Shown piece after piece: positions 1 to 64,000 of a DNA stretch of 64,000 nt (position 1 is its first letter; the number at the start of each line of letters is the position of its first letter). The stretch is from Thermomicrobiales bacterium (GTDB lineage: Bacteria > Chloroflexota > Chloroflexia > Thermomicrobiales > UBA6265), in contig JAHBVL010000009.1 of the NCBI GenBank assembly GCA_019637585.1, positions 1 through 64,000 of the forward strand, read 5' to 3'. Position numbers and translations under genes: made by a program. The notes under the pieces were generated by a model. The model did no database searches. It was not told the origin of the DNA and was given only the letters and a program-made list of their open reading frames with translations.

Positions 1-3
1 GTT

Positions 4-320
4 GCAGACCCCCGTGTCTGCTTTCCCATGGGAAACGGTGTCAATGGATGACAGGTGTTCCCGTTGACGATGGCGATCAATAGCACCTCTCTCCATGAGA
101 AAAGCAGACACGGGGGTCTGCGACTACAGGTGATATGGAGGTGACCAAAGGTGGCGTTGCTTCCCATAGGAGAGCAGACACGGGGGTCTGCGACTACAGG
201 TGATATGGAGATGGCCAAAGGTGGCGTTGCTTCCCATGGGAGAGCAGACACGGGGGGCTGCGACTACGGGTGATATGGAGGTGGCCATAGGTGGTGTCGT
301 TTCCCATAGGAGAGCAGACA
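4..320. repeat. Family A palindromic repeat array, 70-bp period
   Basis: The core GCAGACACGGGGGTCTGC is a hairpin (GCAGAC/GTCTGC stem). Copies start at 104, 174, 244 and 314, exactly 70 bp apart, with well conserved spacers; the last copy is degenerate. A single copy in the opposite orientation lies at 4-21. The same core occurs at 16188-16205 and in a second array at 53529-53814, so this is a dispersed family. No ORF here looks real. Confidence 0.9.
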
Positions 321-352
321 CGGCGTTTGCCTCTCCATGGGGTGGGGAAAAG

Positions 353-387
353 AAAAACCGCCGGGCGGACACCCGGCGGTTTTTTTT
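353..387. terminator. Bidirectional rho-independent terminator
   Basis: A 9-bp perfect stem (ACCGCCGGG at 357-365 with CCCGGCGGT at 372-380, loop 366-371) has an A-run on one side and eight T on the other, so it can end transcription on both strands. It lies 25 bp past the stop of the minus-strand L,D-transpeptidase and separates it from the family A array. Confidence 0.88.
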
Positions 388-411
388 GATTCTCTTCTGC
401 CGATCAGCAGA

Positions 412-2346
412 TCAGGCCTTGACCACCACTCTGGCGCCGAGCGGTAGCCAGTAGTAGAGCCATTCCGAGAATGGCACGGGAAGGTTCACGCACCCGTGAC
501 TCCGAACCTGACCAAACTGGTTGTGCCAGTAGGCTCCATGCAAGGCATGACCGTTGTAGGTGAAGTAGTGGGTGTAGGGCACGTTCGGCGTGTCCCAGCA
601 CTCGCCGTTCGAACAGGCGGCCATGCGGGTCGAAACGTACTTGACCCACGTGTAGAAGGTGCCCTTCGGCGTGGCGAAGCCAGGCTTACCGGTGCTGACA
701 TAGGTGCCGGACACCGCGACATTGCCCTGGTAGACGGTCATGTACTGGTCGGAAAGATCGACCGAGACCCAGCGTTCGCCGGAGGAGGCCGCAGGGCAGG
801 AGCGGGTGATCGTCCCGAATGAGGTCTCGATGATGACGCCATCCTTCGAACCCGCAGAGTTCGTGAAGATGAACTGCGTGGTCAAGGCGAACGATCCGGA
901 TGCGCCGGTGCCCGCCAGGTAGGAGCGCGTCTGTTTCCCGGCCAGCGTGTGATTGAGGATGAAGGGCTCGCTGGACAGCTTGTCGAATGTGGTGGTTATC
1001 GAATAGATCTCGGCCGAGCTCGACGAACTGTTCACCAGCGTGATGCGCTCAGGCGTGCTGTAGCAGTCGAGTGAAACCGAGAGCCACCAGGGGTCCGGTG
1101 CGACAGTCGGCGTGGACAGCTGCAGATGCGTGATGTAGGTGGTCGCGACCCAGCCGGTCGTGGTGCCGAAGTTGACCTGAACCCAGGTGTAGGAACCGCC
1201 AGGTGTGTTGCCGGTGACGATGGTTCCCTGTGAATAGACCTTGGCGACGACGAGTACCCCATTGCTGGTCGAAGGACCGCTACGGACGTTCAACGCCGTT
1301 TTGACGACGATCTTCTCGCCAACCCGGTAGTCGCCGGCGGTGACGGTTCCGGATGGCGTCGTTGTCTGCGTTGGGGTGTAGGTCAACGTCGCCGTCATCG
1401 TTGCCGACGCGCTGGGATCGATGGTCGGCGTCTGTGTCGGCGTCATCGTCTGGGTTGGCGTTCTCGACGGTGTCGACGTTGCCGCCGGAGAGACAACGAC
1501 CACATATTCAGCCGCCAGCCATCGCTGGCCGCCCGCAGACGAACCCATATCGATGCGGATCCAGTTGTACCCATTGCGGAGCACCGGACCCTCGAGCACG
1601 CTATACCGCTCGTCTCGTTTGACGACGGCCACGATGGTGCCGCTCGTCGAGCCGCTGCTGCGAACATTCACCGCGGATGCGTTGATGCGAATCGTATCGC
1701 CCGGCTTGATGTTCTTGTAGGTGCTGGGTGTGCTCGTGATGGTCGGCGTCAGCGTCGGCGGTGTTGGGCCGTCGATCCGCAGAACATAGTTGGCCGCAAT
1801 CCAGCGCGGGTCAGTGTCCGGGGTTCCCATATCGATGCGAACCCACCAGTAACCCTCGGCTGAAATCGGTCCTTCCAGAACCTGGAACTCCTGATTTCGG
1901 TTGACCACACCGGCCAGGGCGCCATTCGCTTGCGGCGTGCGCCGAACGTTGAGGGCCGCCGTATTGATCTTGACCCAGTCGCCAACCAGAATGTTCTTGT
2001 AGATCGGCGTGGCCGTTGCTGTCGCAGTCTCGGTCGGATCATCAGCAGCGGGCTGCACGGCATTACTTGTTGCAGAGGCTGCCGCGGTGAGCTGGGCCGA
2101 AACTTCAGCTTCCTGCTCGGCAACCGTGGTCTGGTTGACCGAGATGGCAGTCTGTTCCGCGTCGATTGCGGCTTGCGTCTGTTGCGCCGCCGCGGTTTCT
2201 GTTTCCTGCTGAGACGCGGCAAGCGCCGCCTCGGCGGTCTGCGTAGCCGCAACCTCATCCTGAGCGAATGCGATCTCCGGAGCCAGCCAGACCGACTGAC
2301 TGGCAATCAGACTCGCCAGGAGCAAAAGCAATCCGAAACGTTTCAC
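412..2346 (-). CDS. L,D-transpeptidase (YkuD) with three SH3-like domains
   Basis: Predicted secreted peptidoglycan L,D-transpeptidase of 644 residues. GTG at 2346 is preferred because AGGGGAGG lies just upstream and a signal peptide (KRFGLLLLLASLIAS) begins at once. An Ala/Gln/Thr-rich, probably coiled segment follows (about 30-110). Then come three bacterial SH3-like repeats (about 118-190, 205-290, 345-410), each with an LNVR- or VNVRS-type start, joined by Thr/Pro/Ser linkers. After a beta-rich spacer the YkuD domain (about 525-644) carries the catalytic HGAYWHN...SHGCVNLP motif with the nucleophilic Cys. SH3 domains probably bind the cell wall (family knowledge). It shares its catalytic domain type with the gene at 47402-48667. 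Confidence 0.93.
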   Translation of the reverse strand: MKRFGLLLLLASLIASQSVWLAPEIAFAQDEVAATQTAEAALAASQQETETAAAQQTQAAIDAEQTAISVNQTTVAEQEAEVSAQLTAAASATSNAVQPAADDPTETATATATPIYKNILVGDWVKINTAALNVRRTPQANGALAGVVNRNQEFQVLEGPISAEGYWWVRIDMGTPDTDPRWIAANYVLRIDGPTPPTLTPTITSTPSTYKNIKPGDTIRINASAVNVRSSGSTSGTIVAVVKRDERYSVLEGPVLRNGYNWIRIDMGSSAGGQRWLAAEYVVVVSPAATSTPSRTPTQTMTPTQTPTIDPSASATMTATLTYTPTQTTTPSGTVTAGDYRVGEKIVVKTALNVRSGPSTSNGVLVVAKVYSQGTIVTGNTPGGSYTWVQVNFGTTTGWVATTYITHLQLSTPTVAPDPWWLSVSLDCYSTPERITLVNSSSSSAEIYSITTTFDKLSSEPFILNHTLAGKQTRSYLAGTGASGSFALTTQFIFTNSAGSKDGVIIETSFGTITRSCPAASSGERWVSVDLSDQYMTVYQGNVAVSGTYVSTGKPGFATPKGTFYTWVKYVSTRMAACSNGECWDTPNVPYTHYFTYNGHALHGAYWHNQFGQVRSHGCVNLPVPFSEWLYYWLPLGARVVVKA

Positions 2347-2484
2347 CCGAACCTCCCCTGGTCCGCGCGACCCAGAGGTCACACCCTTTTAATTCCCAAT
2401 GACTATTCTACAAGGTGTCGCCCGGGACGGAAACCCGCCTGTTTGTCAAAGAAGGTTTTGTTGAGAGCAAATCAGAAGATCGGA

Positions 2485-5211
2485 TCACCCGGTGTTTTTC
2501 AGGGCGCCTGCAATGCCATTGATGCTCAGCAGCACAGGCCGCAGCAACTCGTCCGGGTTGCCGCCATTGCGCAACCGCTTCAACAGTTCGACCTGGATAA
2601 ACGACAGCGGATCGACGTAGGGGTTGCGCCGGTCGATCGACGTCTGAATGACCGCTTCCCGGTCGAGGAGGCGGTGTTGTCCCGTGACCGCGAGAAGGGT
2701 CTGGCAGGTTCGGTCATATTCATCCTGGATGCGCGACCAGACTCGTTCACGCAGCTCCACGGGTTCGACCAGCTGGACATAGCGTTCAGCAACGGGCAGG
2801 TCGGCTTTGGCCAGCGCCAGCTCGGCGTTTGCCAGAACAGCGCCGAAGAAGGGCCAGTCCCGTTCCATGTCCTGCAAGTGATCCAGACCAAACTGGGTGG
2901 TCGCCCGTTCGAGAGCGGCCCCCAGACCATACCAACCCGGCAGCAGAATGCGTGACTGCGTCCATGAGAAGACCCAGGGAATGGCCCTCAGGTCCTCGAT
3001 GCGGCGCGATTGCGTCCGGCGGGCCGGTCTCGAGCCGATTTTCAGCTCGCCCAGTTCGCGAATGGGTGTCGCCTGCTCGAAGAATGGGACCAGATCGTCA
3101 TCGCCATAGATGAGATCACGATAGGTTTCAGCCGACCAGGTGGCCATCTGCGACATGGTCGATTCATAGACCGCGAGTCGATCGGGCGCGGGCATAGGGA
3201 AAGCCCCAACGGTGCTGACCAGAACAGCCCCGGTCACCAGCTCCAGCTCACGAGTGGCGATTTCCGCGATGCCGTATCGCCCGGCGACCACCTCTCCCTG
3301 TTCGGTGAGCTTGATTCGTCCCTGAACGGTGCCGGCTGGTTGGGCAAGGATGGCGATGTTGGTTGGCCCGCCACCCCGGCCGATCGATCCTCCCCGGCCG
3401 TGGAAGTAGGTGAATGGGATATTGCGCTCGTCAAAGAGGCGAGTCAAACCCACTTGCGCGTCATAGAGCGACCAGGAGGACGCGAGGTAGCCGATTTCCT
3501 TGTTCGAGTCGGAGTAACCGAGCATGACCTCCTGATCGCCACCCCATGATTTCTGTGCGGCGCGGTAGACGGGCTCGTCCAGCAGTGTCTCGAAGAGGAC
3601 CGGACCAGCGGCCAGTGAAGCGCCCTGTTCCAGGAGTGGGGCGATCTTCAGCATGGCGCCACCGCCGCCAGTTTCCGCCAGCCGGTTCTCCTTCATCAGG
3701 AGCAGCACAGCCAGAACATCGGATGGCTGCTCCGCGCCGGAGATGATGTAGGTCTGCAGCGCGTCCCGGTGTCCCGAATTCATCAGTTCGCGAGCTACCC
3801 GAAATGTGCCGATGACATCCTGGGTCGACTCAGAAAAGTGGCTGATATCGTGAGGCGTGAGTGGTCGCGGATTGCCGATCTCCCGGACCAGAAGAGTCCG
3901 CTTCAGCTCTTCGGGCAGATCGGCGTATCCGCTGACGACTCCAACCGCGTCGAAGATCTCGTCGATCGCTTTGGCGTGCCGGAGGGCGTGATCCCTGAGA
4001 TCGAGTTTGGCGAAATGGAATCCGAAAACCTCGACCAGCCGGATCAGGTCGTGAATGTCTCCGCCCAGAATCAGGGGCTCACCCTGGTCGATCAGCGCGG
4101 TTTCGATCGTTCGCAGCTCGCCAAGCAGATCCCCCGGACCCCGATAGCCGTCAGGTGATCCGATCCGGGTTTCGCGCAATCGCTCCCGCATCAGGGTGAG
4201 CAGCTGGCGATAGGGTTCGTCGGGATTCCGGGCGTCGAGGTCGGCGGCGACGTCCGGATAGCGCTCCCGGTAGCTGGTCAGAAGCGGGTCGAGCTCTGGG
4301 CTGATCCCGACAACGGTCTCCGATACGGATAGGCGCCCCGCCACCTGTCCCAGCACCCCGTCGATCGCGCTCAGGCACGATTCCCGCATCAGTGTCAACG
4401 TCTGCCGGGTCACGTCGGGCGTGACAAACGGGTTGCCGTCTCTGTCGCCCCCCACCCAGGATCCGAAGGTCAGAAATGGCGGAACCCTGATCTTCTCCTG
4501 TGGGTAGTACTCGGCGACTGCTTCCTCGATGTCCCGGTAGATCTCCGGGAGAACATCGAAGATCGTGGTCCGGAAGTGAATGAGGATCGCCTGCAGCTCG
4601 TCGAGCACAGTGAGGCGAAACGAGCGAACGTCGTTCGAGCTCCAGAGCTCGGCAATCGTGGCCGACAGCCGCTCCCGCACGCGCTCGGCGGCATCAGGGC
4701 GGGTGGCTCGCTCGTCGAGATCGCGCAGCACGCGGAAAATCCGGGCCTGTTTCTCCAGGACGGTTCGCCGCCGCGCTTCCGTCGGATGGGCTGTCATCAC
4801 CAGTCGCACTTCGGCGCGGTCGAACAGCGTTTGAATATCGTCCGCCGTCAATCCGGCGTCCCGCAGCATGCGGATCGCTTCCCGGATCGACCCACGACGG
4901 GCTTGTGGGTAAGTGGAGAGCTCCCGGCGCCGGATGCGGCGGATGCGCTCGTTGTCTTCCGACAGGTTGATCAGATTGAAGTAGCTGGTGAATGCCCGGA
5001 TGAGGAGGCTGGCGTCGTCGATGGACAAACCCGCCACCATCTGCTCCAGCGCTTCGCCGGCGGTGTTGTCTTCCTGACGGTGGTTTTTGGCCAGGGAACG
5101 AACTTCCTCCTCGAGCGCAAAAGCACCCTCGCCGGCCTGACTGCGGATGACGTCACCGAGCAGATCGCCGAGCAGGTAGATATCGTCAGAAATCGAACGC
5201 TGTTGCATCAT
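2485..5211 (-). CDS. ppc: Phosphoenolpyruvate carboxylase
   Basis: Carboxylates PEP with bicarbonate to oxaloacetate, refilling the TCA cycle from the cytoplasm. At 908 residues it has normal bacterial length. Diagnostic motifs are all present in order: TAHPTEA with the catalytic His (about 140), GSWVGGDRDGNP (about 250), GYSDSNKEIGYLASSW (about 575), FHGRGGSIGRGGGP (about 615), and a C-terminal KNTG matching the family's conserved xNTG end. Two adjacent ATG codons open the gene after a weak AAGG. It lies upstream of the transpeptidase on the same strand with a 138-bp gap, and is divergent from a dicarboxylate dehydrogenase that could also act on C4 acids. Confidence 0.97.
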   Translation of the reverse strand: MMQQRSISDDIYLLGDLLGDVIRSQAGEGAFALEEEVRSLAKNHRQEDNTAGEALEQMVAGLSIDDASLLIRAFTSYFNLINLSEDNERIRRIRRRELSTYPQARRGSIREAIRMLRDAGLTADDIQTLFDRAEVRLVMTAHPTEARRRTVLEKQARIFRVLRDLDERATRPDAAERVRERLSATIAELWSSNDVRSFRLTVLDELQAILIHFRTTIFDVLPEIYRDIEEAVAEYYPQEKIRVPPFLTFGSWVGGDRDGNPFVTPDVTRQTLTLMRESCLSAIDGVLGQVAGRLSVSETVVGISPELDPLLTSYRERYPDVAADLDARNPDEPYRQLLTLMRERLRETRIGSPDGYRGPGDLLGELRTIETALIDQGEPLILGGDIHDLIRLVEVFGFHFAKLDLRDHALRHAKAIDEIFDAVGVVSGYADLPEELKRTLLVREIGNPRPLTPHDISHFSESTQDVIGTFRVARELMNSGHRDALQTYIISGAEQPSDVLAVLLLMKENRLAETGGGGAMLKIAPLLEQGASLAAGPVLFETLLDEPVYRAAQKSWGGDQEVMLGYSDSNKEIGYLASSWSLYDAQVGLTRLFDERNIPFTYFHGRGGSIGRGGGPTNIAILAQPAGTVQGRIKLTEQGEVVAGRYGIAEIATRELELVTGAVLVSTVGAFPMPAPDRLAVYESTMSQMATWSAETYRDLIYGDDDLVPFFEQATPIRELGELKIGSRPARRTQSRRIEDLRAIPWVFSWTQSRILLPGWYGLGAALERATTQFGLDHLQDMERDWPFFGAVLANAELALAKADLPVAERYVQLVEPVELRERVWSRIQDEYDRTCQTLLAVTGQHRLLDREAVIQTSIDRRNPYVDPLSFIQVELLKRLRNGGNPDELLRPVLLSINGIAGALKNTG

Positions 5212-5574
5212 GCCTTGTGCACCGTTTGGCCAATCGGTCGGCGCGCCGCCCCCGGAGTACGCTGATAGTAGCGGCTCGGCTCCGGTGCGGATTCCCGCGC
5301 CGACTGGAGCATGTCACCTCGCCCCAAAAAACGGGCTTGCGAGTGAGCGGAACAATACAAGGAATCGCTCATCGGACCGAAAGCGGTGGTGCTTGACCGG
5401 CGTTTCGGCAGTGGCGGCGCGATCGGAGAAGGGGTGCGAGACTGCGGGTCGTGCGTCCACGCCGATGCACTGACTTGTAGCGACGAATGCCGCATCACGT
5501 ATGGATCGTCGTTGGTGGAGAGAGATCGCCACCGGCGAGGCTGAAGGTCCCGTTCATGGCAGGGGAGAGTGATC
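5212..5574. other. Intergenic divergent promoter region
   Basis: About 360 bp between the divergent ppc and tartrate/malate dehydrogenase genes. It must hold both promoters, but I find no convincing -35/-10 pair, operator palindrome or repeat family member. The short ORFs in it look like high-GC chance frames. Confidence 0.5.
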
Positions 5575-6663
5575 ATGGTTCAGAAGACATATCGCATCGC
5601 AGTCGTTCCCGGTGACGGCATCGGCATGGAAGTCACCCCTGAGGCGATCAAGGTGCTCGACCGCGTTGCCGAGCTGAGTGGCGGCGCGTTCGGTTTTTCG
5701 TATACCTCGTTTCCCTGGGGATCGCACTACTACCTCGAAACCGGCACGGTCATGGACGAGGGTGGGCTGGAGACGTTGCGATCGTTCGATGCCATTCTCT
5801 TTGGAGCAACCGGCTGGCCGACCGTGCCCGACCACGTCAGCTTGTATGGATTCAGGCTCGTCGTTTGCAAAGGGTTCGATCTTTTTGCCAGCGTGCGGCC
5901 GGTCCGCCTCTTTCGCGGCATCCACAGTCCGTTGCGAAACGGCACCCCGGAAACGATCGACTGGATCATGGTCCGGGAGAACTCGGAAGGGGAGTATTCC
6001 GGAATCGGCGGACGCAACCTCGGCAGCCGTGGAGATGGCAAAGAGCTGGCGATCGAGTCGGCGCTCTTTACGGCCGAAGGATGCGAGCGGATCATCCGCT
6101 ATGCGTTCGAAATCGCCGCCACCCGTCCCCGGAAACATGTGACCAGTGTGACCAAGAGCAACGCCCAGCAGTACGGCATGACCCTCTGGGACGATTGCTT
6201 CGCCCGCATTCGGGCGGAATTCCCGGAGATCGGCGCCGATCAGGTGCTCGTCGATGCCTGTGCCGCCCGCATGGTGCTTCATCCCGAGTCGTTCGATGTC
6301 GTGGTGGCGTCGAATCTGTTCGGCGACATCCTCTCCGACCTGGGTGGCGCGATTGGCGGCAGTCTCGGTATCGCAGCCAGCGGCAATATCGATCCGCTGC
6401 GCCGCAATCCCAGCATGTTCGAACCGGTCCATGGATCGGCTCCCGACATCGCCGGACAGGGGATCGCCAATCCGATCGCGACGATCTGGTCGGCGGCGAT
6501 GATGCTCGAACATCTCGGAGAATCGGCGGCCGCGAATCAGATCATGAACGCAATCGAGCGTGCCACAGCCAGCGGCATGGTAACGAGAGATCTCGGCGGA
6601 TCCGCCACAACAGCCGATGCTGGAGACGCAATTCTCCATGCACTCGAGGGAAATGACGGATAA
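5575..6663 (+). CDS. Tartrate dehydrogenase / D-malate dehydrogenase family (beta-decarboxylating)
   Basis: Member of the isocitrate/isopropylmalate dehydrogenase superfamily (362 residues): NAD-dependent oxidation and often decarboxylation of a 2-hydroxy acid. Visible motifs are [15 protein letters not shown] (N-terminus), the DHVS segment typical of tartrate/D-malate enzymes, [11 protein letters not shown] (about 135), [10 protein letters not shown] (about 195), [19 protein letters not shown] (about 250), and [19 protein letters not shown]. The DHVS region argues against LeuB, and no leu genes adjoin. ATG at 5575 follows AGGGGAGAG at good spacing; an in-frame GTG six bases earlier lies inside that site. 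Exact substrate (tartrate, D-malate, or both) cannot be told from sequence. Confidence 0.88.
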
Positions 6664-6702
6664 CGCAGGGGTCTTGACGGCTCCGATTGACCTGACATAG
6701 TC

Positions 6703-6729
6703 TAATTCTGACTTGATGAGTCAGAATTA
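6703..6729. promoter_or_regulatory. Perfect 11-bp inverted repeat, candidate operator of the iron transporter
   Basis: TAATTCTGACT (6703-6713) and AGTCAGAATTA (6719-6729) are perfect inverted complements with a 5-bp spacer, ending 33 bp before the iron-binding protein's start. A candidate -35 TTGACG (6674) and weak -10 TAGTCT (6698-6703) would place the palindrome on the transcription start. AT-rich, dyad-symmetric sites at this place are typical of metal-responsive repressors. No regulator gene is nearby, so the factor (DtxR/MntR- or Fur-type) is a guess. Confidence 0.72.
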
Positions 6730-6762
6730 TTCGTATTCATCGTGAGACTGGAGAAATCAGGC

Positions 6763-7824
6763 ATGAGTTATCGCGTACACGGCGCCATCCAGGATGTGGG
6801 CGCTGCCTCTCTGACCCGCCGTTCGGTGCTCACCGGGGCTGTCGCTGCCGCTGGAGTGGTTGCCGCAGGGCGATTGCCGGTGCTGGCACAGGATGGTGGG
6901 GAGATCACTGTCTACTCGGGCCGCAACGAGAATCTGATCGGCCCGATTCTGACGCAGTTCCAGGAAGCGACTGGCATCACCGTCAATGCCCGCTATGGGA
7001 GCACCTCCGAGATCGCCGCGACGATTCTCGAAGAGGGCGCCAACAGCCCGGCCGATGTGTTTCTTTCGCAGGACGCTGGCGCGCTCGGCGCGGTTCAGGC
7101 CGAAGGGCTCTTCACCCAGCTTCCTGAGGCGACCCTGGGTCTCGTCGACCCGCGCTACAACTCGGCCGATGGTCTCTGGGTGGGACTGACCGCCCGAGCT
7201 CGCGTTCTCGCGTACAACACCGAAGAGTTGACGGAAGCCGATCTGCCGGCGTCGGTCAACGATCTCACCGATGCAAGCTGGAACGGCCGGATCGGCTGGG
7301 CGCCGACCAACGCCTCGTTCCAGTCATTCATCACCGCCTACCGGGTGCTCGAGGGCGAGGACGCGGCAAAGGCATGGCTGGAGGCAATGTCCGCCAATGG
7401 CACGGTGACGTTCGACGGCAACGGTGCGATCCTTCAGGCGGTCGCCGATGGCGAGCTTTCCGGTGGTCTGATCAACCACTACTACCTGTATGGCGCTGTC
7501 GCCGAAGCCGGCGGTCCGATCGGTGCGGCGAATTACTACTTCCCCGGCGGGGATATCGGCAGTCTCGTCAACGTCACCGGGATCGGCATCCTGCAGACGG
7601 CGCCGAATGCCGCCAATGCGCAGACGCTGATCGACTATCTCCTGGGCGAGGAAGGTCAGACCTACTTCGCGCTGGAGACGTCGGAATACCCGGTTGTGGC
7701 CGGGATCGAGACGGTGGAGGGTCTCCCGGCGCTCGAGGAGATCGAGGCCCCAGACATCGACCTGAGCGATCTGGCCGATCTGCAGGGGACACTCGAACTG
7801 CTGGCGGAGGTTGGGCTGGTCTAA
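6763..7824 (+). CDS. Iron(III) ABC transporter, substrate-binding protein
   Basis: Exported periplasmic-type binding protein (353 residues) feeding ferric iron to the downstream permease. A Tat-type signal (TRRSVLTGAVAAAG, about 18-35) precedes the mature start after LAQDGG. The body matches the FbpA/FutA family: ITVYSGRNENLIGP, YGSTSEIAATILEEG, and the paired tyrosines in GGLINHYYLYG (about 243) that ligate iron in FbpA-like proteins. ATG at 6763 is chosen because GGAG lies about 10 bp upstream. It is first in an operon with a fused permease and ATPase, behind a palindromic operator candidate and followed by an intercistronic hairpin. Confidence 0.9.
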   Translation: MSYRVHGAIQDVGAASLTRRSVLTGAVAAAGVVAAGRLPVLAQDGGEITVYSGRNENLIGPILTQFQEATGITVNARYGSTSEIAATILEEGANSPADVFLSQDAGALGAVQAEGLFTQLPEATLGLVDPRYNSADGLWVGLTARARVLAYNTEELTEADLPASVNDLTDASWNGRIGWAPTNASFQSFITAYRVLEGEDAAKAWLEAMSANGTVTFDGNGAILQAVADGELSGGLINHYYLYGAVAEAGGPIGAANYYFPGGDIGSLVNVTGIGILQTAPNAANAQTLIDYLLGEEGQTYFALETSEYPVVAGIETVEGLPALEEIEAPDIDLSDLADLQGTLELLAEVGLV

Positions 7825-7852
7825 CCGCTCGTTTGAACGGAAGCTGACGATC

Positions 7853-7879
7853 GCGCCAGGGCAGAATCTGCCCTGGCGC
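7853..7879 (+). promoter_or_regulatory. Intercistronic hairpin after the binding-protein gene
   Basis: A perfect 13-bp palindrome around one central base (GCGCCAGGGCAGA at 7853-7865, TCTGCCCTGGCGC at 7867-7879) sits between the binding-protein stop (7824) and the permease start (7902), with no T-run after it. In ABC operons such hairpins commonly stabilise the upstream mRNA so that the binding protein is made in excess. That role here is inference. Confidence 0.8.
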
Positions 7880-7901
7880 GCCGCGCGCTCACAGGAGATC
7901 G

Positions 7902-9554
7902 ATGTCCCTGGCGGCTGGAACACGGAAGCATGCGTTGGACGGGCCGCGATGGCCCGCCCGGGCCGCCGGTGTGCGCCAGCCTCCTCTGGTGCTTGTCGCC
8001 CTGGCCCTGGCGGTCGCGGCGCTCGTCCTTTTGCCACTCATCTACCTCATCATTCGGGCGTCGGAAGCGGGGGAGAAGTTCCGCACGCTTCTCCTGCGGG
8101 ACCGCACCCTCGAGATTCTGATCAACACCATCCTGCTGTCGGTTTCGGTGGCGATAACGGCCGCGGTGATCGCCGTGCCGGCTGCCTGGCTGGTCGCCCG
8201 AACCGACATGCCAGGCGGGCGCTGGCTCTCCCCGCTTTTCGCGCTGCCGCTGGTCATTCCGTCGTACATCGGCGCACTCACCTTCATCGTCATTCTTGGT
8301 CCGCGTGGTGAGCTGAGCCGCTGGCTGGAAAAGAGCGCCGGAATCGAGGCATTTCCGTCGATCTATGGCTTCTGGGGATCGTGGCTGGCGCTTTCCCTCT
8401 TCACCGCTCCCTATGTCTTCCTGACAGTGAGTGCCGCGTTGCAGGGTATCGACCCGGTCCACGAGGAAGCGGCCCGGTCGCTGGGCAAGGGATCGATCGA
8501 GTCGTTCATGAGAACGACTCTGCGGCAGCTCAGACCGGCGATCTTCTCCGGCATGCTCCTCTCCGCACTCTATGCGGTTAGTGATTTCGGCGTCGTCAGT
8601 CTGATGCGCTACGACTCCCTGACCAGGGCCATCTTCGTCCAGTACCAGGCTTCTTTCGATCGCTCCTATGCGGCCCTGCTCGGGTTGGTGCTGGTGGCAT
8701 TTGCATTGCTGCTGGTTGGCGCGGAATCGATGCTACGGGACAAGGCGGTCTACTACCGGATTGGATCGGGTGTGGCCCGGCAGCGGCAGCCTCGTCAGCT
8801 TGGCTGGAAGAAGGCGCCGGCGCTGCTCTTTGCCGGGGTGGTGCTGCTTTTGTCACTCGCCTTGCCGCTGATCGTGCTGGTGCGCTGGCTGGTGCGGGCG
8901 CTCAGGAGGGGGGAGTCGTTCGACCAGCTCCTGACCGTGACAGGCAACACCCTCGTTCTGGGAATCGCCGCGGCACTGATCACCACAGCCGCCGCTCTGC
9001 CGGTGGCACTGCTCGCTGGCCGATACCGAAGCCGGATCGGCGCCGTCATCGAGCGAACGACCTACATCGGGTATGGACTGCCGGGCATCGTCATCGGGTT
9101 GTCGTTCGTGTTTCTCGGCGCCAACTATCTCATTCAGCTCTATCAAACAGTGCCGCTGCTGCTGCTGGCCTACATGGTACGGTTCATTCCGCAGGCGGTC
9201 GGATCGACCAAATCCTCTCTGATGCAGGTCAATCCCCGCATGGAAGATGCTTCCCGCGGTCTGGGCCGGAGCTGGACAGCAACCATGGCGCGGATCACGA
9301 TGCCGATCGCCATGCCCGGTGTGCTGGCCGGCGCTGCGCTTGTCTTTCTCACCGTCGTCAAAGAGCTCCCGATGACTATTCTGTTGCGGCCAACCGGGAT
9401 GGACACGCTTGCCACCGAAGTGTGGACCGCGTCCAGTGACCTGCGATATGGCGAAGCTTCGGGGCCGGCTCTGATGCTGATTCTCGTGTCGGCGATTCCT
9501 TCGGCTGTCATCTTCGCCCGGGCGCGGCAGACAGCGATGCGAGGTGACGCCTGA
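7902..9554 (+). CDS. Iron ABC transporter, fused two-domain permease
   Basis: Inner-membrane permease of 550 residues built from two homologous halves, as in FbpB/SfuB-type ferric iron importers. About twelve hydrophobic segments are visible. The first half has a coupling segment near EEAARSLGKGSIESFMRTTL (about 190); the second near EDASRGLGRSWTATMARITM (about 450). AGGAGATCG precedes the ATG. It shares TGATG with the next gene (stop and start overlap by one base), showing translational coupling to the ATPase. Confidence 0.92.
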   Translation: MSLAAGTRKHALDGPRWPARAAGVRQPPLVLVALALAVAALVLLPLIYLIIRASEAGEKFRTLLLRDRTLEILINTILLSVSVAITAAVIAVPAAWLVARTDMPGGRWLSPLFALPLVIPSYIGALTFIVILGPRGELSRWLEKSAGIEAFPSIYGFWGSWLALSLFTAPYVFLTVSAALQGIDPVHEEAARSLGKGSIESFMRTTLRQLRPAIFSGMLLSALYAVSDFGVVSLMRYDSLTRAIFVQYQASFDRSYAALLGLVLVAFALLLVGAESMLRDKAVYYRIGSGVARQRQPRQLGWKKAPALLFAGVVLLLSLALPLIVLVRWLVRALRRGESFDQLLTVTGNTLVLGIAAALITTAAALPVALLAGRYRSRIGAVIERTTYIGYGLPGIVIGLSFVFLGANYLIQLYQTVPLLLLAYMVRFIPQAVGSTKSSLMQVNPRMEDASRGLGRSWTATMARITMPIAMPGVLAGAALVFLTVVKELPMTILLRPTGMDTLATEVWTASSDLRYGEASGPALMLILVSAIPSAVIFARARQTAMRGDA

Positions 9555-10642
9555 TGGTCCAGACCATCGAATCGCCGCCGACCGATGAACAGACGGCGCT
9601 GCGTCCGCCAGTGCTTCAGATCACGGGATTGGAAAAGCGCTACCGGAATGTGCCGGTTGTCGACACCATCGATCTCGCGGTGCATCAGGGCGAGGTGCTC
9701 TCGATTCTGGGACCGAGCGGCTGCGGCAAGACCACGACACTCCGGCTCATCGCCGGTTTCGAAGAACCAGATCGCGGTTCGATTGAAATCGGTGGGCAGT
9801 TGATGTCCCGGCCAGGCCGATGCGAACCGCCCGAAAAGCGGCGGGTCGGCATGGTCTTCCAGGACGGCGTGCTCTTTCCTCATATGAGCGTTGGTGACAA
9901 CGTCGGTTTTGGCGTGGAATCGAGTCAACGCCGGGAACGCGTCGCCTGGGCGCTCGAGGTTGTGGGGCTCGGCGGGTTGGCCTCTCGCATGCCCTACGAG
10001 CTCTCAGGGGGGCAGCAACAGCGCGTTTCGCTGGCACGGGCGCTCGCCCCCAACCCGAGCATCATTTTGCTCGACGAGCCGTTTGCCAGTCTCGATGCCG
10101 CGCTCCGAACCCGTCTGCGAACCGATGTGCGCCAGATCCTGGCAGCCGTCAGCGCCACCGTGATCTGGGTCACCCACGATCAGGAGGAAGCGCTCTCCCT
10201 TTCCGACCGGGTGGCGGTGATGTTCAATGGCGTGATCGTGCAGGATGCGGCTCCGGAGGAGCTCTACCATCGCCCTGTTTCGCGCGACGTGGGGATGTTC
10301 GTCGGCGATGCCCAATTTCTGCCGGGGAGCGCGTCGGGACGCCGGGTGACCTGCGAACTCGGCGATCTGCCGACCTATACCGCGGCCGAAGGCGAAGTCG
10401 ATGTGATGATTCGGCCAGAGGCCCTTCGGCTGACGCCGGCAGGCCCGGATGTCGTCCCCAATGCTGTGGTGACCGACCGCCTCTTCTTCGGGCACGATCA
10501 GCTGTTGCGCATCGAGTTGGCCAGCGGGACCACGCTCAATGCCCGGCTGGGCTCGTATGGCGGTATCCGGCCCGGAGACCGGGTTCGTGTATCGCTGCGC
10601 GGCGCCGTGCTGACCTTGCAGACCGACCGGGAAAGCGTGTGA
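9554..10642 (+). CDS. fbpC: Iron ABC transporter, ATP-binding protein
   Basis: Cytoplasmic ATPase of the importer (362 residues). Walker [13 protein letters not shown] (about 54), Q-loop [12 protein letters not shown], signature [15 protein letters not shown] (about 152) and Walker [13 protein letters not shown] (about 174) are intact, with H-loop [11 protein letters not shown]. The C-terminal 110 residues form a TOBE-like regulatory domain, common in FbpC/PotA-type ATPases. The stop overlaps the GTG of tsaE by four bases (GTGA), so iron transport and a tRNA modification gene are co-translated. Confidence 0.93.
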
Positions 10643-11148
10643 ACGCGGCATCGACCATCCGGACCACCAGCGCTAACGAAACGCGTGCCGCTGGCGCCTC
10701 GCTCGCCGCGCAGCTTGTGCCAGGGGATGTTCTCCTCCTGCATGGCGATCTCGGAGCGGGAAAAACCACCCTCATACAGGGGCTTCTGGCGGGATTGGGA
10801 GTCGACGCTCCGGTCAACAGCCCGACCTTTGTGCTCGTTTCGGACTATGCCGGACATGTGGCGTCGGGCCAACCCGTTGCAATCCACCATGTCGATCTCT
10901 ACCGGTTGAACGATCCGTCTGAACTCGATTCGACCGGCTATTTCGATCTGATCGACGATTCCAGCGGGCTCCTCATCGTCGAATGGCCCGAACGCGCGGC
11001 GTCCTGCCTTCCTGAACGCTACGTGCTGGTGACGATCGACTTCGCTGGTGAGGAAGCCAGAACGATCACGATCGACGACCGTTCGGGCCGCGATCGTCTA
11101 CTGGCCATCGTGGGTGATCGAAACCACCGGTTGAAAACCGGTGGCTAA
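10639..11148 (+). CDS. tsaE: tRNA t6A biosynthesis ATPase TsaE
   Basis: P-loop ATPase (169 residues) needed by the TsaB-TsaD complex for threonylcarbamoyl transfer to A37 of ANN-decoding tRNAs. Walker [18 protein letters not shown] (about 35), the [11 protein letters not shown] segment (about 60) and [20 protein letters not shown] are typical. GTG at 10639 overlaps the stop of fbpC. The last eight codons (NHRLKTGG) are encoded by a palindrome (11124-11144) that looks like an intergenic repeat rather than ancestral coding sequence. tsaB, rimI and tsaD follow downstream. Confidence 0.94.
11124..11144 (+). repeat. Palindrome forming the 3' end of tsaE
   Basis: CCACCGGTT (11124-11132) and AACCGGTGG (11136-11144) make a 9-bp stem with a 3-base loop, overlapping the last codons of tsaE and ending two bases before its TAA. 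No T-run follows, so it is not a canonical terminator; it may limit 3' decay or be a repeat inserted at the gene end. Confidence 0.7.
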
Positions 11149-11468
11149 AACGTCTGGTGCGTCCCGGTGGGCGTGCTGTCCAGATTGGACTTGTCGATAG
11201 GATGATGAAGCCAGATTCCCCCTCATTTGCGTCGCCTCGCCATACATGGCGCTGGTCCGCGATGAACACCGGCGCTGTGGCTGCGGGGATGCGCCATAAA
11301 TGGCGAGGCTGAGAGTGGTGTGAAGCGATGTGAATGGCGGGGTCGCGGAGTAGCGTGAAGCACCATGTGGGATGGCGACTCCGGTAGACTTCGATGCTGG
11401 CAGCTGCGTCTCGGCTGCTGCCAGTTGGTAATCAGTCTGTGAACGCTCTGCAAAGCGCTGGCGACATC
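11149..11468. repeat. tsaE-tsaB intergenic region with family E inverted repeat pair
   Basis: Contains two 19-bp elements in inverted orientation, 11234-11252 and 11291-11309 (GCGCCATAAATGGCGAGGC in the second), matching at 17 of 19 positions. Each is itself palindromic (CGCCAT/ATGGCG). An identical copy of the second lies at 37191-37209. I see no gene in this stretch; the tsaB promoter may lie near its right end. Confidence 0.75.
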
Positions 11469-12155
11469 GTGTCCGACCCGACGACTCTTCTCCTGGCCAT
11501 CGATACCTCGACCGAGCTCACGGGCATTGCACTGTACGACGGGTGCTGCCTCGATGATGTGTCGTGGTCGTCGTGCCGGGATCACACGGTCATGTTGCTC
11601 GACGAAATCGACCACCAGGTCAAGCGGCGTGGACGGACGGTGCGAGAGATCGGGGCCATAGGGGTGGCCATGGGCCCCGGACGGTTCAACGCTCTTCGCG
11701 TCGGCATGAGCATCGCCAAGGGACTGGCGTTCAGTCTGGAAGCGCCGCTGATCGGCATTCCGACCCTTGAGGCCGCAGCTCACCCGTTCCGGCAGGGGAC
11801 TCAGCCTGTGGCGGCGGTCATCGGCGCGGGCCGGGAAAGAGTCGCCTGGCGGGTGTTCGATTGCGAACCAGCTGAATACTGGGCTGAAACCCGCAATACG
11901 TCGGCCGGCGAATTCGTCTCGTCGATCGCCACGATCGCTGCTGATGTATGCGTGACGGGTGAGGTACAACCGGCTCTTCGCGAGGCATTGACCAGCCTGA
12001 CAGGCGTCACCGTGCCGCCGCTGTCCGGGCGTCTGGGGCGCGCCGCTGCAGTGGCGGAACTGGCGTATCACCGGATGGAGCGTGGCGAGACCGACGATCT
12101 GGCAATGCTCGAACCGGTCTATCTGCATGGCGCCCGGACGCCCCAACCCCGCTAG
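11469..12155 (+). CDS. tsaB: tRNA t6A biosynthesis protein TsaB
   Basis: ASKHA-fold partner of TsaD in the t6A complex (228 residues from GTG 11469). The N-terminus LLLAIDTSTELTGIALYDG and the motif GVAMGPGRFNALRVGMSIAKGLAFSL (about 68-93) identify the family. The start is uncertain: GTG 11439 and ATG 11394 are also in frame and none has a strong ribosome binding site; 11469 leaves the usual short N-terminus before the first beta strand. rimI and tsaD follow in the usual order. Confidence 0.9.
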   Translation: MSDPTTLLLAIDTSTELTGIALYDGCCLDDVSWSSCRDHTVMLLDEIDHQVKRRGRTVREIGAIGVAMGPGRFNALRVGMSIAKGLAFSLEAPLIGIPTLEAAAHPFRQGTQPVAAVIGAGRERVAWRVFDCEPAEYWAETRNTSAGEFVSSIATIAADVCVTGEVQPALREALTSLTGVTVPPLSGRLGRAAAVAELAYHRMERGETDDLAMLEPVYLHGARTPQPR

Positions 12156-12211
12156 ACTTGCGTCATGGTCTCGATCATGCCGTTCTGCATTCGATAAACG
12201 GATTCGTCATT

Positions 12212-12895
12212 GTGTATTTCATCGAAGCCATGACCGAATCCGACGTTCCTGAGGTGAGCCGTCTGGAACGGCGGTGCTTCACGAACCCCTGGCCCCAGTC
12301 CGCCTATCGACGTGAGCTGCGCAAACCCCACCAGAACTGTTATCTCGTGCTGCGTGGCAGTAGTGCTGATGACTCGGAGAACGGCCGGGAGGGATTGGTT
12401 CTCTCGTTGGGAGGCCGCCTGGGTCGCCTTGGCCGCGTCCGGCGGTCCGACCGGGGGGCGGCTGGCCAGCCGCCGATCGTCGGTTTTGCCGGATTCTGGC
12501 ATGTCTTCGATGAAGCGCACATCACGACGATTGGCATCGACCCCGGGCTGCGTGGACGCGCTCTGGGGGAGCTGATGCTGGTCGCGCTCATCGAGGAAGC
12601 GCTGGGCCGGGGAGCGGGGTACCTGTCACTGGAAGTTCGCGTGAGCAATCACGTAGCCATGCGCCTCTACGAGAAGTACGGGTTTCAGATCAAAGGGACG
12701 CGGCCTCGCTACTATGTCGACGATGGCGAAGATGCCTACGTGATGTGGTCTCCGCCGATCCGAACCGAGTCGTTCCGTGCGCTGTTGGATGCGCGCCGGG
12801 AGACGTTGCAGACCAGAATCGGGGCGGATACGCCGTTGCCGGCTCGCGGCGGCTCCGGTCGAGTTGCGGCTCCCGTCGCCGGAGCGAGTCAGTGA
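12212..12895 (+). CDS. rimI: GNAT N-acetyltransferase, RimI type
   Basis: Probable ribosomal protein/N-terminal protein acetyltransferase, usually clustered with tsa genes. The acetyl-CoA site is visible in ITTIGIDPGLRGRALGELML, followed by the conserved ARRxxxxxVSNHVAMRLYEKYGF-like end (EVRVSNHVAMRLYEKYGF). GTG 12212 keeps the first strand (VYFIEAMTESDVPEV); ATG 12230 is an alternative. Two oddities: a Gly/Arg-rich insertion of about 40 residues before the acetyl-CoA motif, and a C-terminal extension of about 45 residues beyond the usual RimI end. Its stop overlaps the GTG of tsaD by four bases. Confidence 0.88.
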   Translation: MYFIEAMTESDVPEVSRLERRCFTNPWPQSAYRRELRKPHQNCYLVLRGSSADDSENGREGLVLSLGGRLGRLGRVRRSDRGAAGQPPIVGFAGFWHVFDEAHITTIGIDPGLRGRALGELMLVALIEEALGRGAGYLSLEVRVSNHVAMRLYEKYGFQIKGTRPRYYVDDGEDAYVMWSPPIRTESFRALLDARRETLQTRIGADTPLPARGGSGRVAAPVAGASQ

Positions 12896-13986
12896 TTATT
12901 CTGGGAATCGAAACCTCCTGCGACGAAACCGCCGCGGCGGTCGTGGTCGATGGCCGGGAACTCCGGTCGAATGTCATCGCCTCGCAGCTCGAGCTCCATG
13001 CTCCCTACGGTGGGGTGGTGCCCGAGCTTGCGGCGCGGGGCCAGCTCCAGGCGATCGTGCCGGTCATCCAGGCTGCGCTCGATGACGCGGTGATGTCCTG
13101 GTCCGATATCGATGCCATCGCCGTCACGCAGGGGCCGGGCCTAGCGGGATCGCTGCTGGTCGGCGTGAATATGGCCAAAACCCTTGCCTATACGCTGGAC
13201 AAGCCGCTGGTGCCGGTCAACCACCTCGAATCCCACATTTACGCCAACTGGATCTCGAATCGCGGCGAACGCTGGAAGCGTCCGGCTTTTCCTGCCGTCG
13301 TGCTTCTCGTTTCCGGCGGGCATACTGAGCTGATCCTGGTCAGGGATCATGGCGACTATACGCACCTCGGCCGAACACTCGACGACGCCGCCGGAGAGGC
13401 ATTCGACAAGGGCGCCCGGCTGCTCGGTCTGGGCTATCCGGGTGGACCGGCGATCCAGCGTGCCGCCCAGGAAGGAAACCCGGCGAACTATCCCTTGCCC
13501 CGAGCCTGGCTTGGCGACAGCTGGGATTTCAGCTTCTCCGGGTTGAAAACGGCTCTTCTGCGACAGGTCGAGCCCTATCGCATCCCGGCCGAGCGAATCG
13601 TACCGTCCCCCGATCTGCCGTTTGTGCCGCACCGGCCGCCCGTCTATCGCGACGATCTGCCCCTTGCCGACCTGGCTGCGGCGTTCCAGGATGCAGTCAT
13701 CGAGGTGCTGGCGAGCAAAGCGGTCCGCGCCGCGGTGGCACACGATGCCCGCACCTTGCTCCTGGCGGGTGGGGTGGCGGCCAACGCGCTCTTGCGCGGC
13801 CGGATCACCGCCGGGATCGAAGCGCTTGCATCCGAAACGAAACCAGTTTTCGAGTTTCCCCCCATCGACCTTTGCACCGACAATGCCGCTATGGTGGCCG
13901 CAGCCGGGTATTTCGGTCTGCGCCGTGGCATGCAGGCAGGGTGGGAGTTTGATGTAGACGCGCGCCTGTCGCTCGTTGGAAACTGA
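12892..13986 (+). CDS. tsaD: tRNA N6-adenosine threonylcarbamoyltransferase TsaD
   Basis: Catalytic subunit (364 residues) transferring threonylcarbamoyl to tRNA A37. GTG 12892 gives the canonical IILGIETSCDETAAA start and a 4-bp overlap with rimI; the open frame reaches further upstream but reads through rimI. Metal-binding HLESH (about 108-112), LLVSGGHTELILV, GRTLDDAAGEAFDKGARLLGLGYPGG and the C-terminal LLAGGVAANALLR and LCTDNAAMVAAAG motifs are all present. With tsaE and tsaB it covers the transferase complex; tsaC is not in this window. Confidence 0.96.
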   Translation: MIILGIETSCDETAAAVVVDGRELRSNVIASQLELHAPYGGVVPELAARGQLQAIVPVIQAALDDAVMSWSDIDAIAVTQGPGLAGSLLVGVNMAKTLAYTLDKPLVPVNHLESHIYANWISNRGERWKRPAFPAVVLLVSGGHTELILVRDHGDYTHLGRTLDDAAGEAFDKGARLLGLGYPGGPAIQRAAQEGNPANYPLPRAWLGDSWDFSFSGLKTALLRQVEPYRIPAERIVPSPDLPFVPHRPPVYRDDLPLADLAAAFQDAVIEVLASKAVRAAVAHDARTLLLAGGVAANALLRGRITAGIEALASETKPVFEFPPIDLCTDNAAMVAAAGYFGLRRGMQAGWEFDVDARLSLVGN

Positions 13987-13997
13987 GGGAACATTCC

Positions 13998-14813
13998 GTG
14001 ATCAATGAAGCAGATCTGCCGGTTCCGCCCAGCGCGCTGGAAGTCGCCATCACTGCTGCGACCGGCGCCGGCGCGATTCTTCGCGAGCGACTGGCCAACC
14101 AGCGGCAGATCACCTACAAGGGTGTGGTGGATCTCGTCACTGATGCCGATCAGGCATCGGAAGAGCATGTGCTCTCGGTCATTCAGCACGCGTTCCCGGC
14201 CCACCGGTTCATCGGAGAAGAAGGGGTGCATGCGTCGAAAGGCGCGGTCGAAGCCGCGGGGGGATTCAGCTGGATCTGCGACCCGCTCGACGGCACCACC
14301 AACTACTCGCACCGCTATCCCCATTTCGCCGTGTCGATCGCGCTGGCCCAGGAGAAAACGATCCTGATCGGAGTGATCTACGATCCGATGCGGGATGAGT
14401 TGTTCGTCGCCGAGCGGGGTCGGGGCGCCACGCTCAATGGCCAGCCGATGCGAGTGTCCGCTACTGAGGAGCTGGTTCGGTCGTTGCTGGCCACGGGGTT
14501 TGCTTATGACGATGATGAACGGGACGAGAACAGCGCGCTCTGGCAGGCATTCATGCCGCTTTGCCAGGGGGTGCGACGAGACGGTTCGGCGGCGCTCGAT
14601 GCGGCGTATGTCGCGGCTGGGCGCCTCGATGGTTTCTGGGAAAAGCCGATCAATGCCTGGGATATCGCCGCCGGCGCTCTCCTGATCGAAGAAGCGGGCG
14701 GGCAGGTGTCGTGCTATGGCCGGCCCTTCGATCCGTTCGCCCGGGAGATTCTCTCGTCCAACGGTTTGCTCCACAGTGCGATGGAAGAGGTTATCCTCAG
14801 CATCGTTCAATAG
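13998..14813 (+). CDS. Inositol monophosphatase family protein
   Basis: Mg-dependent sugar/inositol phosphatase (271 residues). The metal sites are complete: GEEG (about 71), ICDPLDGTTNYSH (about 93-105) and the C-terminal WDIAAGALLIEEAGGQV (about 219). GTG start with GAGGGA upstream, 11 bp after tsaD, so likely the last gene of the tsa transcript. Substrate could be myo-inositol-1-phosphate, fructose-1,6-bisphosphate or PAP; the sequence does not distinguish them. Confidence 0.92.
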   Translation: MINEADLPVPPSALEVAITAATGAGAILRERLANQRQITYKGVVDLVTDADQASEEHVLSVIQHAFPAHRFIGEEGVHASKGAVEAAGGFSWICDPLDGTTNYSHRYPHFAVSIALAQEKTILIGVIYDPMRDELFVAERGRGATLNGQPMRVSATEELVRSLLATGFAYDDDERDENSALWQAFMPLCQGVRRDGSAALDAAYVAAGRLDGFWEKPINAWDIAAGALLIEEAGGQVSCYGRPFDPFAREILSSNGLLHSAMEEVILSIVQ

Positions 14814-14927
14814 CGGGAATATTCTACGGATTGTCCCTGGGGCACGAACATTGCATGCGCCCATACACTACATCACGCGCAGCTCGGGAATGCTGCGTGG
14901 CTTGTCGACACAACTCGGAACTCCGCG

Positions 14928-15371
14928 ATGGACCCAGAAACCGACGATTTCACCGAACGCCTCAAAGCGGCCATCGAGAGCGCTGATGTCATCAGCGTCT
15001 TTTTCGTTCGTGTCGGGCATTCGCTGATTATGGACCTGCGGCCGGATGTGCAATCCGACCCTGTCGTCGCGGTCGATCCGATGGCCGACTCTCCCTATCA
15101 GCGGTTGTTGTCGTTCAGCGCCCTTCGCCCGACGCTGACACTGCCGGATGAAATCACGCTCGCGCCATGGACCGACCAGGTTTCCGCGTTTCAGGACGCC
15201 GGCCTGCTGGAAACCTGCATCGACCGCTGCCGGATGGTGGGCGGCGAGCCACTGGCCAGCGAAGCGGCCGGCTGCTATCGCCGCCTCATCGCGCTCGAAC
15301 GGAATGCGCTGCGAGATATGATTCGTGGCATTGGGATGCACACACTCTGGCAGCTGGATGCGAACGGATAG
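14928..15371 (+). CDS. Hypothetical protein, 147 residues
   Basis: Not recognised. A soluble, acidic-to-neutral protein with no signal peptide or membrane segment. The N-terminal half alternates predicted helix (ERLKAAIESADVI) and strand (SVFFVRVGHSLIMDLRP); the second half is helical and ends RNALRDMIRGIGMHTLWQLDANG. It reads as a real gene: ATG with compact spacing to flanking genes on the same strand and codon use like its neighbours. Confidence 0.6.
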   Translation: MDPETDDFTERLKAAIESADVISVFFVRVGHSLIMDLRPDVQSDPVVAVDPMADSPYQRLLSFSALRPTLTLPDEITLAPWTDQVSAFQDAGLLETCIDRCRMVGGEPLASEAAGCYRRLIALERNALRDMIRGIGMHTLWQLDANG

Positions 15372-15464
15372 GCAAAGGGACGAGAACGAGGCGGGTGGGG
15401 AAACAGGCACGCGGACGTGATGCCCGTTCTCCGTGGCAGGTTTCACACGACACGAGGTGAAGAG

Positions 15465-15701
15465 ATGAAGGCATATGTCTTATTGACCGTGCGAGTTGGG
15501 ACTTCACCTGCCATTCAGGACGCTATCAGATCATGGGGTCCTGAAGCCGGGATCATCGACTGCGATGCCGTAGCCGGGACGCACGATGTGGTGGCGGTTG
15601 TCGATGCCGCCGATCCCAAAGCAATCGGGGATATCGTCATGACTCGCATTCAATCGCTGGATGGCGTATTGAGCACGTCGACCCTCCTGGCCATCGGGTA
15701 G
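15465..15701 (+). CDS. Stand-alone Lrp/AsnC ligand-binding (RAM) domain protein
   Basis: 78-residue single-domain protein matching the ligand-sensing half of Lrp/AsnC regulators: KAYVLLTVRVG, then GTHDVVAVVDAADPKAIGDIVMTRIQSLDGVLSTSTLL. It lacks the DNA-binding helix-turn-helix, so it may sense an amino acid and act through a partner. ATG 15465 is preferred over the longer frame because GAGGTGAAGAG sits directly upstream and the domain starts there. It lies just before another small ligand-sensor gene. Confidence 0.87.
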   Translation: MKAYVLLTVRVGTSPAIQDAIRSWGPEAGIIDCDAVAGTHDVVAVVDAADPKAIGDIVMTRIQSLDGVLSTSTLLAIG

Positions 15702-15839
15702 GGCGACCTGGAACCGCGAACGCATCTGCTACACTGCAAACGCCCGGTTCCTAACTCGACATCCACCTGAAAGGGCATGCAGCGTCGTGCGCCGGGCGAA
15801 GACACGCACAGTGTCGTGCGCAGGAAAGGAGCTTCCATA

Positions 15840-16169
15840 ATGAAGCTGGTCATCGCAATCGTTCAGGATGAAGATATCGAAGCATTGACCACGGCGCTGG
15901 TCGAGGCTGATTTTCGGTTTACAAAAGTCAGCACGTCAGGATCCTTTCTTCGTCTCGGCAATTCGAGTCTCCTGATCGGCGTCGAAGACGAACGAGTGCC
16001 GAAGGTCATGGAGGTTCTGGAGCGAACCTGCCACCGGCGCAAGCAGATCGCCGTTCCCTATTCGCCGGCGCTCGAACCGGGACTGCTCTATATGCCTGAG
16101 AATTTCGAAGTCGAAGTTGGCGGCGCCATCGTGTTCGTCGCCAATGTCGAGCGGTTCGAAAGGCTCTAG
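15840..16169 (+). CDS. Cyclic-di-AMP receptor (PstA/DarA-like, PII-related)
   Basis: 109 residues with close resemblance to the PstA/DarA family of trimeric PII-like proteins that bind cyclic di-AMP: MKLVIAIVQDEDIEALTTAL, FRFTKVSTSGSFLRLGNSSLLIGVEDERV, and a C-terminal segment ending VEVGGAIVFVANVERFERL. ATG 15840 follows AGGAAAGGAG at ideal spacing. The output partner in this family is generally unknown. No diadenylate cyclase gene lies in this window. Confidence 0.88.
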   Translation: MKLVIAIVQDEDIEALTTALVEADFRFTKVSTSGSFLRLGNSSLLIGVEDERVPKVMEVLERTCHRRKQIAVPYSPALEPGLLYMPENFEVEVGGAIVFVANVERFERL

Positions 16170-16187
16170 GCTTTCCCAGCAGTAGCG

Positions 16188-16205
16188 GCAGACCCCCGTG
16201 TCTGC
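16188..16205. repeat. Single family A palindrome
   Basis: GCAGACCCCCGTGTCTGC, identical to the copies at 4-21 and 53529-53546, lies 19 bp after the DarA-like gene with no flanking tandem units. It shows that the family also spreads as single copies. Confidence 0.85.
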
Positions 16206-16323
16206 TTTTCTTTGTCGCCGCGAACAGATGGAGCAGACCGAACACGGGATCAGTTCCCCTGCCAGTCACTGATGTCTGGCGACGAATCCGGTTGAGTTGT
16301 TGTTTCCAGAGAAGGAGTTCCGC

Positions 16324-17508
16324 GTGTCTTTGAGTGCCTGGACGAAGCAGGTCGATCGTGCTGCCATTCTGGCGCTTTCCGGTGAGCTCATCGCCATTCC
16401 CAGTGTCAGCGGAGAAGAAGCCGCCGTCATGGCGTTCGTCGAAGAGTGGGCCAGAGCGCGAGGGATTCGGTTCGAAGTCTTTTCCCGTGATCCTACCCGC
16501 CCGAATGTGGTCCTGACCGCCGGTGACCCGGCGTCCGGTCCCCGCATCGCCATGAATGGGCATCTCGACACCGTTCCCGTTTCCGACCCTGATGCCTGGA
16601 ACACCCCACCCCTCGAACCGGTGCTGAGCGATGACGGAGCGCTGCTCTTCGGCAGGGGATCGGCCGACATGAAGTCGGCGGTGGCTGTGATGATGACGAT
16701 CGTCGACGCGTTCAAGAGCGCCAGCCTCAAGGGTTGCCTGCAGGCGCACATCGTTTCGGATGAGGAGACGAGTGGCGCGTTCGGCACCCTCCATCTGATC
16801 GACGAGATCACCGCGGGCCGGCTCAACCGTCCGGATTACGTGCTCATTGGCGAGAAAAGCGACCTCAAGGTCCGCAACGCCGAGCGAGGCATTTTCAACT
16901 TCGAAGTGACCTTCCATGGCCGGGCCAGCCATACCGCATCGGCCCGGGCAACCGGCATCAACGCCATCGCCAAAGCGGCGAAAGGGGTGCTGGCCCTGGA
17001 AAAAGACATCGACCGCTTCCACCCCGCCGTCGGCAAACCGGTGATCAGCGTCAACACCATCCAGGCGGGAGTGGCGCACAACGTCGTTCCGGGGGAGTGC
17101 ACGATCAGCGTCGACCGGCGGCTCGTCCCCGGGGAAACCCGGGAGACCGCGATGGCCGAAGTGCTGACCGCGTTCGAGGAGATCGCGGCGACCGACCCCG
17201 ATTTCAAATACACCATCACGGAAATGACCGAGAACTACATTCCGGCCAACATTACCGAGGATTCCTCACCGATCGTCCAGGCGGTCCAGGGCAGCGTTCG
17301 GGATGTGACCGGCAAAGAGCCCGAGTATTTCGTCGCCTGGGCGGGAGCGACCGACGGCCGCTTCTATCGCCAGGCCGGCATCGACACCGTCGGATTCGGC
17401 CCGGGCGGCCAGTTCCTGCACGGCGCCAACGAAGCTGTTGTCGTCGACCAGCTCATCACCCAGGCGGAAGTTTTCACGGAAACAGCGGCGCGATTGTTAG
17501 TCGGCTAG
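16324..17508 (+). CDS. M20 family metallopeptidase (ArgE/DapE/carboxypeptidase-like)
   Basis: Dinuclear zinc amidohydrolase (394 residues). Zinc ligands are visible: MNGHLDTVP (about 80), GRGSADMKSAVAV (about 116), SDEETSGAFG (catalytic Glu, about 148), GEKSDLKVRNAERG and the dimerisation segment FHGRASHTASARATGINAI (about 200). GTG 16324 has AAGGAG upstream; the in-frame codons before it lack one. It could be a DapE-type desuccinylase, a deacetylase or a peptidase. dapAB lie 25 kb away, which does not settle it. The TAG stop is the start of a 7-8 bp tandem tract. Confidence 0.88.
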   Translation: MSLSAWTKQVDRAAILALSGELIAIPSVSGEEAAVMAFVEEWARARGIRFEVFSRDPTRPNVVLTAGDPASGPRIAMNGHLDTVPVSDPDAWNTPPLEPVLSDDGALLFGRGSADMKSAVAVMMTIVDAFKSASLKGCLQAHIVSDEETSGAFGTLHLIDEITAGRLNRPDYVLIGEKSDLKVRNAERGIFNFEVTFHGRASHTASARATGINAIAKAAKGVLALEKDIDRFHPAVGKPVISVNTIQAGVAHNVVPGECTISVDRRLVPGETRETAMAEVLTAFEEIAATDPDFKYTITEMTENYIPANITEDSSPIVQAVQGSVRDVTGKEPEYFVAWAGATDGRFYRQAGIDTVGFGPGGQFLHGANEAVVVDQLITQAEVFTETAARLLVG

Positions 17509-17539
17509 GCGGCAAGACGGCAGTCAGCAAGTAGAAACC

Positions 17540-17968
17540 CGTCGCAACTGGTGTGGCGGCAGGACCTTCCTTACCCAACCCGGTGTAGCGGCAAGGCCTG
17601 CCTTGCCAACCGCATTGCCAGCGATTGACGGGCGAGGCAGGCCTCGCCGCTACACACGACAGCGTCTGTTCCCCTACCCAAACTGGTCTAGCGGCAAGGC
17701 CCGCCTTGCCAGCCGCATGCCAGCGACGGACAGGCGAGGCAGGCCCCGCCGCTACACACGACAGCGTCTGCTCCCTTGCCCAACCTGGTGTAGCGGCAAG
17801 GCCTGCCTTGCTAGCCGCATTGCCAGCGCCCGACGGGCGAGGCGGGCCTCGCCGCTACACACGACAGCGTCTGCTCCCTTGCCCAACCTGGTGTAGCGGC
17901 AAGGCCCGCCTTGCTAGCCGCATTGCCGGCGACCGACGGGCGAGGCGGGCCACGCCGCTACAGATGGC
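17540..17968. repeat. Family B palindromic repeat array, about 103-bp period, four units
   Basis: Units begin at 17584, 17687, 17789 and 17892 (103, 102, 103 bp). Each opens with TGTAGCGGC (TCTAGCGGC in one) and closes about 71 bp later with GCCGCTACA, so its ends are inverted repeats. The two 24-bp arms nearly pair with each other, and each arm also folds on itself (GGCAAGGC/GCCTTGCC and GGCGAGGC/GCCTCGCC). The remaining 30 bp (CACGACAGCGTCTGCTCCC...) is conserved between units. A degenerate unit precedes at 17546. Related single copies lie at 43341 and 61457. Confidence 0.92.
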
Positions 17969-17980
17969 AGCGTTTCTGTC

Positions 17981-19642
17981 TTACCGCGGTGCTACGCCCT
18001 CGACACCGGTCAGGGTGACACCCGGCGCGATGGTGTCCCGATCGACCATGACCTCGATCAGCGAGATGCCATCGTGCCCCAATGCCTGCCGCACGGCGTC
18101 CTCGGCGTCGGCGTTCTGTTCAACGCGGATACCCTGACCGCCGAACGCCTCGGCGAACTTGACCAGATCGGGTGTCCAGAGTTCGGTTCCAGCTGTGCGG
18201 GTTGGGTACTCCCGTGCCTGATGGAGGCGAATCGTGCCGTACTGCCGGTTGTTGAACACCAGGCAGATCACCGGCAGACCCAGCTGCGCCGCAACCGCCA
18301 ACTCGTTTGCCGTCATCAGAAAACCGCCGTCGCCAGCGGTCGCCACCACCGGCACCTGTCCCTTGTGGACGATCGTTGCGGCCACGGCACTGGGGACGGC
18401 GTAGCCCATAGCGCCCGATGTCGGGCCGAGAAAGGTTCCTGGCCGCAAAAAGCGGCTGTAACGCTGCACCCAGCTGTAGAAATTCCCCGCGTCGGTGGTG
18501 ATGATCCCGTTATCCGGGAGATGCCTGGCCATGGCTTTGACAACGACTGCCGGATCGACGCCGTTCGCCACATTCCCCGGCGACTCGACGGCTGCAACGA
18601 AAGCCGCACGGTCCTCGGCATTCTGCGCGGCACGGTCGGGCGCCGGATTCGCCTGGCTGGCGTTCAGCAGCGCGTCGATGGTGGTCTTCGCTGTCGCGGC
18701 GATCGCCACGGTTGCGGGGTAGGTGGCGCTGATGACCTGCGGGTCGATATCGACCTGGATCAACGTCGCGCCGGACGCCGGAATCTGATAACCGAGCGTC
18801 GTCAACTCGCTCAATCGGGTGCCAATCGCCAGGACGACGTCAGCATCCGTGCAGCGTTTGCGCACGGGCGCTGTGGTGCCGAACGACAGCGACCCGAGCG
18901 ACAGCGGATGATCGGTCGGAAACGCATCGAGCCGCCGAAATGCAGTTGCGACAGGGACCTGCAGTGACTCCGCCAGCGAGACCAATCCGGCTGTCGCGCC
19001 GTCGCGCAGCACGCCACCGCCGGCCACGATCAACGGCCGTTGGGCGCTATTGAGCAGCTCGATCGCTTTGGCTACGGCATCGGCCGGCGGGTCGGCAACG
19101 GGAGTCGCACCCTGGGAAAATGCCTCATCCTCGACCAGCTCATCGAGGATGTCTCCCCGCAGCGCGATGGCCACGGGACCGGGCCGGCCACTGGTCGCGA
19201 CTCGATAGGCCTCTGCGGTGATGCGGGGGAGGGTCGATGCCGATGGCGGTTCGACCGCCCATTTGGTGATCGGAGCGAGCATCTGATCGAGCTCGGTTTC
19301 CTGCAGCGCTTCTCGATGGCGGAACGGCGTTTCCACCTGACCGACCATCGCCAGCATCGGCGTCGAGTCCTGCTGCGCCGTGTGGATGCCGATCGCCAGA
19401 TTTGCCGTACCGACTCCCCGGGTGCCCATGCAGATAGCAGGCTGGCCGGTCAGCTTGCCCACGGCGTCGGCCATGAAGGCCGCGCCCCCCTCATGCCGGC
19501 TGCTGATCAGCTCGATTGAGCTGGTCGAGAGCGCGTCGAGGAGACCGAGAAAGCTCTCGCCCGGAACACCGAATGCGTACCTCACGCCGCGCTCCTCCAG
19601 AACGCGGACTGCGGCGTCGACGGATCGAATCTGCTTGGTCAA
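17981..19642 (-). CDS. Thiamine-diphosphate enzyme, acetolactate synthase-like
   Basis: 553-residue ThDP enzyme of the acetolactate synthase/benzoylformate decarboxylase superfamily. Visible are the N-terminal GVPGESFLGLLDAL, catalytic Glu in SSRHEGGAAFMADA (about 58), ASGRPGPVAIALRGD-like segment, and the C-terminal ThDP/Mg motif TAGDGGFLMTANELAVAAQLGLPVICLVFNN (GDG...NN). The catalytic Glu separates it from glyoxylate carboligase, which has Val there. TTG 19642 is chosen because GGGAGAGA lies 5 bp upstream; an in-frame GTG at 19669 lacks a site. It is divergent from hyi and garR, suggesting 2-oxo acid or semialdehyde chemistry; the substrate is unknown. Confidence 0.88.
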   Translation of the reverse strand: MTKQIRSVDAAVRVLEERGVRYAFGVPGESFLGLLDALSTSSIELISSRHEGGAAFMADAVGKLTGQPAICMGTRGVGTANLAIGIHTAQQDSTPMLAMVGQVETPFRHREALQETELDQMLAPITKWAVEPPSASTLPRITAEAYRVATSGRPGPVAIALRGDILDELVEDEAFSQGATPVADPPADAVAKAIELLNSAQRPLIVAGGGVLRDGATAGLVSLAESLQVPVATAFRRLDAFPTDHPLSLGSLSFGTTAPVRKRCTDADVVLAIGTRLSELTTLGYQIPASGATLIQVDIDPQVISATYPATVAIAATAKTTIDALLNASQANPAPDRAAQNAEDRAAFVAAVESPGNVANGVDPAVVVKAMARHLPDNGIITTDAGNFYSWVQRYSRFLRPGTFLGPTSGAMGYAVPSAVAATIVHKGQVPVVATAGDGGFLMTANELAVAAQLGLPVICLVFNNRQYGTIRLHQAREYPTRTAGTELWTPDLVKFAEAFGGQGIRVEQNADAEDAVRQALGHDGISLIEVMVDRDTIAPGVTLTGVEGVAPR

Positions 19643-19774
19643 TGGATCTCTCCCGTTGGCAACCTGCACGGCAATTCATCTGAAACATGATCGCATGGAC
19701 TGGGCCACCATTGACCACCGCATGCTTCGCCGCATAGCATGCAGGGAACATTCGAAGCGCGAAAGGGGTGACGT

Positions 19775-20548
19775 ATGCCCAAATTTGCTGCCAACCTGAC
19801 CATGTTGTTTACCGAATATCCGATGGTGGACCGGATCGGTCACGCCGCGCGAGCGGGATTTCGTGGTGTGGAGATTCTGCTGCCCTACGATGAGGATATC
19901 GACGGCATTCAGGCCGGCCTCGAGCGAAACGGGCTCGAGCTGATCAACTTCAATCTTCCCCTTGGCAATATGGCGGCGGGCGATCGCGGTTTTGCCAACG
20001 ATCCTCGCCGGACGACGGAGTTCGAAGCCGGCGTGGAGCGTGCGGTCGGACTGGCCGAGCGCCTTGGCGTCAAGCGGGTCAACTGCATTGCCGGCAAGAT
20101 GCTGCCCGACGTCGCCGTTTCGGAACAGTGGGATACGTTGCGCCAGAATCTCGGGTTTGCGGCGGCTAGAACGGCAGAGCGTGGGATCGTCCAGCTCGTC
20201 GAGCCGCTCAACACGATCGATAATCCCGGTTACATCATCTGTTCTCCCCACCGGGCGTTCAGCCTGGTGGAAGAGGTCGGTCACCCGAATCTGAAGGTCG
20301 AGTACGACCTCTATCACGCCCAGAAAATGGAAGGAAACCTGGCCACCACCATTCGCGATCACATTGGCCAGATTGGCCACGTGCAAATCGCAGACAACCC
20401 TGGCCGCCACGAACCAGGCACCGGAGAGATCAATTTCCCCTTCATGTTCCAGGTACTCGACGATGCCGGATACGACGGTTGGGTCAGCCTGGAATACAAC
20501 CCGTCCGGGCGCACAGAGGACTCGTTTGGGTGGATGCGGGGGGTGTAG
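19775..20548 (+). CDS. hyi: Hydroxypyruvate isomerase family protein
   Basis: TIM-barrel isomerase (257 residues) of the AP-endonuclease-2/xylose isomerase-like superfamily. PKFAANLTMLFTEYPMVDRI, ARAGFRGVEILLPYD, INFNLPLGNMAAGDRG, LVEPLNTIDNPGYI (catalytic Glu) and VEYDLYHAQKMEGN, with ADNPGRHEPGTGEINFP, match Hyi closely. It would interconvert hydroxypyruvate and tartronate semialdehyde, which the next gene product reduces to glycerate. GAAAGGGGTGACGT precedes the ATG. Its TAG stop is part of a 7-bp tandem tract. Confidence 0.9.
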   Translation: MPKFAANLTMLFTEYPMVDRIGHAARAGFRGVEILLPYDEDIDGIQAGLERNGLELINFNLPLGNMAAGDRGFANDPRRTTEFEAGVERAVGLAERLGVKRVNCIAGKMLPDVAVSEQWDTLRQNLGFAAARTAERGIVQLVEPLNTIDNPGYIICSPHRAFSLVEEVGHPNLKVEYDLYHAQKMEGNLATTIRDHIGQIGHVQIADNPGRHEPGTGEINFPFMFQVLDDAGYDGWVSLEYNPSGRTEDSFGWMRGV

Positions 20549-20580
20549 CAGTCAGCAGTCGGCAGTCGGCAGTCAGTGAG
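20546..20580. repeat. Stop-anchored short tandem tract (AGTCGGC type)
   Basis: Directly from the hyi TAG stop runs a series of roughly 7-bp units CAGTCAG/CAGTCGG/CAGTCGG/CAGTCAG. A closely related tract starts at the TAG stop of garR (21642). Confidence 0.8.
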
Positions 20581-20613
20581 AACGGCGCTCGGGCATCGCG
20601 AGTGAAAAGTGCA

Positions 20614-20711
20614 GTTCGGCACCTGTGGCCCGATAAGTTGGAAATGTAGTTCGGGCACCTGTGGCCCGGTGAGTTGGAAATGTCGTTCGGGCGCCCGTGG
20701 CCCGATGAGTA
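20614..20711. repeat. Family C short palindromic direct repeats, 35-36 bp period, three units
   Basis: GTTCGGGCACCTGTGGCCCG-type cores at 20614, 20649 and 20685, each with a small inverted repeat CGGGC/GCCCG and a shared GAGTTGGAAATG tail. Inverted single copies lie at 23428-23450 and 59225-59247. There are no unique spacers, so this is not a CRISPR array. Confidence 0.85.
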
Positions 20712-20732
20712 GTCGCGAAAGAGGATCAGGAC

Positions 20733-21644
20733 ATGGCGGAGCGGGTTGGATTCATCGGTTTGGGCATTATGGGCAAGCCGATGGCTGGTCATTTGCTGAG
20801 CGCCGGATACGAGGTCGTTGCGCATAGCCGGACTCGGTCGAAAGTCGACGATCTCTGCGCGGCCTATCCCGCTGCGACTGCCGCCAGCTCCCCGCGGGAG
20901 GTTGCCGAACAGTCGACGATCGTCATCACCATGCTTCCCGATACGCCTGACGTGCAATCGGTGATGTTCGGCGGCGATGGTCTGGCCGGATCGCTGCAGC
21001 CGGGTTCGCTCTATATCGACATGAGCACAATCAGCCCGGCGGCGGCGGCCGATATCGCCGGACAGCTCAGCGAGCGAGGCGTCGCCTCGCTCGATGCGCC
21101 GGTCAGCGGTGGCGAAGCGGGAGCGATCAACGCCGCGCTCAGCATCATGGTCGGTGGATCGCAGGAATCGTTCGATCGGGCCATGCCATTGTTCGAAGTC
21201 ATGGGCAAGACGATCGTCCTGATGGGTGGCCCCGGCGCGGGGCAAACGACCAAGGCCTGCAATCAGATCATGGTGGCACTGCACTACGCGGCGGCCAGCG
21301 AAGCGCTGGTTCTGGGCGCCAAAGCTGGTGTCGACCCGGCCAAGATGGTCCAGGTGCTGGGTGGCGGCCTGGCAGCCAGCCGGGTATTGGAGCTGAAGGG
21401 TCAGAAGATGATCGACCACGACTTCCAGCCCGGTTTCCGTATCGACCTGCATCGCAAAGACCTGGCCATCGCGCTCGCCGCCGGCAAAACCGAGGGCGTG
21501 CCCTTGCTGGCGACGGCCGTCGTCGATCAGCTCTTCCAGGCCGCGGCCGCCGCAGGTCGCGGCAGCCTCGATCATTCGGCGTTGATGTCGGTCTATGAGG
21601 ACATGGCCCGCTTCGCGGTAAGTCGCATAGAGGTTGAGGAATAG
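20733..21644 (+). CDS. garR: 2-hydroxy-3-oxopropionate reductase / beta-hydroxyacid dehydrogenase
   Basis: NAD(P)-dependent reductase (303 residues) that most likely turns tartronate semialdehyde into glycerate. Rossmann motif VGFIGLGIMGKPMAGHLL opens the protein. The substrate-binding signature DAPVSGGEAGA (about 125) and the catalytic lysine in GGPGAGQTTKACNQIMV (about 172) are intact; the last helix region FRIDLHRKDLAIAL is typical. GAGGATCAGGAC lies before the ATG. Following hyi on the same strand, it forms a plausible two-step route, though other 3-hydroxyacids are possible. Confidence 0.9.
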   Translation: MAERVGFIGLGIMGKPMAGHLLSAGYEVVAHSRTRSKVDDLCAAYPAATAASSPREVAEQSTIVITMLPDTPDVQSVMFGGDGLAGSLQPGSLYIDMSTISPAAAADIAGQLSERGVASLDAPVSGGEAGAINAALSIMVGGSQESFDRAMPLFEVMGKTIVLMGGPGAGQTTKACNQIMVALHYAAASEALVLGAKAGVDPAKMVQVLGGGLAASRVLELKGQKMIDHDFQPGFRIDLHRKDLAIALAAGKTEGVPLLATAVVDQLFQAAAAAGRGSLDHSALMSVYEDMARFAVSRIEVEE

Positions 21645-21725
21645 CAGTCAGCAGTCGGTAGTCAGCCGTCAGATGGACCGTACTTGGGGTATCTTGCCGA
21701 CTGGCCGTCTAGCCGACTCGTCCTT
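21642..21725. repeat. Stop-anchored tandem tracts between two convergent genes
   Basis: The garR TAG (21642-21644) begins CAGTCAGCAGTCGG units. From the other side the TAG of the minus-strand RraA-like gene (21709-21711) begins 8-bp units CGGCTAGA/CGGCCAGT/CGGCAAGA on its own strand. Both convergent genes thus end in a tract of their own. Confidence 0.75.
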
Positions 21726-22431
21726 TCTTCCATTCGTCGAACGCGGCACGCGTCTCGTCATTCGGTGGATAGGTGCCGGGTAGAGCGGCGCCATCCTGGA
21801 CTCGCTCGATGATGAAACGCTCCATCTCTTCCTGATCGGCTGCGGGCTGGGCGATTTCGGCCGCCAGATGACGGGGGATCACGACGACGCCTTCTTCGTC
21901 GCCCACCAGGATGTCTCCCGGGAAGACCGCGACGCCGGCGCAAGCGATCGGCACATTGACCGCTACCGCGTGATGAACCGCCAGACTGATCGTGGCCGAG
22001 CGTCCGGCGACGAATACCGGAAAGGGCATCTGTTCGATATCGGGTGAGTCGCGGATCGCTCCGTCGCTGACCAGCGCCACCGCGCCCCGCTTGCAAGCCC
22101 GCGTCACCAGGATGCCTCCTGCGTTGGCGGCGCGTAGCTCACCGCGACACTCGAACACCAGCACCTGACCCGGTCCGACCGATTCGATCGCTTGTCGCTG
22201 CGGATGATTGGGGTCCTTGAACGCGTCGACGACATCCAGGTCCTCGCGAGCGGGGATGTTGCGCAGCGTCAGCGCTTCACCGACGAATCGCGCATGTTCA
22301 GGATTGAGCGGCCGCAATCCGTTCAGAAATGTGTTGCGCAAACCCCGCTGAAAGAGCTGGGTTGTGATGGTCGCGGTGCTGGCCCGGGCCAGGGTGTCGA
22401 GTGTCGACTGTTCGATCGTGATCTCCGTCAT
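21709..22431 (-). CDS. RraA-like protein (4-hydroxy-4-methyl-2-oxoglutarate aldolase family)
   Basis: 240 residues of the RraA/HMG-aldolase fold. Key segments are GPGQVLVFECRGELRAANAGGILVTRACKRGAVALVSDGAIRDSPDI, holding the G-x(n)-A-G and R-D residues that bind oxalate/pyruvate and metal, and GDILVGDEEGVVVIPRHLAAE. ATG 22431 is chosen because GGAGGAGAACGCTC is directly upstream. Members are either class II pyruvate aldolases or RNase E inhibitors. Next to an HpcH aldolase and hyi-garR, a metabolic aldolase/decarboxylase role is more likely. Confidence 0.87.
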   Translation of the reverse strand: MTEITIEQSTLDTLARASTATITTQLFQRGLRNTFLNGLRPLNPEHARFVGEALTLRNIPAREDLDVVDAFKDPNHPQRQAIESVGPGQVLVFECRGELRAANAGGILVTRACKRGAVALVSDGAIRDSPDIEQMPFPVFVAGRSATISLAVHHAVAVNVPIACAGVAVFPGDILVGDEEGVVVIPRHLAAEIAQPAADQEEMERFIIERVQDGAALPGTYPPNDETRAAFDEWKKGRVG

Positions 22432-22523
22432 GAGCGTTCTCCTCCAAAATCGCAACGACGCAATTCCCGGCATTGTCTGTCACAATCGCCACATTGTCAG
22501 CGCCTGCGCGGAGGAGCCAGAGG

Positions 22524-23300
22524 GTGAACACGAATCCCGTCAAAGCAAAACTCAAAGCCGGAGAATGGGTGAGCGGCCCCATCATCGAAGAGATCTTTTC
22601 GGTCGGCGGGGTTCGCATGCTGGCGAATGCCGGTCACGATTTTCTCTGGTTCGATACCGAACATAACATGTACAACTGGGAAACGCTTCTGACGGTCGTG
22701 CAGTTTTCACGGGCTATCGGCATCACTCCGTTGGTGCGGGTGACCGATCTCTCGTACGCCAACATCGCTCGAGCGCTCGATACCGGTGCGCTGGGGGTGA
22801 TCGTGCCGCGGGTCGACACCCGCGAGCAGGTCGAGGCGGCGGTCAGCTATGCGAAATACCCCCCCGTGGGACGGCGCGGCGCCGGCGGTATGGCGCGCAA
22901 CGCCTATCTGCCGAAGAGCGCCGGAGAAGCCGTGGAGTGGGGCAACGCGGAAACGATGGTCGTTGTGCAGATCGAATCACCCGAAGGAGCGGAGCGAGCC
23001 GAGGAGTTCGCCCAGGTGCCGGGTGTCGATGTCCTTTGCATCGGTCCGCAGGATCTTTCGATCAACATGGGGATACCGGGCAAATTTGATGATCCAGGCT
23101 TTATCGACACCATCGCCGGTGTGGCCAAAGCGGCGGAAAAGCACGGTCTCGCCTGTGGGATGGTCAACCGGGACGCATCGACGTTCAAGCTCTGGCACTC
23201 GATCGGATGTCGCTTCCTCGTCTGCAACAGCGATCTGAGTCTGATCGCGCAGCAGGCCACGAGGGATAGAGCGACGTTGAACGAAGCGCTGCCGAAGTAG
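22524..23300 (+). CDS. HpcH/HpaI family aldolase
   Basis: Class II metal-dependent aldolase (258 residues) cleaving 2-oxo-3-deoxy or 4-hydroxy-2-oxo acids into pyruvate and an aldehyde. GHDFLWFDTEHNMYNWETL (catalytic His/Asp region), GVIVPRVDTREQVEAAVSYAKYPPVGRRGAGG, QIESPEGAERAEEFAQVPGVDVLCIGPQDLSINMG match the family. GTG 22524 has CGGAGGAGCCAGAG upstream. It is divergent from the RraA-like gene with a 92-bp gap, so the two may share control. The TAG stop begins TCCGGAG/TCCGAGG/TCCGAAG units. Confidence 0.9.
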   Translation: MNTNPVKAKLKAGEWVSGPIIEEIFSVGGVRMLANAGHDFLWFDTEHNMYNWETLLTVVQFSRAIGITPLVRVTDLSYANIARALDTGALGVIVPRVDTREQVEAAVSYAKYPPVGRRGAGGMARNAYLPKSAGEAVEWGNAETMVVVQIESPEGAERAEEFAQVPGVDVLCIGPQDLSINMGIPGKFDDPGFIDTIAGVAKAAEKHGLACGMVNRDASTFKLWHSIGCRFLVCNSDLSLIAQQATRDRATLNEALPK

Positions 23301-23503
23301 TCCGGAGTCCGAGGTCCGAAGATTCTCCCTCTCCCGCGGTCGGGAGAGGGTCGGGGTGAGGGATATGCCCGCGGTCGGGAGAGGGTCGGGGTGAGGGATA
23401 TCCCCGCGGTCGGGAGAGGGGTCGCGTCGGGCCACAGGTGCCCGAACTACGCTTTTCCGGCCCCCGGCCCCCGGCCCCCGGCCCCCGGCCCCCGGCCCCC
23501 GGC
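23298..23503. repeat. Composite repeat block: stop-anchored tract, family D array, family C copy, GGCCCCC tract
   Basis: Four elements follow each other. (1) Seven-base TCCGRRG-type units start at the HpcH TAG. (2) Three 35-bp family D units (cores at 23333, 23368, 23403), each a hairpin CCCGCGGTCGGGAGAGGG plus TCGGGGTGAGGGATA. (3) An inverted family C copy lies at 23428-23450. (4) Six to seven GGCCCCC heptamers (23457-23503) run into the TAG stop of the minus-strand amine oxidase. No gene is present. Confidence 0.88.
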
Positions 23504-25447
23504 CTACGAACAACAATGATGCCCATTCTTGTGCGCGACGGGCTCCGGCAGATCGAGCGCCGGGTTCTGATCGAAGAAACCGGACGGCATGAGCATGAAG
23601 CGGGCATAGGCCACCGGCATGACCGGCCAGTCTTCCGGTCGTGGCTGATGATGCGACCCGAGCGTGTACCAGACCACGATGTCGGTATCCTCGATCGAGC
23701 GATTCTGTGCGGTGTAGGCCGGCAGACCGCCGCCGCCCGGGTGCTGGTTGGGGTAGTCCCCGGCCGCGAAGATCTCGCCGTCGGTTTGCGGGGTGACCCA
23801 GAGATGCTTCGTGATGAAGGTGGCGCGCCGGGCGATGCTCGAATCGGCTCCTGAGAACGAACCGACATTCCCCGATGGCACCAGGCGGTAACCAACTGGC
23901 TCGCCAATCCCGTTTGTCACATCCGGATTGATGACTTTCCAGGTCCGGCCACGCAGCGGGTCGACGAGCTGTTGCGCTTCGTGTTCCGTTTTCAGCACGG
24001 TTTTGACATTCCGGAATGCTGACCTGACCGGGTTGCCCGGTCCTGGTGGATCGGCTTCGCCATGCTCCTCGATGATCGAATTGGTCAACCCATCGATATC
24101 CAGATCGAGCCGGAAATTGAAGAAGTGCTGATGGATCGGGCCATAGAGTCCGGTTTCGTTCAGAAGCTGGCCGTGCACCGGCGTCTGGCCGGGTTCGATG
24201 GCGCCGGTGGAGAGAATGCCGGTCAGCTTGACCTCGCACTCGATGTTGCCGTCCTGGTAGAAGTACCAGAAAAAGCCGTAGTCATAGTTGCCGATGGTCG
24301 AAAAGGATGAGACGACCAGACGCCGCGAACGACGGATCTCGGTTTTGCCGGTCCGCCAGTTGAAGTGCCGCCAGAGCACGCCGAAGTCCTCCTCGTGCAT
24401 GCAGATGGCGTTTTTCAGTACGTAGGGGTCGCCGTGGGCATCGACCAGCGCCGCATCGAAGTAGTAGATCTCGCCCAGGCAGTCGCACCCGAGTGTCAGT
24501 GAGTTGGCCAGCGCTCCGAGATTGAGCTCGCCGACATCGAAGGTGTTCTTGCGGGCATGGATCAGCGCGGGATCGCCATAGGGCACGACCATCTCGGACA
24601 GAGCGCCGCGATAGAGGATCGATCGCACCCGCTGACCGTCGTCCCAGCCAACGGTGCGCAGCACCAATCCCTCCCGTGGCGAGAACGCGACACGAAGCCG
24701 CCAGTTCTGCCAGGTCACGAGACTGCCATCGACCTCGAACGAGGCGCCCTCGGGCTGTGTGATGTCGAGCGGCCGGAGATCGGTTCGCAGTTCGCCGACA
24801 TCCTCTGGCCGGTAGTTGCCCCGTTTCTGCGGAACCGGCACGACCGGGTCGAAATCGTCGATGCGCAGAATTTCCTGAGTGTTCAGGTCGAACAGAACAG
24901 CCAGATTCTCGACCGGGTGCGCGTAGCCATTGTCGTCACCGGCGCCGTCCATGACCCAGACCAGACCGCGGACATAGCGTCGCCCGGCATACTCCGTTTC
25001 ATCCCCGTAGTCGCCCGTCGACCATGGATCGACCCAGATCAGGCTCATATCGGTGACGCCACGCCGGGCCATGGCCGCCTGGAAGCGCGGATCGTCGCGC
25101 AGGACGCTTTCGATACTGAAGATCTCCGGCATGGTGAAGGTCGGCTGTCCGGTCTCGATTCTCTTCCGGTCGATCACAGTCCCTTCGTCGAGCGAAACGA
25201 AGTACTCGTCGCTGCGATGCTCGACGCGATCGATGATCACCGCTTTGGCGACGCGTGGCAGACCCGCGGACGAACCATTCTCGACAGCCAGCACAGCGGC
25301 TTTTGGCGGTTCGGCCAGCTCCACCTGCGTGAAGAGGTAGCGATCCTTGCCGATGCCGTCCTCCCGCAGGATGCGGACAGCTTCGGTGAGCTCGTCGATG
25401 GAGAGAGGGTCCAGTACGTAGGTGGTTTGGTTCAGGACATCGACCAT
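23504..25447 (-). CDS. Copper-containing primary amine oxidase
   Basis: Oxidative deamination of primary amines to aldehydes using copper and self-made topaquinone (647 residues). The TPQ motif is NYDYGFFWYF (about 385-395; the first Tyr becomes TPQ). The proposed base lies in the YYFDAALVDAHGDPY region (about 310). Copper ligands are the pair in GPIHQHFFNFRLDLDIDG (about 440) and the third His in LGSHHQPRPEDWPVMP (about 610). ATG 25447 is preferred, with AGGAGAGAG upstream. No secretion signal is seen, so it is probably cytoplasmic. Its C-terminus HKNGHHCCS is followed by a TAG stop that opens a GCCGGGG heptamer run. Confidence 0.94.
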   Translation of the reverse strand: MVDVLNQTTYVLDPLSIDELTEAVRILREDGIGKDRYLFTQVELAEPPKAAVLAVENGSSAGLPRVAKAVIIDRVEHRSDEYFVSLDEGTVIDRKRIETGQPTFTMPEIFSIESVLRDDPRFQAAMARRGVTDMSLIWVDPWSTGDYGDETEYAGRRYVRGLVWVMDGAGDDNGYAHPVENLAVLFDLNTQEILRIDDFDPVVPVPQKRGNYRPEDVGELRTDLRPLDITQPEGASFEVDGSLVTWQNWRLRVAFSPREGLVLRTVGWDDGQRVRSILYRGALSEMVVPYGDPALIHARKNTFDVGELNLGALANSLTLGCDCLGEIYYFDAALVDAHGDPYVLKNAICMHEEDFGVLWRHFNWRTGKTEIRRSRRLVVSSFSTIGNYDYGFFWYFYQDGNIECEVKLTGILSTGAIEPGQTPVHGQLLNETGLYGPIHQHFFNFRLDLDIDGLTNSIIEEHGEADPPGPGNPVRSAFRNVKTVLKTEHEAQQLVDPLRGRTWKVINPDVTNGIGEPVGYRLVPSGNVGSFSGADSSIARRATFITKHLWVTPQTDGEIFAAGDYPNQHPGGGGLPAYTAQNRSIEDTDIVVWYTLGSHHQPRPEDWPVMPVAYARFMLMPSGFFDQNPALDLPEPVAHKNGHHCCS

Positions 25448-25657
25448 CGGTTCTTCTCTCTCCTGGTGCATTGAGCTCGTCCGGCGAGGCGATACCGCGT
25501 CGCCGCACTATGATGATATCTGCGCACCGGAAATCGGTCTTCCTACGGTGAGCGTTCGTTCCGACGATTGCTGATGCTTGGGGAGTGATGTCGACGTGGA
25601 TGGGGCAGCGGCCGGCACATGTCCGGCATGGTCGCCCAGGAAAGCAACAAGCGTGCC
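25448..25657. other. Intergenic region upstream of the amine oxidase
   Basis: About 210 bp between the amine oxidase start and the stop of the next minus-strand gene. It should carry the amine oxidase promoter, but no clear -35/-10 pair stands out, and I see no repeat family member. Confidence 0.4.
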
Positions 25658-27511
25658 TCAGCCGGGCTTGCAGGCGTTGGCGTGAGCAGGATTCTCGCTG
25701 TAGCAGAAGGCGCAGGTTCCCTCCGCTGCGTCGCTCCGGCACACCGCCGTACTGAAAGTGGTGCCGGGCGCACTGAAACCGCAGACGAGACCCTGCTGAC
25801 ACTGGCAGCCGAATCGACAGCTCCCGCCCTGACCGACCGCGCCCGTCGCAAACGGACCGCAGTCGGTTTCTCGCAGGCACGAACCGTCGGGCTGGCATGT
25901 GGCCGTCTGGCACTGTGGATTCGGCGCATCGCAGTCAGATCGCAAGGTGCAGACGAAGCCGTTGCACGCGCCGGTTTCACACGGGCCAAACAATGGGCGG
26001 CAGTCGTCGAAGGAGCAACAATTGCCTCCCTGTCGAAAGACTCCGTTGCAGCAAATGCCGCCCTGAACCGGCTGATTCTGCAGGGTTGTGTATTCGCAGC
26101 TTCCCGTTGACGCATTGCAGATGGCGGATTCACAGGGGTATCGAGGCTGGCACGCTGAAGCAGGGCAATGGTTGCCTGAACAGGTACCGCCTGTCGAACA
26201 GCTATCTACCGCCGGACAGGCAGTTCCGTTGCAGCACACGCCGCCTTGAACGAACTCTCCGTTGTTGCAACACACGCCACCGGTGACGATCGTTCCGTTC
26301 GCTCGCGGCGTATCGCCGCAGCCAGTGGCAGCATTGCAGCTGGGTTCGCGGCAGGGGTTGTTGGTTGTGCACTCGATATTCTCCGCGACGCCACACACGC
26401 CGGAAGGTGGGCATACGCCAACATCGAAATAGAGCAGACCCCCGGACCTGATGCACCGGTTGCACGCAATGGAGGTTGCGCAACAGGTGTCCTGCGCCTC
26501 GGCACAGGTGACGCCACAGCACTTCCCGAAGCAGCACGTGCCGCCGCAGGGAACGCTGCCGCCAGAACATGTTACCGGCGGGACAGTCGTGCTGGTCGTC
26601 GTGGTCGTCGTGGTCGTCGTGGTTGTCGTGGTTGTCGTGGAGGTCGTCGTTGTGGGGCAGTCGCACATGCCCGCGCTGCAGATGCAGTCGTCGAATGGAC
26701 AGTCGTCATCGCTGCAGCATCCTTCGGTCGGGTCGAAACAGCTGAAGGTACGTCCCTCACTTGTCGTTTGCTCGCAACACTGGAGGCCATCGGGGCAGCA
26801 GTGATTATCGCTGCCGGAGCAGCATGAGGCTCCCGGCTCGCACGTCGAACCGGGCACGCAATCGAATCCGCGACACACGCCAACCCGGCACTGGGAAGGA
26901 TTGGTATCGTGGTTGCACTCATCGTCGGTGCAACATTGCGTCTCGGTCAGGCAGATGGGGCTCCCGTCATCGAGATGGCAGCAGGCCGGAGTCGCGCCGG
27001 CGCAACAGAGCCCGCGCGTGTAGTCATTGCGGTCCGGGCAATAGGTCGCGGTCGGTGGACAGCAGGTCCGATCGAAACCAATGGCCGTCCCGCCATGGGG
27101 CGTGAAGCAGACCCCACCGCAACAGCCGCCGTCACAGGTCAACCCAGCAGGACAGCACGCTTCTTCCGCGGCGCCCGAATAGACCCGCGAAAGACACACC
27201 GCGCCGTGAACGCAACATTCGCGGTCGCAGCATTGCAACTCGCCTTCGTGGCAGCATTCTCGCCCGCACCGAGCGAATGGCGATGGGCAGGGTTCAACGG
27301 TGGTCGTCGTTGGGGCGGGTGTCGTCGCAGGAGGCGGGGACGGGGGATCGGGTGGTGGGGGAATGACCGGGCGAGTTCTCACGGTGCGAGCGTCGGCCTG
27401 TTCAAGCGATGCCGCAGCTGCGCCAAGACCGAACAACCCCTTCAGGATGGTGCGGCGAGAAGCTCCATTGGCGACGAGCTGAGCGAGATGGTCGAACCGC
27501 TTCTGGTCCAT
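25658..27511 (-). CDS. Tat-exported cysteine-rich repeat protein with poly-Thr linker
   Basis: Unrecognised secreted protein of 617 residues. ATG 27511 places a Tat signal GASRRTILKGLFGLGAAAA at about 15-33; an upstream in-frame ATG would bury it. After a Pro/Thr linker (about 50-75), the rest is dense in Cys, often CC or CCxGxC, with imperfect repeats such as GGVCCNNGEFVQGGVCCNG and GGICCNGVFRQGGNCCS. A run of Thr codons (about 305-330), encoded by 9-bp GTCGTCGTG-type repeats on the plus strand (26585-26650), splits it in two. It resembles Cys-rich extracellular or metal-binding surface proteins; no enzymatic motif is seen. Confidence 0.82.
   Translation of the reverse strand: MDQKRFDHLAQLVANGASRRTILKGLFGLGAAAASLEQADARTVRTRPVIPPPPDPPSPPPATTPAPTTTTVEPCPSPFARCGRECCHEGELQCCDRECCVHGAVCLSRVYSGAAEEACCPAGLTCDGGCCGGVCFTPHGGTAIGFDRTCCPPTATYCPDRNDYTRGLCCAGATPACCHLDDGSPICLTETQCCTDDECNHDTNPSQCRVGVCRGFDCVPGSTCEPGASCCSGSDNHCCPDGLQCCEQTTSEGRTFSCFDPTEGCCSDDDCPFDDCICSAGMCDCPTTTTSTTTTTTTTTTTTTTTSTTVPPVTCSGGSVPCGGTCCFGKCCGVTCAEAQDTCCATSIACNRCIRSGGLLYFDVGVCPPSGVCGVAENIECTTNNPCREPSCNAATGCGDTPRANGTIVTGGVCCNNGEFVQGGVCCNGTACPAVDSCSTGGTCSGNHCPASACQPRYPCESAICNASTGSCEYTTLQNQPVQGGICCNGVFRQGGNCCSFDDCRPLFGPCETGACNGFVCTLRSDCDAPNPQCQTATCQPDGSCLRETDCGPFATGAVGQGGSCRFGCQCQQGLVCGFSAPGTTFSTAVCRSDAAEGTCAFCYSENPAHANACKPG
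26585..26650. repeat. In-frame trinucleotide/9-bp repeat coding poly-Thr
   Basis: Tandem GTCGTCGTG/GTTGTCGTG units on the plus strand encode a Thr-only linker in the minus-strand Cys-rich gene. The unit length is a multiple of three, so slippage would change linker length without breaking the frame. Confidence 0.85.
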
Positions 27512-27730
27512 AACGGCTAAGCCCCCGAACGAGTAGGTTTTCCGCGAGCGGGCGATCGCAATGTTCACCCGGATTGTCTGGACTGCACCTGCAACCTTCA
27601 CCCGAGACCCACAAAAAGTCAACTCGGAGCCGTCGCGAGGTGGTCTCTATCCCGTTTTCTCGGGACTGGCAGGGTGGTTCAACCGCGGTGGCAAACGGAG
27701 GGGGGAGATGTGCTGACACCGGGCAGACGA

Positions 27731-29914
27731 TCAGTGAACGATAGCCGCGATCTCGATTCGCAGCCGGATGGTGAACGATGCCGGCGCCCGAACGGGCAGG
27801 GTCAGCGTCCCCTCTTCGTTCGTTCGCGTTGTGTACTGCTCGTCGATGCCGCCGCTCATCCTCACCCGATAGCACTGCTCCGCGACGAGGTGTTCGATGG
27901 TCAGATAGCTGTAGGCAACGGCTCTGAGCTCCACCGCGATGTCGCCGTTGTCGTGCGCTTGCACGGCGTCCAGAATGGTCAATTCTCTGCTGTTCGATTG
28001 TGAGATCAGGGGACAGCTGCTGGCGTCGCTCGACGGGCGCAGAGCGACGACCGCACCGGCTGGCAACGAGGGCAGGGTGAAGGTCGACTCGTCGACGATG
28101 TGAATGCAGGAGAAACCCTCTCCGTCGACTCGTCCCACGGGACCGGGCAAGGTCGCCATGAGCCCGGTGATGGCGTCCTCGCCGGTGTTGCCGGCAAGGA
28201 TCGATGTGCCGTCCGCTCCCACCCGGAATCGAGCGGCTTCGTACGCATTCAACGTCTCATAGACTGCCTGTTTGGTGGCCACGCCGTAGCCATGCCGGTC
28301 GGCCGACAGGGCGAGGTACTGGACGTGCGGCAGTGAGCCGCGAGGCCTCTCCTGGCTCGCCTTTATGGCGTCCTGCGGATGATATTGAACGGTGAAGACC
28401 CCATTCGGCAGTGTGGTCTTCCGGAAGAGATCGTCGATGCGGTCGAAATCGCATTCACTCTCTTTGGTCGAGTCCCAGCCTCGCAGAGTCCGGTGCTGGG
28501 TCGTCGTCGTGACCACTGGATGAAATGGGAACCACCATCCTGGCACCGCGCCGCTGGTCCAGTTTTCGGCTCGATAGCGGGTGGAATAGGTGACCGGCTG
28601 CCCGAGCCAGCTCGCCCCGGTGTCCGTTTCGCCATATTCGATCACTTGTAGCACGCTGAATGTGCAGAGCCCCAGCAAAGCTGGGAAGTGGTCGTAGAGA
28701 TAGTCCATGGCATCGAGCGTTTCTGGATGGCGGTGGAATCCGTAGTGGCGGCCCGCCGTGAGCGATTCGATGCCGAGGCGCTGATCCCCCTCACGGAAAT
28801 GCTCGTACATCTCCCGCCCGGCAACGTAGATCGGCGGCTGGCCGGTGAATCCGTCGTTGTGCAGTCCGACTTCGATCAGATTCGACTGCCGGCAGGCCGC
28901 GATCCAGGTCTGGCTCGCCGATTCGGTCGTGTGTTCCGGTGAGACGACCGGATCGAGCACAACATAGGTCGCCGGGACATGGTTCGCGAGCTGCCAATCG
29001 AGCATGGAGAGATCGACGGCATCGCCCGGACTGACATCGGTGTCGTGCCGAAAGACCACCATGCCCCGGTAGGTTCCGAAACTCCTGAGCTGGTGGGAGA
29101 AGAGTCGCCCGGCAGTCCCTTCGTCGAGCGCCCAGCGGACTGCCGCGCCTACCTCGTCGAGCAAATGGGAGGGATCGACCCGGTCACGCAGCGTGTCGAC
29201 GTTCATCTGTGCCTGAATGCCGCCGCCGATGAACTCGAACACCGGGTTGGCGAACAAGAGGGTGCGGTCGGTCAGAACGATGCCGTCTCCAAGCTGGGTA
29301 TCCCCGCGCTCGTGTCCGTCCGCCGATTCGCCAGTCTGCCAGAGACGGCCGAGAACGCGAGAGGATGCCGCCGCCGTTCCCCGCAGGACAGGATGCCCGT
29401 GGTAACCGGATACGAGAATCTGATCGCTCCACCGGCGCACAGACGAGTCGGCGACATCAGTGGCAACCGTCCATCCGGTGTGCCCGCTGGGGACGATCGT
29501 CTCGCAGTCCGCCATGCCGATCAGGGCAGGGGGGAGATTCGTCGGTCCAGAGATGACGAGAAATCGATCTGTGCCCGGTTCACTCAGCCAGGACGTGATG
29601 TGTTGTATCGCCTCCTCGTTCACCGACCCGCAGCTGGAGAGAAAGAGCGTCTGGTACTCGGGCAGACATCCCTCACAGATGTCGCGCTCGCTGATGACAT
29701 CATGTTTGATGTTGCAGCGATTGAGAAAGGTCGATGTCCCGGCCGGCGCCAGATAGGCGTACCAGCTCTTCAGCCATTCATGTGCTTCTCCGCTCGCGCC
29801 CTGAAAGGTATAGATCGCTCCGGTCTTCCTCGCTTCCTCGCGATTCGCGGCCAGTGTCGACTCGCTGAAGAGCACGGCAACGTTCTGCCGTAGGGAATGG
29901 GCCGGGCTTGCCAT
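27731..29914 (-). CDS. Large protein with polysaccharide deacetylase-like barrel
   Basis: 727 residues, no clear family name. The N-terminal 200 residues look like a class I glutamine amidotransferase-like domain (YQTLFLSSCGSVNEEAIQHITSWL). The middle (about 300-480) resembles a NodB/polysaccharide deacetylase barrel: VVFRHDTDVSPGDAVDL with an HD-type metal dyad, then VGLHNDGF and HYGFHRHPETLDAM with further His. The C-terminal region is beta-rich. No signal peptide is seen from ATG 29914, which has AGGAGCAGG upstream. It is divergent from the peptide ABC operon across a shared promoter region, so it may process the same substrate; that is inference. Confidence 0.75.
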   Translation of the reverse strand: MASPAHSLRQNVAVLFSESTLAANREEARKTGAIYTFQGASGEAHEWLKSWYAYLAPAGTSTFLNRCNIKHDVISERDICEGCLPEYQTLFLSSCGSVNEEAIQHITSWLSEPGTDRFLVISGPTNLPPALIGMADCETIVPSGHTGWTVATDVADSSVRRWSDQILVSGYHGHPVLRGTAAASSRVLGRLWQTGESADGHERGDTQLGDGIVLTDRTLLFANPVFEFIGGGIQAQMNVDTLRDRVDPSHLLDEVGAAVRWALDEGTAGRLFSHQLRSFGTYRGMVVFRHDTDVSPGDAVDLSMLDWQLANHVPATYVVLDPVVSPEHTTESASQTWIAACRQSNLIEVGLHNDGFTGQPPIYVAGREMYEHFREGDQRLGIESLTAGRHYGFHRHPETLDAMDYLYDHFPALLGLCTFSVLQVIEYGETDTGASWLGQPVTYSTRYRAENWTSGAVPGWWFPFHPVVTTTTQHRTLRGWDSTKESECDFDRIDDLFRKTTLPNGVFTVQYHPQDAIKASQERPRGSLPHVQYLALSADRHGYGVATKQAVYETLNAYEAARFRVGADGTSILAGNTGEDAITGLMATLPGPVGRVDGEGFSCIHIVDESTFTLPSLPAGAVVALRPSSDASSCPLISQSNSRELTILDAVQAHDNGDIAVELRAVAYSYLTIEHLVAEQCYRVRMSGGIDEQYTTRTNEEGTLTLPVRAPASFTIRLRIEIAAIVH

Positions 29915-29967
29915 AGGGTTTCCTGCTCCTGGGGTCAGTGTTTGACAGCCACGTCGATCACCGGGGT

Positions 29968-30008
29968 TTGACGAAAGTCCTGCGATCGAATATTGTATCA
30001 AATATTTG
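29968..30008. promoter_or_regulatory. Divergent promoter with palindrome over a shared -10
   Basis: Plus strand: TTGACG (29968-29973), 17-bp spacer, TATTGT (29991-29996). The same bases read on the minus strand give TACAAT (29992-29997) as a -10 for the deacetylase-like gene, whose -35 is poor. Immediately downstream the perfect palindrome CAAATATTTG (29999-30008) sits at the expected start site, inside an AT-rich patch in otherwise GC-rich DNA. This suggests one regulator controls both directions. Confidence 0.65.
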
Positions 30009-30096
30009 TAATAACCCGATCGATTGGAGAAGAGTTTTCCTGGGTCGTGAGTGGTATCTGTGGAGTTCCGCTGAACAGCGGGAGAGGAGCAGTATC

Positions 30097-31779
30097 GTGG
30101 GAAACCGACTGGACGCTTCGGAGCGGGATTTCGATCGGAGGCAACTGCTCAAGGGCGGCATCGCACTTTCCGCGGGTGGCCTCATCGCGGCTGCAGCGGT
30201 ACAGAGCGATGCGCTGGCTGCTCCCTCGTCGGGCCGGGCTGCGGCGCTCGGCTCCCTTCAGGATGAGGAGCCACAGCAAGGAGGCGAGTTGATCATCGGC
30301 TACACCGGCGATGATCCCGATAGCCTCGATCCCCAGATCAGCGCCTGGAACGGCACCTCCTCACTGGCGAACAACATCTTCGATTCGCTCATCCTGGCCG
30401 ACGCCGAAACCAACTCCTACCATCCCGCCCTGGCGGAAAGCTGGGAGATCAACGAAGACGCCACGCAGTTCACCTTCCAGATCCGGCAGGGGGTCACATT
30501 CTCCGACGGAACACCGCTCAATGCGGAAGCAGTGAAGTTCTCGTTCGACAGGATTGCCGATCCGGCCACGGCGTCCAAGCTGGCCGCATCGTTGCTCGGA
30601 CCGTACACCGGATCCGAAGTGCTCGATGAGTACACCGTTCAGGCGAATTTCTCGGAGCCGAATGCCGCCCTTCTCGACTCGCTCAGCCGGGCCAATCTCG
30701 GTATCGTCTCTCCATCGGCGGTCCAGGAAATGGGTCCTGATTTCGAGCGCAATCCGGTGGGATCCGGCTACTTCATCTTCGAGGAGTGGGTGGCCAATCA
30801 GCACATCAAGCTGGTCAGAAACCCGGACTACGCCTGGGCATCCTCGATGTTCACCCATGACGGTCCCGCTCATCTGGATGGTCTCCTCTACCAGGCGGTT
30901 CCCGACCTGACGGCGGCACTGGCCGCACTCGACCAGGAAGAGATTCATGTGCTCGGCGTGGCGGACTATCGCCAGCTGAAGACACTGCAGGAATCCGAGC
31001 GGTACAACATCCTCACCTACGACTATCGCGGATTCCCGTCCAGTTACCTGATGAACACGGAGAAAGCTCCAACCAACGACATCGCGGTGCGACAGGCAAT
31101 CCTGCACGCGATCAATCCGGACGTGGTGGTTCAGATCTCCTTCGCGGGAGTGCCTGGAGCCGCCAGTGCGCCGTTGACCAGCAAGAGTCTCGGTTTCGAT
31201 CCCGGGGTCGCGGAGATGTACCCGTACGACCCGGACAAAGCCCGGCAAATTCTCGACGACGCTGGCTGGCTCGTCGGGGATGGTGGTGTCCGGGAGAAGG
31301 ATGGCGAGCGGCTCTCAGTGATCTTTATCGGATCGGCTGGCTGGGAGCCCTACGCCATTCCGGTGCAGCCGCTCTTGTCGGAAGTCGGCATCGAAATGGA
31401 GATTCGCATTCTGACCTCCGCTGCCCGAGCAGCTGCGAACATCGCCGGCGAGCACAATCTGGCGGGATTGGGGTTCTCCAGCAGCGATCCGTCGGTGCTG
31501 ACCAATCTCTTCCATTCGAAGAACATCGAGAATGGTTTCGCCTGGAGCCGGTTCAACGACCCGACGCTCGACGACTTGCTGGTTGCCGCGCAGGGAGAGC
31601 CCGATATCGACGCGCGAGTCGAGCTCTATCGCCAGATTCAGACGATCATCATGGAGAACGCGCTCTGCGTGCCGCTGGTCGAAGGGCTTTCGGCGACGGT
31701 GATGCAGCCCAACGTGCAGGGGGTGACACTGGACACCCGTGGCTTCCCGTACTTTTTCGACGCCTGGATGAAGAGCTAG
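30097..31779 (+). CDS. ABC transporter substrate-binding protein, peptide/nickel type (SBP family 5)
   Basis: Exported binding protein (560 residues) for peptides or similar solutes. A Tat signal DRRQLLKGGIALSAGGLIAAAA lies near residues 10-32, followed by a mature part starting near QDEEPQQGGELIIGYTGDDPDSLDPQ, typical of DppA/OppA. Further family motifs are LAESWEINEDATQFTFQIRQGVTFSDG and NPVGSGYF. GTG 30097 is preferred because GGGAGAGGAGC is just upstream; the longer frame starts before the promoter palindrome. Two permease genes follow closely. Confidence 0.92.
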   Translation: MGNRLDASERDFDRRQLLKGGIALSAGGLIAAAAVQSDALAAPSSGRAAALGSLQDEEPQQGGELIIGYTGDDPDSLDPQISAWNGTSSLANNIFDSLILADAETNSYHPALAESWEINEDATQFTFQIRQGVTFSDGTPLNAEAVKFSFDRIADPATASKLAASLLGPYTGSEVLDEYTVQANFSEPNAALLDSLSRANLGIVSPSAVQEMGPDFERNPVGSGYFIFEEWVANQHIKLVRNPDYAWASSMFTHDGPAHLDGLLYQAVPDLTAALAALDQEEIHVLGVADYRQLKTLQESERYNILTYDYRGFPSSYLMNTEKAPTNDIAVRQAILHAINPDVVVQISFAGVPGAASAPLTSKSLGFDPGVAEMYPYDPDKARQILDDAGWLVGDGGVREKDGERLSVIFIGSAGWEPYAIPVQPLLSEVGIEMEIRILTSAARAAANIAGEHNLAGLGFSSSDPSVLTNLFHSKNIENGFAWSRFNDPTLDDLLVAAQGEPDIDARVELYRQIQTIIMENALCVPLVEGLSATVMQPNVQGVTLDTRGFPYFFDAWMKS

Positions 31780-31786
31780 GCGGGCA

Positions 31787-32710
31787 ATGGGCGCATATCT
31801 CGCCCGGAGACTTCTGCGGACGGTTTTCGTCCTCGTCGGCGTCTCCGTGCTGGTCTTTTCGATGACCTATCTCGTCCCCGGTGATCCTGTTCTGGCCATG
31901 CTCGGCGAACAGGTGACCTCCGGGGAGTCGATCGAGAACGTGCGCCGCGATCTGGGTCTGGACCGGTCCCCCCTGGAGCAATATGTCAGGTTCCTGGGGG
32001 ACGCGGTTCAGGGCGATCTGGGACGCTCCTGGAGATCGAAGCAGCCGGTGACGGAGATCATCATGGAGCAGCTGCCGGCGACGTTGCAGCTGACCATGGC
32101 CGGTCTCGGCTTCGCCGTGGTGTTTGGCGTCACCATCGGCATGATCGCCGGTGTCCACCGCAACTCCTGGGTCGACCAGCTGAGCATGTTCATCGCGCTC
32201 ATCGGTGTGTCGATGCCCGCTTTCTGGCTCGGCCTGCTGCTGATTCTCGTCTTCTCGGTCCATCTGGGATGGGTGCCGATCGTCGGATATGGCGGTCTGA
32301 ACCGGTTGATTCTGCCGGCGCTCACTCTCGGACTGCAGGCGTCGGCCATCATCGCCCGCATCGTGCGGGCCAGCATCCTCGAAGAGCTGCGCCGGGACTA
32401 TGTGACCACGGCGCGGGCCAAGGGGTTGTCCGAATCCCGTGTGTTGACCTTTCACGCCCTGCGCAATGCGCTGATCCCGGTCGTCACCGTGGTCGGGTTG
32501 CAGTTCGGCAGTCTGCTCGGCGGCGCCGTGGTGATCGAAACGGTCTTTGCCCGGCAGGGGATTGGGAGGGTCGCGGTGACCGCGATCACCGGCAGGGACT
32601 TCCCCCTCATCCAGGGAATCGTGCTCTTCGCCGCCGTTGTCTACGTTCTCGTGAATCTGGGAGTTGACATCATCTACGCGCGTCTCAACCCCCAGATCTC
32701 GGTTTACTGA
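31787..32710 (+). CDS. Peptide-type ABC transporter permease (DppB-like)
   Basis: 307-residue inner-membrane permease. N-terminal YLARRLLRTVFVLVGVSVLVFSMTYLVPGDP, the RRDLGLDRSPLEQYVRFLGDAVQGDLGRSW loop and the coupling motif DYVTTARAKGLSESRVLTFHALRNALIP are hallmarks of DppB/OppB proteins. It starts 7 bp after the binding-protein stop. Confidence 0.93.
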   Translation: MGAYLARRLLRTVFVLVGVSVLVFSMTYLVPGDPVLAMLGEQVTSGESIENVRRDLGLDRSPLEQYVRFLGDAVQGDLGRSWRSKQPVTEIIMEQLPATLQLTMAGLGFAVVFGVTIGMIAGVHRNSWVDQLSMFIALIGVSMPAFWLGLLLILVFSVHLGWVPIVGYGGLNRLILPALTLGLQASAIIARIVRASILEELRRDYVTTARAKGLSESRVLTFHALRNALIPVVTVVGLQFGSLLGGAVVIETVFARQGIGRVAVTAITGRDFPLIQGIVLFAAVVYVLVNLGVDIIYARLNPQISVY

Positions 32711-32766
32711 GCAGGTCTGCCGTGGAGTCAGTTGCGTCGGTCATCGGACAGAGCAGGGGAGGCTCG

Positions 32767-33630
32767 ATGCGTCAGATGACTGCCCCGCTCAGTCGTTTGA
32801 CCTCCTTTTTTCGCGAGCTGGGCAAGCGACGGGGCGCGATGGTTGGCCTCGCGGTCTTTCTTATGCTCGTGGCCATGGCGGTCCTGGCGCCGCGAGTCGC
32901 CCCATACAGCCCGAACGCGCAATCGATGGAGCGCATTCTGAGTGCACCGAACCGGGACAATCTCTTCGGGACCGATCAGTATGGCCGCGACATCTTCAGC
33001 CGGGTGATCTGGGGAGCGCGATTGTCGCTGCGAGTTGGCTTTGTCTCTGTGGCGATTGCCGCCTGCGTGGGCACGCTGGTGGGTTTGCTCGCTGGATACT
33101 ACGGTTCTCGGGTCGATGCGGTCATCATGGCGCTGACCGATATCCTGCTCGCGTTTCCGAGCATTCTGCTGGCGATGGCCATTGTTGCGGTGCTCGGACC
33201 CAGTCTGGTCAACCTGATGATCGCCGTCGGGATCGGCGCGATTCCGACCTATGCCCGGGTGGTGCGAGCCTCGACGCTTTCCGCGAAAGAGCTGCAGTAT
33301 GTCGAAGCGGCGCGTGCGATGGGGTGCAGCAATGCGCGGGTGATGATTCGCCATGTGCTGCCGAACGTCGTCGCTCCGGTTATCGTGCTGTCGACGCTGG
33401 GCGTCGCCGGCGCCATCCTGACGGCATCGGGTCTGAGTTTCATCGGACTGGGCGCGCAACCGCCGACACCCGAGTGGGGGGCCATGCTGGCCGAAGGCCG
33501 AACCTACATCCAGGACGGCTGGTGGATCACGACCTTCCCCGGTGTGGCGATCATGCTGGCGGTGCTGTCGGTCAATATGTTTGGTGATGGACTGCGGGAT
33601 GCCCTGGATCCGCGCCTGCGGACCAGGTGA
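32767..33630 (+). CDS. Peptide-type ABC transporter permease (DppC-like)
   Basis: 287-residue second permease. ATG 32767 (GGGGAGG upstream) is chosen over an earlier GTG at 32722. APRVAPYSPNAQSMERIL, FGTDQYGRDIFSRVIWGARLSLRVG and the coupling motif KELQYVEAARAMGCSNARVMIRHVLPN are typical of DppC/OppC. No ATP-binding dppD/dppF-type genes follow, so the ATPases must be encoded elsewhere. Confidence 0.93.
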   Translation: MRQMTAPLSRLTSFFRELGKRRGAMVGLAVFLMLVAMAVLAPRVAPYSPNAQSMERILSAPNRDNLFGTDQYGRDIFSRVIWGARLSLRVGFVSVAIAACVGTLVGLLAGYYGSRVDAVIMALTDILLAFPSILLAMAIVAVLGPSLVNLMIAVGIGAIPTYARVVRASTLSAKELQYVEAARAMGCSNARVMIRHVLPNVVAPVIVLSTLGVAGAILTASGLSFIGLGAQPPTPEWGAMLAEGRTYIQDGWWITTFPGVAIMLAVLSVNMFGDGLRDALDPRLRTR

Positions 33631-33680
33631 CCTGATACGGAACGTTCGCTGGGAAGCGTCAGAGTCGAAAGGGATCGTCG

Positions 33681-34979
33681 TTGATCGAGATAGAGGGCGC
33701 CGCCGGACAGACGGCAGAGATTCGGGTCATTCATTCCGGCAATCTGGTCGACGGATCAGGTGCGCCGCCGGTTCCCGATGCGGTGGTGATCATCGAGGGG
33801 CGACGAATCGCCTACGCCGGTCCGCGCGCTCAGGCGCCGGCATTTGACGATGTGCCCACCGAGTCTCGTCTCGATGCGGCCGGCGGAACGATTCTCCCCG
33901 GTCTCATCGACAGTCATGTCCATCTGACGTTCAACGCGCGCACGGAAGCCAATTCCCCGGCGGTGATCCGGCAAATCGAGACTGATGATGAGTTCCAGAT
34001 CGCCATCCGAGCGGTGCAGGGGGCGCAGGCCTGTCTCTCCGCTGGCGTCACGACGATTCGTGACTGTGGCGCCAAGGGATTGGTCACGTTGCGGTTGCGC
34101 GATCTGATCGAATCGGCATTCATCAACGGTCCGAGAATTCTCGCCTGCGGCATGCCGATCACCACGACCGCCGGTCACTGCCACTGGCTGGGACTGCAGG
34201 CGGATACGGAAGAGGAAGTCATCCGCGCGGCAAGGTCGATGGCCAAAGAAGGAGCCGATTTCATCAAGGTCATGGCCACTGGTGGTGGCATGACCGACAA
34301 CAGCAACATCTTCGAACCGCAATACACCGTCTCCCAACTCTCCTCGATCGTGCAGGAAGCGCACCGCCTTGGCCGCAGAGCGACGGCGCATTCTCACTCC
34401 GGCAAGGGACAGCGCGCCTGTCTCGAGGCCAGATTCGACATGATCGAACACTGCAACTGGCACTCCCCGGAGGGATGGTCGTTCGATGAGTCGCTGATGA
34501 GCGACATCATCCAGGCGGGCATGTATGTCGGGATCACTCTTTCAGGTCCCCAGCAGACCGCCGCGAAGCGGGAGACGTCGTTCGACGAGCTGGACGCCGC
34601 CCAACAGGATCGCTACCAATCGCTCCAGGAAATGCGGCACATGGGGGCGAAGATCGTGCTGCACAGTGACGCCATCGCGCCGATCACCTGCTACGAGGAC
34701 TTCCCGTTCAGTCTGGTCGCCGCGGTTCGCTACGGCGGATACACCGTCGTCGATGCGATCCATGCGGTCACCGGGTTGGCGGCGGAAGCGATTGGCATCG
34801 AAGAGGAAACCGGCGTCCTCGCCGAAGGCAAAGCGGCCGATGTCCTCGTTCTCGATGGGGATGTGTTCGCCGATGTGCGGGCCATCGGCGCGCCGAAGTG
34901 GGTGCTCAGGAATGGGCGCGTGGTCGCGTCGCAGGGCTACGTCGCCGCGACGACATCCGGCGTCCCGCTGAACGCCTGA
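33681..34979 (+). CDS. Metal-dependent amidohydrolase (imidazolonepropionase/prolidase-like)
   Basis: 432-residue member of the amidohydrolase superfamily, probably hydrolysing an amide or dipeptide brought in by the adjacent transporter. Metal sites: LIDSHVHLTF (HxH, about 79), the bridging Lys in ADFIKVMATGGG (about 196), His in ATAHSHSGKG (about 233) and IEHCNWH (about 255), and the catalytic Asp in LHSDAIAP (about 330). It ends with the typical EGKAADVLVLDGD beta-sandwich. TTG 33681 is the apparent start, after AAAGGGA; a later start would trim the N-terminal sandwich. Confidence 0.88.
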   Translation: MIEIEGAAGQTAEIRVIHSGNLVDGSGAPPVPDAVVIIEGRRIAYAGPRAQAPAFDDVPTESRLDAAGGTILPGLIDSHVHLTFNARTEANSPAVIRQIETDDEFQIAIRAVQGAQACLSAGVTTIRDCGAKGLVTLRLRDLIESAFINGPRILACGMPITTTAGHCHWLGLQADTEEEVIRAARSMAKEGADFIKVMATGGGMTDNSNIFEPQYTVSQLSSIVQEAHRLGRRATAHSHSGKGQRACLEARFDMIEHCNWHSPEGWSFDESLMSDIIQAGMYVGITLSGPQQTAAKRETSFDELDAAQQDRYQSLQEMRHMGAKIVLHSDAIAPITCYEDFPFSLVAAVRYGGYTVVDAIHAVTGLAAEAIGIEEETGVLAEGKAADVLVLDGDVFADVRAIGAPKWVLRNGRVVASQGYVAATTSGVPLNA

Positions 34980-35022
34980 TGGTCCGAGCCGGGCGATGCC
35001 GCGCTGTTGACGATGCGTCGTC

Positions 35023-36048
35023 TCAGAAATGCGTGAACGCCCCGGTTGTGTGCGGAACCTGGTTGCCTGATTCATCGAACATGCGGAGCGAAGCACCGCT
35101 GGTGTCCGCTTCGACAACCCGGCCGATCACCGTGACCATTTGATGGAAGTCATTTGCCGGACCGCTGATCGCGTCGTATGCCTCCTGGGATGCAGTGAAC
35201 ACCAGTTCGTAGTCCTCGCCGCCGCTCAGCGCCATGGACAGCCAGTCGTGGGGAAAGAGAGCGCGGACAGAGGACGCGACCGGCAGATCGGCGATCTGGA
35301 GCTCCGCGGAAACCTGGCTCGCTGAGAGGATCTTGGGCAAGTCGCCGAGCAGGCCGTCGCTCAGGTCCATCGCAGCGCTCGCGCCCGACGCCAGCAGGAG
35401 TTCCCCCAGTTCGACGCGGGGTTGTGGTTCGAGGAGTGCGTCGATCAGAGCGGGTGCGGTCGCGGCATGGCGGCGAGGGTCATCATCGGGGAGTTGGAGC
35501 AGTTTCAATCCGGCCGCGGCAGCGCCGATCGTGCCACTGACGGCGATGAGATCGCCCACCTGGGCGCCCGACCGGCTGAGAAAGCGACCGTCGCGCGTTT
35601 CGCCGACGACTGTGACGCCAATCGAGAGGCACTCAGGCGAGCGGACGATGTCCCCGCCGGCAATCAACATGCCGCTCGCTTCAGCCAACCGGGCGGCGCC
35701 TCGATAGAAGGCCAGGATGTCGTCGACAGCAACCTCGGCCTGCAAACCGAGCGTGAATGTGGCCAGCGCGGGCCGGCCGCCCATCGCCGCGATGTCCGAG
35801 ACATTCACGGCCAGCGACTTCCACCCGAGCGATTCCCAATCCTGCCAGTCGAGATCGAAGTGAATGCGTTCCACCAGGGCATCGGTGGTGACCAGCAACT
35901 GTTCACCGGGGGTGGGTTGCCAGACTGCGGTGTCGTCGCCGATTCCGACCCGCATCGATGGATGGGAGCGCACCTTGGAAGGAAGTGACTTGGTGATTCG
36001 GTCGATCAGCCCGAATTCGCCGACAGATCCGACAGTCTCGCGGGTCAC
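35023..36048 (-). CDS. thiL: Thiamine-monophosphate kinase
   Basis: Phosphorylates thiamine monophosphate to thiamine diphosphate (341 residues). N-terminal GEFGLIDRITKSL, metal/ATP motif GIGDDTAVW (about 36), TTDALVERIHFD, LAVNVSDIAAMGGRP and GGDIVRSP are canonical; DLSDGLLGDLPKIL and MALSGGEDYELVF complete the C-terminal half. GTG 36048 overlaps the stop of the glycosyltransferase gene by four bases. The longer open frame upstream (to 37197) is only the out-of-frame complement of that gene. Its product would serve ThDP enzymes such as the one at 17981. Confidence 0.94.
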   Translation of the reverse strand: MTRETVGSVGEFGLIDRITKSLPSKVRSHPSMRVGIGDDTAVWQPTPGEQLLVTTDALVERIHFDLDWQDWESLGWKSLAVNVSDIAAMGGRPALATFTLGLQAEVAVDDILAFYRGAARLAEASGMLIAGGDIVRSPECLSIGVTVVGETRDGRFLSRSGAQVGDLIAVSGTIGAAAAGLKLLQLPDDDPRRHAATAPALIDALLEPQPRVELGELLLASGASAAMDLSDGLLGDLPKILSASQVSAELQIADLPVASSVRALFPHDWLSMALSGGEDYELVFTASQEAYDAISGPANDFHQMVTVIGRVVEADTSGASLRMFDESGNQVPHTTGAFTHF

Positions 36049-37163
36049 GTCAATGCCTTTCGATAGGTCTGCACCGTTAGTTCGGCGGTGCGCTGCCAGG
36101 TGAACATGGCGGCCCGGAGTTGGCCTTCCTCCTGCAGACTGCGGCGCAGTCCAGGGCTGTGCAGGAGCCGGAGGAGCGCATTGGCCAGTGCCTCGTCCTC
36201 CGGTTCGGTCAACAGCGCGGCATGTCCAGCAACCTCCGGCAATGCGCCCCGATTGGCCGCCAGCGCCGGCGCGCCGCAGGCCATCGCTTCCACCAGCGTC
36301 AATCCAAACCCTTCGTCGATCGAGGGGATGACGAACGCGTCGCAGGAGGAGTACCAGAGCGGCAGGGCGTCCTGTGGGATGAATCCCGGCAACCTGATGC
36401 GGTCGCGATGCTGGCTGGCGGCGATCGCTTCCTTCAGTCTGCCAGACTTCCACCCCTCGGCTCCGGCCAGCACCAGATCGTGCGGGATCTCCGGAGCGAT
36501 CGCATCGAATGCCCGAATCAGTGCATCCAGATTCTTGCGCGGTTCCAGATTGCCGACTGCCAGAATGAAGGGAGGTCTGAGCCCCTGTTCTGTCCGGAAG
36601 CGGTCGATCTCGGCATCGCTGGAACGTCTGAAAACAGGATCGACCCCCAGAGGGGTGACATCGATGAGATCGGGATCGACATCCAGCAGCTCCACCGTCT
36701 CTCGCTTCGTATGCTCGGACACGGCGATGATCCGTGCCGCCTGCCCCACAGCCTGACGCACCTGTTCGGTGAGGTACCGGCTGCGGCGTCTGGTGGTCTG
36801 TTCCGGCCAGCGCAAAAAAGCGAGATCGTGGATCGTGACGACCGTGGGAACGCGGGCCAGCTTCGGCAAAACAAACGCAGGTCCGTGATAGAGATCGATC
36901 CGGTCTTTGCGCAGTTGAACCGGCAACACGGTCTGTTCCCAGGCAGTGCGCACCGCAGGATTTTCCAGGGCGATGAACGGCCGGTAGTGTGTGACCGACC
37001 GATGACTGCCGCTGTGTCCCTGAAGAGAGGAGTAGACGACCAGCTCGTCCGGGTCGAGGGCGGCCGGCAGATGGGCAACGAGATGCGCCGAGTAGTGATG
37101 AACACCCGACTGCCGCACGCCGGCTTTCGCAGACATCGTCAGTGCGCCGAAGCCAACCTTCAT
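36045..37163 (-). CDS. Glycosyltransferase family 4 (GT-B fold)
   Basis: 372-residue sugar transferase. The N-terminus MKVGFGALTMSAKAGVRQSGVHHY is a Gly-rich acceptor-domain loop. The C-terminal donor domain has FILAVGNLEPRKNLDALIRAF (about 195), VLAGAEGWKSGRL, RIRLPGFIPQDALPLWYSSCDAFVIPSIDEGFGLTLVEAMACGAP with the E-x7-E motif (about 280-295). Substrates are unknown; similar proteins build exopolysaccharide or lipid-linked glycans. It is co-translated with thiL. Confidence 0.9.
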   Translation of the reverse strand: MKVGFGALTMSAKAGVRQSGVHHYSAHLVAHLPAALDPDELVVYSSLQGHSGSHRSVTHYRPFIALENPAVRTAWEQTVLPVQLRKDRIDLYHGPAFVLPKLARVPTVVTIHDLAFLRWPEQTTRRRSRYLTEQVRQAVGQAARIIAVSEHTKRETVELLDVDPDLIDVTPLGVDPVFRRSSDAEIDRFRTEQGLRPPFILAVGNLEPRKNLDALIRAFDAIAPEIPHDLVLAGAEGWKSGRLKEAIAASQHRDRIRLPGFIPQDALPLWYSSCDAFVIPSIDEGFGLTLVEAMACGAPALAANRGALPEVAGHAALLTEPEDEALANALLRLLHSPGLRRSLQEEGQLRAAMFTWQRTAELTVQTYRKALT

Positions 37164-37190
37164 GCCGCGTTTCCCCGGTGGGAAGTGAAA

Positions 37191-37209
37191 GCGCCATAAA
37201 TGGCGAGGC
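37191..37209. repeat. Family E palindrome
   Basis: GCGCCATAAATGGCGAGGC, identical to 11291-11309, 26 kb away. It sits in the divergent region between the glycosyltransferase and the helicase. Confidence 0.8.
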
Positions 37210-37319
37210 TACGCATGGTGTTCATATTGCATGAGAATCGGGATGCCGCGCAGCGCATGGTATTCTCGCCCTCTGGACGGAATACTCCGTGAGACGCCGG
37301 CGCACACGCCGCATTCTGA

Positions 37320-40271
37320 ATGCCTTTGACTTCGACCAACGCGAATCCTGCATCCCTGATCTCCGGCAACGACGCGCCAGTCGCATCGGGCGGAGACGTA
37401 TCGTCCGTGGCCACAGACTCGCTCACCGAGTCTCAGATCGACCAGTTCGCGACCCTCTATCCTTTCCCGCTCGATGGTTTTCAGCGGGATGCGATCGCCA
37501 CCCTGATCGGCGACCGGTCGGTGATGGTGGCAGCGCCAACCGGCACCGGCAAGACCATTGTCGCCGAGTATGGCGTCTATAAGGCATTCGAGCGGACTGG
37601 CCGGGTCTTCTACACGACCCCGATCAAAGCGCTGTCCAACCAGAAATTCCGCGATTTGCGAGCCACGTATGGCGATCAGGTTGGGTTGCTGACGGGCGAT
37701 GTCTCAGAAAACCGGGATGCCCGCGTGGTGGTGATGACGACCGAGGTGCTGCGGAACATGCTGCTGCAGTCCCCCTGGGATGTCGACGATGTCGATATCG
37801 TCATTTTCGACGAGATCCATTTTCTTGCCGATCCGGAGCGGGGAACGACCTGGGAAGAGTCGATCATCCTCTGCCCTGACCACGTTCAGCTGATCTGCCT
37901 CTCGGCCACCGTGACCAATGCCGACGAGATCGCCTCCTGGATCAGCCGCACTCACCGGCCGATTCGCCTGATTACCCATCTCGAACGGGCGGTGCCGCTG
38001 GCCCTCTACTACTTCATCGACAAAGAGCTGCACATGGTCATCGACCACACTGGCAGCCTGATTCGCGACTTTCCCCGCACCGGCGGCGAAGCGCGGCGGC
38101 AGGTTGGGCGAGGTTCGGGTCGGCGTCGTGCCGATGCCGGCGCCGAGGGGCCGGACGAACCACAGCCGCACGAGATCATCGACTCCCTGATTGCCGGCAA
38201 CATGCTCCCGGCGATCTTCTTTCTGTTCAGCCGCAATGACTGTCAGGTCTTTGCCGAGCGCTTGGCCATGATGCGGCCGAATCTGGTTTCGCCGCAGCAA
38301 GAGCGGCTCATCGACGCCACGTTGAACACCTATCTGGCGTCGCTCCGGCCGGAGGACCGCGAACTGGAGCAGGTTCAGCTGGTGACAGCTCTGGCCCGCA
38401 AGGGAATCGGTTTCCATCATGCTGGTTTGCTGCCGGTGCTCAAACAGCTGGTCGAGCTCCTCTTCTCCCGGGGGCTGATGCAGGTCGTCTTTGCCACCGA
38501 TACGCTGGCCCTCGGCGTGAATATGCCGGCCCGGACAGTGGTCATTGGCCGGATGAGCAAATGGGATGGCCGCCGGCGCCGGGTGCTGATCCCCAATGAA
38601 TTCCAGCAGATGGCTGGGCGAGCGGGCCGGCGTGGGATGGACGCGTTCGGGCATGTCGTTGTGCCTTATTCGCCCTGGTTGCCCTTCCGGGAGATGCTGG
38701 AGATCGCCACCGGGCCCCTCGAACCGGTGCGTTCGGCGTTTGCCGTTCGCTACAACACTGTGCTCAATCTGTGGGATCCGCCCGACGGTGAACGGGTCCG
38801 CTCGATGCTGGAGCAGAGTCTTGCCCAGTTCCAGACCAGCCAGCGCATTCGGCTGCTGGAGGACGACGTCATCGAAATCGGCGGCGACATCGCCGGCATT
38901 CCCAAAGGTTGCCTGATCGGTCTCGATGGGGGGGACGAGCTCCTCGAAGACTATCGGATGCTGATATCGACGCTGCAGACCTCGGAGCAGAAGCTGCGGA
39001 GGCTGGAGGAAGATCGCGTTCGTGTCGAAAGCGCACTGGAGGCGGCGCCCTGGCCCGAACCGGGCCGCCAAACGCTGCGCCGCGTACTGCGCGCCGCGCC
39101 GGTGGGGTTGGTCGTTCACGAGCGCGCTCTCGGCTGGGGCATCTTCATGGGGAAGGCGCTTTCCGGCGTTGGCACGTTCCTTTTCGGTCGTGACCTCCAT
39201 GTCATTGCCGAGTACCGGCAGATCGACTACGTCACCGATGGCAAGGTTGTCGATCTGGCCTCCGCGCTCACCGAGTTGACCGCCAACGAAGACAAGGAAA
39301 AGCGCCTCTCGCTGAAGGAGTCGCGGAAGATCGCCAAACAGCTCAAGGAGATGGAGCTGCCCGATCTCGATGCGATGCGGGCAGAACACCAGGAGCGGGA
39401 GGCCGAACGGGTTGCCGCTGAGCTGGCGCGTCTCGATGAGGTTGTCGGCGAAGCGAGCAGCCAGCGGGAATCACTGATCGCCACCCGCGATCATCACCCC
39501 TGTCACCGCTGCCCGGTCCGCAAGGAGCATCGCGCGCATCTCAACCGAATCGACAAACTGGAAAAAGAGCGCAATCTCCTGCGCGACATCCTCGAGCGGG
39601 AGCAAGAAGCCGAGGATGCCCGCATCCGGGGCGTGATTCGGGGTATTCGCGAGGTGCTCGACCGGTTTGGTTACATGCATCGCGGTTACCCGACGGCCAA
39701 GGCCGATATGCTTGCCGCCGTTTTCGACAACGACGCGCTGATTCTTTGCGAGCTCGTCGATCGAGGTCTCCTCGACCGTCTGGCGCCGGAGGATCTGGCC
39801 GAAGTCTTCTCCTGGTTCAGTTTCGACCGCGACTTCCGCTATGCCAATCATCTCGTGCTCCCGAACGAGCTGCTGACCATTCGCCGCCGTCTGGAAGACA
39901 TCGAGCACACGATTCTGGGTGAAGAGCGAGATCATGGGCTCTTCATCAGTGAGGGACACAATCCCAGTTTCTATGGCGCTGCCCGGGCCTGGGCCATGGG
40001 ACAGACGATGATCGGCATCACCGAGCAGATCCAGCTCTCCGAAGGTGATCTGGTGCTCACCTTCAACAAAACCATCGACCTCCTGCGGCAGGTTCGTGAG
40101 ATGCTCGAAGACGTCCTCCCCGACCACCCCCTCCGCTATACCCTCCGCGAAGCCGAGCGCTTGCTGCGTCGCGACATTGTGGAGCAGTCGCTGACGCTGG
40201 GGTTTGCGCCGATTGTGGATGGGGACGAGGACTTGGGGAAGGCGGAGCAGGAAATAGGAGATGGGAGATAG
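37320..40271 (+). CDS. Ski2/HelY-like DEAD/DEAH RNA helicase
   Basis: 983-residue superfamily 2 helicase, likely RNA turnover or processing. Motif I AAPTGTGKT (about 75), Ia TTPIKALSNQKF, II FDEIHFLAD (about 163), III LSATVTN (about 195), and VI QMAGRAGRRGMDAFGH (about 430) are intact. A long C-terminal region follows, with coiled-coil (about 640-770) and a Cys/His cluster HHPCHRCPVRKEHRAH (about 725). It resembles the HelY/Ski2-like helicases of Actinobacteria and Chloroflexota. The final residues EIGDGR and the TAG stop are encoded by a GGAGATA-type heptamer tract, so the original C-terminus may have been a little shorter or different. Confidence 0.92.
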   Translation: MPLTSTNANPASLISGNDAPVASGGDVSSVATDSLTESQIDQFATLYPFPLDGFQRDAIATLIGDRSVMVAAPTGTGKTIVAEYGVYKAFERTGRVFYTTPIKALSNQKFRDLRATYGDQVGLLTGDVSENRDARVVVMTTEVLRNMLLQSPWDVDDVDIVIFDEIHFLADPERGTTWEESIILCPDHVQLICLSATVTNADEIASWISRTHRPIRLITHLERAVPLALYYFIDKELHMVIDHTGSLIRDFPRTGGEARRQVGRGSGRRRADAGAEGPDEPQPHEIIDSLIAGNMLPAIFFLFSRNDCQVFAERLAMMRPNLVSPQQERLIDATLNTYLASLRPEDRELEQVQLVTALARKGIGFHHAGLLPVLKQLVELLFSRGLMQVVFATDTLALGVNMPARTVVIGRMSKWDGRRRRVLIPNEFQQMAGRAGRRGMDAFGHVVVPYSPWLPFREMLEIATGPLEPVRSAFAVRYNTVLNLWDPPDGERVRSMLEQSLAQFQTSQRIRLLEDDVIEIGGDIAGIPKGCLIGLDGGDELLEDYRMLISTLQTSEQKLRRLEEDRVRVESALEAAPWPEPGRQTLRRVLRAAPVGLVVHERALGWGIFMGKALSGVGTFLFGRDLHVIAEYRQIDYVTDGKVVDLASALTELTANEDKEKRLSLKESRKIAKQLKEMELPDLDAMRAEHQEREAERVAAELARLDEVVGEASSQRESLIATRDHHPCHRCPVRKEHRAHLNRIDKLEKERNLLRDILEREQEAEDARIRGVIRGIREVLDRFGYMHRGYPTAKADMLAAVFDNDALILCELVDRGLLDRLAPEDLAEVFSWFSFDRDFRYANHLVLPNELLTIRRRLEDIEHTILGEERDHGLFISEGHNPSFYGAARAWAMGQTMIGITEQIQLSEGDLVLTFNKTIDLLRQVREMLEDVLPDHPLRYTLREAERLLRRDIVEQSLTLGFAPIVDGDEDLGKAEQEIGDGR

Positions 40272-40345
40272 GAAGGGGTTGGTGGACAGCCCACACGAAA
40301 CACTATTTCCTGTTCCCTATTTCCCCATTCCCCACGCCCCATTCG
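40248..40345. repeat. Paired inverted heptamer tracts around the helicase stop
   Basis: GGAAATA/GGAGATG/GGAGATA/GGAAGGG units (from about 40250) run through the helicase TAG stop. About 40 bp later a complementary tract (CTATTTCCTGTTCCCTATTT..., 40300-40335) lies in the opposite orientation. The two arms could pair as a long imperfect hairpin and may act as the helicase terminator. Confidence 0.75.
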
Positions 40346-40398
40346 TACTACCATAGTGGCAGTTCCTGGCGCGTCGTTCATGCTTTCCGGAAGCGGTC

Positions 40399-40701
40399 AT
40401 GATGCATCCGTCAATCGAAGCCCATCGCGATGAGATCATCCTGCTCTGCGAGGAGTATGGTGTGGCGCGGCTGGAAGTCTTCGGCTCGGCGGTGAGCGGT
40501 AAGTTCGATCCGGATCGGAGCGACGTCGACTTCCTGGTCGAGTTCGGTGACCACTTCAGGTATGGAGGACTCCTCGACTTCAAGGAAGCCCTGGAGTCGT
40601 TGCTCGGGAGAGAAGTGCAGCTCGTCTCCCGAAAATACCTTCGCAATCCCTATTTCATACGTGCTGTCGAAACGACCAAAGTTCCCCTCTATGCTGCCTA
40701 G
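40399..40701 (+). CDS. MNT-type nucleotidyltransferase, antitoxin of a HepT/MNT pair
   Basis: Minimal nucleotidyltransferase (100 residues) with the polymerase-beta core LEVFGSAVSGKFDPDRSDVDFLVEF (GSx10DxD, residues about 28-52). In characterised HepT/MNT modules the MNT protein AMPylates and so silences HepT. It overlaps hepT by 11 bp. The second ATG is three bases in, so either could start. Confidence 0.9.
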   Translation: MMHPSIEAHRDEIILLCEEYGVARLEVFGSAVSGKFDPDRSDVDFLVEFGDHFRYGGLLDFKEALESLLGREVQLVSRKYLRNPYFIRAVETTKVPLYAA

Positions 40702-41038
40702 AAGCCCGAAGCTGCTCTGGGATATCCACAATGCCGCAGAGTGGATCCTTGAGTGGGCCGAAGGGAAATCCGTTGCCGAGCTCTTGAACGACGACTGGTC
40801 GCGACTCAGTGTGGAGCGGCTTCTTGAAATCCTCGGTGAGGCTGCACGCAGGCTGCGAGACTACGATCCCGAAACGGCCGACAGACTGGACAGTCTCAAC
40901 CAGGCGATCGCGCTGCGAAACATCATTGCCCACCAGTATGACGGTATCGATTACGAGCGAATCTGGGAGATCATCCAGCAGCATCTCCCTGGACTTCGGG
41001 ACGAAGCTCTGGCACTCCTTGAAGAGGCGGATGTGTGA
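40691..41038 (+). CDS. HepT-like HEPN ribonuclease toxin
   Basis: 115-residue all-helical HEPN domain with the catalytic Rx4-6H motif RNIIAHQYDGID (about 77-88), including the Tyr that MNT modifies in studied homologues. ATG 40691 lies inside the MNT gene; the overlap is typical of toxin-antitoxin coupling. The longer frame upstream is the antisense-free shadow of MNT and was discarded. Confidence 0.9.
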   Translation: MLPRSPKLLWDIHNAAEWILEWAEGKSVAELLNDDWSRLSVERLLEILGEAARRLRDYDPETADRLDSLNQAIALRNIIAHQYDGIDYERIWEIIQQHLPGLRDEALALLEEADV

Positions 41039-41088
41039 AGTGAGTGTGTGTGATCGGTGTGTCACGCGATCATAGGGAGACTCCGCAA

Positions 41089-41117
41089 TTGACAGATTTC
41101 GTTCTCGCTGATAGCGT
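41089..41117 (+). promoter_or_regulatory. Sigma70-type promoter of the dapA leader
   Basis: TTGACA (41089-41094, perfect -35), 17-bp spacer, TAGCGT (41112-41117, 3 of 6). The expected start near 41124 lies just before Stem I of the T-box leader, which supports it. Confidence 0.65.
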
Positions 41118-41139
41118 ACCTACTCAGAAGACCGCAAAG

Positions 41140-41440
41140 GCTTCGACGAGGACGAGTAACCGGCGCGAGCGGTGCAGAGAACCGCGGTAGCTGCGAAGCG
41201 GGATCGGGACCGCCGGTGAATAAGACCTCCGAGCTTCGCTCCGAACCGTGGCGTGCCACGCAGTAGGCGGCGACGGGGGTGGGCAACCACCAATCAGCTC
41301 CCGTTACAGGGCTGCCGGATCGCGACAATGACCACAACGCCGTCCGGAAAGCGCGTGGCGATGCCAGTCGCCGCGAATTGGGGTGGTACCACGGGCCTGA
41401 CGCCGCTCGTCCCCACAAGGGGAGAGCGGTTTGTGTTTTC
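41140..41440 (+). ncRNA. T-box riboswitch leader, lysine (AAG) specifier, upstream of dapA
   Basis: Stem I: GAGG (41148-41151) pairs with CCTC (41226-41229), and ACCGGCG (41159-41165) pairs with CGCCGGT (41211-41217). Between them lie the loop with AGTA (41155-41158) and GAA-T-AAG-A, the AAG specifier codon at 41222-41224. The AG-bulge/distal-loop region GCAGAGA and GGTAGCTGCGAAGCGG follows the family. The conserved T-box GGGTGGTACCACGG is at 41381-41394, followed by the typical CTCGTCCCC. The terminator stem CCGCTCGTCCCC/GGGGAGAGCGG (41403-41428) with a T-rich tail ends near 41439. By T-box knowledge, uncharged tRNA-Lys should stabilise the antiterminator and switch dapAB on. Confidence 0.9.
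41403..41439 (+). terminator. T-box-controlled intrinsic terminator
   Basis: Stem CCGCTCGTCCCC / GGGGAGAGCGG around loop ACAA, then TTTGTGTTTT. Its 5' half is the sequence that would pair with the T-box in the antiterminator. Confidence 0.85.
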
Positions 41441-41488
41441 TCCGGGTTGGGCGTCACGTTCCGTTTGCTCGTAGCGCGGGAGGTGACC

Positions 41489-41548
41489 ATGGTCAGGCAC
41501 GAACACCCCAATCTGGTTCCTGTGCCCGATTTCGACATCAAGCGATAG
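41489..41548 (+). CDS. 19-residue leader ORF between T-box and dapA
   Basis: MVRHEHPNLVPVPDFDIKR, starting at ATG 41489 with a strong GGGAGGTGACC site just upstream, ending TAG 41546-41548. It sits after the T-box terminator and is followed at once by two hairpins. The good ribosome binding site argues for translation; the function is unknown. A cis-acting leader peptide or a tiny protein are both possible. Confidence 0.55.
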   Translation: MVRHEHPNLVPVPDFDIKR

Positions 41549-41608
41549 GCGCCGCGGCATCTGCCGCCGGCGCCGGAACAGACCGGCTCGTTCCACCGGG
41601 GAACGAGC
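41548..41608 (+). promoter_or_regulatory. Two hairpins between leader ORF and dapA
   Basis: First hairpin 41548-41574 (GGCGCCGCGG... with CCGCCGGCGCC), overlapping the leader ORF's last stop base. Second hairpin 41586-41608: perfect GCTCGTTCC/GGAACGAGC with 5-base loop. Neither has a T-run. They could modulate translation or mRNA stability of dapA, 38 bp further on. Confidence 0.6.
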
Positions 41609-41645
41609 TGCCCACGTCGTTTGACCGAAATCGGAGCTCAGAATC

Positions 41646-42572
41646 ATGATCCATATCACTCCTCCATCGACCCCATTCCTCTCGGGCGCCTACACCGCGA
41701 TGATCACGCCGCTGCGCGGCGATGAGGTCGACATCCCGGCTCTGCGCCAGATGACCGACTTCCAGATCGAGCAGGGGATCAGCGGACTCGTTCCCTGCGG
41801 CACGACCGGCGAATCGGTCACGCTCACCGACCGTGAGTACGATCTGGTCATCGCTACGGTGATCGAGGCAGCCGGAGAGCGAGTGCCGGTGATCGCAGGT
41901 ACCGGCACCAATGACACGCGGCGGACCATCGAACAGACCCGGCGGGCAGAAGAGGCCGGCGCAACGGCGGCTCTCGTAGTGGTTCCCTATTACAACAAGC
42001 CGACGCAGGAGGGGATGTTCCGGCACTTCACTGCCGTCGCTGACGCCACCGATTTGCCGATCGTCCTTTACAACGTTCCCGGCCGCACCGGGGTCAATAT
42101 GAGCGCGGAGACCACTTTGCGCCTGGCCGAGCACCCGAACATCGTGGCGGTGAAGGAAGCGTCGGGCAACCTGGAGCAGATCAGCGAGATCGTGATTGGC
42201 GCACCCGAGGGATTTGCCGTCCTGTCCGGGGACGACGCGTTGACACTTCCTGTCCTGAGCGTCGGCGGTCATGGCGTCATTTCGGTGACGTCGAACATCG
42301 CGCCACGAGCCGTATCGGAGCTGGTGGAACTTGGTCTGAGCGGTGACTTCGCCGCAGCCCGGACGCGCCATCAGCATCTTTTCGGGCTGAATCGAGCCAT
42401 GTTCTTCGACAACAATCCGACGGCAGTCAAGACGGCCGCGTCGATGCTGGGGCTCTGTTCGGCGGAGCTCAGGCTGCCGCAAGTCGAGATGTCGGCCGGG
42501 AACCATGCACGGCTCGGCGAGGCGATGACCGCTTTCGGACTAATGAGCGTGCAGGCGTTGGCAGCGGACTAA
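41646..42572 (+). CDS. dapA: 4-hydroxy-tetrahydrodipicolinate synthase
   Basis: First committed lysine/diaminopimelate step: condensation of pyruvate with aspartate semialdehyde (308 residues, TIM barrel). PCGTTGES (about 48), YNVPGRTGVN (Tyr relay, about 140) and the Schiff-base lysine in VAVKEASGNLEQI (about 168) are present. GGAG lies about 11 bp before the ATG. dapB follows after 2 bp; a lysine-specifier T-box precedes, consistent with feedback by tRNA-Lys charging. Confidence 0.96.
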   Translation: MIHITPPSTPFLSGAYTAMITPLRGDEVDIPALRQMTDFQIEQGISGLVPCGTTGESVTLTDREYDLVIATVIEAAGERVPVIAGTGTNDTRRTIEQTRRAEEAGATAALVVVPYYNKPTQEGMFRHFTAVADATDLPIVLYNVPGRTGVNMSAETTLRLAEHPNIVAVKEASGNLEQISEIVIGAPEGFAVLSGDDALTLPVLSVGGHGVISVTSNIAPRAVSELVELGLSGDFAAARTRHQHLFGLNRAMFFDNNPTAVKTAASMLGLCSAELRLPQVEMSAGNHARLGEAMTAFGLMSVQALAAD

Positions 42573-42574
42573 TC

Positions 42575-43345
42575 ATGATCAGACTTGGCATCGGTGGTGT
42601 TCAGGGACGGATGGGGCAGGCGATCTGCGCGTCGGTGGCGTCGGTGGAGGGGATCGTTGTCACGGGCGGGGTCGTGCGGGAGGCGATCGCCGCCCATGCC
42701 GGTGACGTTCTTATCTCGGATGATCCGGCGGAGCTGGTCGGAACGATCGATGTTCTTGTCGATGTGTCGACTCCGGACGGGGTACTGCGCAACCTGGTTG
42801 CCATGCGACAGGCATCGGTGCCCTATGTCTGTGGCGTGACTGGTTTGTCCGATGAGCACCAGGACGCGCTCATGGCCGCTGCCGTTGACATCCCGGTGCT
42901 TCTCGCTCCGAACTTCAGCGTTGGTGTTGCGGCGGTGACCCGGATACTCGAGCTTGCCGCGACGCTTCTCGCCGATGCCGATGTGGAGATCGTCGAAACC
43001 CACCATCGCCGTAAACAGGACGCGCCGTCCGGCACCGCTTTGCTCTTTGCCGATGCGATCGAACGAGCCCGTTGTGCAGCAGCACAGCGAGTGCATGGCC
43101 GAGAGGGCGTCGGTCCTCGCCAGCTAGGTGAAATGGGTATTCATTCAGTGCGTGGCGGAGGCAACTCCGGCGAGCATCGCATCCTCTTCGCCATGGATGG
43201 AGAGGAAGTCGCCATCGAGCATCGGGCGCTGGCCCGTTCCACGTTTGCCGACGGCGCCGTCCACGCGGCCCGGTGGATCGCCGGAAAACCACCCGGCCGC
43301 TATACGATGCAGGACGTGATCGAGCTCACCGTGCCGGAGATGTAG
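42575..43345 (+). CDS. dapB: 4-hydroxy-tetrahydrodipicolinate reductase
   Basis: NAD(P)H-dependent reductase (256 residues), the next step after DapA. GIGGVQGRMGQAIC nucleotide-binding start, DVSTPDGVL, VCGVTGLSDEHQDALMAAA, NFSVGVAAVTRIL and the catalytic HHRRKQDAPSGTALLFADAI are all visible. Its TAG stop (43343-43345) lies inside the first ten bases (TGTAGCGGCA) of a family B repeat. Confidence 0.95.
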   Translation: MIRLGIGGVQGRMGQAICASVASVEGIVVTGGVVREAIAAHAGDVLISDDPAELVGTIDVLVDVSTPDGVLRNLVAMRQASVPYVCGVTGLSDEHQDALMAAAVDIPVLLAPNFSVGVAAVTRILELAATLLADADVEIVETHHRRKQDAPSGTALLFADAIERARCAAAQRVHGREGVGPRQLGEMGIHSVRGGGNSGEHRILFAMDGEEVAIEHRALARSTFADGAVHAARWIAGKPPGRYTMQDVIELTVPEM

Positions 43346-43401
43346 CGGCAACGCCTGCGTTGCTCGTCGTCAGAGACGAGCGAGGCAGGCCTCGCCGCTA
43401 C
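43341..43401. repeat. Family B palindromic element overlapping the dapB stop
   Basis: Starts TGTAGCGGC and ends GCCGCTAC, as in the array at 17584. Its arms fold individually (GGCAACGC/GCGTTGC and GCGAGGC/GCCTCGC). The TAG in its left end serves as the dapB stop codon. It separates dapB from the convergent aminotransferase gene and may form its terminator. Confidence 0.88.
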
Positions 43402-43422
43402 CTCCTGACGAGAGCCAGGCCC

Positions 43423-44619
43423 TCACGGAGTCAGCACTAGGTCTGCTGATCGGCCGGCAACGCGCCGAAAGACGGGCAGGGCCCGTTCGACCATCGCGTC
43501 ATTCGCGGTCAGGGAAAAGCGCACCCATCCCGGCATTTCGAAGAAGCTGCCGGGCATGACGAACACGTCCTCCGCGGCGAGTTGCTCGGTGAACGCCAGA
43601 TCGTCGTCGTTCGGAGCCCGGCAGAGCACGTAGAACGTCGCGGCTGGCATCGTTGCGGTGAATCCCGCGTTGCGCAGTCCGCCGACCAGGAGATCGCGTC
43701 GCCGTTGCAGCTGATCGATGTCGATCGACAGGCTTTCCAGTTCCGCCAGACTGTGATGGAGCAGCGTGTTGGGCATCGCCCAGCCGGTCATCATCTGACT
43801 CATCACCAGGGCATCGCGCAGATCTTCGCGACCGTGCATGCCAGGCGGCATGGCGATGTATCCCAGCCGCTCTCCGGGGATCAGCAGCGTCTTGCCGTAG
43901 GTGTAGATGAGAAACGTATGCGGATAGAACGCCGCGGGAGAGGGAGCCGACCCGCCGTCGAAAACGATCCTCCGGTATGCCTCGTCGGAAAGAAGGTAGA
44001 TCGGTTTGTCGCGACCAGCCGACGCGCGGGTCAGCACCGACGCAACGTCCTTCAGCCGCGATGGAGAGGCGATCGTCCCGGTTGGATTGTGCGGCGAGTT
44101 GAGAATCACCGCCTGCGTGCGAGGCGTGATGGCCGCTTCGATCGCCGCTGGATCGATCTCCAGTGTCTCCGGATTCACATCCACGCGAACCGGCATCGCC
44201 CCCGCTGCCTGGATCAGTGCGCGATAGAAGAACCAGGGAGGGCTGATGTAGATGACCTCGCTGCCCGGCTCGATCGCCGCTCGCATCGTCACGGACAGTC
44301 CCGCGAACGCGCCATTCGTCAGGACGATGTCCTCCGGTTCGAATACGACGCCGGTTTGATCGCCGATCGATTGCGCCACGACAGCCTGGGAAGCGGGAAC
44401 GGCGATCTTGTAGGCGTGCCAATCGGGAGATTGGGGCGGCACTGCTCTGCTGAGCGCCTGAGTCACGCCAGGGAGGACCCCGTCGTGAGGATTGCCCAGG
44501 ACGAAATCGGAGATGCCCGGCTGGCCGGCTCGTTGCGACCACCGTGATGTCGACATGAAATCGAGGAGACCGTGAAACTCGGCAAGCGCAGTGCTTGCCA
44601 GATGCGACATCGTATTCAT
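43423..44619 (-). CDS. PLP-dependent class I/II aminotransferase
   Basis: 398-residue fold-type I aminotransferase. VLTNGAFAGLSVTMRA, PPWFFYRALIQAAGA, ILNSPHNPTGTIAS (Asn-Pro motif), LSDEAYRRIVFDG and the PLP lysine in YTYGKTLLIPGERLGYIA (about 243) are canonical. Substrate unknown: aspartate or another amino acid. It lies 54 bp downstream of guaB on the same strand (CTGGAGG before the ATG), so it is probably co-transcribed. Convergent neighbour dapB suggests, but does not prove, a link to amino acid synthesis. Confidence 0.9.
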   Translation of the reverse strand: MNTMSHLASTALAEFHGLLDFMSTSRWSQRAGQPGISDFVLGNPHDGVLPGVTQALSRAVPPQSPDWHAYKIAVPASQAVVAQSIGDQTGVVFEPEDIVLTNGAFAGLSVTMRAAIEPGSEVIYISPPWFFYRALIQAAGAMPVRVDVNPETLEIDPAAIEAAITPRTQAVILNSPHNPTGTIASPSRLKDVASVLTRASAGRDKPIYLLSDEAYRRIVFDGGSAPSPAAFYPHTFLIYTYGKTLLIPGERLGYIAMPPGMHGREDLRDALVMSQMMTGWAMPNTLLHHSLAELESLSIDIDQLQRRRDLLVGGLRNAGFTATMPAATFYVLCRAPNDDDLAFTEQLAAEDVFVMPGSFFEMPGWVRFSLTANDAMVERALPVFRRVAGRSADLVLTP

Positions 44620-44673
44620 TTTTGCCTCCAGTACCAGAATGATGTGCTACGACGCTGGAGAGCGATGGTCCTC

Positions 44674-47144
<2,471 letters not shown>

Positions 47145-47264
47145 TGCCTTCCGGTCTTGCTGAGCGCTGAACTGTGACAGTGCCGCGCGTCCCGGCTATG
47201 CCGGTGCGCGTAATCTGTCGATGGTAGCACGGACAGGGGAGTTGGATGGCGTTTGAGTGCATAG

Positions 47265-47404
47265 TAGATAGTAGAAGGTGGATGGGAGATAGCTTGGTGT
47301 GCGGAGTGCTCGAGAGTAAGAGGGGCTAGGGCCGATCCGTGTCCCCGGCCTTCCATGAACTACGCGAAATCAACTATCAACTATGCACTATCTACTATGA
47401 ACTA
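47265..47404. repeat. Inverted heptamer tracts (TAGTNNA) flanking the parA-transpeptidase gap
   Basis: On the minus strand the transpeptidase stop TAG (47402-47404) opens TAGTTCA/TAGTAGA/TAGTGCA/TAGTTGA/TAGTTGA, perfect 7-bp periodicity. A related tract (TAGTAGA/TAGTAGA/AGGTGGA/TGGGAGA) lies in the opposite orientation at 47265-47295. The two could pair. No gene is evident between them. Confidence 0.82.
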
Positions 47405-48667
47405 CTCGGTAACAATCACCTCAGTCCCCAACGGAGCCCAGCCGTAGAGGAACTCCGCCATCTGCAGCGGCAGATTGACGCAGCCGTGACTCATGGGGTT
47501 GCCGAAGTTGTTATGCCAGTAGGCGCCATGGAGGGCTTCCGCGTCATAGTTGAAGTACATGACGTTGGGGACGTCTTTGACCACGTAGGCTTCCTCGTTC
47601 GCCCGGGCCCCTGAACCGGCTTCGTTCGCCGCTTCTTCGCCCATCGCCACCACGGCGCCGCTCGAATCGACCGTTCCCGCCATATCCTGCTTTTTCAGCT
47701 TGTAGCGGACGTGGAAATGACCCCGCTCCGTATTGTTTGGCGCCAGACCGGTGCTCACCAGCGTCTGGGTGACGATCGTGTCCCCCTGGTAGGCCGTCAG
47801 CAGTTGCTGACTGATGCTGATGTGAATCGATCGCTTGCCGGGTGCATAGAGATCGCCGAGTGGGTTGGGATTGGCCACGGTGTAGAACAGGGACTCATCG
47901 TAAACAGGAAGTCCGGAACTCGATGCCGGCGTCAGGTCGATCCCCAGATGCCCGGCCATCTCGGAGCCAAGCGGCGCCAGCCGCACACCCGTTTCCGGAT
48001 GCTCCATCAGGATCGCTCCCTGGAAATACTGGATCGTCAAACCGCGCTCGCGCACCGGCTGGCTGATCGGTTCGCCGAGGTAGTAGTAGCCCTCGTGGGT
48101 CACGTACCAGTCGTAGAACGCGCCGGAGATGGTGTGTCCGGTTGTCTCGGACCATGTTCCGCCGGCGTTGATCGCCGCTGATGCCGTCACGCCCGAAGGA
48201 TCAACTGATTTCCAGGCGGCGGATCGACGATCGCCACCACCATTGCCGCGGCGGCCATCTTCCCGGAAGGCGCCCGCCCGGTCATCGAGAATGCGCTGGC
48301 CGACGGGCATCAGCGTGACCGATGGCAGATCGGTCCAGACCATTTCTAAAACGAACTGGAAGATGCCGTTTTCGAACGCCTGGCTATAGAGGCCATTCCC
48401 CGCGGCAAATGGTTCCGAAATCGGCAGACCATACACGGATTCCCCGCCATTGGCGCGCCAGTAGTCGAGGAAATAGCCGCGGAGGGTGTGCTCGGTCTGT
48501 GGGAAATAGACCTGCAGGGAGGTCTGCCCCAGATCGCCCGGCAGATTGACGTTGGCGAACTGTTCCAGATTCGCGTTGGCCGCCGCGACCGGAGCAGATT
48601 GGAGAGGCAGAGCCGCCGGGCCGAAAAGCGACAGCGCGAAGAGCAGCGCAACCAGTCGAGTTTTCAT
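47402..48667 (-). CDS. L,D-transpeptidase (YkuD) with unusual N-terminal region
   Basis: 421 residues, secreted (signal TRLVALLFALSLFGPAALPLQSAPVAA). The YkuD domain (about 275-421) has IHISISQQLLTAYQGDTIVTQTLVSTG, HGAYWHNNFGNPMSHGCVNLPLQMAEFLYGW with catalytic Cys. Upstream are two similar blocks beginning near LRGYFLDYWRANGGESVYGLPISEP and ISGAFYDWYVTHEGYYYLGEPISQP, which look like repeated wall/ligand-binding modules. There are no SH3 domains, unlike the paralogue at 412. ATG follows GAGGGATTG. Confidence 0.92.
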   Translation of the reverse strand: MKTRLVALLFALSLFGPAALPLQSAPVAAANANLEQFANVNLPGDLGQTSLQVYFPQTEHTLRGYFLDYWRANGGESVYGLPISEPFAAGNGLYSQAFENGIFQFVLEMVWTDLPSVTLMPVGQRILDDRAGAFREDGRRGNGGGDRRSAAWKSVDPSGVTASAAINAGGTWSETTGHTISGAFYDWYVTHEGYYYLGEPISQPVRERGLTIQYFQGAILMEHPETGVRLAPLGSEMAGHLGIDLTPASSSGLPVYDESLFYTVANPNPLGDLYAPGKRSIHISISQQLLTAYQGDTIVTQTLVSTGLAPNNTERGHFHVRYKLKKQDMAGTVDSSGAVVAMGEEAANEAGSGARANEEAYVVKDVPNVMYFNYDAEALHGAYWHNNFGNPMSHGCVNLPLQMAEFLYGWAPLGTEVIVTE

Positions 48668-48738
48668 CGTTGAACAATCCCTCTGAATTCGTCGTCCGCC
48701 GGGTGTCGCTGGCGACTGGCCCGAGTCCTATCTCTGTG

Positions 48739-48773
48739 TCATCGAAACCGAATTCAGGAAGGGTTTTCGATGA
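48739..48773. promoter_or_regulatory. 9-bp inverted repeat upstream of the second transpeptidase
   Basis: TCATCGAAA (48739-48747) and TTTCGATGA (48765-48773), perfect inverted copies with a 17-bp spacer, 72 bp upstream of the transpeptidase start. Could be an operator half-site pair or an RNA hairpin in the 5' UTR. Confidence 0.55.
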
Positions 48774-48828
48774 CGCTGCGGTCTCACTAGACTAGCACGG
48801 AGACAGCCAACTGACTACCTTGAGAAGA

Positions 48829-48851
48829 TATACGTACACAATGTACGTATA
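48829..48851. promoter_or_regulatory. Perfect 10-bp palindrome, candidate operator
   Basis: TATACGTACA (48829-48838) and TGTACGTATA (48842-48851) with spacer CAA. It lies between the second transpeptidase start (48667) and the pyrF stop (48893), both minus strand, so most likely upstream control of the transpeptidase. The binding factor is unknown. Confidence 0.7.
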
Positions 48852-48892
48852 GATCCGAGGGAGAGAAGGAAATCGCCGAGTGTTGGGACTCC

Positions 48893-49729
48893 CTATGCTC
48901 CCCGGACCTCGTTGATCGCTTTCCTGATCTGCTCGGCCGCGCTCCTCGCCGCCGACGCGAAGTCACGATCCTTGCTCACATAGGTCACGCTGCGAGAAGC
49001 GTTAGGAATCAGTCCCAAACCGTTGGCATCGACGCCGACTTCCACCGTCGCCCGGAGATCCCCCTGCTGCTGACCGATACCGGGCATCAGAATGAGCTGG
49101 TCGGGGCAGATCTCCCGGACGCGCCGCAGGTGATCGGGATAGGTGGCGCCGACGACCAGACCCACGCTGGCCGGGTTGGTGTCGTTCCAGACCCGCGATC
49201 GGGCTGCGACCCGTTCGAAGAGAGCCTCCCCAGGACCTTCTCCAGCAACGGGGACATCCTGGAATTCGCCGCTGCCAGGGTTGCTCGTTTTGCAGAGCAC
49301 GAACACGCCCCGGCGCTCATCCGCCATGAACGGGGCGAGACCATCTTCTCCCATATAGGGAGCGATCGTGACGGCATCGAAATCCCACGCGCCGAAGAGC
49401 CCCGTGACATAGCTGGCTGATGTATTGAAGAAATCGCCCAGTTTGCAGTCGAGGATCACCGGAATCGATGGATCGATCAGCTTGCGTGTCTCCACAAGGG
49501 CGTGAAGGCCAGGCAATCCGTACGCCACATAGAACCCGAGATTGGGTTTGTAGGCGCAGACGAGGTCCGACGTCGCATTGATGATCTCGCGATTGAAGTC
49601 GACGATCGTCTTCGCAATGTCATCGGAGACAAGGTGCCCCGGGTAGCTCTCGATTGCGGGATCAAGCCCGATGCAGAGGAGCGAATTCGCCCTTGTCGCA
49701 GCCGCGTCGATCTTCTTCCGGAACGTCAT
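48893..49729 (-). CDS. pyrF: Orotidine-5'-phosphate decarboxylase, class 2
   Basis: Final step of UMP synthesis (278 residues). LCIGLDPAIESYP, YKPNLGFYVAYG, the catalytic VILDCKLGDFFNTSASYV (K and D, about 100), and the phosphate-binding LILMPGIGQQQGD place it in the type 2 group found in Actinobacteria, Chloroflexota and others. Confidence 0.95.
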   Translation of the reverse strand: MTFRKKIDAAATRANSLLCIGLDPAIESYPGHLVSDDIAKTIVDFNREIINATSDLVCAYKPNLGFYVAYGLPGLHALVETRKLIDPSIPVILDCKLGDFFNTSASYVTGLFGAWDFDAVTIAPYMGEDGLAPFMADERRGVFVLCKTSNPGSGEFQDVPVAGEGPGEALFERVAARSRVWNDTNPASVGLVVGATYPDHLRRVREICPDQLILMPGIGQQQGDLRATVEVGVDANGLGLIPNASRSVTYVSKDRDFASAARSAAEQIRKAINEVRGA

Positions 49730-50202
49730 TCGTGCCTCCCGCGCTCACGCCAATCAGCCGCAGCGCACATAGCGCTGGCGACAGACATGCGTCACATACC
49801 GTCCGGAGAGAGAAGTGTAGCGTATTGGGAAATGGGAAATGGGAAATGGGAAATGGTTGATGGGCAAAGGGCAAAGGGCAAAGGGCAAAGGGCAAACGGC
49901 AAAGGGCAAAGGGCAAGAGACAAGAGACAAAGGGAGGGAAGAGAGCAAAGGGGAAGAGAACGAGAACCCTCTCCCGCGGTCGGGAGAGGGCAGGGTGAGG
50001 GATATTCGTCTTGCCGTCTTGCCGCCTCCCCGTGCTACACTGACCGGGCTTTCGCGGGAGGGTGGAGTTGCGGGTTCCTTGTGCACATTGGGGGACCGCA
50101 TGACGAATCTCTGGCCGCTCGCGTACACTGCGTTCCCCGGCGCATTTTTCTCTTGTTGAACCGATACCCCGCACAATCCGGTGGCTCGCCGCCGCGTGGT
50201 GG
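49730..50202. repeat. Heptamer-rich intergenic region with one family D hairpin
   Basis: From 49827: four GGGAAAT units, then GGTTGAT, seven GGGCAAA-type units, degenerate GAGACAA units to about 49960. A family D element follows (49968-50004, perfect CCCTCTCCCG/CGGGAGAGGG hairpin plus CAGGGTGAGGGATA). CTTGCCGT octamers lie at 50008-50025. Both neighbouring genes start away from here, so both promoters should lie within; no clear promoter is seen. Confidence 0.82.
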
Positions 50203-51237
50203 ATGCGACGAATGACAGATACTGCTTCAGTCGGGGGACGAGGGAACGAACGCATCGACGATCCGATGCGCATCCCCACGCTCAAGGATGTCTACAAGGC
50301 TCGGCAAATCGTCGATCGCTACTTGCCGCGCACACCACTGATTCCCTCCCCGGTCCTCTCAGAAAAGCTCGGTTGCGAGCTCTACCTCAAGTGCGAGAAT
50401 CTGCAGCCGATCGGCGCATTCAAGATTCGCGGCGGTATCAATCTCCTCGCCAATTTGCCGGAATCGATTCGCCAGCGTGGCGTTGTCGGATGCTCGACCG
50501 GAAATCACGGACAGTCGATCGCCTGGGCGGCCCGGCAATTCAACACCCGCGCTGTCATCTATATGCCGGAAATCAGCAACCCGGTGAAGGTCGAGTCGAT
50601 GCTTCGCCTGGGAGCCGAAGTGGTTTTCGAGGGGCATGACTTCGACGCGGCAAGACTTGCCGCCGAGGCTCGCGCTGAAGCGGAAGGTCTCTACTACGTT
50701 CACTCGGCGAACGAGGCTCGTCTCATCGAAGGCGTCGGAACCTACGCACTCGAAATCCTGGAAACGGTTCCCGATCTCGACTATCTCTTCGTGCCGATCG
50801 GCGCAGGGAGCGGCGCTTGCGGATCGGTGATCGCCGGCAAGGGGATCAATCCCGATCTCAAGGTGATTGGCGTGCAAGCCGCCGGCGCTCCGGTGGTGCA
50901 CGATTCGGTCAAAGCCGGACAACTGCTTTCCTATGACACTATGGCAACCTTCGCCGAAGGGCTGGCGACTCGGGTAGCATTCGAGTTGCCGGTGCGAATC
51001 ATGCGAGAAGGCATTGACGATATCGTGCTGGTGACGGATGCTGAAATGCGTCAGGCACTCGTGACGTTGTTGTTCTCACACCGTCTGCTCGCTGAAGGGG
51101 CTGGTGCAGCATCCCTGGCGGCGGCAAGGAATCTGGCGGATACCTTACGGGGGAAGAAGGTGGCGGCAGTCATCAGCGGCGGAAATTTCCCACAGGATGC
51201 GTTGCGTCAGGCGCTGGATGAGGAGCGACCCTGGTGA
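50203..51237 (+). CDS. Threonine/serine dehydratase (PLP, fold type II)
   Basis: Deaminates threonine to 2-oxobutyrate (344 residues). The PLP lysine lies in NLQPIGAFKIRGGINLL (about 71), GCSTGNHGQSIAWAAR binds substrate, and the phosphate-binding loop is VPIGAGSGACG. It has no ACT regulatory domain, so it resembles catabolic rather than IlvA-type enzymes. Starts at ATG 50203, 50212 or 50266 are possible; none has a strong site. The stop overlaps the next GTG by four bases. Confidence 0.92.
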   Translation: MRRMTDTASVGGRGNERIDDPMRIPTLKDVYKARQIVDRYLPRTPLIPSPVLSEKLGCELYLKCENLQPIGAFKIRGGINLLANLPESIRQRGVVGCSTGNHGQSIAWAARQFNTRAVIYMPEISNPVKVESMLRLGAEVVFEGHDFDAARLAAEARAEAEGLYYVHSANEARLIEGVGTYALEILETVPDLDYLFVPIGAGSGACGSVIAGKGINPDLKVIGVQAAGAPVVHDSVKAGQLLSYDTMATFAEGLATRVAFELPVRIMREGIDDIVLVTDAEMRQALVTLLFSHRLLAEGAGAASLAAARNLADTLRGKKVAAVISGGNFPQDALRQALDEERPW

Positions 51238-53369
51238 CACGCCTCAAGTCGATGTTCTCCGCGCGCGGTCGCGACGAAGCAAATTGCGAAGCGATCTTCC
51301 AGATCGCCCGGGAGGTTATCGAGAACCGCCGGTCGATGCAGGGTGCGCTCAATGAAGTGCGCCATCCGGCGCTCCTGGACAGTCTCTCCGATGCCGATTT
51401 TCGAATGCTGGATGAGGCGATCGTCGAGAGCGCCGACGAGTATCGCGAATATGCGCTGGTGCTCGCTCGGTTGACGCACGCCGCGGCCCGGGCCAAGGGG
51501 TTCGATCGGCAGATCGTCGACGCCGCGCTGCGGCTCGATGCCTTCCTGCCGCTCGACGATCCAAGCCGCGAACGGGAACAGCTGCTGCGCGATGCCTACG
51601 TCATCGCCCAGCGGGCCGGTTACGCCAAAGGAGGACGGGCCACGCTCTTCCGCCTCGGCGAACGGGCGCTCGCCGCGGATGAATATGACCGGGCGAGGGG
51701 AATGTTCCTCCAGCAGCTCGATATCGGCGACGAATCGACCGACACCGCCGCCGATGTCGATGCGGCAATCATGCTCGGCGATCTCTTCCGGCGGGAGGGG
51801 GACATCGTCACCGCGCAGAGCTACTACCGGCGCGCCGCACGGTCGGCCCCCAAGACTGACTATCAGCGAGGCGTTGCCGAAGCCCTCATTCGGCAGATCG
51901 AGCTTTTCAACAATTCCGGTGATGACGAAACGGTCATCCAGCTTCAGAAGCAGGCCTTGGACGCCGCTCAGCAGACATCGGATATCGGGTTGCAGTCGCG
52001 CCTGGTCCTCTCGCTGGCGGAATCGCTGGCCAGAGCCGGTCGTCTCGATGAGGTGATCGACCAGCTGGAGGACGGCGTGGAGCTGGCCCGCGCAATTGGC
52101 GACCTGAGCGTCGAAGGCGAGTGCCTGCAGGCGCTGGTCGAAGCCTATGGGCAGCAGGGCAATCTCGTTGGTGTCGCCAGGCGGCAAAGCGAGCTCTTGC
52201 AGCTCGAGGAGCGGCTCGGCAACCGGGCCGATGCGGCCAAATGGGCGGCCCGGCTCGGCGTCACCCTGATGGAGCTCGACCGTCCACAGCGGGCGGTGGA
52301 AGCCTATGCCCGGGCTCATCAGCACGCCCGGTCGCTCAACGATCCACGCATCGAGCAACGCGCTCTCGGCGGGATGGGTGTGGCCTATACCGCGCTCGAC
52401 CGTCCGGCCGACGCGCTGGAAAACCTGATGCAGGCGCTCGAAATCGCTCGGCAGACCGGCGACATGCCGCGGCAGGCCCAGTGGTTGGCCAGCATCGGTC
52501 AGGCGCTCTGGAACTTCGATCAGCCGGAGGATGCGCTCAACGCCCTCAATGAGAGCCTGGCGATCGCCCGGCGTATCGACAATGTACCGCTGCAGTGCGA
52601 GCTGTTGACGACGCTGGGCGAGGTGTTCGATGCCACGGGGCAGGTGCCGCGGGCTCGCGAGTGCTACCACCGGGCGCTCGATCTGGCCCGTCGTTTGGGC
52701 GACAAAGATCGCCAGATCGAGCTGATGACCGCGCTTGGCACGATCGCAGCCCGGTCGAAGCAGTCGTCGCAGGCCAATGCCCTCTATACCCAAGCTCTGC
52801 AGCTGGCTATCGAAGTCGGCGACCGTGCGGCGGGCGCTCGATTGCAGGGGAGGCTTGGCCGGCTGGCGCAACAGCAGCGAGACTGGCCGAAGTCGCTCGA
52901 CCATTTCCGGCGGGCGGTTGATATCGCCGAATCGATCGATCAACCCACGTTGACGAGTCAGCTGCTGCTTCACCTGGCTGGTGCGCAGCATGCGGTTGGT
53001 GATCCGGCCGCTGCCAGCTCGTATCGGAGAGCGCTGGCGCTCTCCCAGCAGATCGGCGATCTCCATCGGGAAGCGCTGGTCCGTCTCAATCTTGGCATTC
53101 TGCTCGGCACCGATGGCCACCGAAACGAAGGTCTCGACCATCTCTATCAGGCAGCCGATCTTGTGGCCGAGCTTGGTCCTGGCGGAGCCGATCTGGCCAC
53201 GCAGATCGAGGAAGCGATCGTCCGGCTGGGCGGCAATCTCGTCGCGCAACCGAGCGAGTTCCATCTGCCGCCAGAGCGATCATTCCATTTCGGATCGGTG
53301 GGCGATCAATCCTTCGCCCCTACCCGGGATGATGAGTTCTACGCCGAGGCAACGCTGCCACCACGGTAG
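51234..53369 (+). CDS. Tetratricopeptide repeat protein
   Basis: 711 residues, all helical, with about 14 TPR units from residue 130 on (for example RAVEAYARAHQHARSLNDPRIEQRALGG and ALNESLAIARRIDNVPLQCELLTTLGEV). It begins with a 100-residue helical region and ends with a short acidic, unstructured tail. No enzymatic domain, signal or membrane segment. TPRs bind partner proteins; co-translation with threonine dehydratase (GTGA overlap) is unexpected and its partner is unknown. Confidence 0.88.
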   Translation: MTRLKSMFSARGRDEANCEAIFQIAREVIENRRSMQGALNEVRHPALLDSLSDADFRMLDEAIVESADEYREYALVLARLTHAAARAKGFDRQIVDAALRLDAFLPLDDPSREREQLLRDAYVIAQRAGYAKGGRATLFRLGERALAADEYDRARGMFLQQLDIGDESTDTAADVDAAIMLGDLFRREGDIVTAQSYYRRAARSAPKTDYQRGVAEALIRQIELFNNSGDDETVIQLQKQALDAAQQTSDIGLQSRLVLSLAESLARAGRLDEVIDQLEDGVELARAIGDLSVEGECLQALVEAYGQQGNLVGVARRQSELLQLEERLGNRADAAKWAARLGVTLMELDRPQRAVEAYARAHQHARSLNDPRIEQRALGGMGVAYTALDRPADALENLMQALEIARQTGDMPRQAQWLASIGQALWNFDQPEDALNALNESLAIARRIDNVPLQCELLTTLGEVFDATGQVPRARECYHRALDLARRLGDKDRQIELMTALGTIAARSKQSSQANALYTQALQLAIEVGDRAAGARLQGRLGRLAQQQRDWPKSLDHFRRAVDIAESIDQPTLTSQLLLHLAGAQHAVGDPAAASSYRRALALSQQIGDLHREALVRLNLGILLGTDGHRNEGLDHLYQAADLVAELGPGGADLATQIEEAIVRLGGNLVAQPSEFHLPPERSFHFGSVGDQSFAPTRDDEFYAEATLPPR

Positions 53370-53528
53370 CGCATCGCATTGCACTGCGGTCCGGCTGCCG
53401 CTTCGGCGACACGGGGCCTTTCTCGTTGTCATGGAGTCTCATGAATCCATGGCCGACGCCGACACTACCTCGCACTTCGCACCGAATGACGCGAATCCTT
53501 AGCCGATGCTGCTATCCCCCTTGTAGTT

Positions 53529-53814
53529 GCAGACCCCCGTGTCTGCCTTCCTCTGGGAGATGGCGGCAATGCATCACCTCGTTTCCCATGGAAAAAGCAG
53601 ACACGGGGGTCTGCAACTACAGGGTGAGCAACGGCGCTGCGAAGAATGTCATCGTTTCCCATGGAAAACGCAGACACGGGGGTCTGCAACTACTGGGTGA
53701 TCAACGGCACAGCGAAGAATATCATCGTTTCCCATGAGAAAGCAGACACGGGGGTCTGCAACTACTGGGGGATCAACGACGCCGCGAAGAATGTCATCGT
53801 TTCCCATCGGATTG
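53529..53814. repeat. Family A palindromic repeat array, 72-73 bp period
   Basis: An inverted single core at 53529-53546, then GCAGACACGGGGGTCTGC cores at 53597, 53670 and 53742 (73, 72 bp); the fourth position at 53814 keeps only GCAG. The spacer (GGGTGATCAACGGC..., ATCGTTTCCCATG) differs from the array at 4-320 except for TTTCCCATG. The array runs into the 3' end of the minus-strand gene at 53794. The rest of the gap after the TPR gene (53370-53528) shows nothing recognisable. Confidence 0.9.
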
Positions 53815-54972
53815 CAGGGTGGACGAGACTATCGTCTCGATCGCTGCCTGGGATTTCAGTCCGGATCCGGTCAACACCATGACCGTGCCGGTGCTGGCCG
53901 GAACACGTCCTGATTCGACCAATCGCTCCGCCGCAGCCACGGCCAGCGCCGACGTCGGCTCGATGAAGAGTCCCTGGCTTGCCGCCAATCGCGTCGCTGC
54001 GGCGATCTCCGATTCGGAGAGCGCGACTGCTCCCCCGCCACTGGCGCGCAATGCGGCCAGCACCTCTCTGCCCCGAACTGGTTTGGCGATCGACGCACCT
54101 TCTGCAAGCGTCGGCTGGTGAGGAAACGTTTCGACGTCGATCGCGTCTTTCTCTAGAGCCGACACCAGAGGGCTGCATGCCGCGGGTTGCGCGGCATAGA
54201 TCCGGGGCATCCGGTCGATCTCTCCCGCGGCATGAAGCATGGAGAATGCCGAGAACGCGCCAAGAATGATGCTTCCCGAACCGGCGGGAGCGATCAGCGC
54301 TTCCGGGGCATTGTGACCAAGCTGCTCCCAGAGCTCGAACCCGATTGTCGACACTCCCGCGATGAACCAGGGGTGCCAGTTGTGGGACGCATAGACGACG
54401 CCCCTCTCCGGGTCATGCGCTCCCTCGGCCGCGCTGGCGACATCGGCTCTCGATCCCTCGACCCGCACCACGGTTGCTCCGTAGGCGGTCGCCTGGATCA
54501 GTTTGCCGGACGAGGCATGGGCGGGAGCGTAGATCGTGCAGGGAATACCCGCCCGGGCCGCATAGCCGGCCAGTGACGCCGCGGCGTTGCCGGACGAGTC
54601 CTCGACCAGCCGCGCGACGCCAGCTTCGGCAAAGGCATTGACCAGCAGTGCGCATCCCCGGTCCTTGAATGAGGCAGTCGGGTGGCTCGATTCGAGTTTG
54701 GCGCCGATGGTCGCGCCACCGAGGTCGAGGCTGGTCAGCGGAGTCGGTTCTTCCCCAAACGTGATGCGCGGTTCGATGGAAGGAAGTGCAGCACGGTACC
54801 GCCAGATGAAGGATGTCGATCGGTCCAGATCGGCAACGCCGAAACGGGTTGGCGCGCGCCAGGAGACGGGTCCCAGACAGTCCGGGCATCGCCAGGCAGT
54901 GACCGGGAGGAGGCGTGAGTCGTCACACCGCTCACAGAAAAGGCAATTCGGCTGGGTAGCTGACGAATTCAT
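53794..54972 (-). CDS. Threonine synthase-like PLP enzyme with zinc ribbon
   Basis: 392 residues. The N-terminus has a four-Cys ribbon CLFCERC...WRCPDCLGPVSW (about 9-35), common in class II threonine synthases. PLP lysine lies in SSHPTASFKDRGC (about 95), with EDSSGNAAASLAGYAARAG and PAGSGSIILGAF. ATG 54972 fits the ribbon; the frame extends upstream without homology. It may make threonine from phosphohomoserine or be a related lyase. Its last four codons and TGA stop (GGGAAACGATGA) match the family A spacer. Confidence 0.88.
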   Translation of the reverse strand: MNSSATQPNCLFCERCDDSRLLPVTAWRCPDCLGPVSWRAPTRFGVADLDRSTSFIWRYRAALPSIEPRITFGEEPTPLTSLDLGGATIGAKLESSHPTASFKDRGCALLVNAFAEAGVARLVEDSSGNAAASLAGYAARAGIPCTIYAPAHASSGKLIQATAYGATVVRVEGSRADVASAAEGAHDPERGVVYASHNWHPWFIAGVSTIGFELWEQLGHNAPEALIAPAGSGSIILGAFSAFSMLHAAGEIDRMPRIYAAQPAACSPLVSALEKDAIDVETFPHQPTLAEGASIAKPVRGREVLAALRASGGGAVALSESEIAAATRLAASQGLFIEPTSALAVAAAERLVESGRVPASTGTVMVLTGSGLKSQAAIETIVSSTLQSDGKR

Positions 54973-55161
54973 GGCAATTGTGTCGATTCGACAAGTCGAA
55001 CAGGTTCGCTTCGTGCCCGGAATCAGATTCCCGGCACAGGTGGCCGATTGTATACTTGACGCTATCCGCAAGTTCGTCACCGACGAGCGCCGTTGCACAC
55101 GTGAGCGGATCCAGAGCACCGCTACATCGATACTCTCCATCCCGGAGAGGGAGGTTGTCCG

Positions 55162-55404
55162 ATGACATACGTCATCACCCAGCCGTGCATTGGAACCAAA
55201 GACGCGTCCTGCGTCGAAGTTTGCCCGGTTGACTGTATTCACTCGACGGACGATGCCGAGCAGTACTTCATCGATCCGAGCGAATGCATCGATTGCGGCG
55301 TTTGCGCCGAAGTCTGCCCCGTTGAGGCGATCTTCTTCGAGGACGATGTTCCCGAGCAGTGGAACGCGTTCATCGAGCTCAACAAGCTCTTTTACGCGCG
55401 CTAG
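55162..55404 (+). CDS. fdxA: 7Fe-type ferredoxin
   Basis: 80-residue electron carrier. First cluster site PCIGTKDASCVEVCPVDCI (C-x7-C-x3-CP; [3Fe-4S]-type spacing) and second CIDCGVCAEVCPVEAI (CxxCxxCxxxCP, [4Fe-4S]), followed by the helical tail WNAFIELNKLFYAR. GGGAGG lies just before the ATG. Its stop overlaps the convergent gene by four bases. Confidence 0.94.
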   Translation: MTYVITQPCIGTKDASCVEVCPVDCIHSTDDAEQYFIDPSECIDCGVCAEVCPVEAIFFEDDVPEQWNAFIELNKLFYAR

Positions 55405-57443
55405 GTATCCTCGGCTTCCGGCGTGGCGGCGTTGTTCGCCGCCGCGTCGGCAATTGCGCCAAATGGCATGACCGGCAGCTCGGCTTGCCAGATTCCATCG
55501 TTCGCAATCCAGTAGACCACCCCCTGCGCCTCGCTGACGAGCAGGTCGGTCATCTCCACGAATCCCTCATGCGCTTCGCTATCCAGCCGGCCATGCTCGT
55601 CGGGGCCGAGCAGGTATGTCGCAACCTCGTCATCCTGGTTTTCCCAGGCGATCAACCGTCCTTCGGCAACGCCCGCATCGGCGATGAAGACGAGCTCGTT
55701 GGAGGTGTCGTAGGCAATTGCCCTGGGGTCGGTGAGGGGAGTTGTCAGGGGGAGGTTGGTCTTGCCCACCACGTAGCCCTCCTTGAGCGCATAGAGATCG
55801 CCATTGGCGTAGAGGACATGAATCTCGCCGTCGATGGCGATGCCGATGGGACCCTCGGGGAGAATCTCGCTGTCCCGCTGCAGCCAGAGCGATGTCTGAC
55901 CCGATTCGGGGTCGATGAGCACGATTTCGGCGCTATCCAGGTCGATGACATACAGGCGACTGCGGAAAACGGAAGCGTCGTTGTCGGCCATCCCAAACCC
56001 GGATGGCCAGCTGGGAAAGACCGAGGCGAACCCGCCAACTGGATCGCCATAGAAGTAGGAGGCGCCCGGCGAGGTCATCGCCAGCGTGGTGATGTCGCCA
56101 CCACCGGCAAAGAGCGAACCGCTCGATTCGGATGGCACCAGGTCCGGCAGCGCGACCAGGCGCCGTTCGTCGACGTCGATCGTGAAAATGTCGCCGGCCA
56201 GGAGATAGATCACGCCGGCGGCCTGAATGAGCGACAGATCGGCATCCCGCAACGACTCCGGAATGATGCCGATGCGGCGAGGATTCTCCAACCGGACGAT
56301 CGAGTTCAGGTAGTCGTTTGCCGCGATGATCTGGAGCCGGAGACTGACCGCTTCCGGTGACTCCGCATCGTCGCCCCCTTCCCGGTCGAGCAGGGTGTGG
56401 GCGCCGGGAAGAAGCGCGTTGACCAGGTCGGTGTCTTCCGCGGCAATCGCATCGGCAATGGCCAGACTGTATTCACCGGGCGACGCGCTCTCGGGATAGA
56501 TCCGCTCCGGCCGGTTGGTGATGGCGAAATAGGCGCCGACCGCAAAGAGCAGCAATGCCGCAACGAGCAATGCCAGCATCCGTGCTGGCGGCACGCCGCG
56601 AGGGAGTCTCGATCGCAGTGCGCTGGGCGTACCGCCGCGGCTGGTCGACCGATACCGGTGCAGCGCGTCCGAACCGGGTGGACGCTGCAGGAGTTTGGGG
56701 CCTCCCGAGGACTGGCTGGTCCACGAACTCTGCACCCGGGTCTGCATTTGAGCAGCGGCTTGTACCTGCTCTGCCGGCACTGGTGGAAGAGGCTGGGACG
56801 GATCGAGCGCGATTTCAGGATCGGGCGGAGGTGGTTCGTCGGTCACCTCCAGCCAGATGAACGATCCCGATGGTCCCGCCGCCTGTTCCAGCGACTCAGC
56901 GCTGTCGAAATCGGCGTCCGCCGATTCCCCGACTGCGGCCAGCAGCGCGAGGCGATCCCCTGGACCGAGTGTCGATTCCATGATGCGCGGACCAGTCTCG
57001 GTCGCCGTGGATTCGGAGGGGGGAAGATGTGTGGCCTCCCCATCCTGGTAGAGCATGGCTCGGCATGGGTCGGTGACGGCCAGGAAGAGGTGGTCGTCGT
57101 CGAGAACGGCCGCCGCGATGCCAATCGACGCCCCACCTGATCTGGCGCCGGTATCTTCCTCGATCTTCGTCCGAATGGCGTCGATGGCTTGCATGAGCGC
57201 CTGCGCCGGCTCGGCCAGCGACGCGCGGAAAAAGGTCGCAGCCAGCTCTTCGAGGAGGGCATCGGCGTTGATGTGCTGGTGATTGTGAGATGCGCTGATG
57301 GCGGTCACCCCCATCATGCGCCGGTTGCCCCATCCCTCCTGGCGGTCGACCATGCCGGAGGTGAATACGGGCGGCATGTCACGACGCTCGCTCTCGGGCG
57401 TCGATGACGGTGATGGCGTTTGCGGGGAATCGTCCGCCTGCAT
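55401..57443 (-). CDS. PP2C-like domain, one membrane segment, beta-propeller-like extracellular part
   Basis: 680 residues. The N-terminal 190 residues resemble a PP2C-type phosphatase fold (IGIAAAVLDDDHLFLAVTDPCRAMLYQDGEATHL; GDRLALLAAVGES), but the usual metal-binding DGxGGH motif is not seen. A Pro-rich linker and basic stretch (SALRSRLPRG) precede one membrane helix (MLALLVAALLLFAVGAYFAIT, about 288-308). The outer 370 residues repeat strands like LYVIDLDSAEIVLIDPES and GEIHVLYANGDLYALKEG, as in a beta-propeller. Likely a signalling or sensor protein with a degenerate phosphatase; the start is uncertain because no strong ribosome site is seen. Confidence 0.75.
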   Translation of the reverse strand: MQADDSPQTPSPSSTPESERRDMPPVFTSGMVDRQEGWGNRRMMGVTAISASHNHQHINADALLEELAATFFRASLAEPAQALMQAIDAIRTKIEEDTGARSGGASIGIAAAVLDDDHLFLAVTDPCRAMLYQDGEATHLPPSESTATETGPRIMESTLGPGDRLALLAAVGESADADFDSAESLEQAAGPSGSFIWLEVTDEPPPPDPEIALDPSQPLPPVPAEQVQAAAQMQTRVQSSWTSQSSGGPKLLQRPPGSDALHRYRSTSRGGTPSALRSRLPRGVPPARMLALLVAALLLFAVGAYFAITNRPERIYPESASPGEYSLAIADAIAAEDTDLVNALLPGAHTLLDREGGDDAESPEAVSLRLQIIAANDYLNSIVRLENPRRIGIIPESLRDADLSLIQAAGVIYLLAGDIFTIDVDERRLVALPDLVPSESSGSLFAGGGDITTLAMTSPGASYFYGDPVGGFASVFPSWPSGFGMADNDASVFRSRLYVIDLDSAEIVLIDPESGQTSLWLQRDSEILPEGPIGIAIDGEIHVLYANGDLYALKEGYVVGKTNLPLTTPLTDPRAIAYDTSNELVFIADAGVAEGRLIAWENQDDEVATYLLGPDEHGRLDSEAHEGFVEMTDLLVSEAQGVVYWIANDGIWQAELPVMPFGAIADAAANNAATPEAEDT

Positions 57444-57559
57444 CTGCTGAACCGGGCGAAGGAGGAAAGGGACTGTTGACTGCCGTCATCGCGAGCACCG
57501 GCAGTAGTTGAGCAAGCTCACTGGCAGTATAGCCGCCCCCGGAGAGGGGAGTCACTTCG

Positions 57560-58261
57560 ATGCGGACCGAACCGGGCCCGGCATGCGAAACTGACGGCAT
57601 GATCGATCAGTCGTCTGCATCACCAACACCTGAAATCTCCGGCAACTGGGCGCGTGTGGCCAGAGTCGCTGTGCTCCTCTCCGGTTCGGGGCGGACGCTG
57701 GAGAATCTCCTCGGCGCCGCTCATCGGGGCATCCTTGACTGCGAGTTCGTCGCGGTCGTCAGCTCGAAACCCGACGTGCGTGGGCTGGCGATTGCCCAGG
57801 ACGCGGAGATCCCGGCATTTGTCGTCCAGCGCCGTGACTTTCTCTCGGATGAGGCATACACCGAAGAGGTCGAAGCGGTGCTGGCCCCGTTTTCACCCGA
57901 TCTGATTCTGCTCGCCGGTTTTCTGCGCAAGCTGGTGATTGGCGACAAATGGGCGGGACGCGTTCTGAACATTCATCCGGCGCTGCTGCCGGAGATGGCG
58001 GCTGCGGCTGGCAAGGGATTCTACGGGGACAAAGTCCATGCCGAGGTGCTGCGTCGCGGCGTGTCGGAATCGGGAGCCACGGTCCACGTTGTGGACAACG
58101 GCTACGATACCGGCCCGGTGGTTGACCGGGTTGCCGTGCCGGTGCTGGGAGGGGATACGGTGAGGTCACTTGCCGACCGCGTGTTCGCCGCGGAATGCGA
58201 TCTCTACCCCCGTGCCGTCAACGAATACATCAGAAAACACTGCGATTGGCTGCTGGTTTGA
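57560..58261 (+). CDS. purN: Phosphoribosylglycinamide formyltransferase
   Basis: Formylates GAR with 10-formyl-THF in purine synthesis (233 residues). RVAVLLSGSGRTLENLL (GAR phosphate loop), VVSSKPDVRGL, ILLAGFLRKL, catalytic NIHPALLPEM (N-x-H), GKGFYGDKVHAEVLRRGVSESGATVHVVDNGYDTGPVV. ATG 57560 has GAGAGGGGAG upstream; it adds an N-terminal tail of about 33 residues beyond the usual start. Confidence 0.94.
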   Translation: MRTEPGPACETDGMIDQSSASPTPEISGNWARVARVAVLLSGSGRTLENLLGAAHRGILDCEFVAVVSSKPDVRGLAIAQDAEIPAFVVQRRDFLSDEAYTEEVEAVLAPFSPDLILLAGFLRKLVIGDKWAGRVLNIHPALLPEMAAAAGKGFYGDKVHAEVLRRGVSESGATVHVVDNGYDTGPVVDRVAVPVLGGDTVRSLADRVFAAECDLYPRAVNEYIRKHCDWLLV

Positions 58262-58305
58262 CAGAAATCGCGTACATACGCAGAAAAATCACCGGTCAAA
58301 GCGTC

Positions 58306-58363
58306 TTGACACCTTGACACCATACGCTGTGCAGGATGATGATACAAGCGAGTTTGACTCGCT
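58306..58363. promoter_or_regulatory. Doubled TTGACACC and 7-bp palindrome upstream of a membrane protein
   Basis: TTGACACC occurs twice in tandem (TTGACA at 58306 and 58314), either a -35 element with a duplicate. A palindrome AGCGAGT-TTG-ACTCGCT (58347-58363) follows. No good -10 is found at standard spacing, so the promoter call is tentative. The gene starts at 58495. Confidence 0.45.
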
Positions 58364-58494
58364 AAGTACTGACACTGTTTGCCCGGCGGGCCGGGGTGCC
58401 AGTTCTCGCGAGCAGGCTGGTGACCGTAATGCTGACGGCGGACGGCGCCAAATGCAGGTCGGTGTGGGCAGGCGTGGGGAGTGGAGGTTCGTCT

Positions 58495-59136
58495 ATGGAT
58501 ATTCTCGTTGGTCTTCTGATGCTCTTGGCAGGAGCGACGCTCCTGCTGTCGGGGCTGAGGGTTTTTGCCATCATGCTCCCGATTCTCGGGTTCATGGCCG
58601 GTATCTCGCTCGGTCTGGCCATCATGTACTGGGCGTTCGATGAGGGCATTCTGTCGACGGCCGCGGGGCTCGTCGTCGGCATCATCCTCGGCATCGTCTT
58701 TGCCGTGCTGTCGTATCTCTTCTGGTATGTCGCGGTGGTGATGGGCGGCGCGATGATCGGCGCCTCACTGGGCGCTGGTTTGATGAACCTGTTCGGTGTC
58801 AACACGAACTGGGTCATCGCCGTCGCGGCGATCGTTGGCGGCATCCTGGCGGCGTTCCTCACGATCGCGCTCGATCTTCCCATCTACTGGGTTGTCGTCG
58901 TGACCGCGTTCAACGGCGCTGCATGGGTTATCGCCGGCGTGCTGTTGATCTTCGACAAGCTCGAGCGCAGCGAGCTCGGTTATGGCACTGTCTGGGCCAT
59001 CATCGACGAGAGCCCGTGGTGGCTGATCGCATGGGCCGTGCTGGCAGCGGTTGGTGTTGGCGCTCAGCTCACGCAGATTGCCCGCGTGGTTCTGCCCTCT
59101 GATCCGTGGACGAAGACCCCGGCGCCGCAGATGTAG
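58495..59136 (+). CDS. DUF4203/TMEM198-like membrane protein
   Basis: 213 residues with about seven transmembrane segments (DILVGLLMLLAGATLLLSGL, FAIMLPILGFMAGISLGLAIM, GLVVGIILGIVFAVLSYLFWY and others) and Gly-rich GGAMIGASLGAGL. The pattern resembles the DUF4203/TM7S3-TM198 family, whose bacterial role is unknown. ATG 58495 follows GGAGG; the longer upstream frame lacks hydrophobic character. The TAG stop opens GGCAAAG-type units. Confidence 0.8.
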   Translation: MDILVGLLMLLAGATLLLSGLRVFAIMLPILGFMAGISLGLAIMYWAFDEGILSTAAGLVVGIILGIVFAVLSYLFWYVAVVMGGAMIGASLGAGLMNLFGVNTNWVIAVAAIVGGILAAFLTIALDLPIYWVVVVTAFNGAAWVIAGVLLIFDKLERSELGYGTVWAIIDESPWWLIAWAVLAAVGVGAQLTQIARVVLPSDPWTKTPAPQM

Positions 59137-59297
59137 GCAGGGGCCTTTGGCAAAGGGTAAAAGGCAATAGGCAAAGGAATGAGGGCTGTCGCATGACAGC
59201 CCTCATTTTCGTCGATAGTTGGGGCGGGCCACAGGTGCCCGAACTACGTTTCCCAGTGCCCAGTGCCCAGTGCCCAGTGCCCAGTGCCCTTTTCCTA
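59134..59297. repeat. Two stop-anchored heptamer tracts plus family C copy
   Basis: The TAG of the membrane protein (59134-59136) begins GGCAAAGG-type units. From the other side, the TAG of the minus-strand gene (59295-59297) is followed on its strand by GGAAAAGGGCACT and repeated GGGCACT heptamers (59253-59290). Between them lies an inverted family C copy (59225-59247). Two convergent genes therefore each end in their own tract. Confidence 0.85.
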
Positions 59298-60653
59298 CGA
59301 CACCCAATACCAATTGGCAAACTGGGCCGTCAGGAGAATGAGAAAGACCGTCGAAATCGCCAGAACGGGTAGGCGCAACCATCTCGGTTTGAGCAGGAGG
59401 GCAATCACCACGAAGAGGGGGAAGAGAGTCAATCCGAAACGGGGCATGCTCATCAGTGGATGCACGGTCGAGGGGCTGAAGAGCGGGATGACTAATCCGG
59501 GAATCAGATACGCGGACTGATAGAGGGGCAGCATTCGGAGTCCGACGACCGCCAGACCGATGAAGAGAACGGTCATCGCCAGCTCGAGCGTATCACTGTT
59601 GGCCGCTGCCAACCGGAACGCCGGATCGCTCAGCGTTTCCCAACGAGGATTCTCGTTGAGCTGCCGCAGCCAGCTCCAGTCAGCGCCATCCACCTGCCAC
59701 ACATTCGTTTGCCCATACTGGGTCAATGTCAGCTCGCAGCCGCTCACGGCGCACTTCATCGTTTCCCAGGGCCAGGCAAATGTACGGTTCCATTGATTCT
59801 GCACGTCGATGAACTGGCGCCACGACCCTTGCTTGTCCTCCAGGTGCCAGCCAAAAAAGAGTGGCCCCAGCGCGGGCATGCCCACGGCGATGATCTTCGG
59901 AAAGAGATTGCGGAGGTAGAAGCCATACTGCTGGATGAAGAGCACCAGGAGCGGCAATCCCAGAAACACGCCATATGACCGGGTCAGCGATGCCAGCAGA
60001 CCAAGGACTCCGGCGATCCACCATCGTTGGATCCTTGCCGCGTAGAGCGAACCAGCGGCGAACATCAGAAAGACCGACTCGGTGTAGACCGCCGAAAAGA
60101 AAAGGGCTGTGGGGAAGAGCGCCAGCACCCAAAGCGACCGCCGGGCGATAGTCTGTCCGAAGTCGAGACTCAGCAAGCGATAGAGAACGATCAGGGCAAC
60201 GGCGAACGCCAGATTGGCGATCAGATACCCGGACGTTTCTTCTGGCAAGCCGGTGATTCGGGAAAGTCCGCGCATCGACACCGGCAATGCCGGCCAGAAG
60301 GCCGCCACGGCATCGTCATAGGCATAGCCTTCGATGGCGATCAGCCGGTACCAGAGTCCGTCCCAGAGGCGTAGCGGTTCGACAATCTGCGCCTGCCACC
60401 CTGAGAGGGGTGGCGCATCGGTGCCATATGGCGGCGAACCGCTGTTCATCGTGCCGTAACGGTAGGCGAGGAATGCCGCGGCATTGACGATGACGAAGTG
60501 TACGAGCCAGACGAAGAGCGGAAAGCCCCACGGCTTGGCCAGCTTCGTTCTCGCTGTCGCCGCGGCTCGTGGTGTGGACCGCGGCTGGGTCGAGATCGGG
60601 AGCGTGTCGTCGGCGTCGAATGATGCTGAAATGGGTCGTACAGAAGCAGACAT
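59295..60653 (-). CDS. PIG-V-like integral membrane glycosyltransferase
   Basis: 452 residues, around ten membrane segments. The N-terminal extracellular loop WDGLWYRLIAIEGYAYDDAVAAFWPALPV matches the GT-C/PIG-V-type mannosyltransferase catalytic region (RWDG-like motif before the Ala/Phe-Pro loop), followed by ALFPTALFFSAVYTESVFLMFAAGSLYAAR and SLTRSYGVFLGLPLL. Likely transfers a sugar from a lipid-linked donor to a surface glycan; the acceptor is unknown. The stop precedes a GGGCACT heptamer tract. Confidence 0.8.
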   Translation of the reverse strand: MSASVRPISASFDADDTLPISTQPRSTPRAAATARTKLAKPWGFPLFVWLVHFVIVNAAAFLAYRYGTMNSGSPPYGTDAPPLSGWQAQIVEPLRLWDGLWYRLIAIEGYAYDDAVAAFWPALPVSMRGLSRITGLPEETSGYLIANLAFAVALIVLYRLLSLDFGQTIARRSLWVLALFPTALFFSAVYTESVFLMFAAGSLYAARIQRWWIAGVLGLLASLTRSYGVFLGLPLLVLFIQQYGFYLRNLFPKIIAVGMPALGPLFFGWHLEDKQGSWRQFIDVQNQWNRTFAWPWETMKCAVSGCELTLTQYGQTNVWQVDGADWSWLRQLNENPRWETLSDPAFRLAAANSDTLELAMTVLFIGLAVVGLRMLPLYQSAYLIPGLVIPLFSPSTVHPLMSMPRFGLTLFPLFVVIALLLKPRWLRLPVLAISTVFLILLTAQFANWYWVS

Positions 60654-60806
60654 GGGCTAAAGCATAGGTTGGTCAGTGGGCAATTGCGAAACCGGATGGT
60701 GATTGTGAACGGCGGGTGATGCGAGTCTGGTCGATCGATCATCGATGTTAGGATGATCGCAGGAATTCTGATCCCTGACAGGTATACGACGAACAAGGAG
60801 AAGCCG

Positions 60807-61433
60807 ATGAGCAGTCATCAGATTTCGATTGGCGCCGATGTTCGCACATCCGATGGTGAATCGATCGGCAAGGTGACGAGACTGGTGGTCACGCCGGACG
60901 ATCACAAGCTGACCGGATTCGTCGCGGACCGGGGAATCATGGATAGCGGCCGTGTCGTCGATCTGACCGAAGTGGCGACGGCGAGCGAGCATCTCATCAC
61001 GCTCACGATCTCCAGTGCCGACGCCGAGGACCTGGCCGGTTTCGCCGAACACTCGTTTATCAATGTCACCGGCTCGCAGGATTCCTGGATCAAGCTGGGG
61101 CCGTCCACGGGAGATGTTCCCGGGACGGGTGGGGGATCGATCTTCCAGACACCGTTGCCGGTCAATGCCGAAATGCGATCGATCGGCGCGCTCGAAGGTT
61201 CCGAGGTGGCGCTGGGTCATGGCACCGACGTCGTCGACAAGATCGGCAAGAAGATCGGCGAAGTCGACGAGGTCCGCATCGGAGAGGACGGCAGCATCGC
61301 CGGATTCGTCGTCCGGCAGGGGCTGGTCTTTCATCACGATGTCTACGTGCCGATTGGGTGGGTGGCCGGCGTCACCCACGAGCATGTGCGCCTTAACGTC
61401 CTGAAGGACGAAGTCGAGGCATCCAAAGCATAG
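60807..61433 (+). CDS. PRC-barrel / DUF2171-like domain protein
   Basis: 208 residues with an N-terminal PRC-barrel (IGADVRTSDGESIGKVTRLVVTPDDHKLTGFVADRG) and a C-terminal beta-rich domain (VVDKIGKKIGEVDEVRIGEDGSIAGFVVRQG) of similar pattern, like the DUF2171/PRC proteins of stress operons. AAGGAGAAGCCG precedes ATG 60807. It may bind RNA or a membrane/protein partner; function unknown. Confidence 0.85.
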   Translation: MSSHQISIGADVRTSDGESIGKVTRLVVTPDDHKLTGFVADRGIMDSGRVVDLTEVATASEHLITLTISSADAEDLAGFAEHSFINVTGSQDSWIKLGPSTGDVPGTGGGSIFQTPLPVNAEMRSIGALEGSEVALGHGTDVVDKIGKKIGEVDEVRIGEDGSIAGFVVRQGLVFHHDVYVPIGWVAGVTHEHVRLNVLKDEVEASKA

Positions 61434-61456
61434 GCGTGTATCCACGCCGCGATCGG

Positions 61457-61581
61457 TGTCGCGGCAACGCAGGCGTTGCCCCGGCGGCGTGGACGGGCGA
61501 GGCAGGCCTCGCCGCTACACATGCCGCGATCGGCGCAACGGCCAACGCCGCCGTAGATGTAGCGGCAACGCCTGCGTTGCC
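61457..61581. repeat. Family B element plus half element
   Basis: A full element 61457-61519 (TGTCGCGGC...GCCGCTACA), then at 61558-61581 a second left arm TGTAGCGGCAACGCCTGCGT ending in TTGC, with no right arm. They lie between the PRC protein and the aminotransferase on the same strand. Confidence 0.85.
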
Positions 61582-61619
61582 CAATCGTCGCCGGCAGACC
61601 GACAGGAGATGAGGAAACC

Positions 61620-62981
61620 GTGACACGAACAGGACTCTCGACCGAACAGCTCGTTCAGACAGCGATGGATCACTGCATCTTTCCGCTGGCTCAGATGGAG
61701 GAGGTTCGGGCGAAGGGGCCGACGATCTTCGTCGAAGCCGAAGGAGCGCACGTGACCGATGTGCGAGGGCGGACCTATCTCGACATGATGGGCACGCATA
61801 CCCGGGCGAATTCACTGGGATACGGAAACCAGGAGATCGCCCAGGCCATCTACGAACAGCTCGCGACGCTCCACTATGTCGGTACCGCGGACAATCTCTC
61901 CGAACCGGTGATCGAGCTGTCGGCGAAGATCGCGTCGCTGGCGCCGGGTGATCTCTCCCGGGTGACCTATGTCAGTGGTGGGTCGGAAGCGGTGGAAACC
62001 GCGATCAAGATCGCCAGGCAATATCACCTCAACGCTGGCCGCAAACCGCGCGCATACAAGATCATTTCGCGCTGGAATGCCTATCACGGCGCCACGATGG
62101 GCGCGCTTGCCGCCACCGACTGGCTCGGCACCCGGCATGTTTCCGAACCAGGGATGACGGGCTATTCCTTCATTCCCGCGCCGACGCACTATCGCAATCC
62201 ATTCGGGATGGATGACGCCACGTATGAGGCATTCTGCGCCGACTATCTGGAGCAGCAGATTCTGCACGAGGGGCCGGAGTTGGTGGCCGCGTTCATCGCC
62301 GAGCCGATCATGCAGCAGCATGGCGTCCAGATGCCCTCGCCGTCGTATTTCAAACGGGTTCGGGAGATTTGCACGAAGTACGACGTGCTGCTCATCGCCG
62401 ATGAGGTGATTACCGGGTTCGGGCGGACTGGCGCCTGGTTTGCGTCCTATCACCTCGATCTCGAACCAGACATCATGACCATGGCCAAAGCGTTGACCGC
62501 CGGCTATATGCCGATGGGCGGGGTGATCACGACTGCGGCAATTGCCGACGCCATGCCGGTCTTCCGCCACGTCCATACCTTCAGTGGACATGCGGCGGCC
62601 GCAGCGGCGGCATTGACGGTCATCGGCATCAAAGAGCGGGATGGGCTGGTCGACAAAGCCAAGCGGGACGGGGAGTACCTGCATGCCGCGCTGCGGGAAG
62701 TGCTGATCGACAAGCCGATCGTCGGCGATGTGCGTGGCATCGGCATGTGGCACGCCGTCGACTTCACGGGGGACAAGGAGTCAAGGGAGCGATTGCCAGT
62801 CGATCGGACGAAAGCCATCGTCGCCAAGATGCGGGAGAAGGGCGTCATCGTTTCGGCTATCGGAACGACCGCGTTCGAAATGGCTCCGCCCCTGATCTGC
62901 ACGCGGCCCGATTTCGACCGGACGGTTCAGGTCGCGGCCGAAGCAATCGACGAAGTTGCTGCCGAGATGGGACTGGCATAG
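61620..62981 (+). CDS. Class III (omega) aminotransferase
   Basis: 453-residue PLP enzyme. VTYVSGGSEAVETAIKIARQYHLNAG, WNAYHGATMGALAATDW, EPIMQQHGVQMPSPSYFK, IADEVITGFGRTGAW and the PLP lysine in TMAKALTAGYMPMGGV (about 290) are intact. GTG 61620 has ACAGGAGATGAGG upstream. Substrate likely an omega-amino acid or diamine; adjacent genes give no clue. Confidence 0.92.
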   Translation: MTRTGLSTEQLVQTAMDHCIFPLAQMEEVRAKGPTIFVEAEGAHVTDVRGRTYLDMMGTHTRANSLGYGNQEIAQAIYEQLATLHYVGTADNLSEPVIELSAKIASLAPGDLSRVTYVSGGSEAVETAIKIARQYHLNAGRKPRAYKIISRWNAYHGATMGALAATDWLGTRHVSEPGMTGYSFIPAPTHYRNPFGMDDATYEAFCADYLEQQILHEGPELVAAFIAEPIMQQHGVQMPSPSYFKRVREICTKYDVLLIADEVITGFGRTGAWFASYHLDLEPDIMTMAKALTAGYMPMGGVITTAAIADAMPVFRHVHTFSGHAAAAAAALTVIGIKERDGLVDKAKRDGEYLHAALREVLIDKPIVGDVRGIGMWHAVDFTGDKESRERLPVDRTKAIVAKMREKGVIVSAIGTTAFEMAPPLICTRPDFDRTVQVAAEAIDEVAAEMGLA

Positions 62982-63101
62982 CGCGACAGCGTCATTCCGA
63001 GCGGGGCCGAGGAATCTCTCCGTGATCGCACGCGTGATTGTCCAGCACAACCAGCGCGGTGGTCGACGAGAGATGTCTCCGCTTCGGTCGACATGACGCG
63101 G

Positions 63102-64000
63102 TCACAACTCCTCGGGAAGCGAGACACCGGTCAGCTGCTCCAGCTGGCTGATGCCTTCCGCAGTCTCCCGAACGCGCCAGACTTCGTCCACGGCGGCGCT
63201 GGTTTGCACGTCTTCGACGTGGCTGATGACGAAGAGCTGCTTGAATACGCCTGACTCCGCGATCAGTTTCTGCAGGGTCTCCATCAGGTTTTCGCGGCGC
63301 ACCCTGTCCAGAGAACCGAAGACTTCGTCGAGCACGACAAACTGGGGCGGCGTGGCCGACTGCCCACCGATGAACTGGGAAAGCGCCAGCCGGGCGCAAA
63401 GCGCGATGACATCCCTTTCGCCTCCCGAGAACTGGCTCAGTGGGAAGGAATCGTCCTCGCCATCGAAGACCTCGATGCCGAAGTCTTCGGTGAATTCGAT
63501 CCGGTCGTACTTGCCTTCGGTGACCGACGCCACCAACTGACTGGTGATCTCGGCGATGGCCGGCGTCACCGTCCGGGCGACGTATTGCTCGAACCGGGAG
63601 AACTCCCGGTACATCCGGTCGAATTCGTCGGCAAGACGCTGGGAGTCGATCGACGCCGACAGCAACCGCTGCAATCGCTTCTCTTCCTGCTCGATGCTCG
63701 CCAGAGAGTTTTCCGCCCGGGCCAGCTCCCGCTCCGCCTGGTTGAGCTCAGCCAGCCCCGATTCATAGCTCGATTGCAGCAACCGTTGCTCGGCGCGAGC
63801 CGCCGCCAGCGCATCCGGCTGGAAGGCCAGCACTTCGATCGCCGCGCGAACGGTCACGATCTGTGCCTCGGTCGACCGAGACTGATTTTCGGCGGTCGCC
63901 AGCGACGCCTCGATCGTCTCCCGTGACGCAACCGTTTTTAGCAGGACATCGATCTTGGCCACCGCATCGCTGGCGATCCGCCACTCGCCGATATCCATCT
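63102..64000 (-). CDS. SbcC/Rad50-like ATPase, C-terminal part (cut by window edge)
   Basis: Only the C-terminal 298 or so residues are present; the gene continues beyond 64000, and the MDIGEWRI at the edge is internal. A coiled coil of about 130 residues is followed by the ABC-type head: VFDGEDDSFPLSQFSGGERDVIALCARLALSQF (signature) and PQFVVLDEVFGSLDRVRRENLMETL (Walker B and D-loop), then VISHVEDVQTS (H-loop). Likely SMC/SbcC family DNA repair ATPase. Confidence 0.85.
   Translation of the reverse strand, partial: MDIGEWRIASDAVAKIDVLLKTVASRETIEASLATAENQSRSTEAQIVTVRAAIEVLAFQPDALAAARAEQRLLQSSYESGLAELNQAERELARAENSLASIEQEEKRLQRLLSASIDSQRLADEFDRMYREFSRFEQYVARTVTPAIAEITSQLVASVTEGKYDRIEFTEDFGIEVFDGEDDSFPLSQFSGGERDVIALCARLALSQFIGGQSATPPQFVVLDEVFGSLDRVRRENLMETLQKLIAESGVFKQLFVISHVEDVQTSAAVDEVWRVRETAEGISQLEQLTGVSLPEEL

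Follow-up and report, generated by a model that had tools for sequence, protein, structure and literature searches.

How is lysine supply sensed at the lysine synthesis genes dapA and dapB of a Thermomicrobiales bacterium, and is it sensed once or twice on the same leader transcript? The genes lie in the window, by which we mean the whole stretch of 64,000 nucleotides at positions 1 to 64,000 of contig JAHBVL010000009.1 (GenBank assembly GCA_019637585.1). We propose that they are preceded by a two-stage sensor of lysine starvation, in which a T-box is followed by a leader open reading frame (ORF) that is read by the ribosome, and we give this reading a probability of about 0.58. Its first stage, a lysine-specific T-box, is close to certain. 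Its second stage, ribosome stalling in the leader ORF, is likely, with translation of the ORF, stalling, and the opening of dapA deduced from the sequence.

Table 1. Features of the dapA-dapB leader and its genes, in window positions.
Feature	Positions	Strand	Details
Promoter TTGACA-17-TAGCGT	41089-41117	+	-35 TTGACA 41089-41094, 17-nt spacer, TAGCGT 41112-41117
T-box leader (RF00230), Stem I to antiterminator	41134-41417	+	80.2 bits, E 1.1e-17
Specifier codon AAG (Lys)	41222-41224	+	specifier column of model; AAG in 9/9 dapA leaders
T-box sequence GGTGGTACCACG	41382-41393	+	UGGU fits tRNA-Lys discriminator A73
Intrinsic terminator	41403-41439	+	CCGCTCGTCCCC 41403-41414 / GGGGAGAGCGG 41419-41429, then TTTGTGTTTT
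Leader-ORF Shine-Dalgarno box GGGAGGTG	41478-41485	+	anti-Shine-Dalgarno duplex -13.6 kcal/mol, best of starts reaching AAG
Leader ORF MVRHEHPNLVPVPDFDIKR, then stop	41489-41548	+	19 codons; equivalent short ORF in 9/9 leaders
ORF segment complementary to dapA ribosome-binding region	41526-41545	+	duplex -25.9 kcal/mol
Invariant Lys codon AAG of leader ORF	41540-41542	+	9/9 leaders
Conserved hairpin, 6 bp + 1-nt bulge + 6 bp	41548-41574	+	covariation; model R1 52.1 bits
Partner segment including dapA Shine-Dalgarno GGAG 41633-41636	41617-41636	+	
dapA, 4-hydroxy-tetrahydrodipicolinate synthase	41646-42572	+	TIGR00674 339.5 bits vs cut-off 206
dapB, 4-hydroxy-tetrahydrodipicolinate reductase	42575-43345	+	TIGR00036 213.9 bits vs cut-off 122

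The original prediction described a promoter that leads into a complete T-box leader, with a paired Stem I, an AAG specifier, a T-box, and a terminator, and with lysine synthesis genes downstream. The promoter can be read directly in the sequence, and the T-box covariance model RF00230 matches over its full length (model positions 1-219), with the predicted AAG in the specifier column and with Stem I, T-box, and terminator each in its place (Table 1). NCBIfam equivalog models identify the downstream genes as dapA and dapB, and dapB starts 2 nt behind dapA. The terminator overlaps the 3′ arm of the antiterminator, and its T-tract is imperfect. With its Stem I, specifier loop, T-box, antiterminator, terminator, and pathway-matched specifier, the leader shares the features of transcription-terminating RF00230 T-boxes. 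It differs from the usual RF00230 T-box in its score, which lies below the curated gathering cut-off of 93 bits, and in the addition of a second conserved element, formed by an ORF and a hairpin, before the gene. The interval 41089-41440 that was originally assigned to the leader takes in the T-box and stops short of the end of the conserved leader, which extends to dapA at 41646, and the second element at 41478-41645, between T-box and dapA, had been overlooked. The gene pair upstream of the leader (window 40399-41038) resembles an MntA-HepT type VII toxin-antitoxin, with both genes below curated cut-offs.

At the gathering cut-off the dapA T-box is not listed. The window genome holds seven T-box matches, only one of them above 93 bits, and the six other than that of dapA include five below this value; the low score therefore probably reflects GC-rich divergence. 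In five of these other T-boxes the specifier-loop column gives the codon of the gene's own amino acid: ACC for thrS, TGG for trpE, ATC for ileS, CGC for argF, and TTC for pheS, the genes being named by eye from their translations. The argF T-box (L005, G000 C23:308072-308324) is without a clear T-tract behind it and may for that reason act on translation. A weak T-box of 39 bits (L007, G000 C23:312634-312894) lies ahead of a LysX/ArgX-like ATP-grasp gene and has an ambiguous specifier column.

The identity of the sensed tRNA is consistent with the specifier. The window genome has tRNA-Lys UUU and CUU genes, both with A73 and an encoded CCA, and UGGU of the T-box complements A73 of both. The tRNA-Lys genes of relatives likewise carry A73, with a single mismatch at the discriminator contact in L073, whose Lys T-box reads UGGC against the A73 of the tRNA-Lys genes detected in its genome. 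The lysine riboswitch model RF00168 gave no covariance match in the dapA leader, and its best match in the whole genome, located elsewhere, scored 16.2 bits against a cut-off of 30, which supports the earlier suggestion that lysine is sensed here by tRNA-Lys charging rather than by a lysine riboswitch.

Relatives point the same way. Among 32 genomes of the taxonomic family, nine have dapA above the curated cut-off, and a Lys T-box with an AAG specifier precedes the main dapA gene in all nine, in agreement with the original prediction. In one of these genomes (G004) the leader and the dapA start lie on one contig (L151) and the rest of the gene on another (L098). All nine leaders are drawn from one family and are therefore not fully independent. 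For eight dapA leaders RNAalifold gives 77 pairs, 26 of which show compensatory change. Of the eight leaders other than that of the window, six have a TTGAC(A/G) motif at a comparable distance; the remaining two are L074, which is cut by a contig end, and L080, whose leader is longer and has TTGACT further up. That the T-box call is wrong, or that another amino acid is read, is a very slim chance: the score below the gathering cut-off, the imperfect T-tract, and the UGGC of L073 would suit such an error, and they are set against an E value of 1e-17, the 26 covarying pairs, an AAG specifier in every one of the nine leaders, and the lysine genes downstream. The T-box reading of the dapAB leader is thus supported.

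Beyond the main dapA genes of the family, a T-box was lacking from the stretches fetched for DapA homologues that belong to other families of the order and class, and none was found at a second dapA match above cut-off on another contig of the window genome. A scan of genome contigs with DapA returned distant relatives only and was set aside. Several same-family genomes that are more than 90% complete (for example G003, G011, G012, G017, G018, and G021) lack any dapA that passes the curated cut-off, and this points to a different lysine route in them.

The occurrence of T-boxes in Chloroflexi is established in general terms (PMC3766115, PMC2494555), and lysyl-tRNA synthetase genes are known to be under T-box control in rare cases, such as lysK of Bacillus cereus (PMC2916919). 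Such lysK-type T-boxes share tRNA-Lys sensing with the dapA leader, whereas they control a synthetase and the leader described here precedes the lysine-synthesis genes dapA-dapB. Our literature search, in which coverage of T-box surveys was incomplete, found no published account of dapA regulation by a T-box, including in Chloroflexi, and the novelty of the T-box assignment itself is therefore uncertain.

The second element occupies a stretch of unusual length. From T-box core to start codon there are 264 nt at dapA, compared with ~70-103 nt at the genome's six remaining T-box genes (~83 nt at ileS, by eye). AAG is the only positionally fixed codon of the leader ORF, in frame and at the same place in all nine leaders; the codon after it varies (CGA, CGC, or CCC), and the ORFs end in IKR, SKR, SKP, or AKRQAPR, among others, before the stop, which in the window is UAG at 41546-41548. 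Lys codons are rare in this genomic setting, with 29 among 1550 codons in three window genes. The start codon with the best Shine-Dalgarno pairing shares the AAG frame in eight of nine leaders, the exception (L076) lying in another frame, and such agreement has a chance of ~0.001 on the assumption of random frames and independent leaders. What characterizes an attenuator, a short ORF with a ribosome-binding site and a cognate codon ahead of a structure, is present in every one of the nine. A run of cognate codons, the classical trait of leader peptides, is absent, and one Lys codon only is positionally conserved.

The C residues directly before and after AAG are invariant as well (CAAGC), so that the selected motif may exceed the codon. 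Such invariance beyond the codon favours an alternative in which CAAGC and the hairpin that follows it form a binding site for a regulatory protein or another RNA, with the open frame as a by-product, and a protein has been proposed for the LEU element of actinobacteria on the ground that control survived codon mutations (PMC1262725). As a by-product, the frame would have to contain AAG in phase with a start codon in nine of nine leaders and with the best-paired start in eight, and we consider this alternative distinctly improbable.

The conserved hairpin begins 4-5 nt past AAG in all nine leaders (5 nt in the window). In its alignment 99% of cells are paired, and seven of the 12 pairs show compensatory change, a count from which L080 was excluded for its variant hairpin. 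The covariation score was reached by none of 500 shuffles and was lost when the partners were slid against each other; conservation is poor in the sequence downstream. Across 158 genomes of the class, the covariance model of the element, R1, had strong matches at dapA leaders only, one per genome. Weaker R1 matches (L152-L155), without the T-box-dapA context, were judged to be due to chance. Classical transcription attenuation, with the hairpin as an intrinsic terminator, was rejected on finding no T-tract in the leaders read. A stable hairpin that lacks a T-tract, and hence is no terminator itself, might simply stabilise or shape the read-through mRNA, with the ORF incidental or merely keeping ribosomes on the leader, and the T-box, well supported, suffices as a mechanism. 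Control by the T-box alone leaves unexplained the in-frame AAG in nine of nine ORFs, its distance of 4-5 nt from the hairpin, and why the other T-box genes of the genome lack such a stretch, and we regard it as unlikely.

We return to the two-stage reading. When lysine is short, uncharged tRNA-Lys would pair both with the specifier AAG 41222-41224 and with the UGGU of the T-box, and this pairing would favour the antiterminator, so that transcription would pass the terminator ending at 41439. The read-through mRNA would bear the short ORF, on which a shortage of charged tRNA-Lys would stall the ribosome at AAG 41540-41542, against the conserved hairpin that begins 5 nt further on. By occupying 41526-41545, the ribosome would, in the window, free the dapA ribosome-binding region at 41617-41634, and translation of dapA would open. 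With plentiful lysine, the ribosome would exit at the UAG and the dapA site would close. The two stages would thus act in the same direction.

The predicted output of the second stage was followed through the complementarity between the ORF and the dapA ribosome-binding region. In the window 41526-41534 can pair with 41626-41634 and 41538-41545 with 41617-41624, and the duplex compares with a shuffled mean of -12.6 kcal/mol, with none of 200 shuffles as strong. When the positions under a stalled ribosome are masked, the dapA start region goes from 0.84 paired to 0.53 in the window (one of 60 controls as good) and from 0.76 to 0.61 in L075 (none of 60). Simulated stalling opened the dapA site in none of the other seven leaders, three of which close slightly. 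We accordingly rejected an anti-Shine-Dalgarno mechanism shared by all nine leaders, the pairing being found in two of nine (window and L075). The sensing half is conserved, and support for the output half is limited to these two leaders; outside them, the output must work otherwise or not at all.

In the LEU element of actinobacterial leuA, Leu codons of the leader ORF can pair with the leuA Shine-Dalgarno sequence around an internal fold, and codon mutations deviated from the predictions of classical attenuation (PMC1262725); by analogy, this result may be taken as a warning for the second stage at dapA too. A comparable base stem between codon region and Shine-Dalgarno sequence is found in the window (0 of 200 shuffles) and in L075, and is absent in the other seven leaders. 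The dapA leader differs from the LEU element in reading Lys rather than Leu, in having one codon rather than a run, in preceding dapA rather than leuA, and in the T-box upstream. The second element of dapA would work like the LEU element without being a member of it.

A parallel in arrangement is rtpA (anti-TRAP) of Bacillus subtilis, which, according to PMC11255114 (citing Chen and Yanofsky 2003, 2004), combines a Trp T-box with translational control by tRNA-dependent ribosome stalling on one transcript. As proposed for the dapA leader, rtpA places a leader ORF that is read by the ribosome in tandem with a T-box, and the two sense the same tRNA in its uncharged state. It differs in its amino acid and target, tryptophan and a regulatory gene there and lysine and biosynthetic genes here, and the dapA leader has one conserved Lys codon and a covarying hairpin. 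In the literature found, tandem control by T-box and leader ORF is established for one case, the tryptophan-responsive rtpA.

The arrangement may extend beyond dapA. In a sample of 60 T-box loci from relatives in the order, most synthetase T-box genes start within ~130 nt, and leuA starts ~210-300 nt past the T-box core. Several leuA leaders of these relatives hold Leu-rich ORFs, such as MFYRVSSLLRLSLSRPRGGATSDAGRA or MAARYLDLLGLFLLSLLRPLGGARGALGGCP, each followed by a stop, and resemble a T-box joined in tandem to the LEU element of actinobacteria. Pairing between Leu codons and the Shine-Dalgarno sequence is visible in them and is mostly no better than in shuffled controls. A Trp-rich leader ORF was sought in trpE leaders of the order and none was seen. 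We suggest tentatively, as something a little short of an even bet, a general design in the order by which T-box operons for biosynthesis, not those for synthetases, carry a second, codon-matched leader-ORF sensor, as for Lys at dapA in the family of the window and, in related families, for Leu at leuA and perhaps for Lys at lysX. The loci of this wider pattern, examined less deeply than dapA, fit the general two-stage design. If the design is real, tRNA charging would be sensed at two successive steps, by RNA and afterwards by the ribosome, with a single codon and a hairpin as the lysine type. A conserved lysine version on a biosynthetic operon, together with the leucine parallels in related families, would mark double reading of tRNA as a recurring design, and a ribosome-based lysine sensor would occupy the place where a lysine riboswitch is usually expected.

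Individual loci of the sample illustrate both amino acids. At L240, L246, L255, L258, L265, L279, and L285, leuA has a Leu (CTC) T-box, a Leu-rich leader ORF, and a GC hairpin. The loci L244 and L247 each combine a lysX-like gene with a Lys T-box (AAG) that resembles the one at dapA, and an ORF with the Lys-rich stretch RKQKSVLKRLKACK follows the T-box and overlaps the start of the lysX-like gene.
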